Assembly (NCBI RefSeq): GCF_019320115.1
Contig: NC_089598.1
Location: 83,472,059 to 83,536,058, forward strand
Origin: Miscanthus floridulus
Lineage: Eukaryota > Streptophyta > Magnoliopsida > Poales > Poaceae
DNA: 64,000 bases
Direction: 5' to 3'
Part shown: one piece after another, positions 1 to 64,000 of the stretch
Layout of the letters: each line of letters begins with the position of its first letter
Position numbering within the stretch: position 1 is the stretch's first letter
Translations under genes and position numbers: made by a program
The notes under the pieces: generated by a model
Told to the model about the DNA's origin: nothing
The model's database searches: none
The model's input: only the letters and a program-made list of their open reading frames with translations

Positions 1-714
1 CCTCCGCCACCACCACCTCCGATGACCCATGCGGAGATGATGGAGGAGATGTTGGCTGCTCAGCATGAGTCAGCCCGTCCCTTGGAGGAGCTAGCCTAGG
101 CGATTGGTGGCTTCACCCGTGGGGGCTATAGAGGCAATGGAGAGAGCAGGGGTGGTGCTCGCTGTCCCAAGGGGCCCTGTTCTTACTAGGATTTCTTGAA
201 GATGCACCCACCCATGTTCACGCCAACTGCTGAGCCTCTAGATGTAGAGCATTGGCTTCGTATTCTAGAGCAGAAGTTTTAGCTGCTCACTGTGACTGAA
301 GAACAGAAGGTGCGCTTTGTAGCACAACAGTTGTCGGGTTCTGCCATTGCATGGTGGGACACATTCAATGCCATGCAGCCAGTGGATCATCGTGTGACTT
401 GGCAAGAGTTTACCACCGCTTTTAGAGAGTAGTACATTCCTGCTGGTGTGCTGAACAGGAAGTTGATGGAGTTCCTGGACCTAAAGCATGGGAGCATGTC
501 TGTGATGGACTATGTGAACAAGTTCAACCATTTGACACAGTATGTTGGGACCCACGTCAATACTAATGAGAAGAAGATGGATCATTTCTATCATGACCTC
601 TCTTGCAGTCTGTAGAAGGAGCTGTACACAGGGGACTATTAGACTTTTGGTGCTATGATGAATGCTGCTATTGCCATGGAAGGACTTCAGCATGACTCTC
701 AGGCTGAGTGGAAG
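1..714 (+). pseudogene. Gag polyprotein, N-terminal and middle part (Tekay-type), broken
   Basis: This is the gag capsid region of the left chromovirus; the start lies outside the window. Readable segments include MHPPMFTPTAEPLDVEHWLR near 202-260, AQQLSGSAIAWWD near 320-360 and YVNKFNHLTQY near 511-545, all typical of plant Ty3/gypsy capsid. Six in-frame stops are all TAG (in cctaggcg, tactag, ttttag, gagtag, ctgtag, tattag), mostly where related gags have glutamine. The frame is cut at 714 by the insertion and resumes at 5598 after the TSD. Gag would form the virus-like particle that packages the element RNA; this copy is dead. Confidence 0.85.
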
Positions 715-1517
715 TGATGAGGACATCGCCACGCTGGACACACTGACGCCATGGTCTTCTCCAAGTTGCAATTCGTTCCCAACTCAGCTGCCACGTCACC
801 CTCGGATTCAGCAGACACGTCGTCACTGTTTCGGTCATAACTTCCTCATACGACATCGAAACGGGCCGTTCTTGGATGCGTTGGAAAGGGGACGACGACG
901 CTGTCGTTTTGGATCTGGTCCCAGCTACAGAAGGTCCGTGGATCATTCTGTGTGACCATGGCAAGGTGCTGTGTCACCTATTTGGGCCAACTTGGCCATG
1001 TATCGTGTCGGGCCTTAAGCCCAAGTTGTGGGCGCCCAACCCCTGGCCGTCCCCAACCCTAGGTCGAGTCTTAGACTATAAACACAGCCGCCGCCGCTAC
1101 TACTCAATTGGGTTTTGTTTAGAGTTTAGTTTTCCATTGAGAAACTGAATCGTTCATTGTAACTGTGGTGACAAATCCTTTTACAGTGATCCAGGGCCCC
1201 CGTTCTTGATCTTCTCCACTGTGTCGATTAGTCCTTTGGAACCGAGTTCTTGAACCCTCTATTGATATTCGCGACATTCATATTTGCAATTTCAGATTGC
1301 GTGTTTTACCTTCTTGCTTGTGCTCTTCGATTCGCTTGCAGGAAAAGCCTTCTTGGTGAGGTCAATCAAGTTGTGCTTGGTTGATAACCAACGGAGCAGT
1401 GGTGTAACGGTTGCAGGGTTCGAATCGCGTCTGATTTGAAGCTGGATCGCCAACGTCGAGATCTCCACAAATCGAACTTACCGGCTACCTCTTGGAAGAT
1501 CGGGCCTGTTCTCATCA
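715..1517 (+). repeat. 5' LTR of the gag-protease element
   Basis: Direct repeat of 4790-5592. It starts TGATGAGGAC and ends CTGTTCTCATCA, with a 7-bp inverted repeat at its ends. It contains the promoter (TATA box at 1077-1083) and the transcript leader start. Confidence 0.96.
1077..1083 (+). promoter_or_regulatory. TATA box of the 5' LTR
   Basis: TATAAAC in the context agacTATAAACACAGCC, about 362 bp into the LTR and preceded by a GC-rich stretch. This is the expected position for the U3/R core promoter. The same box is in the 3' LTR at 5152-5158. Confidence 0.65.
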
Positions 1518-1519
1518 AT

Positions 1520-1529
1520 TGGTATCAGA
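1520..1529 (+). other. Primer-binding site (initiator tRNA-Met)
   Basis: TGGTATCAGA begins two bases after the CA end of the 5' LTR. It matches the complement of the 3' end of plant initiator tRNA-Met, the usual primer of chromoviruses. Confidence 0.8.
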
Positions 1530-2807
1530 TATTTCAGGTTTACGGCGAGCTATAATCTCGTTTGCCTTAGATTCATATTTGTTCATTACCTAGAGTCCAC
1601 AAAAAGCCCAAAAATATTTCAATTTCCGCTGTCCTATCGCCCTTTGTGCCTTTGCAATTTCGTTTCAGATTCATATTGTTGAGTTTGTGTCCGTGGTCGA
1701 GTCTTGTTGCTGGTTTAGGATTGTGTTCGTGGTCGTAGTTCAATCGCCCGTTGCTGTGATTTTGTTTTCCACCGCTATCCCATCCACCGTTCCCACACAA
1801 CAAGTCGAAGCCACCACATTACTCGACTTGCCCCGCTAGCCGCCTTGTGTAACTTCTCGCCGCCGCGCAAACCCTAGATAGGTTGCCAGCCGCTCTTATT
1901 TTGCCTGCATCGCAGCCCTCCTTACATCATCAGGAGAATACCTACTGCTATGATCGGTGTTAGAGTTTAGGGACGTTTTGCCCTAACTGCCGCCGCCGTG
2001 TTGTGCCTCCCGGCAAACATACCTTGAGATACCTTCGGTAAAACAGGCATAACTTTTCGCTCGTTTATCAGAAAAATCTGAAATTTTTTGTGCAGCTTCT
2101 TGACACCATTTGGACTCGACCCAAACTCGGCTTCGCCCTATTTGGTTTCATCAAAATTGCCAAAAAAATTCGGGAAAATAAAGAAAAAAAATTGTCAAAG
2201 TTTTTGCACGCTTTTCAGAGAACGTGCTGAATTTCTGTAGACCACATCCCACCTCAGTTGTAGGTGCCAATTTTTGTGGTTGCATCTTTTGTGATCCTTG
2301 TTCAGAGAAAAGTATAAAAAAATAGTAAGAATTTTTTTTTTGTTTCCTACTAGTGCCTTTTGGAAAAATCCGGGGAAAAATTCAGGAAAAAGGCGAAATC
2401 CGGGCTATTTGCTTGTTCCGTGAGTTCTTTCGATCGTCCTTTGTTTTCACCTTGTTGCGCTACGTCTCGTCACGTCTTAGCCAGCACCTGTGACTTGTAC
2501 TTTGGATCCAGATTGAACAATCGTTACTCTGCACTCGTTAATTGCTAATCCTTGCTGTCATATTGTGTGCCTACCCATAGCTCCACATATTCTTCTGTCA
2601 GCACAGGTTCATCTTGCAACTGTTACCCACGCTCGACAACAGATTGCTTCGCCACTTTGGTTTTGCTCCTGTTTGGCGTTGGTAAGAATACAGGCAAGAC
2701 GGTGGTAAGCCGCTTGTGATTTTGCATTCCACTTTCACCACCACCACTTGTTTCCTTTTAGTTGATAGGGATAATACTTTGGTGTTGTCTTTTTCTATCT
2801 TCTAACC
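1530..2807 (+). other. Untranslated leader of the gag-protease element
   Basis: A 1.28-kb stretch between the PBS and gag with no credible gene. It is T-rich with several A/T runs (2160-2200, 2320-2345). This is the expected place for packaging and dimerisation signals, but none can be pointed to by eye. Short open frames here have no recognisable product. Confidence 0.6.
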
Positions 2808-5030
2808 ATGGCAGGAACTCCGACGGACTTCAATGAGTGCGTGTCCAAGGGCGAGCTTGCAACATTCATGATTGAACAACGCAATCTTATGACCGAGCTG
2901 ACGCGCAACGTGAACAATCTGGTCACCCGCATTGAACAGCTTGAGCAACGCCCTCCGCCTTATCGTGCTGATGATGAAGATGCGGATGCTTTTGGTGATG
3001 AAGATGCGTATGCTGACGGTGGTGCCCGTCGCCGCCTCAACTTCAATCGTCGCGGCATGGGAGGTAATAATCATGGTAATAATGATCCTTTTGCTAAAAT
3101 TAAATTTAGTCTACCTCCTTTTGCTGGTAATGTTGACCCAGAGGCATATTTAGATTGGGAGCTTGCTGTTCAACAAAAATTTGATTCTCATAATGTTCCT
3201 CCTAAGCATAGAGTTAGACTTGCTACTAGTGAGTTTACTAATTTTGCTTTGTTCTGGTGGAGTGATCTTTGCAATGCTAATAATGCTGCTGCTGTGCCTC
3301 AAACTTGGAATGTTTTAAAGCAACGTATGAAATCTCGTTTTGTTCCTCCTTATTACCAACGTGATTTACGTTTGAAACTACAAACTTTAAAACAAGGTGA
3401 TAAAGGAGTGGAAGCATACTATCAAGAATTGCTTATTGGCTTAGCACGTTGTGGTATAAATGAAGATGATGATGATGCTAGTGCTAGATTTTTTGGTGGT
3501 TTAAACCATGATATACAGAACATACTTGATTACAAAGAATGGCGCAATTTTTCCCAATTGTATCATCTTGCTATTAAGGCAGAACGAGAAGTACAGGGAC
3601 GCAAACAACACCAGCCTTTCAGGTCTAACAATGGGAGGAATTTTCAGCAGCGTTCCGAGCCGGAGACGCCCAAGCTTCCTGTTGCACCACAGCCATCTAC
3701 ACCTCCATTTTCTTCCGAGGTACGTAAATTGTCTAATGTGCAGTTTCCACAGCTGAAGAAAGGTGGAACTCCGGGTGCTTCTACTAGCTTCTCCTCGTCT
3801 AGCTCTAAAATCATTTGCCACCGATGCAAAGGCATGGGACATGTCATGAAGGAGTGCCCCAGTCGTCGTGCTTTCATTGCTACCGAGGATGGATATGTAA
3901 GTGCTAGTGATGTTGAAGATGATTTAGCCCTTGCTGCTAACATTGATGCAGATCCCACCGAGGGCGATCAAGACAAGGAGACCATCACCATTGACTCCAT
4001 GGCTGCTGCCGCGGACTACCCTAGCCTTCTTGTGCAGCGTGTGTTGAGTACACATGTGGGTCATGAAGAAGAGATGAAGATCCAACGCCACAATTTGTTC
4101 CACATGTATCTCATTGTGCAGGGTTGTCGTGTTCTCACTATCATTGATAGCGGGAGTTGCAACAACTTGGTGAGTTCAGATTTGGTTGACAAGCTTGGCT
4201 TGACCACACGACAACATTCGTATCCATATAAACTTCAATGGTTCAATAATAGTGGTAAGACTAAGGTAACTAAATCAGCACGCATTAGCTTTTTCACAGG
4301 CTCTTATCATGATACTGCTGATTTTGATGTTGTCCCTATGCAAGCTTGTTCCATTTTGTTAGGTCGCCCATGGGAATTTGATAATGATGCTTTACACCAT
4401 GGTAGAACTAATACATACACTATCATACATAAGGACAAGAAAATTACATTGCTGCCTTTGTCTCCTACGGATATTATTAAACATGCTAATGAGATAAAAA
4501 ATAAACCTCCAACAGACATTGCTAAAAATAATGGGATTAAGTTAAAAGGAGGTGCTTTTCTTGCTACAACTCCTGCTACTGCTGAGTTATGTGATAATCC
4601 TGATGCACCATGTTATACTATGTTTTGTCAACCTTTTATGTCTGGTGCATTGCCTGCTGTCACTAACCTTTTGCAGGAGTTCACTGATGATGGGATGGAG
4701 TCGAGGACGACTCCAATTCTACAAGGAGGGGATGATGAGGACATCGCCAAGATGGAGTCGAGGACGACTCCAATTCGAGAAGGGGAGGATGATGAGGACA
4801 TCGCCACGCTGGACACACTGACGCCATGGTCTTCTCCAAGTTGCAATTCGTTCCCAACTCAGCTGCCACGTCACCCTCGGATTCAGCAGACACGTCGTCA
4901 CTGTTTTGGTCATAACTTCCTCATACGACATCGAAACGGGCCGTTCTTGGATGCGTTGGAAAGGGGACGACGACGCCGTCGTTTTGGATCTGGTCCCAGC
5001 TACAGAAGGTCCGTGGATCATTCTGTGTGA
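2808..5030 (+). CDS. Gag-protease polyprotein, 740 aa, running into the 3' LTR
   Basis: An uninterrupted frame from ATG 2808 to TGA 5028-5030. Domains: gag capsid at about residues 90-270 (KIKFSLPPFAGNVDPEAYLD, NVLKQRMKSRFVPPYYQRDL); CCHC zinc knuckle CHRCKGMGHVMKEC near residue 339; retroviral-type aspartic protease with IIDSGSCNNL near 446-455 and the ILLGRPWEFD flap/end motif. Right after protease, at LPAVTNLLQEF, where RT would start in full-length relatives, the frame jumps to an integrase-tail-like segment (MESRTTPI..EGEDDED, twice) and then continues 241 bases into U3. I infer a precise in-frame loss of RT-RNase H-integrase. Being open at about 1.4% LTR divergence, it may be maintained by selection or simply be young. 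Gag would assemble particles in the cytoplasm; pol must come in trans. Confidence 0.93.
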   Translation: MAGTPTDFNECVSKGELATFMIEQRNLMTELTRNVNNLVTRIEQLEQRPPPYRADDEDADAFGDEDAYADGGARRRLNFNRRGMGGNNHGNNDPFAKIKFSLPPFAGNVDPEAYLDWELAVQQKFDSHNVPPKHRVRLATSEFTNFALFWWSDLCNANNAAAVPQTWNVLKQRMKSRFVPPYYQRDLRLKLQTLKQGDKGVEAYYQELLIGLARCGINEDDDDASARFFGGLNHDIQNILDYKEWRNFSQLYHLAIKAEREVQGRKQHQPFRSNNGRNFQQRSEPETPKLPVAPQPSTPPFSSEVRKLSNVQFPQLKKGGTPGASTSFSSSSSKIICHRCKGMGHVMKECPSRRAFIATEDGYVSASDVEDDLALAANIDADPTEGDQDKETITIDSMAAAADYPSLLVQRVLSTHVGHEEEMKIQRHNLFHMYLIVQGCRVLTIIDSGSCNNLVSSDLVDKLGLTTRQHSYPYKLQWFNNSGKTKVTKSARISFFTGSYHDTADFDVVPMQACSILLGRPWEFDNDALHHGRTNTYTIIHKDKKITLLPLSPTDIIKHANEIKNKPPTDIAKNNGIKLKGGAFLATTPATAELCDNPDAPCYTMFCQPFMSGALPAVTNLLQEFTDDGMESRTTPILQGGDDEDIAKMESRTTPIREGEDDEDIATLDTLTPWSSPSCNSFPTQLPRHPRIQQTRRHCFGHNFLIRHRNGPFLDALERGRRRRRFGSGPSYRRSVDHSV
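4694..4807 (+). repeat. 57-bp tandem duplication of polypurine tract plus LTR start
   Basis: Two copies (4694-4750 and 4751-4807) each contain the palindrome GAGTCGAGGACGACTC, a purine-rich run (aaggagggga or gagaaggggagga) and TGATGAGGACATCGCCA. The second TGATGAG (4790) is the true 3' LTR start; the first (4733) is a decoy 57 bp upstream. The duplication keeps frame (19 codons). Confidence 0.9.
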
Positions 5031-5592
5031 CCATGGCAAGGTGCTGTGTCACCTATTTGGGCCAACTTGGCCATGTATCGTGTCGGGCCTTAAGCCCAAG
5101 TTGTGGGCGCCCAACCCCTGGCCGTCCCCAACCCTAGGTTGAGTCTTAGACTATAAACACAGCCGCCGCCGCTGCTACTCAATTGGGTTTTGTTTAGAGT
5201 TTAGTTTTCCATTGAGAAACTGAATCGTTCATTGTAACTGTGGTGACAAATCCTTTTACAGTGATCCAGGGCCCCCGTTCTTGATCTTCTCCACTGTGTC
5301 GATTAGTCCTTTGGAACCGAGTTCTTGAACCCTCTATTGATATTCGTGACATTCATATTTGCAATTTCAGATTGCGTGTTTTACCTTCTTGCTTGTGCTC
5401 TTCGATTCGCTTGCAGGAAAAGCCTTCTTGGCGAGGTCAATCAAGTTGTGCTTGGTTGATAACCAACGGAGCAGTGGTGTAACGGTTGCAGGGTTCGAAT
5501 CACGTCTGATTTGAAGCCGGATCGCCAACGTCGAGATCTCCACAAATCGAACTTACTGGCTACCTCTCGGAAGATTGGGCCTGTTCTCATCA
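4790..5592 (+). repeat. 3' LTR of the gag-protease element
   Basis: 803 bp, the copy of 715-1517, followed by the TSD GGAAG (5593-5597). The differences from the 5' LTR that I can see (for example gctg/gccg, tcgg/ttgg, cgcg/cgtg, cgcg/cacg) are C/T or G/A transitions, mostly at CG. The first 241 bases are also the end of the gag-protease frame. Confidence 0.96.
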
Positions 5593-5597
5593 GGAAG

Positions 5598-8500
5598 CGC
5601 AAGCGAGTGATTACTAAAACTTCTAGTCACCCCAAGGCTTAGAAGGTACAGGTTGTTAGGTGGGTACCCTATTAGTCTCTGTGTGGACAGTCATTCCGTC
5701 AGCCTCAGAAGACTTACTAGGCACCTCCCACTCAGTACCATGCACCTACTTAGCAGGTGCAACAACAGCCTTAGGGATAGTAGGTTCCGCCTCGTTAGGG
5801 GCAGGGGAACAAGCCAAGTGCTTGTTTCAAGTTGGTAAGGAAGGCCACTATGCTCGTTAGTGTCCACAGAACTAGCCTGCGCAGTCTTCCCAACCTTCAG
5901 CCAACTCCCGTCTGGTCAAGAGGATGATTATCAAGAAGAAGGTGTCCATAAGCCGCTCTGGACAAGTCAACTACATTGAGGCTGAGGAGATTTTGTAGAA
6001 TGAACCTAGGATGGTTAGTATGTTTACCATTGATTCCTACCCAGCATATGTGTTGTTTGATTCTGGTGCATCACATTCATTCATGGGCATGGGGTTTACA
6101 CAGAGGCACAATATATCTCTTATGGCTATTCCTATTGCTTATAGAATCAGTGTTCCGGGTGCGCAGTTGTGCATTAATACTTGAACGGACATAGTTGGAT
6201 TAGTGCTAGCCACTCACACTTATCACCTCTAGTTCATGGTGCTGCCTAGGCAAGGCATAGATGCAATTCTAGGCATGAACTGGTTGCGAGTTTATGGGGT
6301 AGTCTTGGACCTTAAGCAGAGAGTTGTTGAGTTATGGTTTCCTTTTTCTGAGGATAGGATGTCTCTTCTTATGCCCTTAGATCTAGCCTTACCAGTTGCT
6401 GCTCATGTTGAAGCATATCCTGATCTAGCCTCTATTCCTATGGTTTGGGAGTTTCTAGATGTCTTCCCTGAAGATCTACCTACGTTGCCACCGGATAGGG
6501 ATATGGAGTTTTCCATTGAGTTAGAACCTAGCACTGCTCCTATATCATGGTGTCCCTACCACATGGCTCCTAAAGAACTAGCTGAAATGAAGAAGTAGTT
6601 AGAGGAATTATTAGAGAATGGATTTATCTATCCTAGTTCTTCACCATGGGGTTGTCTAGCTATTTTTGTGAAGAAGAAAGACGGTACTCTATGGATGTGT
6701 GTGGATTACTGCCCTTTCAATACGGTAACCATTAAGAACAAGTATTCTTTGTCTCGTATTGATACTTTGTTCGATCAGTTGGCTGGTGCCAAGGTGTTTT
6801 CAAAGATTGATCTTCGTTCTGGGTATCATCAAATTAAGATCCGGCCACAAGATATACAAAGACAACTTTCTCTACTAGGTATGGGCTGTATGAATACCTA
6901 GTCATGTCCTTTGGTCTCACTAATGCTCCTGCATTCTTCATGTATCTCATGAATTCAGTCTTTATGCCAAAGTTGGATAAGTTTGTACTGGTGTTCTTTG
7001 ATGATATTTTGATATACTCCAAGAACAAGGAAGAGCATGCCCAACATCTTTGGATAGTACTAACTGGATTAAGGGAACACAAGCTGTATGCCAAATTCAG
7101 CAAGTGTGAGTTTTGGTTAGATCGAGTGCAGTTTTTGGGACATGTTCTGACACCTGAAGGTATCTCTGTAGACCCAAGCAAGGTGCAAGATGTGTTAAAT
7201 TGGAAGTCTCCCAAGTCAGTGCATCAGATCCATCAGTTCCTTGGTCTTGCTGGTTATTATCGGTGCTTCATTCCTAGCTTCTCCATAATAGCTCAACCAA
7301 TGGCCAAGTTGCTCTAGAAAGATGTCAAATTTGTATGGAGTCTGGCTTATGAAGAAGCTTTTCAAGCCCTGAAGGAATTTCTTACCTCTGCTCCTGTTCT
7401 TGCCCAACCAGATATTGACAAGCCATTTGATGTGTATTGTGATGCCTCAAGGACTGGATTGGGATGCGTGCTTATGTAGGATGGACGTGTGATAGCTTAT
7501 GCTTCATGCTAGCTGAAAAAGCACGAGGTGAATTATCCCACCCATGATTTAGAGCTGGCTGCTATGGTGCACACTCTAAAAATTTGGAGGCATTATTTGT
7601 TGCGAAATAAAGTGTATATTTGTATGAATCACAAGAGCTTCAAATATATTTTCACTCAGTCTGAGATGAACATGAGGCAACAAAGATGGTTGGATCTAAT
7701 CAAGGATTATAATTTACAGGTTCATTACCATCCTAGAAAAGCTAATGTGGTAGCTGATGTTTTGAGCTAGAAGTCATATCAAGTTGAAGAAGCACCCTTG
7801 TTTCTCAACCATGCTGAGGTGGTAGCTCATATTGCTCTAGTCTCGGATTTACTTGAGCAAATTATTATAGAGCAAAGGTAAGATGTTTCAAAAATTCTGC
7901 ATATCAAGAAGTTAATTGCTAAAGGGCGTGGTCCTCATTTCAGTGTTGATGATCAAGGTGTAGTGAAGTTCAAGAACCGATTGGTTGTTCCGTCAAGTGA
8001 GGAGCTTAGAAGAAAGATTTTGGATGAAGCTCACAATTCCAAGTTATCCATTCACCTAGGAAGTAACAAGATGTACCATGATTTGCACCACTTGTATTAG
8101 TGGTCAAATATGAAGCAGGATATCACCAAGTACATCTAGGAATGTGACACTTGTTGAAGAGTTAAGGCAGACCATATGCATACACCAAGATTTTTGTAGC
8201 CCTTGCCTATCCTTGTTTGGAAATGGGAGGATATTTCCATGGACTTTGTTGTGGGTTTACCCTGCACGTCCAAGGGGTATGACTCTATTTGGGTCACTAT
8301 GGACCATCTCACTAAGTCCGCTCATTTTCTCCTGGTAGATACCAGATATTCAGCCAAGAAGTATGCCAAGTTGTATTTTGACCGGATTGTGATCCTGCAT
8401 GGAGTTCCTCTTACTATCGTCTTTGATAGAGGGTCAGTCTTTGTCTCTTGTTTTTGGGAGCAGCTCCAGGAATGTCTTGGTACTGGTCTCCTCAGAAGTT

Positions 8501-9290
8501 CAGCTTATCATCCGTAAACTGAGGGCCAAACAGAAAGGGTAAATTAGGTACTTGAGGATATGTTGAGAGCTTGTGCCATTTCTTTTCCTGAAAAGTGGGA
8601 CAAATGCTTGACTCTAGCTGAGTTTTCTTATAACAATAGTTATCAAGAAAGCATTCAAATGGCACCATTCGAGGCTTTGTATGGCAAGAAATGTAGAACA
8701 CCTCTTAACTAGGTTGAAGTGGGAGACCGTGGTTATTTTGGACCTGATTTTGTCAAGGAAGTTCGAGAGCAAGTTAGCATTATTTAGATCCATTAGAAGG
8801 CAGCTCAAAGTCATCAGAAAACTTATGCGGACAAGCGAAGAAGGCCCTTGCAAATTGAAGTTGGAGACCATGTGTATTTAAAGGCATCTCTCATGAGAGG
8901 TGTGCATCGATTTGGTGTTCGTGGGAAGCTAGCCCCTCACTATGTTGGACCTTACAAAATTTTGGCCCGGTGTGGTTCTGCTGCCTATCGTATCTAGGTC
9001 CCAGATATTTTGTCAGGTGTGCATAATATCTTCCATGTTTCCCAAATAAAGAAATGTTTGCGGGTCCGCGATGAAGCTATGAAAATTGAAGGACTTCCCC
9101 TCTAGCCCAACTTGTCTTATATTGAGCATCCTGTCAAGATCTTAGATGAAAAAGAAAGAGTGACTAGAAACAATATGGTGAAGTTTTATAAAGTTCTGTG
9201 GCAAAATCACTCGGAGGATGAAGCAACATGGGAGCAAGAAAGCTATATCTTGAAGCATTATCCCCACCTTCTATCTAGTTCACCGAGGTA
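5598..9290 (+). pseudogene. Pol polyprotein (protease-RT-RNase H-integrase-chromodomain), broken
   Basis: This continues the Tekay-type frame after the insertion. It has a Q-rich linker whose Gln codons have largely become TAG (5735-5805) and a decayed zinc knuckle (GKEGHYAR, about 5838-5860). Protease follows (VLFDSGASHSF near 6050, DAILGMNWL near 6260), then RT (MCVDY near 6697, [10 protein letters not shown] near 6808, catalytic FFDDILIYS near 6990-7020) with a frameshift near 6860-6900. RNase H has VYCDASRTGLGCVLM and THDLELAA. Integrase follows (ISMDFVVGLP, DRGSVF, TEGQTERV), with a chromodomain at about 9130-9270 (MVKFYKVLWQNHSEDEATWE). Most stops are TAG, with only two TAA and two TGA. 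The catalytic RT aspartates survive, but the product cannot be made. Chromodomains direct integration to heterochromatin marks. Confidence 0.9.
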
Positions 9291-9367
9291 ATTGTTTAAA
9301 TCAGAATTTATTTCTTATCTCTTTTTCCACACTAGGCACATGAAATCTTGGGATGAGATTTTTGTTT

Positions 9368-9381
9368 AAGGAGGGTAGATT
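9368..9381 (+). other. Polypurine tract of the Tekay-type element
   Basis: AAGGAGGGTAGATT lies immediately before the TGTAACACC start of the 3' LTR. It is the expected plus-strand primer site. Confidence 0.75.
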
Positions 9382-12300
9382 TGTAACACCCTCGGTGTTA
9401 TACCATAAATCATTTACTAAAACATGTCATTAACATCATGTTTATGTGTTAGTGAATGTGATCAACTAAAATGCAAAACAAAAGTTGAGTCGATAGTCAT
9501 GTTATATCACTTAGTGTTTAAAACCAATTTTTATTAAGCAAAAATGCTATAGAACATGTATGTGATACTTAAATAAAGTTTGAAGTACAAACTTTGTAGA
9601 TGATAGTGAAATACTTGTGGTCAAAAAATGATATTACTAGCTAATATTTCCACTAGCTTAGAAATCGCAAATGGAAATCAAATTTGGCCCAAAAACTTAG
9701 AAATTTTCAAGTCTGTCGACAATTAGACATTGCTATGTTTGGCAATTTATTGTGAGAGATTGGGTTAAGGAGTGGTGTAATGTTATAGCTCGATTTGGTA
9801 GTCTCATGTGCCATCTTGTGCATGGTGAAGATGGTTTAGGTTTAGGAGCAACCGTTTGGTCGTGATGAATGCATTAAAATTCATGCGCGTCACTGTCTTG
9901 GGCTGGTTGGCCATGATCACCATGCTCGGGCACTCAGTGTCGCCACGTTGGTCGCACATGTGCATGCGCATGCTGCCATGCATGGATGGCTATGGCCGCC
10001 TCTGGCCTGGCCATGGCTCGGTTGCCGTAGGCCCCATCACACGAAGCCGCCGCTGCTTCCGCCTGCTCCATCCCACGCTGCGCTGCCGTCGCATCCGCCA
10101 CTGCTACCTCGCATCACGACGCTGCCAATGCCATCGTGTCACTCTAGTATGTGCACTGCATCGCACTGCCCCTCCTTGGCCTGGTTGGGTGATGTCCGCA
10201 CGTGGCCATGCACGTCGCCGTCGCTATGTCATTTATGACATTACGGCCACGCGGGCCACGCCGATCGGACGTGCACATGCCCATCGGCTAGCACCGGTGT
10301 GTGGGCCTCCTAGTCCCACCACTCACATCCCACCAAGGCAAGGATGAGCCGAGCCCACTGCCATGCTCCATTTCTCTCTTTCCCTCTTCTCTCTCTGCTC
10401 TCCATCGCCGTCGTGTTGCATCACGGTGAGGCTAGAGAGCGAGCACCTCTCATCAATTCCTCGTGCTTGCTTCTTTGCCTTCACATCCCCTCTCTAGCCA
10501 ACCCCACCCACCTTGACTCACGTCACGCCGAGCTCCAATTTTGGAGCTTTGCCCACCGTCGTGCCGATAAGGCCTGCCACCACCCGTGTTGTGGCCAGTC
10601 TCCACCACTTCATCCCGCGCCAATTCCTCTGCACCACTAGCTCGCCTTGGCTCCCTCTTCATCATGCGCATGCTAGTCGCAGCTCTAGTGCTGCCTCCTT
10701 GCCAATGACGTAGTTGTGCCTTTGTGGTCCACCATTCACCTCATAGCACTCATGTGGCCAGCCTCGCTCAGGTTGTCTTCGGCCGAGCTGGCTTCTCGCT
10801 AAGGTCACTGGTGAGTTGTTGTTGCTCACCCACTACCCCTACCACCTTATTGTTGCTGCAGCTCACCTGAACACCATCTCCATTACCATAGGGTGCCTGC
10901 CGTCATGGAGAGGTCCTTCTACGGTGTCCTGGCTCGTGCAACCACCGCCCATTGTCTCGCGTCGAACCCTAGGTGAGCGTCGGCCTCGTAGATAGGTCAG
11001 CGTGGGTCCTATGTGGATGGCATAAGTGCCAGTGCCACCGCTCACCATGCCGAAGCACGCAGGGATGGTCTAGGGCCTTGTCGTTGTAAAGAGGAGAAGA
11101 TCCGAGGGTTCTGTTGCAAAGTCGTTGTCTATAGAAATAGTACGTGTAGTGTTCGCGCTATTTTCTGATAAAGCGAGGGTGTTTTTGCAAGAGTGCCAGC
11201 ACACGCGGGCTTCCTCACCACGGGCCAACTCCGCACGTGGGCCGCGCCTCGCCTATGGGCGCCGCACGCTTGTGTACAAGCACGTTGCGCCGCGTGGGCC
11301 GTGTTGGACCAAAATCAGTTTAGCTTTTTTGTGGAGAATAGAAATAGCTTTTCATTTGTATTTCTAAGCTGAACTTTGGTAAATCATATAAAATCATGTA
11401 GGTATCCAAAAATTGTGCAACCAATTTTGTTGAGTTTCTAAAATTATGCTCTATCTGTTAGTGTATTTAGTTCATTTATTTGCTTGTTGATACCAGTAGC
11501 TATTAAATCATTTGAGAGTGCTTAATATGATTAGGTTAAATATTGTAGGAATTTTTGTGGTAGATTGGTGATAGCAAAAACCCTAAAATTTTTATAGTAG
11601 GTTCATTATATTGCTATGTGCTCACTGTAATTTTTGTAGCTTTAGAATAGACTTAACATAAGGGTAGTTAAATGCTCTTTGTTTCAAATATACATTAAAT
11701 CATTAGTAGAAATAGAGATATATCCTTCATTTGTAAAGCTTGGTGTTTGTTAGTTGAACCCAACACTTTACTTGACGAAGATGATAGTTAGCTTAGTATT
11801 TTAGTCAGTAGAGCTAGTTTAGTAGTTTACCATGTGTATTCTTATTTGAAGAGTTGATGTTGCCGAAATGCTAAGTGTTACATCATCATCGCATGTATGT
11901 AGAGAATGAGTTGGTGGAGATCGTGACCATTGGAGATCATGAGTTCGAGGAGGTGATCAAGGAGTACAAGGAGGAGATCCTCATGTAGGAGGAGGTCCTA
12001 GAGCCACCACTAACTGACTATGCTGACACCCCGCCTGCCCAAGGCAAGCCCCGGTGCATAACCCTTATTTTGAATGATCAATGTATATATATATGTGATG
12101 TGCATTTAAGTTACAGGATTTATATTGAAACTACATGCATAGATATACCTACCTATGAGTCCTACTAGCTTAGGTCGAGTAGCTATGATGCTTAGGTTTT
12201 TCGGTAATGTGAGTAACGTATCGTTGCTCATAATAGGTGATTATTATTATCACTCTCTTGATAAAATGGTGAAAGGAAATGGAGATCAGGTAGGGATATG

Positions 12301-12622
12301 GTACGAGTATTGGTGGGTGTAAGAGGTTGTGTCCTATGGCCAACGTGGCATAGCTTGGTTACACTGTTTTCCATGTTCATGTCGGTTAAGGACCGGCCGT
12401 TGCATTGGATTCTAGTCAGGTCACAGACTTATTATCCTGAGCACGTACTTGTTTATGGGAGCAGGGAAGACTCACTGCTCTCTTGTCGTGGGTTCTAGCT
12501 CTTTCTAGACTAACTAACTGGAGGTGGGGATGGTGGAGGTCTAAGCACCACACTGAGTCCAGGACTCAGGTGTGGGGGCTTGGAGTCCAAGTTTGGACGA
12601 GGACGTGGACCCCTTGATACAA
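9382..12622 (+). repeat. 3' LTR of the Tekay-type element, right end missing
   Basis: It starts TGTAACACCCTCGGTGTTA, a 7-bp hairpin (TAACACC/GGTGTTA). An AT-rich 0.47 kb is followed by a GC-rich block (9856-11330) and an AT-rich remainder. Near 12040 it has ggcaagccccggtgcat, matching ggcaagcctcggagcat in the other Tekay-type LTR near 59470, which confirms kinship. No PBS-side end is present; homology to Athila LTR begins at about 12623. Open frames in the GC block have no recognisable product and are best read as chance. Confidence 0.78.
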
Positions 12623-13297
12623 GATGAACGGGGAGATCTCCGAGAACTAGTCTGCTAGCGCATGGGAGACTTTAAGACTCCTCCATAGTACCCAAACACG
12701 GGGGTTACAAGAGATGGATAGGGCTATCACTACCTACCACCTACCCCTCAATCGGGGGGCACTGTCATATCCGAAGGTTCCTGTGTACATGAGCACCACA
12801 CCCATGTACAAAGAAAGTACCCATATCCCCCTAGGACTCTGACCCTACGAATCGACAAGCAAGAATATGGGCAAACCTAAAGGAACAACAAACCGTCACA
12901 TCAACCCTAGCTCTACTTCTACCCATACAAGTCATATGAATGATTAAGCATAAAGTTGAACATGTTAATATCATAACACACAAACTATATGCTAGTTCAT
13001 ATATCATGATTATAACAAGACAACTATACTCTAGTTCATATGCAGTACTATATAAATGATATGAGAGCAAGACTTTGAAGAACTCTTCATAGTATTCATA
13101 CCAAGATTTCTCTCTTTTCTTCTAAGGAGCCAAGCCCTCCTTGATAGCTTTGCTAGCTCACAAACTACTACTAAAAGCTAAAACACTACAAGTGTAGGGT
13201 AGTGAGGTGTGTAGCTCCAAATGATGTGTGTGTTGAAGGTGAGCTCCACCCCTTTCTTTTATAGTCAAGTGTGGTCCGTTTGGCACCAACAAAATAG
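12623..13297 (-). repeat. Partial 3' LTR of the Athila element
   Basis: About 675 bp collinear with 18233-18906, sharing gatgaacggggagatctc near the left end and ggcaccaacaaaatag at the right end. It has a TATA box (minus strand) at 13256-13263. Relative to the right LTR it lacks about 415 bp on one side and about 430 bp of U3 on the other, so both ends have been removed. Confidence 0.8.
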
Positions 13298-15129
13298 TAT
13301 TCTTCCATAATTCAAATAAATTGTCATTTAATTCACCCTTTATCTTGATCCCTATGGGGCGTATAGCTTTTCCAAGTTCTTAGGCGGTTGCAAGATAGAA
13401 TAGTTATAACAGAATCACCAATCATTCATTCCTTGATCAACCATCTATCTAGAGGTTTTATGAGTTTTTGCAAAACAAATGTAAGTTCCTCAAATGATTC
13501 TCTCGATCACTAAATATGTATGAAACCTCACCAAAGGCATTTGAAATTTTGCCTTCTTTTTTTTCATATCCTACCACTAAGGCTTTTGAGTGGAGTTTTG
13601 GGTAGGTATGACAGTGGGGCATACTTGCATCACTTATTTTGCTAAGTAAAAAACCGGACCTCAAGGAGATGCAAGTCATACACTTTGATCAAGACGTGTA
13701 AGTATGTGAAATTTTTATAAAGTCCTATTTCTAAATATTTTTGGTACTCCTTGAATCATGAATCTCTCTCTTTTCGATGAATGCCTTTTTATTCGAATGT
13801 ATGGGTTATCTTTATTTCTTTCTTCTCTTTTTCTTTTCTTTTCTTCATGCTCTTTGGCATGCATTTTTTTTCTCTCATGCCTTTTGGCATGGATATTTTT
13901 TTTCTTTTCTTCTTTTTTAGCAAAGCCCATACTATTCTTTTTTTTGGCATATGAAAATTTTTGAGAGAGAGACTCATGATAAATGAATGGAGTAATTTAT
14001 TTGGTGGACGGAAAAAGCATGTTTTTGCATAACTCTCAGTGTAAGAGTCAACAATTTATTTGTGGGTGTACGTTTGTCTTGATCATGGGTGCATGACGAG
14101 AATCTCAACAAGGGTCACAATAATTTGACAAAGCTCAATGCTCAAACAAGTAGGCTATGACTAAGGTTTGAATTTGAATATCATGTCATATGGTCTTGGT
14201 ATGTATTCATAATCATTGAGTAACTTTAGATTTTAGCATTTTAAAAATGAAATCTCCTGATGTCAAGTTTCTCTTAGAACAAAGTCAAAGTAAATTCCAT
14301 TTGTACCATCTCATAACTCGGAACAACTTAGAAAAGAAGCATGCATTTGCAACCCATAAGTTTTTAAGTTTTAGGATGAGACATTTTTAGCCAACAAAGT
14401 TAAATATTGGAGAATACTAAGTTATAACCTAGGCACAGATAAATTATAGATAGAGCAACTATTCATCATTTCAACTTAGGAGAAACGAAACATTCCTTAA
14501 ACACATACGAGAGTGGAATTCATATTTTAGGTATTTGTATCATATTTTATTTTTTGAAATTTTTTATTTTTTCAGATTTTTTATTTGCTAATAAATAAAT
14601 AAATGCAGAAAATAAATGTGAAAATTAAAAATACGATAAATATATAAGGTACCTCTGCGGGGGTCCTCCCCCAAACGAGCTCTAGGCCAATGCTGTGACG
14701 AGTTGCTTGGTGATGACTCCTAGGTAGCTTTATTGTATATGGTTTTATTTATACTTTTTGTTTACCCTACCCATGTCTATACTTTGTGGTTTTGGTTCAA
14801 TGATCAAATTTAAACTTCACATTTACATTTGATCAAGGTAGGCTCATCAACCTAAGCACCGTGCTTAATTTGAAAAGCCTATGAAAGCATGATTGATTAC
14901 TAACCATACTTCAAACCAAAATATACTTGTATGGAACAATGTGAGTTTTATTCCAGATATATGAAGGGTGAACTAATTGTTTTTATTTTTAGCATAATTT
15001 AAGGCATAATCTATAGTTTCATTATATAGGAATTCTAAGCAAATTATAATTGTAAAGGATAACTACCGATTTACCTTCGGCAAGGGCTCACCATTTAAAG
15101 TTCAATGAGCCAGACTCTTCTCCCTTCAT
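13298..15129 (-). other. Non-coding 3' region of the Athila element
   Basis: 1.8 kb of AT-rich DNA with no supportable gene. It contains a long pyrimidine run with two ATGC..GGCATG inverted repeats (13800-13940; purine-rich on the element strand). At 14645-14680 is a G/C-run palindrome, tttgggggaggacccccg on the minus strand, which could be a polypurine tract or relic of one. RT and integrase would be expected here in a full Athila but are absent. Confidence 0.55.
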
Positions 15130-15930
15130 TTCTTGCTTGAGGATGGTACATCCATGCCTAGAGGAGTAGACACGGATGATTGCACCTTCTTCGGTCTCCA
15201 CACCATTTTGTTTGACTTGGGTGGTGTGGAGGTGGACTTCAAAGCTTCTTCTTTTTGTTTCCACACCTTTTTGTCCTTTTTGGGTGGTGTGGGAACAACC
15301 TTTGGAGTTTCTTCTTTTTGTTTTAGGCTATTCTTTTTTCTGCTCTGGCCTCTTTTTATTTTGTTTATTTTTCTTGACGAGGCTGTCCACTAGTTGAGGT
15401 TATATCTCAACCTCCTTTATACCTTGTGGGTTCAGCCCGTACTTGATACAGATCATGGAGCATTGCTCCTGCCTGGGCCAAATGTCAAACTTCTCTTCTT
15501 TGCTATTGATGTTGAAGCAGATTTCTCTGGCTCCAACATCAATCTTTGCTCCCGCGGTGCTGAGGAATGGTCACCCCAGGATGAGGGGCGATTGTTTCGT
15601 AGTTTCTGGCACCACGAAATCAACTAGGACGAAGTATCCTTGGATTTTCACCGGGATATCTTCAGCAATCATAGCTGGATAGCAGACCATGGAATCAGCT
15701 AGCTAGAGCATCATTGGCATAGGTGCGATGTGGGTGAAGTTCAACTTATCAAAGACGGTCTTGGGCATAATGCTTACGCTTGCCCCAAGATCGCACAAGG
15801 CATGATCAAACTGTTGGGTGCCAATGGAGCACGTGATTGTGGGGCACCCAGTGTCCTTCTTGTTTTCTGATAGACGGTTGAGTATAGCAGCGCTACACTC
15901 TTCCGTCAGCTTTACGACCTACGTGGATGG
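15130..15930 (-). pseudogene. Athila aspartic protease region, broken
   Basis: Read on the minus strand, the region gives a protease-like segment. CSIGTQQFDHALCDLGAS and VSIMPKTVFDKL surround the catalytic D-L-G-A near 15790-15810, then QGYFVLVDFVVPE and an SPLILG flap/end motif follow. The Athila family uses D(S/L)GA at this site. Downstream, a lysine-rich linker carries imperfect repeats of a TPPK..K.VW..K pattern (15150-15330), after which coding potential ends. At least two TAG stops interrupt it. Protease would cleave the gag-pol precursor in the particle. Nothing like RT follows. Confidence 0.75.
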
Positions 15931-17560
15931 CAAAGGTCATTTGTTGTTGATGAGGTCTTTGATGTATTTTGCGTAGGAAGGTACATGTAAGACGTCCATA
16001 GTGGGATGCTCACATGTATCTTCTCTATCATCTCCGCAAAATGAGTGAATTGCTCATCCATGACCTGCTTTCTTTTCCTTGTTGGAAACGCCAAGTAGCT
16101 TGTATCAACAAAGTCTTATGGTGCTTTTTTCTCATCTTCTTCTTGATCTTTTGTGTTTTTGTTGATGGTGAAGGTCCTTCTTCCTGTTGCCCTTGCTTTT
16201 TTCCTGCTTTATTGTTAGGATTTGGTGGATCATGAGTGGACTTACCACCCCTCGTGGTCATCGCATTAACTTTTTCAAGAGAATTCCCGGGTTTCCCTAG
16301 GATCTTCCCTTCATTATTAATAGGAATAGCAGCAGCAATTTGAGCTAATTTTGTTTCTATCATTTTATTAAAGCTCATTTGATTTTGAACAGAGGAAGAT
16401 AAATTTTTGAATTTTGAATTAATGTTTTCTATCATTTTATCATTATACATTAACTTTAGTGATACTTTTGTTAATTTTTGCTTGACCTAAAACTAGGTCT
16501 TTCAAGGAAGGTTGATTTGAATTGTAATTTGAGTTGAGGTTTGAATTACCTCATTGTGTGCGGTACTGATTGTTCCACGCAATATTATTACCTTCTCAGA
16601 ACCCATTGTTGATATATGTGGTATCTTCACAGGTCTCAAGGAAGTTGTTCCCTGAGTGTTCGACTTCTCCATAGACTTCGCAAGTCATTTGTGAGTCTGT
16701 GGCCTGAATGGTGGCCTTCATAGCTTCCTTCTCGTGGGCCCTTTCATTCAGTATTGGAAGTAACAAATCAATTTTTGCGGCAAGCATATCTGCCTCCTTC
16801 AAGGTATGCATGCCTTTTTGTTGCTTGCGCTCCTCTCCCTAGCTCTGATTGGCCACCATTTTCTCGATGAGAGCCGTGGCATTGTTGATGGTGAGGGAGA
16901 GAAACGCTTCTCTAGTAGCGACATCCACATGCCCCTTCGATATGGGCGTAAGCCCCTCGTAGAAGTTCTAGAGCACGAGCCAATTTTCCATTCCATGGTG
17001 CGGGCAGGCCTGGATGTAATCCTACAGCCTCTCTCATGCCTTAGGGATGGATTCTAGTGAAGTTTGCTAGAAGTTTGAAATTTCCCCCCTCAGGGCATTG
17101 GTTTTGCCCATGGGGAAAAATTTCGTGAGGAATGTCACGGAACATTTGTCCCACGTACTAATAGCATTCTTCTCCTTATAAAACCATTGTTTCTCCTTCC
17201 CTGCAAGGGAGAAGGGAAACAGACGGAGCCTTGTGCTTGCTGGTGCGACGTCTTTGATGACGATGGTGTCGCACAGCTCTAGGAAATGTTGCAAGTGTGC
17301 ACTTGCGTCCTTGCATGGCAAACCACAGAATTGGTTCGTCTACACCATCATGATTAGGCCAGTGTGTAGCTCAAAGTTTCTAGCTCCTATGTTGACAGCG
17401 GGCCAACGTGAAAGTTGGCAACAGCGGGGGTGGAGTAGTCACAGAGTATCTTGGCCAACGGTAGTAGTAGATGGTACGGTGGTGAATGGTTCACTTGCCA
17501 GCGGAGTAGCGGAGGAAGAAGCAGTACAGGACCTATTCTTCCTTAGGAGCGCCTCCGGAT
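15930..17560 (-). pseudogene. Athila gag, broken
   Basis: The minus-strand frame begins near 17560. Recognisable segments are ELHTGLIMMV (about 17380), HLQHFLELCDTIVIKDVAPA (17250-17310), RLRLFPFSLAGKEKQWFY (17170-17230), FPMGKTNALRG (17080-17110), a decayed Cys/His segment CEVYGEVEHSGN (16640-16690) and MTTRGGKSTHDPPNPN (16215-16265). This order matches grass Athila gag. Frameshifts and stops (for example TAG in place of Gln before TNQFCG near 17345) break it. It lies directly upstream of the protease segment, with about 240 bp of leader to the PBS. Confidence 0.8.
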
Positions 17561-17723
17561 TATCGATGTAGTTTTTCGATAGGACGAAACCACTCATACA
17601 CTATAATGTTTTCATCACCAATAGGAAGAAAACAAGCAGAATTAGCCTACACAAACTATGACTACCATTATATGCATGTGCTCATGATCATGTCTACTAG
17701 ATTCTTTAACCTATGCCCTCCCC

Positions 17724-17850
17724 GATAATGGTGCAAGAAATGCTTGTTGGTATTTCTTAGCGCAATCACCAAGTGTGGAGGTTTTAAGTCCATCCTTGGC
17801 AATGGCGCCAGAAATGCATGTTGGTATTTCTTAACACCATCACTAAGATT
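17724..17850 (-). repeat. Athila PBS (tRNA-Asp) and LTR end, duplicated 74 bp apart
   Basis: On the minus strand the LTR ends ..AAATACCAACA and is followed by TGGCGCCATTGCC (plus 17798-17810), the tRNA-Asp primer site used by Athila. A second, diverged copy of LTR end plus PBS-like sequence (TTGCACCATTATCGGGGA) lies 74 bp further in, its LTR-end boundary at 17745. The outer copy has the better TGGCGCC core, the inner one the better CGGGGA continuation. Confidence 0.78.
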
Positions 17851-19334
17851 GAGTTAACCTTAGTGACGCCACCAAGAAACACCAACTACGATACTTCTTA
17901 ACGATTATAGAAAATATCCGCAAGCGCACGGATCTATTGTTGTAGTATTTCATCTGAAAGTATTTAGGGTATCATTATTTATATTTCCCAAAGGAGGGCA
18001 AGGTATAAGAGTCTAGCATGAGCATGAACAAGATTACATACTTACATAGTGGACCATAGTTCAAGATAGGGGTTCAAGGATAGTGGACACACATCTGGGC
18101 CAACCTCAAGGATAAAAGGAAAACAAAGAATAAAAGAATGTCCTACGTGGAGGCGGCATGTTCAAATATAGCCGTGCGAAGAACAAGTGATGATCATACA
18201 AGCTATATGACTAGAGTTAGAACTAACTATGAGATGAACGGGGAGATCTCTAGGAACTGGTCTGCCAGCGCATGGGATACTTTAAGATGCCTACACAGTA
18301 CTCGAACATGGGGGATTGCAAGGGATGGACAAGGGTGTCACCACTTGCCGCCTACCCCTCAACCGGGGCACTGTCATATCTAAAGGTTCCTGTGCACCCG
18401 AGCACCACGCTCGTGTACAAGGAAACTAACCATATCCCCCCAGGACTTCGACCCTACGGATCGACAAGCAAGAATATGGGCAAACCCAAAGGAACGATGA
18501 ACCATCACCTCAACCCTAGCTCTACTTCTACCCATACAAGTCTTATGAATGATTAAGCATAAAGTTGAACATGTTAAGATCATAACACACAAACTATATG
18601 CTAGTTCATATATCACGATTATAACAAGACAACTATACTCTAGTTCATATGCACTACTATATAAATGATATGAGAGCAAGACTTTGGAAGAACTCTTCAT
18701 AGTATTCATACCAAGATTTCCCTCTTTTCTTCCAAGGACCCAAGCCCTCCTTGATAGCTTTGCTAGCTCACAAACTACTACTAAAAGCTAAAACACTACA
18801 AGAGTAGGGTAGTGAGGTGTGTAGCTCCAAATGATGTGTGTGTTGAAGGAGAGCTCCCCCCTTTCTTTTATAGTGGAGTGTGGTCGGTTTGGCACCAACA
18901 AAATAGGATATCAGCCAAAACTACCTATGCATGGAGGCATGCCACTGCTGGAGGAGGATGGGCCCAAGAGGCGGTGGCAAGGGTGTGGCCGCACCCAGGG
19001 TGCTCCTCACCCTGGTGGGACCGCCTCATGACAGTCTTTGCATGGTCGGTTCCTAGGTGGGTCTGGACCCTTCCCCCAGTGGTGCTTGACCTAGGTTGTT
19101 GCGTGAAGGTGGGCTTCTCCATTTCTCTCATTGCGCATTTCTACTTTACGCTTTCTGTGTTGCCCCTTTTGCTTGGTTTTCCACTTGTATTCGAATGTGT
19201 GTCCTGCAAACCATGTTTTCTCCAATAGAAGTAGAACTATGTCAATAGTAAAGGTATATGTGTCAAAAGATTATTTATTTCTCCCATTTTGGACATTAAT
19301 TAGCGGTCGGATTTGATCGATAGTGACCACCAAC
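17819..19334 (-). repeat. 5' LTR of the Athila element
   Basis: 1516 bp with ends TGTTGG (17819) and CCAACA (19334), adjoining the PBS on the inner side. The outer end was chosen because tgaccaccaaca at 19323-19334 gives the matching inverted repeat, a U3 of about 460 bp above the TATA box, and a flank that continues as SIRE LTR. An alternative CCAACA at 18895-18900 would leave an implausibly short U3. Confidence 0.7.
18865..18872 (-). promoter_or_regulatory. TATA box of the Athila 5' LTR
   Basis: TATAAAAG on the minus strand (context CACTATAAAAGAAAGG), conserved in the partial 3' LTR at 13256-13263. Confidence 0.6.
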
Positions 19335-20268
19335 AACTAACAAGGCTACTCAAGCCAAATTAGTTCCACAAGGGAGCTACTTCTATGTTATACAAGCAAA
19401 AAGGTAACTAGCAATATACACAAGCTAACTAATTACAAGAGCAACTACACAATCACAATATATGAAAAGTAAGTACAAGCTTGTGTAACGGGGATGCAAA
19501 CCAACAGGAAGCAAGGATGACATAGTGATTTTTATCCTGAGGTTCATGTGCTTGCTAACACGCTAGTCCTCATTGTGTCGACCATTCACTTGGTGGTTCA
19601 GCGGCTAATTAACATCACCTACCAAGCCCACATGTTGACACGCTCTACCAGAGTTACTCTTCATGGCTCCTACGGGGCGAGCACAATACCCCCTCACAAT
19701 CTCTTCTCTGGAGCACCGCACAATCTTCTTGCGTGCTTCATGATTGAGAACTCACCACCAAGCCATCTAGGAGGTGGCAACCTCCAAGAGTAATAAGCAC
19801 CACCGGCTTGCAACTCGATCACCTAGTGCCACTCGATACAATCTCATAATGCAACACACTAGAATCACTCACTCACAATAGATTCACACTTCTCGCAAGC
19901 ACAATTGAGTTAGAGGCTTCTCAAACCAAGCACACATAAGGGCAACACATCCCCAAGGTGCTCAACCTTAGCCAAGCCTGAGCTCCACCTCTATTTATAG
20001 CCCCAAGCCAAATAGAGTTGTTGGAGCAAAGTATCCCTTTTCTACGAGGGCACCGGACAGGGTGGTGCCTGGCACCAGACAAGGCGGTGCCCCTCTAATG
20101 GTCGAATTCCAATGGCTAATTTAAACTAGCTATTGAGCCCCGGGCACTAGACATAGGGCGCGGTGCACCGCCCTAGGGATGGTGGTGCACCCAACCAAGT
20201 TCCCCCCTCTCTAGAAAAAAGTGGCGGTGTTAGACCGCCATGGTCACCGGATAGTCCAGTGACCCTAA
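19335..20268 (-). repeat. 3' LTR of the SIRE-like element, left part
   Basis: Collinear with 54436 to about 55049 of the other LTR (shared aactaacaaggctactcaag, cttgtgtaacggggatgcaa). It ends at the Tat TSD CCTAA (20264-20268) and continues at 48104. It keeps about 300 bp, including a TATA box, that the other LTR has lost. Confidence 0.85.
19991..20000 (-). promoter_or_regulatory. TATA box in the SIRE-like 3' LTR
   Basis: CTATAAATAG on the minus strand, a good plant TATA box. The 5' LTR lacks it because of a deletion. Confidence 0.6.
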
Positions 20269-20374
20269 TGTTGGGGACCAATACTAGGGTACTCGAAGAG
20301 GAGGTGCTAATAAACAATCAACATTGATTCATCCGAGCAGTCAAGAGCATGACTACAGCTCCAACCGATCCCCA

Positions 20375-20830
20375 GGTGTGCAAGCTCCGCCTCGCGCGGC
20401 CTCTGTGGGCGGACTCCGCCTCGCCCAACCTCTAGGGGCAGGCTTCACCTCACTCGACACCGAGACCGTAGGCTCCACCTTGCCTGACCTCTGAGGGCTG
20501 GCTCCGCCTCGCTCAACCTCTGAGGACTGGCTCCACCTAGCCCAACCTCTGAGGGCTGGCTCTGCCTCGCCCGGCCTCTAAGGACGCGCTCCGCCTTGCC
20601 CAACACTGAGGCCATGGGCTCCGCCTCGCCTGACCTCTAAGGGCGGGCTCCGCCTTGCCTGGCCTCTGAGGGTGGGCTCCGCCTCGCCCAACCTCTGAGG
20701 GATGGCTCTGCCTCGCCCAACCTCTGGGAGAGGATTCCACCTTATCCGACCCTTGGGTTTTGTGCTTTGCCTCACCTGGCCTCTAGGGGGGACTCTGCCT
20801 CACCCGACCCTGAGGCCAGGGGATCCATCT
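20375..20830 (+). repeat. Minisatellite of about 29-bp units in the Tat LTR
   Basis: About fifteen imperfect units built on CTCCGCCTCGCCCGACCTCT plus a gaggg(c/t) spacer. The matching array in the other LTR is at 46870-47290 with different unit order and sequence. Open frames here (RGQARRSP-type repeats on the minus strand) follow from the repeat and are not genes. Confidence 0.88.
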
Positions 20831-21269
20831 CACCCAACGAAGGCCCATACCACCAACCAACCACTCTAGGACTTAGTGAATGGGCTTGGGTCAAAGTTCT
20901 GACAACAGAGAGGTGACCAAAACGCTTTGATATAACCCGTGGCCATGATGGGTCGTACCTGGGGATTCACATCAGGAACAACATTGGGCGTACCAGTGCT
21001 ATTCTGCCTAACCCTCGTACGAACGTTGACAGGCGTGTTAGTTCACCATGACGTCCGCCAAGATGGAGTGGAGTGCCATGACCAGGAGACGATGCCTGCG
21101 CATGGTGCCAATGACAGATAGGGCCACAACATGGAGCTATCCCTGTTGATGTCTATAGGGTCGGCAGGACCTTCATGAAGGAAAAGAAGGACCCAGCGAT
21201 CCTACAGGACTTCTTCTCCTTCTCATTCTCCTCTTTTCCCTCTGCTATAACATGTGCTTTCCCTTGGCC

Positions 21270-21277
21270 TATAAAAG
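21270..21277 (+). promoter_or_regulatory. TATA box of the Tat 5' LTR inside an inverted repeat
   Basis: TATAAAAG lies in a hairpin-forming sequence, CTTTCCC on the left and GGGAAAG on the right. In the 3' LTR (about 47717-47750) the arms are longer (CATGCTTTCC/GGAAAGCATG). Confidence 0.65.
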
Positions 21278-21638
21278 GGAAAGCATGGCGTCCCATGAAG
21301 GGGACTTGAAACTGATCGACTCATCACAACACATCGGATCGACTCAAGCCAGATCCGAACAAACCCATCAAACCTCGAACACATGGTTGAGTAGCAACCG
21401 AGCTCCCTTAGCACCTGTTTACTCCATTCACCAGAGACGTGGGACCTATCCCTCTCTTGCCCATTTGTAACCCTACTATGAACTTTTAGTGCTAGTAACA
21501 TGAGTAGCAGCAATGAACTGGACGTAGGGACGTTCTGCCCAAACCAGTATAAACCTTGTGTCCTCTAAGCACGCCATCCGAGCTAGACACGTAATATTAG
21601 AAATTTACTCATTGGTGGCAACTCAAAACACCAACAGT

Positions 21639-21656
21639 TGGCGCACCAGTTAGGGG
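21639..21656 (+). other. Primer-binding site of the Tat element
   Basis: TGGCGCACCAGTTAGGGG starts two bases after the LTR end, the position and form usual for Tat-lineage elements. The tRNA species is not certain from the sequence alone. Confidence 0.65.
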
Positions 21657-21689
21657 CCTTTTGCATGTCTCGATATCCACACTAGGCCT

Positions 21690-22251
21690 CGGATGGCTAG
21701 TCACAACGCTAGCTAGGTCCTAGGCACGCACGTGCGCTTCGGGGACCTGGACTTTATCGTCACGACGAAGGGAGAGTTGGCGCAGGCTCCCGTCGCTGCC
21801 CAACCTCTTCACTCCGCTAGCCTCGACGTGATAGCATAGGTGCTTGAGGAGCTATAGCTGCATGCACCAAAGGCCCGTGCCCCCAGGAGGGACCAGCTCC
21901 TCGGCTTTGACTATGGGAGGTTAGAGCGCCAGCTCGGTGCCTTCTTAGGACCTCGACCATCCCAGGAGGACCTACACCACCTTACCTTCTCATTCACCAA
22001 CATCATGGCATAGCTTGCCAGAGGAGAGCCACTCTCTTTGGAACACCTCATCCGGAGCTCCACGACAGCGCTCCCGTTTGGTCTCCGCAACGCCGCATAG
22101 ACCATTGGCCACCTTGTGGTGCGACGCATGCCTCCATCCCCTGTGAATGACAAGTTCATGGGGATGACCAAATATATCGCGGAGTCTTTCCATGACCTCC
22201 TAGCGGGAGAAACAGAGTCACCCTCCACCTCTGACTCCAGCAGGGGAGCCA
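21690..22251 (+). pseudogene. Tat gag, N-terminal part, broken
   Basis: The plus-strand frame includes HVRFGDLDFIVTTKGELAQA, RDQLLGFDYGRLERQLGAFL and MGMTKYIAESFHDLL. TAG stops (four or more) stand in it. It is interrupted at 22251 by the solo LTR and resumes at 25452. It looks like the variable N-terminal gag region of RIRE2-like elements, but this part is poorly conserved, so the call rests mainly on position after the PBS and continuity with the clear gag at 38080-39257. Confidence 0.6.
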
Positions 22252-25200
22252 TGTAACACCCAAAAATTTCAACTATAAATTAGCAATTAATTTTGAGCAT
22301 TTATTCAATTCCTATGTATTTTTAACCTAGGCTAAATAATAAATATTGGATAAATAAAATAAACTATAAGGTTTAGAAACATGTTTGTTGCATTCATGCC
22401 GAAGCATATTGTTTTTGGTTGACTGTAGGGCTAGTTGATTTGAAGTTGAATTGAAATTCCATTTGAATTTGGCTTAGAATTGAAAAAATAGATCTGGAAA
22501 AGGTTTTGTTTTTGAAAAAAATCTCTTCCTTTCTTCCATTTTTAGCCCAACCCTAGGAATCAGCCCGGCCTTTCTTTTTCTTCCCCATCCTGGCTTGGCC
22601 CGCTCGGTGGCCCAGCAGCGCCTCCCCTCATTTCTCTTTCTCCCACGGTTGGCCCGCTTTTCTCCGGCCCAGTCACCGGCCCGCTCCACGCGTCTCCCTC
22701 TTCCTCCCACGCGCGCACCACACCGCGCGGCCTAGCTTGGCACCGCGGCCCGCAATGCCTACATCATCCGCTCTTCCTCCCATTTCCCTTCACTCACTAC
22801 GCTCTGGCCCCACGTGTCAGCGCATCCCCTTTGTTCCTTTCTTCTTCCCCGGCGCACCTTCCTTCTTCGGCGCTTTCCTTTCTCCACCGCTGCCGATGGT
22901 GCTGCCCGACATGGAAAGCCACCACCGCCCCGCATGCAAGGCAGGCGACCAATCCCGCCCAATCACCTCACTCCCCTTCCTTTTCCTGTGCACCGCCCAA
23001 CCTATAAAGTTCTGTGCCAACCCCTTCTCTCTCCCATCCTCTGCTCTCGCTTTCCAGCCACCTCCGCCACCATAATTCTCCCTCACCCACGCCTTAGAAC
23101 TCAACGCCGACGACTTGACAAGCTTCACCGTGACCTCTCGTAGCTGTAGGTAATGCCAATTTTGCTGTTTTGGTCATTAATGTTTGGTTCTCACCTAACC
23201 CGCGCCATCGTCATCTTTCCAGTTGCCGCCGCCTTCGACGACCCGCCTATGGAGCCCGTCCTGGACGCCTAGCTTGTTTCCTACGGACTCGCGGTGAGCT
23301 CTCGATCCTTCCCGTGCCTTCCATTCATAGTTTCGTGCCCTAGAACACCGCCAGCCATGGCACCACCACGGAACCAACACCCTGCCACATTTCCTTGCCT
23401 CGGTAGCTCCTCCATCGTGTTCGCGGGATCTCATAGATCGATTGGGTGTGTTCGGCTTCGATTGGGGAGGTCCCGAGCACCATTCCGGCATTCAGCGTCA
23501 TGTCCGCCTTGCTACCGGCCATGGCAAGCTCGCCGACGGTGCTGTGCAATGGCGCAGGACTCACCCGTGCCTCCTGTGCCATCGGATTGGTATTGGATGG
23601 CCTAGATCCAATCATACCGGTTGGATCATAACCGGTCCACCATGGACCCGTAGACCCAGCCACAGAGCCACATCAGCAAGGTCCACCAAGCCATGTGGTG
23701 CACCAATCCAATCCTAGCGTGCCACGTGTCAATCAGTCAGCACCTAGGGTCAACATCCAGTCAAGCCGCTTACTTTTTGCATTAAAGCCCTTCAATTTTC
23801 ATAGATTTAACCCGCAATCCATATTAATTCAAAGTAAATGCATATCAGTCCTGTTTTTATTTGTTTAGGCCCCTGTATTTTCTAGAATTAGTACCTGTAG
23901 TCCTATAACCGTGTGTATTCATATTTTTAATTGTTTTAATTCAAAAATAGGTTCAATTTATTTACAGAAATGCCATTACATCTTATTTCATGCATAACTT
24001 TCGTGTTTTAAGTCCGATTTGAGTGATTCTTTCGGTCACATGTTCGTAGCAATACGTAGAATAGATTTATAAGCTTTTCAACTTATGTTTTTACTATTTG
24101 ATGTACTGTTCTAATAGAAGTCTATCTTTATGCATGTAATGAGTGGTATGATGCTTGATTGGTGATTGGAACACGATTAGAGGGTGAGCCATTTGAGGTG
24201 ACTGAGGACCCACAACAGGATTAGCAGTACTTCTAGGACAACTTTGAGGAAGGCAAGTGTACCAAAGGCCCCTTGTTACCTATGAACTATTACCATTCAT
24301 ATTCATGCATGTGTCTAATTTGAAATACCTTTAAGGACTTTACCTAGATGATTACTTGTACCACATATCCTTGATACGTAGGGTTTTTGGGTAGGCATTT
24401 TGGATAGATGCTACAGCGCTTAACATAAAATAATTGTTAAACATGACTAAAGGCTATATGCAATGTGATAAAATGGAGCTTTTTAGCAACATATAGGGGG
24501 CTAGAGTATGGGGTTGAGTACTCTAGTGCCTCTCCATAAGGACTTAATCCTGAAGTGGCAACCCAGGAGGTTCCGTACAACCCTGAGTGTCATATGGCTC
24601 TAACTTTAACCTATTAACTAGATTGTACTAGCTTGTCTGTAGCTTCCAGTAAGGGTAAGAGGGTATCTTTCCTTTTTCTGCTAGGATGTGTGCACCGTGC
24701 CGCGATGCCCACGTGTGCCACTCCTTAATAGCTATGACTTGTTAGTGCGAGTAGCTAAGGGTTTCATAGTGAAACCCTGCCACACTTCCTAGGAAGAGGT
24801 GTAGTGGGCCTTGCAAACCCCGGCATTAGGAATCACAGCTCAGTGGGTAAAGTTGTACAATTTCTGTAGAAATATTTAACCTGTTATAATAGCCGTGCTC
24901 ATGGATACGAGCGGTCTGGATCCTTCAAGATTAGTGGTTACTGTGGATGGTTGGGAATTAAGATAAACATGACTATACTTTAATATCACTTGGGAATTGG
25001 GACTGTTCATTAAAGTAGTGATTCAGGATGCTAAAATTTGATCAACTAAAATTGCAAACCGTAGTCAAACAGTGTCAAGCCTTTTGAGCCTCATAGATCC
25101 CTTTGATATACTTGCAAAGCATGGTGAGCTTACCCTTGCTTTACATCCAATGAAAATCCTAGATGGGTAACAGATAACGGATATGAAGAGTTCCCCGAGG

Positions 25201-25446
25201 ATGTCCAGGACTAATAGGGAGACGTTCACCAGTTGGAGTCCCTGTGGCAGTTTGGGCTAGTTATTCCGCTGTGATTGTAATAATATTGCCATTGAGCAAA
25301 CATTGTATTAACTTTATGATGAGATATGCAATGTAATAAGTACTTTACTTTGATACTATTGCAATTTGTGATATATGTGTGTGTTTGGACATCCTGGGTG
25401 CATATATATGAGTACTTGTTTTTGCTATACAAAATTGGGTGCGACA
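22252..25446 (+). mobile_element. Solo LTR (TGTAACACCC family), TSD AGCCA
   Basis: A 3195-bp sequence from TGTAACACCCAAAAATTTC to GGGTGCGACA, flanked by a perfect 5-bp TSD AGCCA (22247-22251 and 25447-25451). No internal domain, PBS or polypurine tract is present, so it is the product of LTR-LTR recombination. Its composition goes AT-rich, GC-rich (22550-23760), AT-rich, like the Tekay-type LTR. Open frames inside the GC-rich block match nothing I recognise. Confidence 0.92.
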
Positions 25447-25451
25447 AGCCA

Positions 25452-25766
25452 TAACCCCTCTTGTAAATGTTTCATGGCAGGAACCTACGAGGGACACGTT
25501 GAAAGCATCCACAAGGAAGAGGCTACCGTAATGAATGACCTCAATGACAAGGTCAAGGGGGATGCAGGGGACCCACCCCACCTACAGGTGGAGCAGCTGA
25601 TGGCCCGGGGGATGCAGGGGACCCACCCCACCTATGGGTGGAGCAGCTGACGGCCCAACACCAAGAGCTCAAGGAAGCGCAACTCTAGCTCGAGCAGGAA
25701 CGCGTGGAGCTCGATCAAGAGATCGAGCGCCATAGAGGCGGTGGGTGCGCGTGTGCCATGGACCAC
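25452..25766 (+). pseudogene. Tat gag, middle fragment with a 50-bp tandem duplication
   Basis: Continues gag after the solo LTR (MAGTYEGHVESIHKEEATV, then HQELKEAQL..EQERVELDQE). A 50-bp unit beginning ggggatgcagggga is repeated at 25557-25606 and 25607-25656 with two or three differences; 50 is not a multiple of three, so the frame is broken. A TAG stands for Gln in QL*LEQE. The fragment ends at the insertion of the next element. Confidence 0.65.
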
Positions 25767-25771
25767 GATAT

Positions 25772-26537
25772 TGTTGATGCAAAAGTGGATCTACAAACAC
25801 AAAGGGCTAATACCCGAATCGATATCCAAGGCGTGCCAGTCGATTTGACCTGTTAATCGACAAGGATGAAGATACGAGCACTTTGGTCCTAACAACAGCG
25901 GTACGCCCGGAAGTCACGGCCAAGAGGTACTCACGCGGAACTCGAGGATCACCGAAGGTCGCACTGAAGCGATGCAGCTCGCTGAATCAATGAGAACTCG
26001 TAAAAAGAAAATAATGCAAATTGACGAAGTCACCGAAAAGTAAGTAGATGCAAATGGGAGTAAAAATTGGTTTTGATATTTATTGATATCTTTATTACAG
26101 TGCCCTTCACTCCATATTTATACCCTGATCTAAAGAGACACAACCAAACACAACTAGGACACCAGGTCCATATCTAAGGAAACACGTGACTCTTACATGA
26201 ATCATACTCTAACAAATATAGAAAAGGAAATCAACTCCTATCTATTTCCCTGTCCGCCTCAATTACGATGGAAATCTCACCGTCCTCCTTCCCATTGGCA
26301 TACTCCTTATTCCATCGGCAGTAGTCCTCAAGTCTTCCTTCATCGGCATCGACAATGACACCTTCAATCTCATTGGCAACGCCCGAGTCTAAATCAACCT
26401 CTCCATCGACCATCACCAGCTATCGGCAACCATCTTTACAAGCTGGCTTTCATCGGCTATCAAAGTATACAGTAACTTTCCTCTTGCCGATTAGTCCACT
26501 CTGATCATTTTGACACGTGCAAAAAACGGTGTCAACA
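25772..26537 (-). repeat. 3' LTR of the PMD-carrying Tat element
   Basis: 766 bp, TGTTGATGC..GGTGTCAACA, matching 37308-38074. On the minus strand it is preceded by a purine tract. It has a minus-strand TATA box at 26115-26122 and five copies of the ATCGG/CCGAT core. Confidence 0.95.
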
Positions 26538-26555
26538 CATGCCCCCCAATTTCGG
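26538..26555 (-). other. Polypurine tract of the PMD-carrying element
   Basis: On the minus strand AATTGGGGGGCATG abuts the TGTTGACACC start of the 3' LTR. Confidence 0.7.
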
Positions 26556-26947
26556 AGTATAAAACCATTAATGCTCTGAAATTTACTCCAGATTACCGTA
26601 ACTCATTCTCCAAGCCAAAACCTGATCTGTTATCAAATCCAATCAAATCTAATCCTGATTCATGCACTTCAGTAAATATCGCACAATCACCAACCACTCT
26701 TGCCTTGATTATGGTTAAGATACCAAAACAATAACCCATCGGCAAGATCTTAACATGATAATGCTGTCATTTTCAGAATTAAAATATCCTGTACCGATAT
26801 CTCTTCCAAGTCATGATTACTTGCCATCAACCCATCTGTACAATCTCCTGATTATCGTGCAAACAGTTACCATATCCATCTGAACCACTTCGACCTACAT
26901 GCGCGCGGCATAGAGATAAGTCCAAAATACCCCTACTCCAAGCGGCT

Positions 26948-26955
26948 TATAAATA
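26948..26955 (+). promoter_or_regulatory. TATA box of the antisense PMD gene
   Basis: TATAAATA in the context CGGCTTATAAATAGATTCC, a near-perfect plant TATA box. It is 163 bp upstream of the ATG at 27118, on the strand opposite to the retroelement. It implies that the gene has its own promoter, independent of the LTR. Confidence 0.7.
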
Positions 26956-27117
26956 GATTCCTCCAGAACACTCGTCTTCTACCCTCAGACTCCAATCTTT
27001 GACATTTTCTCTTTTCGGCGGCGACTCCGACGAACCACTGCACGACCTCAACCAACAAGAACCCTTCTCCAGCATTACCTCAAGTCTCCGGCTCGTGCCC
27101 TCATCTTCCTCAAGATA

Positions 27118-30100
27118 ATGGCAATCAACTTCGACATCCCCGCGGTTCGCTTTACTTCCATTACCTTTTACTTTGATTCCCCTAGTTTTTGCAAATCTAT
27201 ACAGTTGGTGATTTTTCCTTTCTTTTGTTCTCCGGATCCTTTAAACTTAGGAACTGCGCAACAAATTAGTTATTCCAACCGATCAGCCGCATGTCCAATG
27301 CCTAGGACCAATGGGCAACCCAGATCCAACCGATCTGATCAATGCAGAGGTTAACAGAATCCCCTTTAGAGCCCAACATTTCTCTCTGAATTTATGGAAA
27401 GATACATTCCGATCTTGGCCCAAAACCACCAAAGGGTGGAAAGATTGGTACTTGAGGGTTAATAGATCGATGCAAGTATACTGGGCAGAACGGAAGTTGG
27501 ACCAATGCATTAGGCTATCTATTGCCGATATGCAGAAGAATGAATCAATGATGATTGCAGCTGCTTACTTCTGGTCAGACACGACAAACACTTTTATGTT
27601 TGGACATGGCCCAGCTACTCGCACACTTGCCGATGTCCACATGCTCACTGGCTTGGATATTTCAACTGCCGATGAAGGCTCCATTTATGGTAGAAAATCT
27701 GAATATAGGGTGAATACCCGCAACATCGGCGGTTGGACGGGATACATTCAAGAATACCAGAAGACTAGGACACCTAACCAGAGGGAACATGCCACATTCT
27801 TGAATATGTGGTTAGAAAAATTTATCTTCTGTGGTCGATCAGTAGGACCAACCAACGCCTTCCTCCCCGCAGCTGAACTTTTGGCTAATGGTGTAAGGTT
27901 TCCTCTTGGCCGATACCTTCTGAGCTCCACTTATCATCTTCTTCATCAAGTGTCTCAGAAACTTCTGCTTGGCGAACCCATCGGCAACCTAGGAGGCCCG
28001 TGGTGGTTTATCAACATGTGGCTGAATGCCCATATGCACAAATGTTTGCAATGGGACCTTTTTGCCCAACAATTCCCACGAGAAATTGCTGAAGACCATG
28101 TGCTTGGGGATGATGAATCGGCAACACGCTCACCCCTCAATTTTGGTGAAGCCATAATTGTCCTTCCTAGAATAGAGGCCAATGAAGACCAGATCGGCAG
28201 ATTCTTCCAAAACTTCTACAATGGCCTTTCTCGTGATCATAGAGCCTGGGTACCTTATATTGACGAGGAAAACAAATTTCCCCTTCTTTTCAACTTTGCC
28301 GATGACACCCTGAATTAGGATAAGGAACTCATGATGGCCATCATTACTCCCAGGGCAATTCCAGTAAATACATTTGGTAGCGGGAAAAACACCAACATTT
28401 CGTATGAATTTTACAACCCATCGGCAGTATCCCGTCAATTAGCTTTTGGGCAACTACCAATCAAACTTTGCTTTGCCGATGTGATCAAACCCAGGGAAAC
28501 AATCACCTGTGGAACAGATTGGAACAAGGTAGTACAACTCTCCCCCGATGCCGATACCACAGATGTTGATATATCCACCTGGACGCCAGTATCCTTCATC
28601 ACCGAGTCATACAAGCAATGGTGGCGAGAGTGGAAGGAACAACTGTTTGCAACATCTGTTCACACATATCGGCACATGATCGACCCTGAATACACCATTC
28701 CCGATGACGCAGTAAGTTCCTTTTAGCTCCCTTCCGCTTTTTCCTTTCATATATCGGTAGCTAACTCTCTCGTGACAGGTTAACAACCCAGCACCAACTA
28801 TGAGCAAAAGTGGGAAACCCTTCGATCTTTGGCCTGTTTCCCTGATATCACCGATTGGCTACAATGCTCCCACCTTAGCCGCTTTGACTCACCAGAAGAT
28901 CCGTACCAAGACCATCACCTCCAAGTCCAAATTGGCTACAGCCAGGGCCACTCCATCGGCTGCTGCTACAACCTTGGTCAAGGCATTCAAGGTAACAACC
29001 TTGTTTATTTCTACTCATGCCGATCACAAACTATATTAACATTAATCACCAGGGGGTAAAAGCTGCTGCTGGATCGTCATCGGCAATTCCTCCGATATCA
29101 AGCAACATTTCTTTTGATGAACCTTCAGAGGTATCTTCTTAACTTTACATATTATCTGTTAAATATCATACCTTACACTTGTTTTGCAGCAACAATTGGG
29201 TACATCAGCAAGCGTACCAGATGTCCAAGCTTCACAATCAACAAGTGCCGATGCCCTCCAGCCAATCGTTGCCGATGCCCAAGCAAAGCGCAAAGCTTTA
29301 ACAGATGCTGAAGCACAGCCAAAACGACAAAGGTCCATGCCGATCCCTACATCTGCCCCAATGTCATCGGTCATCATACCTCAAGAGCCAACCACCGATG
29401 AAGTCACAGAGGATATCCCATCGGCAAGCTCAACTGATCCCCCACACGACATACTCTAGGTTGCTTCCTCTAGTCAAGCACAGGAAATTGCCTTGAAACA
29501 GGTAAACCGATTAACCTAGCTGATTTACAATACTCATACTTATCCTTAACTAGCCTCCTTTCCTTTCCCTCAGGAACAAGACTCCCCAAACAGCCTATTC
29601 TCCTTCGCTATTGACGTCTCTGACGATGATGGAGAGGAAACAAGTTCTTCCCTTGCACTGGGAACAATATCGGCAGAAACTAAGTCCATGTTGGAAGCTC
29701 TCCTGAACTTGCTACAGCAGGATACCGCCCAACTGGTAGATGACTCGGACCCCACAAAGGCAATTTTCAAAACAATCCGTGGCCAGGTCCCTGCCGATGT
29801 TGAAGAAGTACTCTTCCCAGCAGCCCATTTAGAAAGTCGCCAACTACAATATCAACGGGCTGCTCAACGTATTGCCGATAGAGCAGCTCAGGCTCAACTC
29901 AAAGAAGAGATGCTACAACTGAAACAAATTGCCGATGATAAGCACAAGGGCATCGGCAACTTGTAGACTTCGGGTGCTGAACTTAAGCAGAAAATCTTGG
30001 ATTTATCAGCAAGGAAGATGGCTCTATTGGCTGAATTGAAGGAAGTCGATGCAGCCTTAACTCATGCTCAACAAGAAGAAAGCCAGCTACCCAATGCCAT

Positions 30101-30269
30101 CAAAGCCCTTCAACAAGAAAGAGATATCCAGGCTCGCAAAGCTTTGGCCATGAAGAAAAAACTCAAGCCTGTGGAGGGTACTGCCGATGACGATATCAAA
30201 GAAATGGAGGAAGCCGAGCAGATTCGCCTGCGTGCGATATTAGCTATCCAATCCTTGTTGAACTTGTAA
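27118..30269 (+). pseudogene. Plant mobile domain (PMD) protein gene, six exons, antisense to its host element; three TAG stops
   Basis: Exons: 27118-27144, 27251-28711, 28779-28991, 29053-29130, 29190-29501, 29574-30269. The five introns (59-106 bp) all run GT..AG and all are phase 0, giving 2787 bases (928 codons plus stop). Exon 2 encodes a PMD (PF10536-like): SLNLWKDTFRSW, FWSDTTNTFMFGHGPATRTL, ADVHMLTGLDIS, GPTNAFLPAAELLANG, LGGPWWFINMWLNAHM. Exons 3-5 are low complexity (Ser/Thr/Ala/Pro); exon 6 has an acidic stretch and a long Glu/Lys/Gln coiled coil. Three in-frame TAGs (28316, 29457, 29964) suggest CAG decay. In plants the PMD proteins MAIN and MAIL1 act in silencing and gene expression; the role here is unknown. 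Introns survive because they lie antisense to the element RNA. This copy is probably inactive unless TAG is read through. Confidence 0.85.
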
Positions 30270-30354
30270 TCTTGTTTATTGTATCGGCACTTTATGAGAC
30301 ATTGACATCCTTGCATAATTCTAGCCGATAGGACTGTTATCGGCACTTATACTT

Positions 30355-33300
30355 TTATGCATCCATCCAGATACTAGGGTAATATTTCTTTAAATATTTT
30401 CCATTTAATGCTCTAGGAAACACAACCCCTTCGAGGGTTTCTAGAATATATGCGTTACCAGGAACAGACTGATTTATCCGATATGGACCTTCCCAATTAA
30501 GAGACCACTTTCCAAACTTTGAACTTTTAGTCCCAATCGGTAAAATCAATTTCCAGACTAGATCTCCATCGGCAAATTCCTTTACCTTCACCTTCTTGTC
30601 ATACCATCTGGCTACTCTTTTCTTATTTTCTTCGATGCTAACTAAAGCCCTTAACCGATGACCCGCCACATCTTCCAACTCATCCTTCATAAGAGTATTA
30701 TAATCATCGGCTGTCAGCTGATCTTGAGAACGTATTCGCCTAGAGCCAACTTTAATTTCCCAAGGCAATACTGCATCGTGTCCATATACTAACTAATAAG
30801 GCGTTACTTTGGTTGCACCATGACATGACATCCGATATGACCACAAGGCTTCATTTAATACTGTATGCCACCTCCTAGGATTTTCTTCAATTTTGCACTT
30901 AATGAGTTTGATGATCCCTTTGTTAGAAGCCTCAGCTTGACCATTAGCTTGAGCATAATATGGAGAAGAATTTAAAACTTTAATTCCCATACCTACAGCA
31001 AACTCATCAAATTCTCCTGATGTAAACATAGTGCCCTGATCGGTAGTGATAGTCTGAGGAATACCAAATCGGTAAACAATATGTTCTTTCACAAAATCAA
31101 TCATATTAACCGATGTCACCTTTTTCAAAGGAATTGCCTCAACCCATTTTGTGAAATAATCAGTAGCAACCATAATAAATTTATGTCCCTTACTCGATGG
31201 CGGATAAATCTGACCAATGAGATCAATAGCCCATCCCCGGAACGGCCACGGTTTGATTATAGGGTTCATAGCCGATGCAGGCGCTCTTTGAATATTACCA
31301 AACTTTTGACATCCCTGACATCCTTTAAAATATTTAAAACAATCTTCAAGAATAGTCGGCCAATAGTATCCATTCCTTCTGATCATCCACTTCATCTTGA
31401 AAGCCGATTGATGCGCACCACACACTCCTTCATGAATTTCACCCATCAAAGTTCTCGATTCATCACTGCCAACACATCTGAGTAAAACTCCATCTATAGT
31501 TCGATAATATAATTCATCATCGAGGAGCACATACTTGGTAGCTTGGAACCTTATACATCTTTCAACCTTTTTATATGGATCCTTTAAATAATCGACAATC
31601 TCCTTTCTCCAGTCATTGGTATCAACTGCCGATGTTAGCACTTCCTGAATAAGTTGATACCCTGAAGCATGCTGAGCTAGTCGATTAGCTTCCTCATTAT
31701 GCAATCGAGAGATATGTTCAAGACGAAAATCTCTAAATCCTTTCAACAATTGCAAACATTTTTCATAATACGAAATCAAAGCTTCACTTCGGCATTCATA
31801 AAGTCCAGCCAATTGATTTATAACTAGCATAGAATCACCAAAGATTTCAACAGCATCGGCACGTATCTCCTTCAGTAACTCTAACCCTTTTACCAAGGCT
31901 TGGTATTCAGCCTGATTGTTCGTCGACGTAGCAACAATCGGCAATGAAAACTCATACTTCCTTCCTTGAGGTGAAATTAACACAATGCCGATACCTGCTC
32001 CTTCACCACATGTGGACCCATCGAAGAAAAGTGTCCAGGGAGCAACCTCCAGAGAGTCCACTGTATCACAATGCTGAGTGACAAAATCAGCCATTACTTG
32101 CCCTTTAACTGCCTTAGTTGATTCGTAACGTAGTTCAAATTCTGATAATGCTAAAATCCACTTGCCGATTCTACCACTTAATATCGACATCGACAGCATA
32201 TACTTGACTACATCGTCTTTGCATATGACCGTACATTCGGCAGATAACAAATAATGCCTTAATTTGACACACGAAAAGTATAAACATAGACATAACTTTT
32301 CGATGGCCGAATACCTCGTCTCAGCATCCACTAGTCTTCTGCTCAAATAATAAATAACACGTTCTTTCCCTTCAAATTCTTGAATAAGAGCTGAACCGAT
32401 AACTGTATCATCAGTTGATAAATATAACCTAAAAGGCTTCCCGTGTTGAGATGGAACTAGCACTGGAGGATTTGTTAAATATTTCTTAATTTCATCGAGG
32501 GCTAACTGCTGCTCAGCTCCCCATACAAATTCCTGATCGGCTTTCAATTTAAGTAATGGACTGAAAGCCTTGATCTTACCCGACAGATTAGATATGAATC
32601 TTCTAATGAAATTAATCTTACCGATCAACGATTGCAATTCAGTCTTATTGGCAGGAGCAACCACCTTGCTAATTGCATCAATAGACTTCCTACTGATTTC
32701 GATGCCCCGCTGATGCACCATAAAACCCAAGAATTGACCTACCGATACACCAAATGCACATTTATTAGGATTCATCTTCAATCCATGCTTCCTTGTGCAC
32801 TCCAGTATCTTTCGTAGATCGGCTAGATGTTTTGTGATATCTCCAGACTTAATCACCACATCATCAATGTAGATCTCCACCAATGTGCCGATGTATTCAT
32901 GAAAAATAAAGTTCATAGCTCTTTGATAAGTAGCACCGGCATTTTTCAAGCCAAACGTCATGACTACCCACTCAAACAACCCTACATGACCTGGACATCT
33001 GAAAGCAGTCTTGGGAATATCTTCTTCAGCCATGAATATTTGATTGTAGCCTACATTTCCATCCATAAAGCTAATAATTTGATGTCCGGCTGCAGCATCA
33101 ATCAATAAATCAGCAATCGGCATTGGATAGCCATCCATCGGTGTGGCTTTGTTGAGATTCCTAAAATCAATACAAACACGAAGTTTTCCATTTTTCTTAT
33201 ACACAGGAACCACATTAGAGATCCACTCTGCATATCGACACTGCCGAATAAACTTTGCCTCAATTAATTTAGTTATTTCGGCCTTAATATCAGGAAGTAT

Positions 33301-33591
33301 ATTAGGGTTGCATCGGCGCGCTGGCTGCTGATGTGGCCGAAATCCAGATTTGATAGGTAACCGATGTTCAACTACCGATCGGTCTAATCCAGGCATCTCA
33401 GTATAATCCCAAGCAAAACAATCTTTATACTCTTTTAACACATTAATTATTTGCTGCTTACACTTGGAATCTAACTTAGCACTAATAAAAGTAGGTCTTG
33501 GCCTATCGCCATCACCGATATCTACTTCTACTAAATCATCTGCCGATGTGAACCCTTGACCTAATTTTCCATCATCGGCAAACCTATCCAT
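30355..33591 (-). pseudogene. Pol polyprotein (RT-RNase H x2-integrase), near intact, one TAG
   Basis: The frame opens at ATG 33591 and runs 932 codons to a TAG at 30793-30795, then continues in the same frame to 30355. RT has VCIDFRNLNKATP, FMDGNVGYNQI and the catalytic YIDDVVIKSG near 32860. A first RNase H follows (YLSRRLVDAETRYSAIEKL), then a second, archaeal-like RNase H (WTLFFDGSTCGEGAGIGIVL, NNQAEYQALVKGLELL), the paired arrangement known in the Tat lineage. Integrase has a zinc-binding N-terminus (CQGCQKFG) and the DDE residues in WAIDLIG, TTDQGTMF and ANGQAEASNKG. The tail has GDLVWKLILP and KWSLNWEGPYRI. It overlaps the protease stop as TAATG in the -1 frame. One CAG-to-TAG change would account for the defect. 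Confidence 0.9.
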
Positions 33592-36500
33592 TAAAACTCT
33601 TCTTCAGAACCGACTGCTTGGATCGGTGGAATTTCATAATCAGCAACTCTAAGGAACTCTTTTTCCCAAGCTTCTCCTGATATGCATTTAGTTCGCTCAT
33701 AAGTATCTGACTCTGCCGATGCGATGATATAAGAAGAATCACCAGGGACAACCTCAATCTTATCCCCAATCCACTGTATGAGGCATTGATGCATTGTAGA
33801 AGGAACACAACAATTAGCATGAATCCAATCCCTCCCTAGAAGCAGATTATATGCACCCTTGCCGTTAATAACAAAGAACGTCGTCGGCAAGGTTTTGCTG
33901 CCGATGGTCAATTCAACGCATACTGCCCCTTTAGCTGGTGACACATTGCCTTCAAAATCTTTCAGCATCATATCGGTTTTGGTCAAGTCTTGATCTCCCT
34001 TACCAAGTTTCCGATACATCACATAAGGCATAATATTAATCGCAGCCCCTCCATCAATAAGTACCTTAGACACAGGCTGCCCATCAACCCTGCCCTTCAC
34101 AAACAAAGCCTTAAGATGCTGTCTCTCGTCATCGGTAGGTTTCTCAAAAATAGCCATCATTGGATCTAGTGTCAACTGAGCTACTTGATCAGAGAGAACA
34201 ACTTCTTCCTCATTATCAGATAGTGCCAAAAATTCCATCGGCAACATGAATACCATATTAACATCTGCCGATGGACCCTTATTTTTGTGTTTTACCTGCC
34301 ATTGCTGATGACCGGACCTCTCATTGGAGGAATTTTCCTCTTGGTATAAATCCTCCTGACGCTCACGTTGCATCCTCCTTCTCTATGTCTTTGTTAGACC
34401 CTCCGGGCACCATCGAGGAAACTTGGTTTTCCAAACCGGCTGATAACAGGTCCTAGTCGATTCTACACGGCGTATATTGGGGTCCCTGTAGAATATTTCC
34501 TCATCGGGAACTCTTGCATTTACCATTTCCTCAAGCTCCTCTTGATTCCTTGGAAAATATCCAGCGCGTTTACCAAGCCTTTCATGTACACTAAGTCTGC
34601 CCCCCAGCCGATCATGTACTGATGCTCTGCTTCTGATCGGCTCATTGATAAATAAACCCTGATTGCCAGGTTGAAATCTCCTTTCTGATCGATTGACCCC
34701 ATAATAACCATTGCACTCAGGGCAATTTTCAACAGTTGGCAATTTAATACCTTCTTCCTAGCAATGGATAAAAAACGGGCACCTCCAATGATCTTTATGC
34801 CGATGCCATTCTTCCCGACGTCTTTCTTCTTGCTGTTGTCGATATCGATCATTACGCTGACGCCAACCCTCCTGCTGCCTTCGATGAGTAATCACAATGC
34901 CAGGTCGAGGAGGTTTTTTAGAACTACTGCTTTCTCCTAGCAAACCCTTACTTTTTGCATCATCGGTAGTTATCCGATGTTGGGGATCCACTGATGCGTT
35001 TTTCTCAGCAGCCTCTGACATCAATACCTTGGTCTTCCCTTTGGCCTCCAACGTATTTGCTGGAAAAGGGTGTTGATCAATTCTCATCGGCCTTTGGGCA
35101 TTGGAAGTACCAAACTTAATTCTCCCAGATTCAATAGCCGATTGTAACTGTTGCCTAAACACCTTGCACTCATTTGTACTGTGTGAAGTTGCATTGTGCC
35201 ATTTGCAATACAAGATCTTCTTCAACTCTTCTGCCGATGGGATCACATGATTAGGTGACAGCTTAATTTGACCCTCTTGAAGCAGAAGATCAAATATCTT
35301 GTCGGCCTTGGTGATATCAACGGTAAACTTTTCTGGCTCTTTTTGACCAAAGGGACAAGATATCGGCTTTTTATTCTTAACCCACTCAGCTAAGCCGATA
35401 ACTGGTTCTTCATCAGAATCAGAATCTCCTACTTCTTCAACAAATGATACCTTTTTACTCCAATTCTTTTTAGGTTCAAAAACCCTAGTGTCTTGATCAG
35501 AAATCCTTTGCACAAGATGACTAAGACTTTCAAACTCCTGAGAAGCATATCTATCTTTAAGATGTGGCAATGACCCTTGGAAAGCCAGATCGGCAAGCTG
35601 CCGATCATCCAGCACCAGACTGTAGCACTTATTTTTCACATCTCGTAGCCTTTGCACAAAGCTCTCTACCGATTCATCATTGCGCTGTCTCAATTTTACT
35701 AAATCGGTAAGCTTCTTTTCATGGATTCCAGCAAAGAAATACTTATGAAATTGTTTTTCTAGATCAGCCCAGGTAATAATAGAATTTGGTGGTAATGAAA
35801 TGAACCACGTAAATGCCGATCCAGACAAAGATGATGAAAATAATCGAACTCTTAATTCATCTCTGCTAGCTGCCTCTCCACATTGAATAATAAAGCGATT
35901 GACGTGCTCCATTGTTGATGTATCATCTTGCCCGGAGAATTTAGTGAAGTCTGGTACCTTGTACCGATTTGGGAGAGGAATTAAATCATATGCAGGAGGA
36001 TATGGAGTCCGATAAGAATAAGTACTGACCTTGGGCTTTATCCCAAACTGATCCTTCATAATTTCTGCTATCCTATCGGCCCAAAAAGCATCAGCTTCCT
36101 GCTGACGAACTGGCTGAATTTCTACAGGAGGTAGCTGCTGATATCCTTCCACATATCTTTGTGGCCCACGATCTCCAGCAATCGGTATATTTGCCGTTAC
36201 TTGTGGTCCATTAACCTGTTGGAAAGGATTCATCGGCTGAGCTGCCGATGCTTGATTCTGGACGCCAGCTTGCATATAACCTTGTTGAATCCCTGCAATC
36301 TGTTGATTTTGCTGAACTGTATGTTGAACAGGTAACTGTCCTGACCAACCATTATTAGAACCCATCGGTACAAAACTTACCGATGGCTGGTAATTTGCTA
36401 ACATTGTTGGATAATTATAACCAGCTTTAGGCATAAACTTAACCCTAGTTTGACTCATAACAGGGGCTTTCTGCTGCATCGGCAGTAGGCTTGCCGATGG

Positions 36501-37265
36501 ATTTGAACTGGGCGTTTGAACCAAAGGCATCTGGAAACCCCCTGGAGTTGGTTGCACAGTAGTTGCTGTGGCATATTGAGTCACTTGGGCCATCGGCGAA
36601 ACAGCCGATGGTATAGGAGCTTTTCCTACTGCGTCAAACACTTGAGGTAATCCAAGATTGAAAGCAGATGACTCCAGAGGCATACCATATCCCCACCAAT
36701 TAGTAGGAATCTGGCTATTCTGAGACACAGGGCCTGACATAGCTGATGCCGATAGATCTGTACTAAGCTGAATTCGTCCTCCTGGTAGTACCGGATCTGA
36801 TCGTATCGGTGTAGATTGAATATTAGGTAAGCCTGCCGATACTGGAGAAGAAGTAACTTCTATACCCACAACGGCCGAGGGAGCCGATGGAGTATTGACA
36901 GATGCTGGCTCTGGTTGGTGATAGGCAGGCCCAACATAATGCGGTGACGCTTGTCCTTCTTTGAGAGTTCGAACCACAGCATTATGAACAGTATTGGACA
37001 ACACATTGGAATGATTAATCAAAGCATGATTTACTGCAGAATTAACCATCTCTTGAAGTTTACCAGGATTGGAGTCAAAGGTAACTTGTCGAGGCAACGA
37101 CAAATCTTGCTTCTGGATGTCTTGTCCACTCTTGTTCAGGCTAAATGATTTCAGACAAAGCTGCCTGTATTCTTCTATGGCCTTTTCCATAGGCCTCTGC
37201 TCTTCCTTAAGATCTTCTTCTGATACCGCGATAATGTTCCCCGCATCAATCTCAGAATTGAACAT
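33591..37265 (-). pseudogene. Gag-protease polyprotein of the PMD-carrying element, two TAG stops
   Basis: One minus-strand frame. Its 5' part opens with TTG at 37301, inside the PBS; the first ATG is at 37265 and I use that. After a long Pro/Gln/Ser-rich N-terminus, gag has YKVPDFTKFSGQDDTSTMEH, FTWFISLPPNSIITW and CKWHNATSHSTNECKVF (a Cys/His pattern). TAG stops fall at about 34758 and 34383. Protease then has VLIDGGAAINIMP (catalytic D-G-G) and NLLLGRDWIH, and the frame ends at TAA 33591-33593. Gag builds the particle and protease matures it. The D-G-G-A variant is common in Tat-type proteases, so I do not read it as damage. Confidence 0.88.
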
Positions 37266-37281
37266 ATTGATCGGATTGATT

Positions 37282-37300
37282 GGTCCCACCGGGCGTGCCA
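37282..37300 (-). other. Primer-binding site of the PMD-carrying element
   Basis: On the minus strand TGGCACGCCCGGTGGGACC lies seven bases after the LTR end, in the form seen in Tat-lineage elements. Confidence 0.65.
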
Positions 37301-37307
37301 AAAGATG

Positions 37308-38074
37308 TGTTGATGCAAAAGTGGATCTGCAAACACAAAGGGCTAATACCCGAATCGATATCCAAGGCGTGCCAGTCGATTTGACCTGTTAATCGACAAG
37401 GATGAAGATACGAGCACTTTGGTCCTGACAACAGCGGTACGCCCGGAAGTCACGGCCAAGAGGTACTCACGCGGAACTCGAGGATCGCCGAAGGTCGCAC
37501 TGAAGCGATGCAGCTCGCCGAATCAATGAGAACTCGTAAAAAGAAAATAATGCAAATTGACGAAGTCGCCGAAAAGTAAGTAGATGCAAATGGGAGTAAA
37601 AATTGGTTTTGATATTTATTGATATCTTTATTACAGTGCCCTTCACTCCATATTTATACCCTGATCTAAAGAGACACAACCAAACACAACTAGGACACCA
37701 GGTCCATATCTAAGGAAACACGTGACTCTTACATGAATCATACTCTAACAAATATAGAAAAGGAAATCAACTCCTATCTATTTCCCTGTCCGCCTCAATT
37801 ACGATGGAAATCTCACCGTCCTCCTTCCCATCGGCATACTCCTTATTCCATTGGCAGTAGTCCTCAAGTCTTCCTTCATCGGCATCGACAATGACACCTT
37901 CAATCTCATTGGCAACGCCCGAGTCTAAATCAACCTCTCCATCGACCATCACCAGCTATCGGCAACCATCTTTACAAGCTGGCTTTCATCGGCTATCAAA
38001 GTATACAGTAACTTTCCTCTTGCCGATTAGTCCACTCCGATCATTTTGACACGTGCAAAAAACGGTGTCAACAG
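37308..38074 (-). repeat. 5' LTR of the PMD-carrying Tat element
   Basis: 767 bp, the copy of 25772-26537. The eight differences are A/G at 'ctacaa/ctgcaa' and 'ctaac/ctgac' (CHG) and six CG/TG or CG/CA changes, two of them inside the repeated ATCGG core. Confidence 0.95.
37651..37658 (-). promoter_or_regulatory. TATA box of the 5' LTR driving the element RNA
   Basis: TATAAATA on the minus strand (plus tatttata), conserved at 26115-26122 in the other LTR. Confidence 0.65.
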
Positions 38075-38079
38075 ATGTG

Positions 38080-39257
38080 AACCGAAGGATCATCAAGGAC
38101 GATGAAGCCCTCCCACACTTCACCCAGGTGAGCCAGAACATTGCTGCTCTAGGGGCTTCTTGGACCTACGACGCCCGAGGATCATGGGGCCCATCGCGAG
38201 ATTCGCACGCTACTCGAGCGTGCGGCGGCGCAGCAGGCCAGGAGCTCAATATCTCGATGACGTGAGCTCAACACCAGCCAGTGCACGACCTTGGAGTGAC
38301 CTGACAAGAACACATCAATCCAACAGGTGTTGCATGGTGGCACGCCATGCACCGCAGTCCTGGTGCATGAGCATCTCAGCCGCCACCATGACGCGCGCGA
38401 TACCCTTGATGCCCGCAGGCGTCCCATGGCGATACGAGGGAGGGGGCTAGCCATGGCTACCACCCTCATAATGGTGGATGCTATGATAGCAGCAAGGACC
38501 AAAGCCCAAGCCCCAACCTACCGGGACCTCAGGCCTTTGGCCGGTATATCCTCTATGCCACCTTCCTGCCACAGTACCGACCACCAACCAACATCCTAAA
38601 ATACACTAGGGAGACGAACCCTAGACTATGGCTCGAGGATTATCGGCTCACCTGCCAAGCTGGTGGAGCAGATAATGATGATTTCATTATCCATAACCTT
38701 CCATTGTTCCTGGCCAATTCAGAATGAACATGGTTGGAACACCTTCTGCCCAACAGAATCCAAAGTTGGGCGAACCTAAAGGAGATCTTTGTGAGAAACT
38801 TCCAGGGCACATACAAGCGTTCTAGGAACCCATGGGATCTCAAAAACTATGGATAGAAGGCTGGGGAAACCCTTCATGGGTATATCCGGTGCTTCTCCTA
38901 GCAATGCAATGAGCTGCCTAACATCGTCGACACCGACATCATAGGAGCTTTCCTATCTGGGACCACCTGCGAGTCCCTAGTTCACAAGCTAGGATGTAAG
39001 GGCCCATGAACCACCAAGGAGCTCCTTGACATGGCCACTAGCCATGCCTTAGGTGAGGAAGTAGTCAGAGCAATCTTTGATCGCCTCAAGGGCAAGGTGA
39101 AGCGGGACAAGGACGCCAGCGAAGGTGCCTCCAACTATCCCAGCAAGAGGAAGAGCAAGTAGTGGTGTGGGGGCTCGTTCATAGCTACCGCCGACCACAA
39201 GGGGGGTCGGAAGCCCATCGAGGGTACCCCAGACCACTTTGAGAACCTACTCGAGGG
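38080..39257 (+). pseudogene. Tat gag, main part, broken
   Basis: Clear Tat-lineage gag on the plus strand after the nested element. Segments include DDFIIHNLPLFLAN (about 38670-38715), WANLKEIFVRNFQGTYKRS (38765-38822), LHGYIRCFS (38874-38900), NELPNIVDTDIIGAFLSGTT (38910-38966), TTKELLDMATSHALGEEVV (39012-39067) and HFENLLEGPC (39237-39262). Several TAG stops stand for Trp or Gln. It runs almost straight into RT: the protease that should follow is missing, which marks an internal deletion near 39262. Confidence 0.82.
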
Positions 39258-41100
39258 GCCATGTCTGAGTGGTTAGCGAACCCTGTTCTTGTTCAAAAAA
39301 AGAATAAAGAATGGAGAATGTGCGTTGATTACACTGATCTGAACAAACACAGCCCTAAGGACCCCTTCGGTCTACCATGGATAGATGAGGTTGTAGACTC
39401 CACCGTCGACTATGAACTACTCTCCTTCATCGACTATTACACTAGCTATCACCAGATATCCTTAAAAGAGGATGACCAGATCAAAACATCATTCATCATG
39501 CCTTTCGGTGCATATTGCTATACCACCATGTCCTTTGGACTCAAGAACGCTGGGGCAACTTACCAAAGGGCCATCTAGATGTGCCTTGATCAATAGATAG
39601 GCTGCAACATCAAAGCTTACATCAACAATGTGGTCATCAAGTCCAAGACCGCTGACAATCTCATCGCCGACCTCGAAGAAACATTCGCTAACCTAAAACG
39701 ATACAGATGGAAGTTGAACCCTTCAAAGTGCATCTTTGGAGTTCCATCTGGCATACTCCTAGGCTACATCATCAGCGCTGGTGGCATCGAGCCCAACCCA
39801 GGCAAGGTCACTGCCATCACCAACATGAAATGGCCAACCTACGTAAAGGACATACAGAAGCTTACAGGCTGCAAGGCTGCTCTCATCCGCTTTATATCAC
39901 ACCTCGGCGAAGAGGGACTACCATGCTTCAAACTCCTAAAGGCCTCTGAGCGCTTCTCCTGGTCGGATGAGGCAGACATAGCTTTGAAGTAGCTCAAGTT
40001 GTTTCTAATGAAGCCTTCGATCATGATGGTGCCTCGACCAGACAAAACCCTATTGATCTACATCACTGCCACTTCTCGCATCGTTAGCATAGCTATCGTC
40101 GTCGAGGCGAGGAAGCCGAACAAGCCTATAAGGCACAATGTTCGGTCTACTTCATCAGCGAGGTCCTTAACGAGTCCAAAACTCATTATCCTTAAGTTCA
40201 GAAACTGCTTTATGCCATTCTAGTCACGTCGCGCAAGCTCTGCCATTACTTCGAGTATTACAAGATCGCCGTGGTCACTGAGTTTCCTCTAGGGGACATC
40301 CTCTGCAACAAAGAGGCCAACGGCTACATCATCAAGTGGGCTATCGAGCTCAGCACTTACTCCATCGAATTCAGAAGCAGGCCTACCATCAAGTCATAGG
40401 CGCTCGCTAACTTCGTTGCTGAGTGGAGTGAGATCCAAGAGCCCATCCCCGCTACTTGCCCCGAGTACTAGGCGATGTACTTTGATGGAGCCCTCAACAT
40501 CAATGGTGCTGGTGCATGCATTTGATTCATTATGCCGACCAAGGACAAGCTCCGATACGTTCTCCGAATTCATTTTCTAGCCTCCAACAACGCCACCAAA
40601 TATAAAGCATGTCTCCATGGACTCCGTATAGCCGTCGAGCTCGGCATCAAATGCCTCATGGTATATGGAGACTCCGCACTGGTCATCAACTAGCTCAATA
40701 AAGACTGGTCCTATTCCAGTGAGAAGATGCACACATACTGCGCTAAAATCAGAAAACTCGAAGGGAAGTTCTACGGTTATACGTGGTACGAGATCAAAAT
40801 TAGCTCGTCGACCACCTATCTAAGATTCCGCCTGGCTCTTCGTTCAAGGCCTCTTTACACTGTCTATTAAGGAAGAGAAGGAAGTTCAAGAAATCCCCCC
40901 CACGCTGAGCAGTTGGTACTTACAGTACCTTCCCCGGCCACCGACTGGAGAGAACAGTTCATCAAGTACCTCACCAGCGCCGACATACCCACTGATAAGA
41001 CTAAAACTAAATACCTAATCCATCGTAGCAAGCATTACGTGCTGGTAGATGGGAACTTGATGAGGAAAAATGCCAAGGAAGGGATACTATAGAAATGCAT
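39258..41100 (+). pseudogene. Tat RT and RNase H, broken, active site YINN
   Basis: RT begins EWLANPVLVQKKNKEWRMC (39264) and has VDYTDLNKHSPKDPFGLP, MSFGLKNAGATYQRAI and LNPSKCIFGVPSGILLGYI. The catalytic Y-x-D-D is AYINNVVIKS (39613-39645): both aspartates are asparagine through G-to-A changes, so RT is dead even apart from the stops. RNase H-like segments follow: RYVLRIHFLASNNATKYKAC (about 40553-40613) and GIKCLMVYGDSALVIN (40645-40692), with the Asp of MYFDGA kept at 40480. Stops are mostly TAG. Confidence 0.85.
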
Positions 41101-42183
41101 CACCCAAGAAGAGGGAGTGAAACTACTTCTCAAAATTCATTCTGGTTCTTATGGCAATCACACGGAGTCGAGAATCCTAGTCGGCAAAGCTTTTTGAGCT
41201 AGTTTTTACTGGCCCACAGCCATCACCGACGCAGAAGACCTCGTCCGACGTTGTGAAGAATGTCAATTTTTCACCAAGCAAATACACATGCCGGCATAGG
41301 AGTTGCAGACCATCCTAGCTTCTTGGCCTTTCGCATGCTAGGGACTGGACATGATCTGACCTTTTAAGCCAGCGCTAGGTAGTTTCTGGTACGTGTACAT
41401 CACCATTGAAAAGTTCTCCAAGTGGATCGAATACAAACCACTTATTTCGGCTACTGCAAAGAAGGCAGTCGAGCTCTTCGAAGATATCATCCACAAATTT
41501 GGTCTCCTGAATAGCATTATCACCGACCTCGGAACTACATTCACTGGTCATCATTTTTGGGACTTCTGCGAAGACCGATGCAACTCCATCAAATATGTCT
41601 CCATTGCCCATCCTAGAGCCAATGACTAGGTCAAATGGGCGAATGGCATGATCCTTGATACCCTCAAAAAGAGGCTATATCAGAAAGAGGAAAAGCATCA
41701 GGGCAGATGGCTCATAGAGCTCCCAACTGTGGTCTGGGGATTGCGCACTCAAGCTAGTCATAGCACCGGTGTGTCTCGATATTTCTTGGTCTATGGCTCA
41801 GAAGCCATACTTCCAGCGGACATTGCCTTTCGAGCACCTAGGGTGGAACATTATAATGAAGAGTAAGACACAGCTATTCGGACAGAGGATGTCGACAGGG
41901 CCAAAGAAGAATGCCTAATCACTTGCATCCGCATAGCCAAATACCTAGAAGGCTTGCGAAGATACTACAACCGCAACATCAAAGGTCATTCATTTGCTAT
42001 CGGCGACCTTGTTCTCCGCAGAAAATAAAAAACTGAAGGGATGTACAAGCTCTCCTCCCCCTAGGAAGGGCCTTACGTGGTCAACGAGGTTACCCAACTA
42101 GGGTCTTACCAGCTATGTGATTTGGATGGAATCGATATCCCCAATTCATGGCACATCGAGCACCTTATATGTTTCTATCCTTG
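41100..42183 (+). pseudogene. Tat integrase, broken
   Basis: The zinc-binding part reads CEECQFFTKQ (about 41254). The core has WYVYITIEKFSKWIEY (41388), IITDLGTTFTGHHFWDF (41517) and RAND*VKWANGMI (41613-41652), where the catalytic Glu expected as E-R-A-N is Lys. The C-terminal part has LPTVVWGLRTQASHSTGVSR, VYGSEAILPADIAFRAPRVE and a GPYVVNEVTQLGSYQL beta-barrel-like tail ending at 42183. The first core Asp falls near GLDMI*PF (41341-41365), damaged by a stop. Confidence 0.82.
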
Positions 42184-42790
42184 AAATGCTCTAGATATGT
42201 ATTCTCCACTCCATAATGAATGAAGTTTTTGTCGCTGTAATTTGTCTCCATTATTTCTCTATTATAGTTTAATCTCCATTTGCGGTCGCCAGCTCTAAGC
42301 TACTCCTTAACAAACTCCAATACGTAATCTCTATAAACGCTCCACCACGTTTCTCCATATCTCCAAGATATTTTGCCAACCGCCGAGTAGCACATGTTCT
42401 GCTCTATGTTCTTTGGAGAAGACCCAGTCTCCAATCTCTCCCTACATGTGCTATGGACTCCGCGCTCTATGTTATGGGTGGTCGGCTACGGTTCCTCGGT
42501 CATGCATGTTCCTCCTACATGTGCATGGGCTCCACGCTCGACGTTATGGAATATGGGCTAGCCAAGGCCAAGAGCTCAGTAACGAACTAACTGCTCGAAC
42601 GCTACTTATACCGCGTATAATCGTGTTAGGGTTAACACTACAATGATTTTTTCACCAAAATACTGGCAAACTACATAAACATGCACTTGTCACTTTACAA
42701 CATTTGTACACATACATGAATGTTTGTCTGCGCCCTCGTGTGTTTTAACTATACTGTCCAGCTATTACAGATTACTCTCTAAGCAGGTCA
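42184..42790. other. Non-coding gap between integrase and the antisense gene
   Basis: 600 bp between two convergent stop codons. An imperfect repeat of about 80 bp (acatgtgc..ggactccgcgctctatgttatgg and catgggctccacgctcgacgttatgg, 42440-42555) is visible. No gene is supportable. Confidence 0.5.
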
Positions 42791-45700
42791 TTATGTTTGG
42801 CCCTCTTGGTCCACCTCACCAAACAGGTCGACATCTCCAGCTAGCCTCTTCACCGCGTCCTCCACCTCATCTTCCAGCTCCTGCTGCTTCATCGCACCAG
42901 TCCCTCTGGCAAATCCAGCCCCTATCGCTCGTAGATCAATGGTAGGGTAATGAGACCAGACTACAGCTAGGGCATGGGTCACGACGGAGAGAGTGGCATC
43001 ATGGTTGAAGCTTTTGAAGTTCTCCCATGCCGCCTTACACCTGTCGATGATGGTGTCCGGACGAGGTGGCCTATCGTCAGGCTAAGGAGCTACCTCCATA
43101 TCGATGCAGTCAAGCACCGGCCTGACTCTAGTGACCACAACGTCGAGCTTTCACCTCTGGGTTTGTGCCTCTGGCTCTAGCATGTCGAACTTGGCCTTGG
43201 TCCTTCGACGGTATTCTGCAAGCACTAAGAAGATTCGTCAAACGAATAAGTCACTTAAGCAGCAACTCCGACCACGAACTACTCACCTTTTAGCTCCTCG
43301 GCTAGTTTCTCTGCTCGCCCAGATGCCTTCTTCTCCTCCTCTTGGAGTTGACTAATGACCTAACGCAACTGGCAGAGCTCCGTATCTTGCTCTACAAAAA
43401 TGATGATGGTCTGCAATAATTAAAGCTGTTCGGTAATACAGAACAAGTTCACCGAACCATAGTACCTTTTTTCTACTTAGAAAGGCTTCTTAGCTGCTCG
43501 GAGCTGCCACGCAACTGCTCGGACACAGTCACCATCTGCTCGGATAAGGCCCCCTTTTGGTATTCTAGTTCCCAAGCGTTAGATTCAGTAAGATCCCACT
43601 CGCGCTAGGCCCTCTGGATGTTTTTCTCCATAAGCTTCATCGCCTCCTTTAGCTTCGCGTTCTCCTTAGCGAGGGAATCCATCCTCTTGATCAGCTATCA
43701 CCGTTGTTTGATAGTCCGTGCTATGCCCTGCAAAAGCAACAAGATTCTGAAGAACTCCAATCTCCAATGTCAAAGACGAACATTGATGATGCAATACTAA
43801 CCATGATCTATTTCATCGCTGTGGAAAGGGTGGACTCTAGCCTCCTGACCTCCTTGGTCGTGTCCTGCTCTTCCATGACCACCACTTCATTGCCTCGCTT
43901 GTGGAGGATCCGGACAACTTGAGGTCATGTTTCCTCATGCTAAATCTCTTCCACCTCGTCCTCTTCCTCCACAGCCGGTAGCGCCACCTAGGGGCTCGAT
44001 GGCCGCACAGCGTGTCTGACCATGCCCTTCGACGTCTCCAGGAATGCCGCCTGCTCCTCTAGCACCATCGGCTTCTCCACCCCAGACTTCGGCACGACGG
44101 CGGTAACTCCAGCATTCGCCTTTGAAGACCCGGTGGCTCCCGCCGTTGCCCCTGGCGTCGCTGCTGACTCGTCCGCTGATGTCGCCAACCGTTCTCTGCC
44201 ACCAAGTCCATCTAGAGTAGCGGTTGACTCTGTCGTGTTCAAAAATAGCTCACAAGTATCAACAAAATGTTGTTTTGAGACTTGTGAAATTTTGTAAGTG
44301 TGGAGATGATTTTTAGTTTCAAAGTACCTCACTTTGGAGCAATGCAGTTTGTTAACCAGTGAGAATTAGATGTTGGTTCTTAAAGCAAAGTTGGAGATCT
44401 CATGTAGCTCTACAACTTTCATTCAGGAAGTTTTTGCTAATTCGTAGTGGATTAGGAGTAATAGCATCATTAATTTATGCTATCAGTCATTGTCGTGGCG
44501 ACTAAACCTGCGCTTGTGTGCCCCAACAGTGGTCGACCGGCCACAGGCCGTGGCCACCACGTGGCGGCAGCACACCGGCATTGGCCCAGCCGATCAGGCT
44601 AGCGTGCATGCATAAATGCCATGCACCCTCCACTCCATCCACTCGCCTGCTCTCACTCCCTCCTGCTCACTCCACCTCTCCACCGTGCCATGCCAAGCTC
44701 GCTGAGCACCACCGTAGCTCCGCCATAGCTGCTCACCGCTAACGTAGCTCCACTGGTTGATTCGTCTCAGCCATAGCTGCTATGCCTTAGCCTCCACCTC
44801 CTCGAGCCACCAGCACCGCCTACTGACCACAGGCAGAGCGGCATTTCGCCTTGCCGTAGCCGCCGTTGTCACCGGAGCGCCGCCGCACTTATGGCTTAGA
44901 CCTTGACCCTAAAATAAAAGTTGTTACCACTCTAAGCTATTGTTCAACTTTAGTCAAACTAGCATCATAAAAATGGCATTTTAAATGAAACCAACACTTA
45001 GAAGCAAAATTGGCCTATGTCATGAATACAATCATTGTTCTATTTACCATACTAGACATGTCTAAGGTGTTTTCATGACCTTACAACCTTCTGATACAAT
45101 GGTCATACATAATTGCAAGCATAAACATATATATAAATCAACGTTTCATGAGATAATGCATAAGAATGAGATGAAATTTCATATGCTCCTGTTCATGAAT
45201 GATTGGATGATGCTTGTGCTCATGAAATGCAAGTGCCAATTGCAATACTTAACACAGAGGTGTTACACCCACTTCCTCCATGACTTCGGGGCCTCTTCGA
45301 TCAGGCGCTCGGTGAACTCCGGCAGAGGGGCGACGGAGTCATTCTTGAGGTAGAACCACTGCGAGTGCCACCCCTTGTTGGACGTTGACAGCCGCATTGA
45401 TGGGTATTCGCTGACCTGATTGCTCCAGAGTTGGATGCCGGCACACCCCATCAACATGTGTAGCTCCTGCCTGCCGCTCTTCTCCCTCTTCTTCTAGAGG
45501 GTTATAGCAAAGAAGTACCTCCACAGATCGAAGTGGGGGATGATCCCTAGGAATCCCTCGCACAGGGCAACAAATGCTGCCATGTGCTAGATCCCGTTGG
45601 GGTTGAGATGTTGTAGCTCGATCTTGTAGTAGTGCAGCAGCCTCCGAAGAAATCTATGGGTGGGGGTCATGAACCCATGCTCATGGAAGTGGGTGAATGA

Positions 45701-45931
45701 CACTATGTAGCCATCGGGCAGCGACGACAGATCCTCCTCACCGGGCAACAGCCACTCTTTGATTGAGGCCCGCACATGGAGAAGGTCATGATGGATGAGG
45801 CCCTCCATGCACTGGAAGGTGATGTCGAGCAGCAACATAGATCCATTAGAGATGGAGGCGGGGGGATGCGAGCTCGACAGCGGTAGGGATGCAAAGACAG
45901 GAAACCTTAAGTGATTGGCGGTGGCGGTCAT
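42791..45931 (-). pseudogene. Antisense gene of the Tat element (PF04195-like 'putative gypsy type transposon' protein), interrupted
   Basis: The minus-strand gene runs from ATG 45931 to a stop at 42791, split by an LTR fragment at 44236-45267. The N-terminal part has DGYIVSFTHFHEHGFMTPTH, FLRRLLHYYKIELQHLNPN and NKGWHSQWFYLKND, hallmarks of the family found antisense in RIRE2-like grass elements. The C-terminus has ALAVVWSHYPTIDLRAIGAG and QELEDEVEDAVKRLAGDVDL. The middle is a poorly conserved charged region. Frameshifts and stops are present. The position (after integrase, opposite strand, own TATA box) parallels the PMD gene in the younger Tat element. Its biochemical role is unknown. Confidence 0.75.
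44236..45267 (-). mobile_element. LTR fragment or solo LTR of the TGTAACACC family
   Basis: On the minus strand it begins TGTAACACCTCTGTGTTA and ends TATTTTTGAACA, 1032 bp. It follows the AT-rich, GC-rich (about 44480-44890), AT-rich pattern of Tekay-type LTRs. Flanking pentamers (tgtcg and cccac) do not match, so it is either a solo LTR that lost its TSD or a truncated copy. It breaks the antisense gene. Confidence 0.65.
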
Positions 45932-46784
45932 GGCTGTAGAAGCAAGGATGCAAGGTATCGAACCCGGGGGGTGAACCCTATGGTTTTATAGGGGCAACGA
46001 GTGTGAGGAAACCAACCAACCGCCAAGATCTCCGCGCCTACCATGATCTACCACAATATCTCACCACGAGACATGTGCATGCAATATCTGTCAGTTATGT
46101 CAAAAAACTCACCGAATGTTTCGCCTCTCCAGACAGGCCATGACTCATCATAAGTAAAAGGGATACGGATCTAAAAATGCCTCCACAGCCCGTCTGGGCC
46201 TAGGAGTTTGAAGGTTGGCCCATCAGTGGGTTCGACAACCGCTCTGGGCACCTTTAAAGTAAGGGATGGGTCCGCTAGCAGCCAATACCCAGGTGCACGA
46301 GCGTCATGGGCATCCCAGACCATGATCGAGTCTTGGCCAGGTACGATCCATGGTCTTTCCTCAAAGAAAGGCAGAGAACCCTCAGGACCGGTCGAATGGA
46401 CCTGAGAACTATATGGATTGACCGCTGAGAATCTAGAGTCGATCACCAAGCTAACCCAAGCCGGATCCCCATGAATGGGATGTCGGGGCCCCACTCAGAC
46501 TAGCCCATTATAGCTCACTAGATGCCATGATTCATCCTTAGAGGAAAATCATGGCACGGCTTGGCCCTTCCATTTTTATTGGAAAAAACACTTGAGGGAA
46601 GACAATCGCGAAGACGAACTGATCCACGACTGAGCCCCTGCTATGGGAGGGGGCTCAAGGAAAAGGGAATCACTGTCCCTAGGTAACACTATGGGCAATG
46701 AAAGAAGGCCAAGGCCTTCAGAGTCCTCCCATTTGGAAAAGCCTCCGAAGGAGTATTCTGCTCCTCCGCAGGCTCAGGGGCTAC
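45932..46784. other. Region upstream of the antisense gene, with TATA box and Tat polypurine tract
   Basis: No recognisable protein. TATAAAA on the minus strand at 45984-45990 (CCTATAAAACCATAGGG) lies about 55 bp above the ATG at 45931 and is a likely promoter of the antisense gene. A minus-strand frame at 46171-46494 (107 codons, VPGQDSIMVWDAHDARAPGY) matches nothing I know and may be chance. A purine-rich segment GGCTCAGGGGCTAC (46771-46784) precedes the 3' LTR. Confidence 0.55.
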
Positions 46785-48098
46785 TATCGAGGAGGAGCTA
46801 ATAAACCATCAACATTGATTCATCCGAGTAGTCAAGAGCGTGACTACAGCTCCAACCGATCCCTAGGTGTGAAGCTCCGCCTCGCCCAGCCTCTAAGGGC
46901 GGACTCTGCCTCGCTTGACCTCTAGGGGCAGGCTTTGCCTCGCCCGACCTCTGAGGGCTGGCTCCGCCTTGCCTGGCCTCTGAGGGTTGGCTCCATCTTG
47001 CTCGGCCTCTAAGGATGGGCTCCACCTTGACCGACACTGAGGCCATGGGCTCTGCCTCACCTGACCTTTGAGGGTAGGCTCCACCTCACCTGACCTCTGA
47101 GGGTTGGCTCCACCTCGCACGGCCTCTGAGGGCGGGCTCTACCTCGCCTGACCTCTAAGGGCTGGCTCTGCCTCACTCGACCTCTGAGGGCTAGCTCTGC
47201 CTCACTCAACCCTTGGGTTTTGCGCTCTACCTTGCTCGGCCTCCGGGGAGGGACTCTGCTTCACCCGACCCTAAGGCCAGGGGATCCGTCTCACTCGATA
47301 GAGGCCCATACCGTCGACCAACCACTCCAGGACCCAGCGAATGGGCTTGGGTCAAAGCTTTGACACCAGGGAGGTGACCAGCAAGCCTTGATATAACCCG
47401 TGGCCATGATAGGCCATACCTAGGGATTCACATCAGGAACAGCATCAAGCGTACCGATGCTGTTCTGTCTAACCCTCATATGAACGCTGATAGCCATGTC
47501 AGTTCACCACGACGTTCGCCAGGACGGAGTGGAGTGCAACGACCAGGAGATGATGCCTGCTCATGGCACCAGTGACGAATAGGGCCGCAACATGGAGCTA
47601 TCCCTGTTGACGTCTACAGGGTCGGTGGGACCTGCATAAAGCAAAAGAAGGACCTGGTGAACCTAGAGGACTTCTTCTCCTTCTCATTCTCCTCTTTTAC
47701 CTCCGCTATAACCCATGCTTTCCCTTGGCCTATAAAAAGGAAAGCATGGCATCCCATGAAGGGGACTCGAAACCGATCGACTCATCGCAACACAACGGAT
47801 CGATTCAAGCCAGATCTGAACAAACCCATCAAACCCCGAACACACGGCTGAGCAGCAACCAAGCTCCCTCAGCACCCATTTACTCCTTTCACTAGAGACA
47901 TGGGACCTGTCCCTCTCTCACCCATTTTTAACCCCTACTATGAACTTTCAGTGCTAGTAACATGAGCAACAGCAACAAACTAGGCGTAGGGACGTTCTGC
48001 CCGAACCAATATAAACCTTGTGTCCTCTAAGCACGCCATCCGAGCTAGACACGTGATAATAGAAATTTACTCATTGGTGGCAACTCAAAACACCAACA
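46785..48098 (+). repeat. 3' LTR of the Tat element
   Basis: 1314 bp matching 20269-21636, ending ACACCAACA and followed by the TSD CCTAA (48099-48103). Its first bases (tatcgagg) lack about 20 bp of the 5' LTR start (tgttggggacca..), a small terminal deletion. The minisatellite (46870-47290) and TATA hairpin (about 47717-47750) are present. Confidence 0.9.
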
Positions 48099-48103
48099 CC
48101 TAA

Positions 48104-49190
48104 CTTGCTCCAAATTGAAATCCATCACATCAAGGCTATAGATCTATTCATTGGCTTTCCAAAAAGTCCTAAATGATCGAAATCGGAGTTCGGAGCTAGG
48201 AGTTATGCCCAAAATACGAAAGGGTGTTGCTGTTGTTTTTGGTATGCTGCATGGGGTGGTAGTGCACCTTGCCTAGGGTGGTGGTGCACCACCCCTGGGT
48301 TGGCAATGCCACCCCTAGGCTGGGCTACGCGCTGATTGCAAATTTAGTTGTGTTTTCCAACCCTCGGCCAACCCAAACTTGCTCTTTTCATCTCCTTTTC
48401 CTCTCCAACTTGATCCAAAACACCTCCAACAACTCCTCCTTTGTAAATGTGCCAACACCATTATGTGTTCACCATCTTGTGCATGTGTGTTAGCTTTTCA
48501 CAAATGTTTTTCAAAGGATTAGTCACTCAATTCACCACGCCACTCGATCCTAGCAACAATGCAAAGTTAGATCACTCGAGTGGCACTAGATGATTGATAT
48601 GCAAACAAGTTTACCCCTCTTATTAGTATGGCTATCTATCCTAATTCAGGTCATAAACTTCTCTACACATCTATGACCGGTAAAATGAAATGCCCTACAA
48701 ATATACCTTTGCCTTGCGCATTCCATTCCATCTCCTTCAATGTTGATGTAATACATGCAGCAACCAATCACAAATGATATGATCTACTTCATATCATCAT
48801 GTGACTTTGTTGGTTCATTGATCTTGACCTCACTTGTTTTTCACTGTTGCTTTCGTTCATTGACACCAAGTCTTGCTCAAGCTTCATCGCCACGCGGTCC
48901 ATCGCTCCAAAGCCTCCAACTTGCCCTTCACATTTGTAACTGGTCCATCAAGCCAAGTCTTGTCTTGATCTTCTCCACCTTAGTCACATGACTCCATGTC
49001 ATGTCTCATATGCAATGAGCTCCTTCATCACATGTATGAGCTTTGAAACATATCCAAGCCATTTCACCTCTATGGCATGAGTTGTTCACACAATTATACC
49101 TATGGACTAATCACCTGTGTATCTCACATTTAAACACATTAGTCCACATAGGTTGTCACTCAATTACCAAAACCAAACAAAGACCTTTCA
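48104..49190 (-). repeat. 3' LTR of the SIRE-like element, right part
   Basis: Continues from 20268 after one TSD copy, collinear with 55050-56157 (shared ggagttatgcccaaaatacg, ccaaaacacctccaacaact). It ends at cctttca (49190), followed by the minus-strand polypurine tract. Confidence 0.88.
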
Positions 49191-52035
49191 ATCTCCCCCT
49201 TTTTGATAATTGATGACAACTCTATAAAGATATGGAAATTAACCTCATATGGATTCATGTTGCTTGCCCAAGCAATTTTACCATGTGTAAATGATTTTGG
49301 ACAAGTACCACAAACCCGAATTGGTAGTTTTAGCTCCCCCTACATATGTGCTAGAGTGTTTGGTTTGAAGCTCGCACATATGCATAGATTGGAATTGTGG
49401 GAGAGTAATTACTACCAATGATGCTAAGGTGTAAGGAATTAACCTTTGTAGCATGATACCAATCGGAGTTGCACCTTTAAGTTCATCCTTAGCACCATGG
49501 TTAGCTAGATACCACTTGGAAACAAAAACACTAGATACACTGTGAGATCAACATTAGAATCAAGGTACTAGTATTACTTGAAAAACATACCAAGTGTCTA
49601 GCTATCATCCTATGCATACTAGTTTTTACTTCATCGATCAAATTCTATCACTGGCATACACCACACAAGCATGTATATTCAATTTAAAACTTATGCAATG
49701 CAAGCAAGCACATGAATATGTACATATTAAATGCAATCAATCAAAGTTCATGAGCTTGCTCCCCCTACTTGTGTGCTTCTCTTATTCAAGAATTTTGATC
49801 CTTCTCTATTCTTCAATGTTGCTCCCTCTTTGTCCATGTCCAACTTCTACTTCTCCCCCGTGATGCATTTCATATCTTTGTTCCAACTTCTCCCCCTTTG
49901 TCATCAATTTTCATAAAGGGTGTGCATCTTATTGATACAAATCGTTGCACTAGGGGTAGATGGTTGACACTTGAATCTTGCATTTTTTATGGACACCACC
50001 ACATATGTTGGACTGACACCACTTGTAACCCTTGAGATCACTCATGTAGGATCTTTGACCTTGATATCAATCGTTGGGACACCTCCCCCTATGTCATTGC
50101 ATGGGTCATCCACTTGATAATCTTGATCTCTTGTATGTGAGGGAACTTTCCTCTCTTGATGATCACTTAAAGTTGAGGATCACTTGTGGAATCACCATTT
50201 GATGTGCTAGATACCACTTGTATGAATGCTACTAGTAACAAGGTGATAATCTAGATACCACGTGTAGGAACAATCATGGAACCACTTATAGGATTTGTCA
50301 ATTATAATCATTTCTTGAACTCTTGTCATCTTCATGAGCTTCTATGTTTGACTTGAACTAGATCGACTTGTCTAAGCTTCCAAGTCCTGTTTGAACCCTT
50401 TCTAAGCTTCTTCACACGCAATAAGTGGTTATATATCAAGGTTGTACTTGTCACTTGTTTACAATCCAAAATAAATCAAGTACTTGGGTTTACTAGCTCA
50501 TGAAAAAACTCATACACTACCACTAGATCAATCAACCATTCAAGCAATAGTGGTAGGTTAAGAATTTTAATATTTCATTTGTTATGCATGATCCTAAAAG
50601 TATGTTCTATCTGCACTAACCGCATACTAGTAAGGGATAAAATGATCATGCACATTACAATGATACCTTTGCTATCTTGGAGTAGAGGATAGTCATTAGT
50701 TTCCAATAAAGCTCCTCAATAGCAACATGAAGTTCAATTCATAGCTTGGTGAAGACCAATATTAGCATTTGAATTCCATTCTTCACCCATATGAAATGAA
50801 TACCACTTATGATCAAGTGCACTATCTTGTTGTGGTTGGCTTGCATCTTCACTTCATCTTTGCTTGCTTGAGAGCATTGAATTCCAATGAGTTACTCTCT
50901 TTTGGGTGTTGCTTGCTTTCTAGATCAATCCTTTTGATTGCTTCAACTAAGCATATTAAATGTCCCTTAGATCACCACTTCGATGTTAGCCTTCTAAGTT
51001 TACCTACAAAAGATGGCAAGTCTCTATACTAGGGAGAAGTAACCTCTCTCCAAAGAACCATTCTTGACACTCACTTGAAATGACTTGATTGATTGATCCA
51101 AGTGATAGACCTAATTTGATGAGTAACCATAAATCCTTCTTTAAGTCCTTTTCTTTCTACTTGTTTAAGTCTTTTTCTTTGTACCAAATGATTTCCAATT
51201 ATAACTAGAACTTAAATATTATCGTCATCTTGAGTTTGATCTTTATCTTCAATTTGAGTACCAATTGTACTCCACAATCAAATGGCCTTGTACTCATCAC
51301 TTGTCATGCTTATAGATCAATCCAAAATCAAACTTAGGTACCTCAACCACTTATAAACATGATTCCAACTTGAGGATCTTTCAATCAAAGTGACTTTGGA
51401 TCAATCCAATAATTATCACTTTTTAGCAGATTATGTACCCTTCGAAGAAATATCGATAGCTCCCAATGTACAGATCTAAATACCACAAAATTTGGTGGAG
51501 ATGTGATTCACTAAGTCATCTAGCAACAATAAAAATTTGAGCTTCATTTGTCTTCTAGATTGCTACTAGATTTCAATTCTTCCACCACTGCTATATGCTG
51601 AAAACTGCCGCACTATAGCTGACAAGATCCACCCCAAAACCGAAGCATCTCTTGGTTAGCTCATGATTATGTAATAGCAAGCTTCAACTCAAAAATTTGC
51701 AAGCCACCAAATTTCAATTCTTCCACCACTAGTATATGCTAAAAACTGCCGCACTATAGCTGACAAGATCCACCCCAAAACCGAAGCATCTCTTGGTTAG
51801 CTCATGATTATGTAATAGCAAGCTTCAACTCAAAAATTTGCAAGCCACCAAATATATCCAACAAATCACCACAACTTGAATTATAGCACTTGTATGTTGT
51901 AGCACTCTGGACTTCACTAACTTGTCATGGCATTAGGATAATGATCATCAATTTGCAATACTTGGCTCAACTATATGATCAACAAGATGCATATCACTTG
52001 AACCAAGTCACCAATCCAATGGTACCTACACACAT
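49191..52035 (-). other. Non-coding DNA of the SIRE-like element between gag and 3' LTR
   Basis: 2.8 kb, AT-rich, no supportable gene. Polypurine tract (minus strand) at 49193-49205. Recurring phrases such as gataccacttg and ccccctatgt suggest old internal repetition. The pol genes expected here in an autonomous element are absent. Confidence 0.6.
51570..51851. repeat. Tandem duplication, 141 bp x 2
   Basis: Two adjacent copies, 51570-51710 and 51711-51851, starting atttcaattcttccaccact, nearly identical (ctgctatatgctg versus ctagtatatgcta). The similarity points to a recent event. Confidence 0.92.
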
Positions 52036-54039
52036 TCATCCACTTTTTGATGGTACCCAAACATGTTTGGGTCCTCTCAAGTTAGGAGCAACATACTTAG
52101 GCATAGCCTTAGCATGAGTAGCGGGATGTTTTGCAATAGCAACCATAGAGGTACCATTATCATCCTTTCTAAGCACAATATCATCATCAATTGAGATATG
52201 CTTAGAAGTGTTACCTAGGAGACATGAATTTAACATGTGTCCCCTTTCCTGACATGAGTAGCAAACTCTCTTTGATTTAGCCTTTTCTTCCTTGCTCATG
52301 TGTTGCTTCTCATTGCCTTGCCTCTTATGAGTTGCTTGAGCCTTCTTCTCAAGCTTGGTAGGACACCTTGAGGCAAGGTGTCCCATATCTTCACATTTGA
52401 AGCACTTGATGTGAGCATACACCTTCTTCTCATCTTGAGTCTTGCTCATCATCTTGGCATCTTGATCAAGCATTGGATGCCTTGCTCTTCCACCCCTTCT
52501 TGTCTTCTTCTTCTTCATAAAGTCACCACCATCTTCATGATTGATCTTGATTTGCTCTTGGGGTGTCCTTTCGTGCTCAACTTGTGGCTTTGGTTGAGGC
52601 TCTTCTTGTTGCTTCACCAATTTCTTGGTTGGACATGTTGAGGTGTAGTGACCCCAATCATGGCACTTGTGGCACTTGACATGCTTGAGCCTCTCTTCTT
52701 CTTCCTTCTTCTTGAGCTTCTCTATGTTAGAGCATTGATCATGAAGATGACCCGCTTCATGGCATTGGTAGCACATGAAATGAGAGAGCTTCTTTCGTGC
52801 TTCCTTCTTCATCTTCTTTTCACTTTTTCTTTCGCCCTTTTTCATCTTCTTGCTGAAGCCAAGGCCACACTTGCCACCATAGCTTCTTTGAGTCTTCAAC
52901 ATATGCTTAAAGGTGACTTTTGAGTTGTAGCACCTCTCTAACTTGTTGCTCAATTTCTTCACTTCTTTTTTGAGCTCATTGTTCTCCTTCAAAATATTAG
53001 TCTCACAAGACATGGAAGTAGAACAAGCATCTATATGTGAAGAACATGGCATATCTAATAAATCATCACAAGAGGTGGATACATGCTTCCTTCCTACATC
53101 ACAAGAGTTAGTCACATGTTGCAATTGATCACTTGACTCATGTGATGAGCTCTCATTATTTTTAATTTTATTTGAAAATGCTTTAATGAGAGAAGCATGT
53201 TGTTCTAATAATTCTTCATAAGACACAAGAAGCTTCTCATGAGTCAATTTTAGCTAATCATGTGAAGATTTAAGAACATCAAGTAAGTGCTTATGATCTT
53301 CACATGAATTCTTTAGAAATGAGTTTTCTTTTCCCAATTTCATTGTTTTAGCTTTCTCATTTTCTAAAGATATAGTCATGCTAGCAAGTCTACTAACAAG
53401 CTCATCATATGAATCAACATGATCAACCACATTAGCATTTTGTACCTTTGTGTCACCTTGTGACATGAAGCAATGTGGTGTAGTGGATGGGCTTGTAGTA
53501 GCATCACAATTGCCATCCAAGCACGAACCATCAATAGCATCATCAAGTGTGCTTGAGGTAGAATTATCATTTGCATCACTTGAGATAATGTCAATCTTGT
53601 CAAGTGAACTTGTGGTAGAATCATCATCACTTGACCATTAGGTGGAGCAATCTTCCACAATCACCGAGTTGTGGCTATGCTCAACATCCTCATGTGCCTC
53701 CTCCTTGGGCTCATCATCATCATCAGAGACCCTCCCATATATCAAATTGAGGTACAACCAAATATCATGGGTGGTCTTCATGTACATGATCGCCCCAAAT
53801 ATCTTGTCACCCATAGATTGATAGAAAATATTAGTAGCTCGACAATCGAGATGTAGGCATTTCTTTTGTGCTTGAGTTGCATTCTTTTCACCCAACGCAT
53901 GAGAAAAGCCCACATCTATGATCCACCACATCTGAGGGGAAATGAACTTAAAATTGCATGTCATCCAATTTTTTCGTCGTACAAAGTGTGTGCCATCAAA
54001 AGTGTATGGACACTCAACGTCTAGCCCATAAGCAGCCAT
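52036..54039 (-). pseudogene. SIRE-like gag with four CCHC zinc knuckles, two stops
   Basis: One minus-strand frame of 668 codons from ATG 54039, 29 bp after the PBS. Stops are TAA 53638-53640 and TAG 53254-53256. N-terminal part: YTFDGTHFVRRKNWMTCNFK and TTHDIWLYLNLIYG, copia-type gag. Middle: acidic and Ser-rich linker, then coiled coil (ISLENEKAKTMKLGKENSFL, LKENNELKKEVKKLSNKLER). C-terminal part: strongly basic, with CYQCHEAGHLHDQC, CHKCHDWGHYTSTC, CFKCEDMGHLASRC and CYSCQERGHMLNSC, each a full C-X2-C-X4-H-X4-C knuckle. It ends GPKHVWVPSKSG where protease would follow in sireviruses, but pol is missing. Knuckles bind and package RNA; four is more than usual. Confidence 0.83.
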
Positions 54040-54067
54040 CCTCTCGGGTCTATGAAGACCACAAATA

Positions 54068-54079
54068 GCTCCGATACCA
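54068..54079 (-). other. Primer-binding site of the SIRE-like element
   Basis: TGGTATCGGAGC on the minus strand, two bases inside the LTR end; the initiator-Met-type site used by sireviruses. Confidence 0.8.
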
Positions 54080-54081
54080 CA

Positions 54082-56157
54082 TGCAGGGTCGAGATAGCAG
54101 ACTAGAGGGGGAGTGAATAGTCCTTTCTAAAATTAATCGCACCGGCTAACTAAAACAAATGCGGAATTAGAAATATCGTTCTCAAGCACCTTATTAAGAT
54201 CCTCATTAGGCAACAAAGGTGCCAGGCTAGCTAGAGCTCACCTAACTAATTCTAGGAGTAAGGTCACACAAACCTAAGCCACTAGTACTTCAAGCAACGG
54301 GGGGAGCTCCTACACAATCTAGTAAGCAAAATCACAAAGCTCCTAAGCTCACTAGCAATGCTCAATAACAAGGCTACACAAGCCAAATTAGAGAGCGCAA
54401 ATTACTTAGCTACACAAACTAAGCAATGCAACTAACAAGGCTACTCAAGCACAATTAGTTGCGCAAGGGAGCTACTTCTATGCTACATAAGCGAGAAGGC
54501 AACTAGCAAGCTACATGAGCTAACTAACTACAAGAGCAACTACACAAGCACAATATATGAAAAGTAAGTATAAGCTTGTGTAACGGGGATGCAAACCAAT
54601 GGGAAGATAGGGATGACACGGTGATTTTTATCCTGATGTTCACGTGCTTGTCAACACGCTAGTCCCCATTGTGTTGATCGTTCACTTGGTAGTTCGGCGG
54701 CTAATTGACATCACCCACCAAGCCCACATGTTAGGCACCGCAAGAAGCTACCCACAAGTGAGGGTAGCTCAATGATACGCTCAACTAGAGTTGCTCTTCG
54801 CGGCTCCCGCAGGGCGAGCACAATAGCCCCCAAGCCAAATAGAGCCGTTGGAGCAAAGTATCCCTTTTCTACGAGGGCACTGGATAGGGCAGTGCCCCTC
54901 CAACAGTTGAATTCCAACAGCTAAATTGAACTAGCCTTTGAGCCCCTGGCATTGGACATAGGGGCGATGCCCCCGACCAAGTTTCCCCCTCTCTAGAAAA
55001 AAGTGGTGGTGCCACACCGCCATGGTCACCGGACAGTACGGTGACCCTAACTTGCTCCAAATTGAAATGCATCATTTCAAGGCTGTAGAGCTATTCGATA
55101 GCTTTCCAAAAAGTCCTAAATCATCATAATCGGAGTTCGGAGCTAGGAGTTATGCCCAAAATACGAAAGGGTGTTGCTGTTGTTTTTGGGCACGCTGCAG
55201 GGGGTGGCGGTGCACCTTGCCTAGGGTGGCGGTGCACCGCCCCTGGGGTGGTGGTGCACACCAGAAATGGTGGTGCCACCCCCCAGGCTGGGCTATGCAC
55301 TAGCTGCAAGTTTAGTTGTGTTTTTAACACACGGACAACCCAAACTTATTCTTTTCATCTCCTTTTCCTCTCCAGCTTGATCCAAAACACCTCCAACAAC
55401 TCCTCCTTTGCAAATGTTCCAACACCACTATGTGTTCACCATCTTGTGCATGTGTGTTAGCTTTTCACAAATGTTTTTCAAAGGATTAGTCACTCAATTC
55501 ACCATGCCACTCGATCCTAGCAACGATGCAAAGTTAGATCACTCGAGTGGCACTAGATGACCAATATGCAAACAAGTTTGCCCCTCTTAATAGTACGACC
55601 ATCTATCCTAAACCTAGTCATAAACTTCTCTACACACCTATGACCGGTGAAATGAAATGCCCTACAAATATACCTTTGCCTTGCGCATTCCATTCCATCT
55701 CGTCAAATGTTGATGCAACACATGCACCAACCAATCACAAATGATATGATCCACTTCATATCATCACGTGACCTTGATGGCTCATTGATCTTGACCTCAC
55801 TTGCTTTTCACCATTGCCTTCGTCCATTAGTGTCAAGTCTTGCTCAAGCTTCACTGCCACACGGCCCATCGCTCCAAAGCCTCCAACTTGCCCTTCATGT
55901 TTGCAACCGGTCCATCAAACCAAGTCTTGTCTTGATATTCTCCATCTTAGTCACATGACTCCATCTCATGTCTCATATGCAATGAGCTCCTTCATCACAT
56001 ATATGAGCTTTGCAACATATCCAAGCCATTTCAACTCTATGGCATGAGTTGCTCACACAAGTGTACCTATGGACTAATCACCTGTGTATCTCATATTTAA
56101 ATATATTAGTCCACCTATATTGTCACTCAATTACCAAAACTAAACAAGGACCTTTCA
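54082..56157 (-). repeat. 5' LTR of the SIRE-like element
   Basis: 2076 bp from tgcagggtcgagatagcag to gacctttca. Compared with the 3' LTR it has lost about 300 bp between gagcacaata and tagccccaagcc-like points (near 54820), which removes the TATA box that the other copy keeps at 19991-20000. Confidence 0.85.
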
Positions 56158-56796
56158 CCCCTTCCATCGACAATCTTGTTGCTGAGCTTGCTGTCATGAA
56201 CGACACCTTGATTAGCCAAGATAAGTTGTTAAAGCGTGCGTCCCGTGAGAGGGAAGAATATAAGGACAAGCTAGAAATTGCGCTGAAGGAGCTAGAGGCT
56301 ACTAAGAAGTGTGTTATGGTAGTGTCTGATGAGGTTGAGTGTGATGAGTGTGCTGTTCACATGTCTAGTCTTACTTCTTTGCAATCCAAGTATGTTGCTT
56401 TGCTTGATGAGAATGATGAGTTGAAGTCTAGGTCTCGCTTGTTGGGTGCGTGTAAGTCCTGCTCGAGCTTGCAATCTGAGCTGGTAGAGAAGGTTGCTAG
56501 GATCTCTTTGCTTGAGAAGGCCAGTTCAGATAGCACTGCTGTTAAGTGCATACGTTGTGAGGGTTTGGAGCTAGAGATTGAGTCATGTAGGCACGACAAG
56601 ATGAGAATCATGTAGGCACGACAAGATGAGAATCGAGGAAGAAAACACATAGCTTTGATCCATCTTGAGCTAGGTGTCCTGTAGTGAGCCATAGTTGGGC
56701 ATGATGATGAACCAATTTAGGCGGGGAACTAGTTCATTGGGTATAGGCTTTGCTTTAGGTGGGAAGGGTGAAGATATCTATGGCAAGGTTGGTGGG
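56158..56796 (+). pseudogene. Copia-type gag fragment (coiled coil)
   Basis: A plus-strand segment into which the SIRE-like element inserted. It reads in frame with LVAELAVMNDTLISQDKLLK, ASREREEYKDKLEIALKELE, VVSDEVECDECAVHMSSLTS and LGACKSCSSLQSELVEKVAR, a coiled-coil gag part known from Maximus-type copia elements of panicoid grasses. A 25-bp tandem duplication (56582-56631, unit tcatgtaggcacgacaagat + gagaa) breaks the frame near its end. Its 5' part is not in the window; it probably went with the deletion near 12622. Confidence 0.65.
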
Positions 56797-59700
56797 TGTA
56801 ACACCCCTGGTGTTTGTCACCAGTTAAGCTATGGGTTTGAGCTCAAACATGACAGATTGAGTGACGATGAAGATGTCAAGGTCAAACCTTTGGAATGAGC
56901 CCCAACCTAAACTCGGATATTGCACCCTTGCTTTACATATAGGCCCTTTTTAGGATATATGCTTGGCTGGTGTTATTGGAATATCTTCATGTGTCTCACA
57001 TCAATATCCATCTATATTGATCACTGGAAAAGTTTCATGAAGTTTGGAATCAAAAAGTCACATGAAATGATAAGTTATATCCTTATTGGAATGATTTTAC
57101 TAAGTGCTTGAATTGCACTATTAAGTGAATGGAAATGTAGGTCATCAATCAAACCTTGCAACCTTGCCCAAATGACTCTAGATGAACTCTAAAACAAAAG
57201 TCATGAAAGGTTCATTTGAGCAGAAGTCAAGAAAATGCCTCAATCGGCTAATAACTCTAATTTAAGCTTTACAGTGACGATACTTTGACCTATGTTGACC
57301 AACCACTTCCAGTGCTTGCATGGAGTTGCACCTTAAATAAAAGTTGAAGATTGAGTAGAGTAGAACAAACTTTGTTTTTGGAACAAGAGCCAGATCAACT
57401 TGGAACTAAGTCAAACAGAGGCTCGAAAATTGAATCAGCGGCTGTTTTTAGACTTAGAATTTTTCTAAGTCTGGAATTCATCGTCGTCGCCATTGGCATC
57501 TTGCGTTCTCGTGATTTTGTTAAGCAAAGTGAGCAGGTCTCAAAATAAAAGTTGGAGTATACATGATGGAGAAGAGCATGTATGAAGATGACACTCAGTT
57601 GACTTAAAATTCGTAGTAATTTGTAGAAAAATCATAAAATAGGAAATGAGGACTTTTTGGAATCCTTGTGAAATTATCTATGCACTAGATCTATAATATT
57701 ACATGTTTTAGTTTAAAGGTTTAGCTGTAAAAATAGATTTATGCAGTTAGGTTTTTAATGCTAGTTGTATTTGTCCTTTTCATAACTGTAGTTATTTTGC
57801 TCAAATAAATGTGAAATATTTATGGAGTGCTCATAAGGTGATTCTTGTTGTCTGGTAAAAATTTCAGAAGTGTAGGATTTATATTTTAAGAGTTATAAAA
57901 ATAACAAATGTACTGTATTGCTTTGCTCCTATTCTGAATAGTCCTGCATGTTTGAATTAATTGGCTTAGTTAAGTTATGAATCATGACTTCATGATAATA
58001 CATGAGTTGTAGTACTTTTATTAAGATTTTCAAAAAGCTAAATATCATCATTTTTGGTTAAGTAGATCTTGAGTTATACTTGCTTAAATCTCTGTGGCTG
58101 TTTCTGCCCAAACCCAGAGAGGGTTTCTTTGTTCTTATTGTGGGGCCTTCTTAATAGTAGAATTAGCTTTAGGTGTTTCTAACAAAGTTGTTTATAATTT
58201 GTTAAGCTTTCTAAAAAGTCCAGAACCACATTCATTGGACATATATAACTCCATTTATAGCTGTTTAAAGTGGCATGTCAGTTTCTGTCTATATTTTGGA
58301 CAGAGATGCAATTATTGGATTAATTGACCCTTTTAACTGTAGAATCATCTTAATATGAGAATAATAAAGTTGTAGTTAACTTCCTAACCTTTTCAAAAAG
58401 TTATGGTTCATGTTTGTTGGAGGTCTAGAACTCTAGTTATGCTTCTCTGAAGTTCCTATCAGTTTTCTGTACCACTGCTGTTGGGTTGCATTTGCAGTTT
58501 TGCTTGTGCAATTATTTTCGTGGTGTAAATGATGTTTGCTATGGTTGTAGTGAATACAAAAGTTGTAGAAAATTTCATGATCTTGCTTGTGTTCAAATTG
58601 TAAGGCCATAGGCCTGATAGTGTAGGAGTTACATGACCTTTAAATCTTCTGTCAGGTTTTGATTGTATTCTAAGCAGATCTAAAAGATGCTAGTGTTTGA
58701 TCTAGTTAGGATTTGAATGAGCTTTTGGTGATAATAACAAAGTTGTATATAATTCATGTATCTAGCTTCTGTTAAAATTTGGTGGTATTTGGCCTTGTGG
58801 TTTGTGAGTTATGCCTGTTTAAAGTTGGGTTTCAGAAATGGCTGCTCTCTGTCAATTGTGGACCAGTTTCAATAAATGGGTATATTTGACTTAGTTAACT
58901 TGAGAATCATGCTAAGATGATTAAAGATGAATTGTAGAAAATTCCATAATCTTTCCATAATGTCTTGTTTCATGGCTATTGGATTTATATAACTCTAGTT
59001 ATGATCCAAACATGAAGCTGTTGTTCCAGTCCAGAAATAGACATATGCTAGTTGTGGGTGTTTACTCCATGTGTGGCTAAGTGTGGCTTATGCCCTTGTT
59101 GATGGTCAAGTTATGATACTTGTGACCTTGTAAAACCTGTGTCATGCTTAATGTGCTTGCTCTCTATAGTTAGTTGTGTGATGTTAGTTAAATAGCTATT
59201 GGTGTCTATTTCTTGCATAATCTTATGTTTGTCTTGAATGTTTATGTGATGCCTCTTGTATTACCATTCTTCATATTCATGCACTTGCATCTTGCATCTC
59301 ATCTAGGTGCGCTAGATGAACCACGTGAAGGACATGATGTGGGAGCCAAACCCGAAGACGGTGTATGGTGGACCTATCCCAAAGGTGGAAGGACTGGACA
59401 AGTGCTAGGACAGGAGATGCTCACTTAGCGAGTGTCGTCTAACTGACACTGACTCAGTGTGGGATTCCAGGCAAGCCTCGGAGCATTCTAAGCCTCCCAT
59501 GTTTTTACAAATATCTTGAGTATCTTTTATTGTTGATGATGCATTAAGTACAGGGATTGGTTGGAACCCATTGTTGCATTATATCCTTACCTTGTCCAGA
59601 TAAAATCCTATGAATCCTAATTAAGTGTAGCATCGAATGATGCTTAGCTATGCATAGACCGGTAGAAATCGGGTGATTTCCTATCACCTGCGAGATGTAG

Positions 59701-60955
59701 GATGAGCTCTGGTCATGGTTGGCTATATTTGCTATCATGAAAAAGAACCATGTGTTAATAATGAAAAGAGACCGGACGGGATGACGGTAGTGCAGCAACA
59801 AGGCATGGAGGTCTTGGGTGTGAATCTATCCCCGTCTGTGTTGTTTAAGGACAGATGCGTTGTATGTCCTCATGTCATGTTGAACGCATGCCTATCACTT
59901 AGTTGGCCGGATAACTCATTCCGACTGGGAAGCCGAGTAGCTCAATTTAGGCTGGAAGTCTGGGAAGTGAAAGTGCGCACCCTGGCGGTAGTAAGGATGT
60001 GCGGGGAGCTATTGGCGTAAGTCCGAGGTGAGATTGACCACCTAGCAAAGTGGACTCCCTGAGGGTGCGACGCTGCTCAAAACCGTGATTCCTGAGTTGT
60101 ACCAAAGGTGACCTGATGCAACTCCGACGGGGGGAAGCAGGGTTTGTGTTTAGGAATACCCCTCCAGCTGGATAGAAATCGATTCGAATCGCTATCTCTC
60201 CCAGATAGTGAGAACTTGACTGAGCAGCGGCAACGTAGATTCACTAAATTTAAAGATATGGTTAAATGATGATGATGATGATGATTATGATAATGAGCCA
60301 TGAAATACCTGATATGGTTATTATTGTTTGCAACTTAATTAAGTGATTGATTAGTACAGGTGCTAATATAGATGGTAGGTAATGGCTAAAAGTCACTGCT
60401 AGTACAGGTGAATAATGCTAAGGGTTACTCAAGCATTTATGCAAAAAGGTTGTCCAGCCAGATCCACTAAATTAAACTATGCATGATCCTTGGTGTCATT
60501 TGTTTTGGTTTTCAACAGGTAAGTCTGGCTGAGTACATTCGAGTACTCAGGGTTTATCCCACCATGTTGCATGTGGAGTTCTTGGCCTATGAAGATGGTG
60601 GCTAACCGCCGGTGGCTCGGTGATTCTATAGTTACTTCTCTTCTATATGCTTTTGTTGGATGATGTCACTTATGCTAGCAATGTAATTTGAAAGCTATGT
60701 TGTTTTCACTAAGCGGTTTTGAAACCCAAACTCGTACTATTATTTGTGAACCCATTTGTAATATTATTTCTACTTCAACCTTGTTATTTGATGTGTATTT
60801 GCTTAATCACGCGATCTTGGTTGTGATGTTGATTTACCGAGGTCTTTCAGGACACTCGGCGGACTACCGGGTTTATATAAGTGAAAGTATGTGCGAGTCA
60901 ACGTCTTAGCGGGGACAGCCGTACTTGATCTTGTATAAATTGGGCGGTTCTGTCA
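56797..60955 (+). repeat. 5' LTR of the second Tekay-type element
   Basis: About 4159 bp, TGTAACACC..TTCTGTCA. The end was set from the PBS, so it could shift by two to four bases. It contains a diverged tandem array (about 58000-59000) and a (gat)n run at 60263-60290. Confidence 0.75.
58000..59000 (+). repeat. Degenerate tandem array, about 185-bp period, inside the LTR
   Basis: Six units start with variants of AAAGTTGTAGAAAATTTCAT at about 58004, 58183, 58364, 58558, 58739 and 58928. About 60-70 bp later each has a variant of TATAACTCTAGTTATGC, then a TGTCAGTTTCTG-like segment. Fainter earlier units may begin near 57340-57620. Confidence 0.7.
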
Positions 60956-60959
60956 TAGC

Positions 60960-60971
60960 TGGTATCAGAGC
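60960..60971 (+). other. Primer-binding site (initiator tRNA-Met)
   Basis: TGGTATCAGAGC, an exact match to the usual plant initiator-Met primer site, four bases after the inferred LTR end. Confidence 0.88.
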
Positions 60972-63900
60972 AAGATTAAGCATAATACTGTCATGTACGT
61001 CATTTTAAAAACAAAGTTTTAGTTTTGAAAAGCCTATTTTGACTAAAACTTTAGCTATAGACAAATTTGTCAAAACTTATTTGCAAAACTATGCTAGCGA
61101 CATCCTCCTTTATGCCCAGTTAAGGACTGTTAGGTGGCTATCTAAGTACTAACATAGGGGTTTTACTTTCGTCGTCCATACGGCGTGCTATTGTATGGAT
61201 GCCATTCGCTTGAATGGTAATGTATGGATCAATTGCCTCTACGCCCAGGTAAGTGTGAGTTGTGAGAGCATGACCGTTCAACTGTCGGTCTAGGGGAGAG
61301 TTAGTTGTGGTTGCTAGAATATTTACATGTTACACACATGTATATATGAAGGTACTTAATTGTGGGTATATCTGTTAGGTAGCTATGGATACCGAAGTAT
61401 ATATATCTGGGGATGTATATATGGAGAGTATCTTAGTTTACTGCTTTCATTGTGTGCTTATTTATCTCTTGTGGGGATGGGCTGCAATGAATTTGCCTGC
61501 AGGTACGCTAACCACGAATGCATAGATTGAATGTAGCTGACAACTAGCTATATATCAAGAGAGTACGTGTTATGCCACCGACATAGAACGTGATTGCCAC
61601 CTTAGGCTGGCAATTCTATCAGGACGAATAGGGCGAGCATGCATCATGATTGTGCTTGTGCATAAATATGCTTCCCTCACTTTGTTCTAGTATTAAGTAA
61701 CTTGTGATCAATGTGATGTTACTATCTTCCCTATGTGAAGCTAGACAAAATGCCTTGTCCCATGCTGCTTGAATAGCTGTGCTTGACGGTAGTGTGTGAT
61801 TAGTTTCGTCTTGTATGTTTGCTTCCAAAGGAAATAGATGACAAGTTATTAATTAGCAAAACTTCACCCCTTCGAAAACTAAATTGCTAAATGTAAGTAA
61901 AACTTGTTTTGTAGAGATATCCACCTACTCAGTAAAAAGGAAATAAAAAGATAACAGTGCCTTACCACCATGTTTTGCATGATATGTGTAGTGGTGTTGC
62001 TGTAGGTGACTGCTTGTTATGTACGATCTTTGTGCTTTGTAATAGTCATTTAAGCTAATTGGAGTGAGTGTTTGAAATGCTCGCTTAAGACTGTGATGTA
62101 GGTGTGGATGCTCGTTATCTAGGTAGTGTCGTAGTTGTCACCCTTTTGTCCTCAGTAAGCATATGAGTGTCAAATAGCTTTATCCTAGAACAACGCTCAA
62201 GTTACGTAATCGCACGGTTGTCGTCTCCAATTAGGTTCTCTCTTGGGAGCCTGAGCCTATAGACGTGGTCACTAGCCCTTGAACATTTGTGTATCTATGC
62301 CTTGCTTGAACTGTAGGCCCAAGCTTAGTTCCTTTGAATGCTTGCATGTGTCGTGGTTGTCCTGCTCCTGTGTGGGAGGACCCTGCTCAAAAATCCTTGT
62401 CGGACCTCATTGCTCTTTCTTCTACTGATGAGCTAGTGCAACGCTAATCGCTATCTGCCCTGGCTTTGGAACCTTTTCCTTGCATATCATGTCATTGCTT
62501 TATCAACTGAATCCCTAGTCAGTGCAATGGCTCTGTCCCTCGAATCTCATGTATTTTGTCTCCAACTCTTTCAAGTCTCTGGATGTTTATCAGTCTTGAT
62601 CTCATGTTGCTGCTCGATAAGACCAAGTCGCATGTTAATCTTTATCTGGTAATTACTTTGGTGGACACGAGGCGTATATGGAAATTAGGCAGGAGTCCCC
62701 TGCTCAATTGTCTTCGGCAATTAAGCTATGTTCTCTTGCGCTATGTTTTGATCTTTGGATCACCTCCTTGTTGACTCCTAACCTTGTGACTACCGTTGTT
62801 TGTTATCCCTCCTTTTCATGGTGCTTGCTCCTATGCAACCAAAATTGTGCCACGTGAAAAATTCTTTTGGGTTGTATGTTCAGTAATGGTGCCACGATTA
62901 GCGATCTACGGTGCCATGACAAAACTGACAGCCTCCTGTGGGTGCACACACAAGGCTGTGCTGCTCGGCACGCGCTGGTATCGGGGTTTCTAGTCATGAT
63001 CCATTGCAGAACTGCACCGATGTGTTATTTTCATGTGAGCTCTTCCTTGGTTATCTCTCCATATCTAATCGGAAGATCCTTATATTAGACCAAAAGTAAT
63101 AGAGCTTCCTTCTGAAGTCAGCCAGAGGATAACCTTTGAAGAATAGGTCACCGACATAAACATTAACTAACTGCAAGAGGTGGTAGACAAGTGACCCTAC
63201 TTGACTATCCCTATAATGACATCAGTCATCTAGGGAGAGACTTATGTCATTCTCATTGGATCAGAAGGGCACACAACACTTAATGTTGGACAAGTTGTTA
63301 GTCGGATAAGAATTGAACGTCACATTATGATTATGACCTGGCTATCCAAGTCTTGATCATTATGTGCATGTTGATCGCACAGTCGAGATCAACCATCTCT
63401 AGTGTGACCCCTTGTCTGCTGACTTCGATGGCGACCATCTGTTATGCGTCAATCACAACTATTGTTGGCAAGAGTGAGGATTTAGAACTTTTGGTGTTGA
63501 AAGACAACTGATTAGTTACCAGTAGGAAGCTTAACCTCTAGCTTGATGACAACTTTTGCTAATTACGAAGGCTATGTCTCGTAGAGCAATGTTAAGCAAT
63601 GTAACAACAAGCCGTTTAGCAATGCAGCTACTGCTTTGTTTTCCAAAACCTGTGCAATCAAGTCAATTCCATCTTGGACAATCACACAGATAGTACAAGA
63701 CGTTGTATCGGCTATGTAGGAACTAGAGAAAGCATGTGCCTAGTTTCGATCAGCATCATTGTGCCCCTGGGTACCACAAACGGATTTGTTCAAGGTTCTA
63801 TTGGACGAAGTGCCAAAGAATATTCAGAAATGATTCCTTATCAATATAGGGATGCCCTCCATGTGGAGTAATGCTTTGCGCCTATGAAAATAGCCCACAA

Positions 63901-64000
63901 GTCCAATGCTTGTGCATCGTCAAGTTGGTGTCGAGATCAACGGCGGAAATTGTTACCTAAGAAACATGTCAGGAAAACTCTAGCCTCCCTGCTCAGCTAG
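60972..64000 (+). other. Internal leader of the second Tekay-type element, unassigned
   Basis: 3 kb without a recognisable gag, although gag is expected after the PBS. ATGCCACCGACATAGAACG at 61572 could be a decayed gag start (M-P-P-T), but it fails to continue. Open stretches near 63095-63880 (for example VPLGTTNGFVQGSIGRSAKE) match no family I know. A long 5' leader or an unrecognised insertion are both possible. Confidence 0.45.

Follow-up and report, generated by a model that had tools for sequence, protein, structure and literature searches.

The question raised by this locus is why a single transposable element in the window, the stretch of 64,000 nucleotides of Miscanthus floridulus DNA that was analyzed, should carry one short DNA word more than one hundred times. 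The word has the core ATCGG (CCGAT on the other strand), is found about 125 times in both coding and noncoding DNA of the element and seems to have left an imprint in the proteins of related elements of rice. For these reasons it probably serves as an address that a protein reads along the DNA of the element itself.

The element is a Ty3/gypsy retrotransposon of the Tat/Ogre type with a plant mobile domain (PMD) gene; LTRs, gag-pro-pol, second RNase H and PMD frame are all present. Its parts are the following:

25772..38074, gag-pol on the minus strand: Ty3/gypsy element of Tat/Ogre type, 125 cores
25772..26538, minus strand: LTR, 3' in the pol sense, TATA box at 26115 (minus strand)
27311..28726, plus strand: PMD reading frame, antisense to gag-pol, with an in-frame TAG at 28316
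28727..30354, plus strand: remainder of the PMD gene, introns and further exons (borders guessed), 22 cores
30355..30768, minus strand: C-terminal end of the pol frame, a separate ORF in the present copy, 5 cores
30793..33591, minus strand: reverse transcriptase (RT), RNase H, second RNase H and integrase, 26 cores
33591..34373, minus strand: aspartic protease frame, 8 cores
34758..37301, minus strand: gag, 30 cores
37308..38074, minus strand: LTR, 5' in the pol sense, TATA box at 37651

Pfam profiles identify gag, protease, RT, RNase H, a second RNase H and integrase between the LTRs, and PMD on the plus strand. The second RNase H (PF13456, residues 523-642) lies next to the RT_RNaseH domain (residues 384-485); an extra RNase H domain after RT-RNase H is a hallmark of Tat elements. 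In its LTRs, gag, protease, RT, two RNase H domains, integrase and additional PMD gene, the element resembles the PMD-bearing Ty3/gypsy elements (Tat/Ogre, PMD-A). The two LTRs differ at nine places over 767 bases, and the copy is broken, the TAG interrupting the PMD frame and stops splitting gag, pro and pol. No target-site duplication was seen at the element ends, and no second copy of the element was found within the 64-kb window.

The PMD frame matches PF10536 (E value 4.2e-22) on 27311-28318. One relative, P0056, matches this part at 97%, and the alignment runs across the TAG to 28723 at 95.5%. The exon borders of the PMD gene past 28708 are guesses, and the codon tests were made without the later PMD exons. 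The PMD protein has no match in the PDB at E values up to 1, and its predicted structure is poor (pLDDT 44.7), with no recognizable DNA-binding fold. According to the accessible parts of the literature, the PMD-A clades are exclusively gypsy-encoded (PMC5418596), PMD is present in 57% of Ogre elements (PMC6317226), and the PMD proteins MAIN and MAIL1 are silencing factors (PMC5418596). The same accessible parts call the molecular role of PMD undetermined or unknown (PMC5418596, PMC9289625); Ikeda et al. write that the function of PMD remains to be determined and speculate on anti-silencing for the MULE-borne PMDs (PMC5418596).

A hand count had put the number of cores at about 125 in 12.3 kb, in both orientations. 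The exact count is 125 (68 CCGAT and 57 ATCGG) among 163 across the entire 64 kb, far above the 18.5 expected for 25772-38074 from a dinucleotide Markov model or the 18.6 (maximum 32) from 300 dinucleotide shuffles. The longer form ATCGGCA is present 58 times in the element, with 1.3 expected and no more than 6 in any of 300 dinucleotide shuffles. The most over-represented 5-, 6-, 7- and 8-mers of the element are all this same ATCGG/CCGAT word, and the best 7-mer score is 48.9, versus 7.0-10.8 in six other, partly overlapping 12.3-kb stretches of the window. The original prediction that the motif is dense in one element, with four cores in the DNA beyond it, is borne out by a density of 10.2 cores per kb versus 0.7-0.8 per kb in the remainder of the window, and by 4 cores in the 5 kb to the right. 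A k-mer count had been proposed as the check, and it found that other CG-containing 5-mers are not equally enriched: of the other CG-containing words among the 25 top-enriched 5-mers, all but ATCGA (42 versus 24.9) overlap either the motif itself or its T variant.

Sites are located in U3, in the exons and introns of the PMD gene, in gag, pro and RT-RNase H-integrase and in the spacers, and are sparse (3.9 cores per kb) in 26539-27310. The motif had been described as running through the LTRs, which is correct for the U3 upstream of the TATA box. The left LTR (25772..26538) has 5 intact cores in 26314-26491 together with ATTGGCA at 26294 and 26372, and the right LTR (37308..38074) has 6 intact cores and two ATTGGCA, all of them upstream of the respective TATA box. 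However, there are no intact cores in 25772-26293 of the left LTR, which is R/U5, as inferred from the TATA box, plus the TATA-proximal U3, nor in the same part of the right LTR.

The sequence logo, built from 119 of the 125 sites with the right LTR excluded, reads C ATCGG C/T A/T A/G and is sharp, becoming flat past 8-9 bases. Single-base variants of the core are mostly at about background counts; those above background are ATCGACA (9 versus 1.4), ATCAGCA (7 versus 2.7) and, weakly, ATTGGCA (5 versus 2.9). Adjacent sites switch orientation in 77 of 124 pairs, versus 62 by chance (p 0.0038), and gag contains several close inverted pairs, e.g., 34962/34974, 35589/35601, 36364/36380, 36478/36494 and 36592/36605. 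Alternation and inverted pairs, a pattern noticed post hoc, would suit a dimeric binder. Helical phasing of the sites was not detected, powers at periods 10-11 being 0.06-1.35 and not raised among the 23 periods tried. The highest site-spacing periods among the 23 were 165 (7.2), 11.5 (4.3) and 147 (4.3). There is no motif-bearing tandem array among the 6 tandem-repeat rows found.

Codon bias, CpG survival or mutational bias might in principle yield such an excess as a by-product, since the motif contains a CpG and the CpG observed/expected ratio in the coding parts is 0.5-0.8. Synonymous codon shuffling falls well short of the observed counts in gag (30 cores versus a mean of 7.3) and in RT-RNase H-integrase (30793..33591; 26 versus 8.6). 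Observed counts also exceed the shuffled means in the protease frame (8 versus 2.8), the pol end (30355..30768; 5 versus 1.6) and two PMD frames (11 and 6 versus 4.0 and 2.3), with some of the 1000 synonymous shuffles matching the observed count in the pol end, the second PMD frame and pro. ATCGGC is used at 52 of the 98 places where the peptide permits it, 10.1 being predicted by the genes' own codon usage, and at 13 of 17 such places in the PMD frame (27311..28726). The share of CpGs that lie inside a core is 33-45% in the gag, pro, pol and PMD parts versus 2-3% outside the element. The claim that codon bias is insufficient therefore stands, and the sites in introns and U3, the absence of equal enrichment among other CG words and the lack of the same excess in the remainder of the window also argue against a by-product. 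A remark that decay of the CpG inside the motif would cost function receives no help from the LTR pair. Six of the nine LTR differences are at a CpG, and three of them strike an ATCGG/CCGAT core, two within an ATCGGCA; changes since insertion thus affected 3 of 7 motif CpGs versus 3 of 33 other CpGs. Motif CpGs were without protection and changed no more slowly than the others, so survival of CpG decay does not account for the motif. CpG survival as the source of the motif is rejected on the codon-shuffle counts and the LTR changes together, and the by-product explanation in general is barely conceivable.

For related elements, proteins were back-translated to find the DNA words that they could encode more often than composition predicts. 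The scan assumes uniform codon use and independent positions, the rank among all words being the safer figure, and its power is modest: applied to the proteins encoded by the window itself, it places ATCGGC no higher than 9 (gag) and 5 (pol) among 2080 six-mers. Among the matches listed, the named protein relatives are from grasses (Oryza, Panicum miliaceum, Lolium and, for PMD, a Saccharum hybrid), and the more distant pol relatives are from many eudicots, e.g., Trifolium, Medicago, Cajanus and Prunus. No close relative was found among viral and genome contigs, the lone match (L001, on a contig filed under a bacterial MAG) being a far gypsy-type element of 29% identity with 1 core in 5.4 kb.

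A pol tree of 121 rows (FastTree, midpoint root) provided 66 clades of 4-90 rows, in which the scan was limited to tripeptides not shared with the window. In the 27-row clade of the element, ATCGGC ranks 1 of 2080 six-mers (z 7.1), with ranks of 1-21 in its subclades; outside this clade it ranks 224 in the 24-row sister clade, 239 in the other 70 rows and 1045 in a mostly legume clade. The rows of the 27-row clade with organism names are 12 from rice and P0273, labeled Gossypium australe by its source. The ATCGGC excess in this clade is found in all six frames (observed/expected 1.3-2.0), and ATCGGCA ranks 72 of 8192. TCGAAA (z 6.9) was considered as another saturating word, in the mostly legume clade, and was dropped because two of six frames carry most of it. 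When rows are grouped by identity without a tree, ATCGGC ranks 1-2 of 2080 at identities of at least 0.70 and of 0.60-0.70 and 169-422 below, and for the 5-mer ATCGG the rank in the two nearer groups is only 10-43 of 512. Among gag relatives, ATCGGC ranks 1 at identities of at least 0.60 (5 proteins), 14 at 0.45-0.60 (2), 1 at 0.35-0.45 (14) and 767 below 0.35 (34). Among PMD relatives it is weak in the closest groups (ranks 289 and 331 of 2080), and ranks 7 at 0.6-0.7, 4 at 0.4-0.6 and 2 over all 120. The word seems, from the proteins that could encode it, to be common to the clade, at partly different places.

The base that follows ATCGGC seems to have changed between the rice-type branch (T) and the close branch (A). 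In eleven rice pol rows ATCGGCT ranks 1 of 8192 and ATCGGCA 138, whereas in nine close pol rows ATCGGCA ranks 1 of 8192 and ATCGGCT 250. For this comparison, tripeptides in common with the window were retained, and the rows were all of the clade's 12 rice rows except P0294, together with the 9 close rows; the groups, like the identity groups and the conservation groups, were set after the first results were seen. With shared tripeptides removed, AGCCGAT (that is, ATCGGCT) tops the 7-mers of a 16-row clade, and ATCGGCA has rank 3 in the 10-row clade surrounding the window and rank 12 in the 9-row one. In the identity-grouped scan of differing tripeptides, ATCGGCA ranks 1 of 8192 at identities of at least 0.70 and falls to 690 at 0.60-0.70, which we read as the A-to-T change. 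With window tripeptides kept, the rank of ATCGGCA among 8192 words is 118 for 9 close gags, 31 for 3 rice proteins and 2567 for 19 far gags. Individual rice rows are uneven in the identity-grouped scan, with z values of 5.4 for P0201, 1.2 for P0294 and 0.1 for P0217.

It had been reasoned that, if the word matters, motif positions should decay more slowly than their surroundings in related copies; this was tried on proteins, as the identity to the window of residues encoded by motif codons versus residues matched by amino acid, and the outcome is mixed. In pol, motif residues are 0.756 identical versus 0.638 for matched residues in 15 rice-type rows (p 0.012) and 0.525 versus 0.549 in the outgroup; the difference between rice-type rows and outgroup has a p of 0.0002, or 0.022 with the 24 sister rows, a hand-made list, as outgroup. 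Extra conservation is also found in the close group of five gags (0.803 versus 0.712, p 0.011) and in PMD (0.830 versus 0.679, p 0.003). However, it is not significant in the close pol group (0.871 versus 0.818, p 0.067) or in the wider group of 18 gags (0.395 versus 0.362, p 0.22). Because the PMD outgroup is conserved too (0.619 versus 0.448), PMD shows no clade effect. Fourteen control words were examined in pol; a difference at p <0.05 is confined to GCCGA, CGATA and CATCG, all of which overlap the motif, and CGGCA, which overlaps it as well, shows no difference.

A protein that reads the word is the best account of an excess that runs through DNA coding in either sense, through introns and through U3, together with the signs of the word in the clade. 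The original prediction let the protein read the motif along DNA or RNA; the near-equal strands (57:68) and the unremarkable RNA folding favor double-stranded DNA, and the RNA half of the suggestion is less supported. We propose that CATCGG(C/T)(A/T) would be a self-address in double-stranded DNA, read by a sequence-specific DNA-binding protein over the full length of the integrated element or of its double-stranded cDNA. Copies with more sites would gain, and selection would in turn place the word wherever the encoded proteins and the LTR signals allow. The likeliest benefit would be in cis and at the level of chromatin, with the word bringing in a factor that acts on its own family only, either against silencing or in favor of transcription. 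More than 100 sites would need such a benefit in cis, so recruitment for activation or anti-silencing fits better than self-silencing. The likeliest reader would be the element's own PMD protein, and a host factor would come second. For the explanation as a whole, comprising word, reader, cis benefit and PMD as likeliest reader, we consider the balance to be even. Weighing against it are the lack of a known DNA-binding fold in PMD, the TAG in the PMD frame of the present copy, the variants ATCGACA and ATCAGCA above background, and a sharing of the word within the clade that rests on back-translation.

An action of the word in RNA, with ATCGGCA and TGCCGAT as a pairing or packaging signal, would be in keeping with the alternation of orientation beyond chance, with some close inverted pairs of gag, which could form stems, and with predicted folds in which motif-to-motif pairing takes up 214 and 270 of 728 motif bases. 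However, the 200-base folds are no stronger than those of the flanks (mean z -0.50/-0.58 in 71 windows per strand, versus -1.20/-1.20 in 85 per strand), and a packaging signal would prefer one strand, so we consider an RNA role very improbable. A host transcription or chromatin factor may instead be the reader, the element having gathered sites for transcription or openness; the position of every LTR site upstream of a TATA box and a PMD protein with no recognizable DNA-binding fold point in this direction. Against it, a promoter role needs no sites in introns and across gag-pol, and the apparent base change after ATCGGC would be easier with a fast-evolving protein of the element. The core of DREB-type factors is GCCGAC, which is not enriched here (TGCCGAC is seen once, with 0.7 expected), and a DRE-like motif is rejected as the identity of the word. 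A host reader is on balance unlikely, if still a serious candidate.

The protein that binds the motif could also be Gag or integrase, acting on double-stranded cDNA or on the integrated copy and serving in packaging, in import into the nucleus or in keeping the element from inserting into itself. The sites lie across the internal region on both strands, and the clade is known here by its gag and pol, but R/U5, which is also part of the cDNA, is without sites, and we know of no precedent in LTR elements; we regard this as improbable. Finally, the element's PMD protein might bind the motif in order to silence or limit its own family as a form of copy-number control, like the genic PMD proteins, MAIN and MAIL1 being silencing factors in the accessible text of PMC5418596. 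A motif that silences its bearer should, however, be lost and not gathered to more than 100 sites per copy, and self-silencing appears distinctly improbable.

The favored explanation, a self-address that benefits its own copy, has a possible analogue in the VANC proteins of the VANDAL transposons of Arabidopsis. According to the accessible parts of the sources, VANC21 binds YAGTATTAY in the noncoding regions of VANDAL21, often in tandem repeats, VANC6 has different target words, AGTTGTCC/AGTTGTAC (PMC5735166, PMC10398659), and related VANDAL families use diverged words (PMC5735166). The likeness lies in a short word piled up in its own family, which for the present element is seen in the DNA of one copy and for its relatives in proteins. 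It may extend to words that diverge among families, represented here by ATCGGCA in the close rows and ATCGGCT in the rice rows, as judged by protein back-translation only. Nevertheless, VANDALs (MULE) are DNA transposons, whereas the present element is an LTR retrotransposon, and VANDAL motifs lie in noncoding tandem repeats, in contrast to the dispersed sites here. The LTR carrier and the sites running through coding DNA indicate that the element is not a member of the VANC system, but it may work like one. A VANC-like anti-silencing address, perhaps read by the element's own PMD protein, is plausible as a hypothesis.

Another transposon-encoded protein, TnpA of maize Spm/En, binds to a short motif repeated within the element that encodes it and promotes demethylation. 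Spm/En is a DNA transposon and carries these motifs only at its ends, in contrast to the sites throughout the LTR element described here. MAIN and MAIL1 offer a likeness in that PMD proteins are tied to a short DNA motif, the DOWN motif CATGCAGTTT of the Arabidopsis MORC1 promoter, for which the accessible text does not show direct binding (PMC9899485). This motif is unrelated to the ATCGGCA logo and is rejected as the identity of the word. Among the openly accessible papers listed, preprints aside, no saturating motif in PMD, Ogre or gypsy elements came to light.

In the part of the literature found, the transposons described as encoding a sequence-specific anti-silencing activity are the VANDAL DNA transposons. 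Many gypsy elements of plants, as well as silencing proteins of the host, contain a PMD, and the motif offers a ready-made probe for PMD function. The word placed through the genes of the element suggests selection for a DNA word that is strong enough to shape protein sequence. Our more tentative idea, which we hold to be possible rather than probable, is that, throughout a PMD-bearing clade, the full length of the element, genes and all, has become an array of binding sites for the PMD protein it encodes, with the address changing together with its reader between families. If this is true, the clade would be the retroelement counterpart of the VANC system, with proteins written around an address.

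Along the Tat/Ogre-type retrotransposon, the orientation of the ATCGG/CCGAT motif alternates more than expected by chance. Within gag (34962-36610), inverted motif pairs lie close together, at a spacing of 12-16 bases, and some of these pairs, for example 36364/36380, have matching flanks. A scan of 23 periods, using pair distances of up to 400 between the motif sites of 25772-38074, gave raised power (7.2) at a period of 165 bases, which is perhaps an edge effect.

The window also contains gypsy pol remnants other than the pol of the element, and a short tandem repeat lies immediately outside the element:

6434-9021, plus orientation, gypsy pol remnant
39264-42181, plus orientation, gypsy pol remnant
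25557-25656, 50-base unit in two head-to-tail copies

The two remnants are approximately 23-41% identical to the Tat pol proteins used, and the motif excess is absent from the stretches that hold them. At the ends of the element, comparison of 25767-25771 with 38075-38079 revealed no matching target-site duplication.

The pol protein P0273, labelled as Gossypium australe (identity 0.67), was placed inside the window's own clade, adjoining sequences from grasses, a placement that reflects transfer, a contaminant or a mislabel. A gypsy-type pol is encoded, at 29% identity, by L001:1237-5016, on a contig assigned to a Rhodospirillales MAG, and is probably eukaryotic contamination.

The antisense plant mobile domain (PMD) gene of this copy has an in-frame TAG at 28316, and in the PMD relative P0056, which represents 99 member sequences, reading continues past the matching site.
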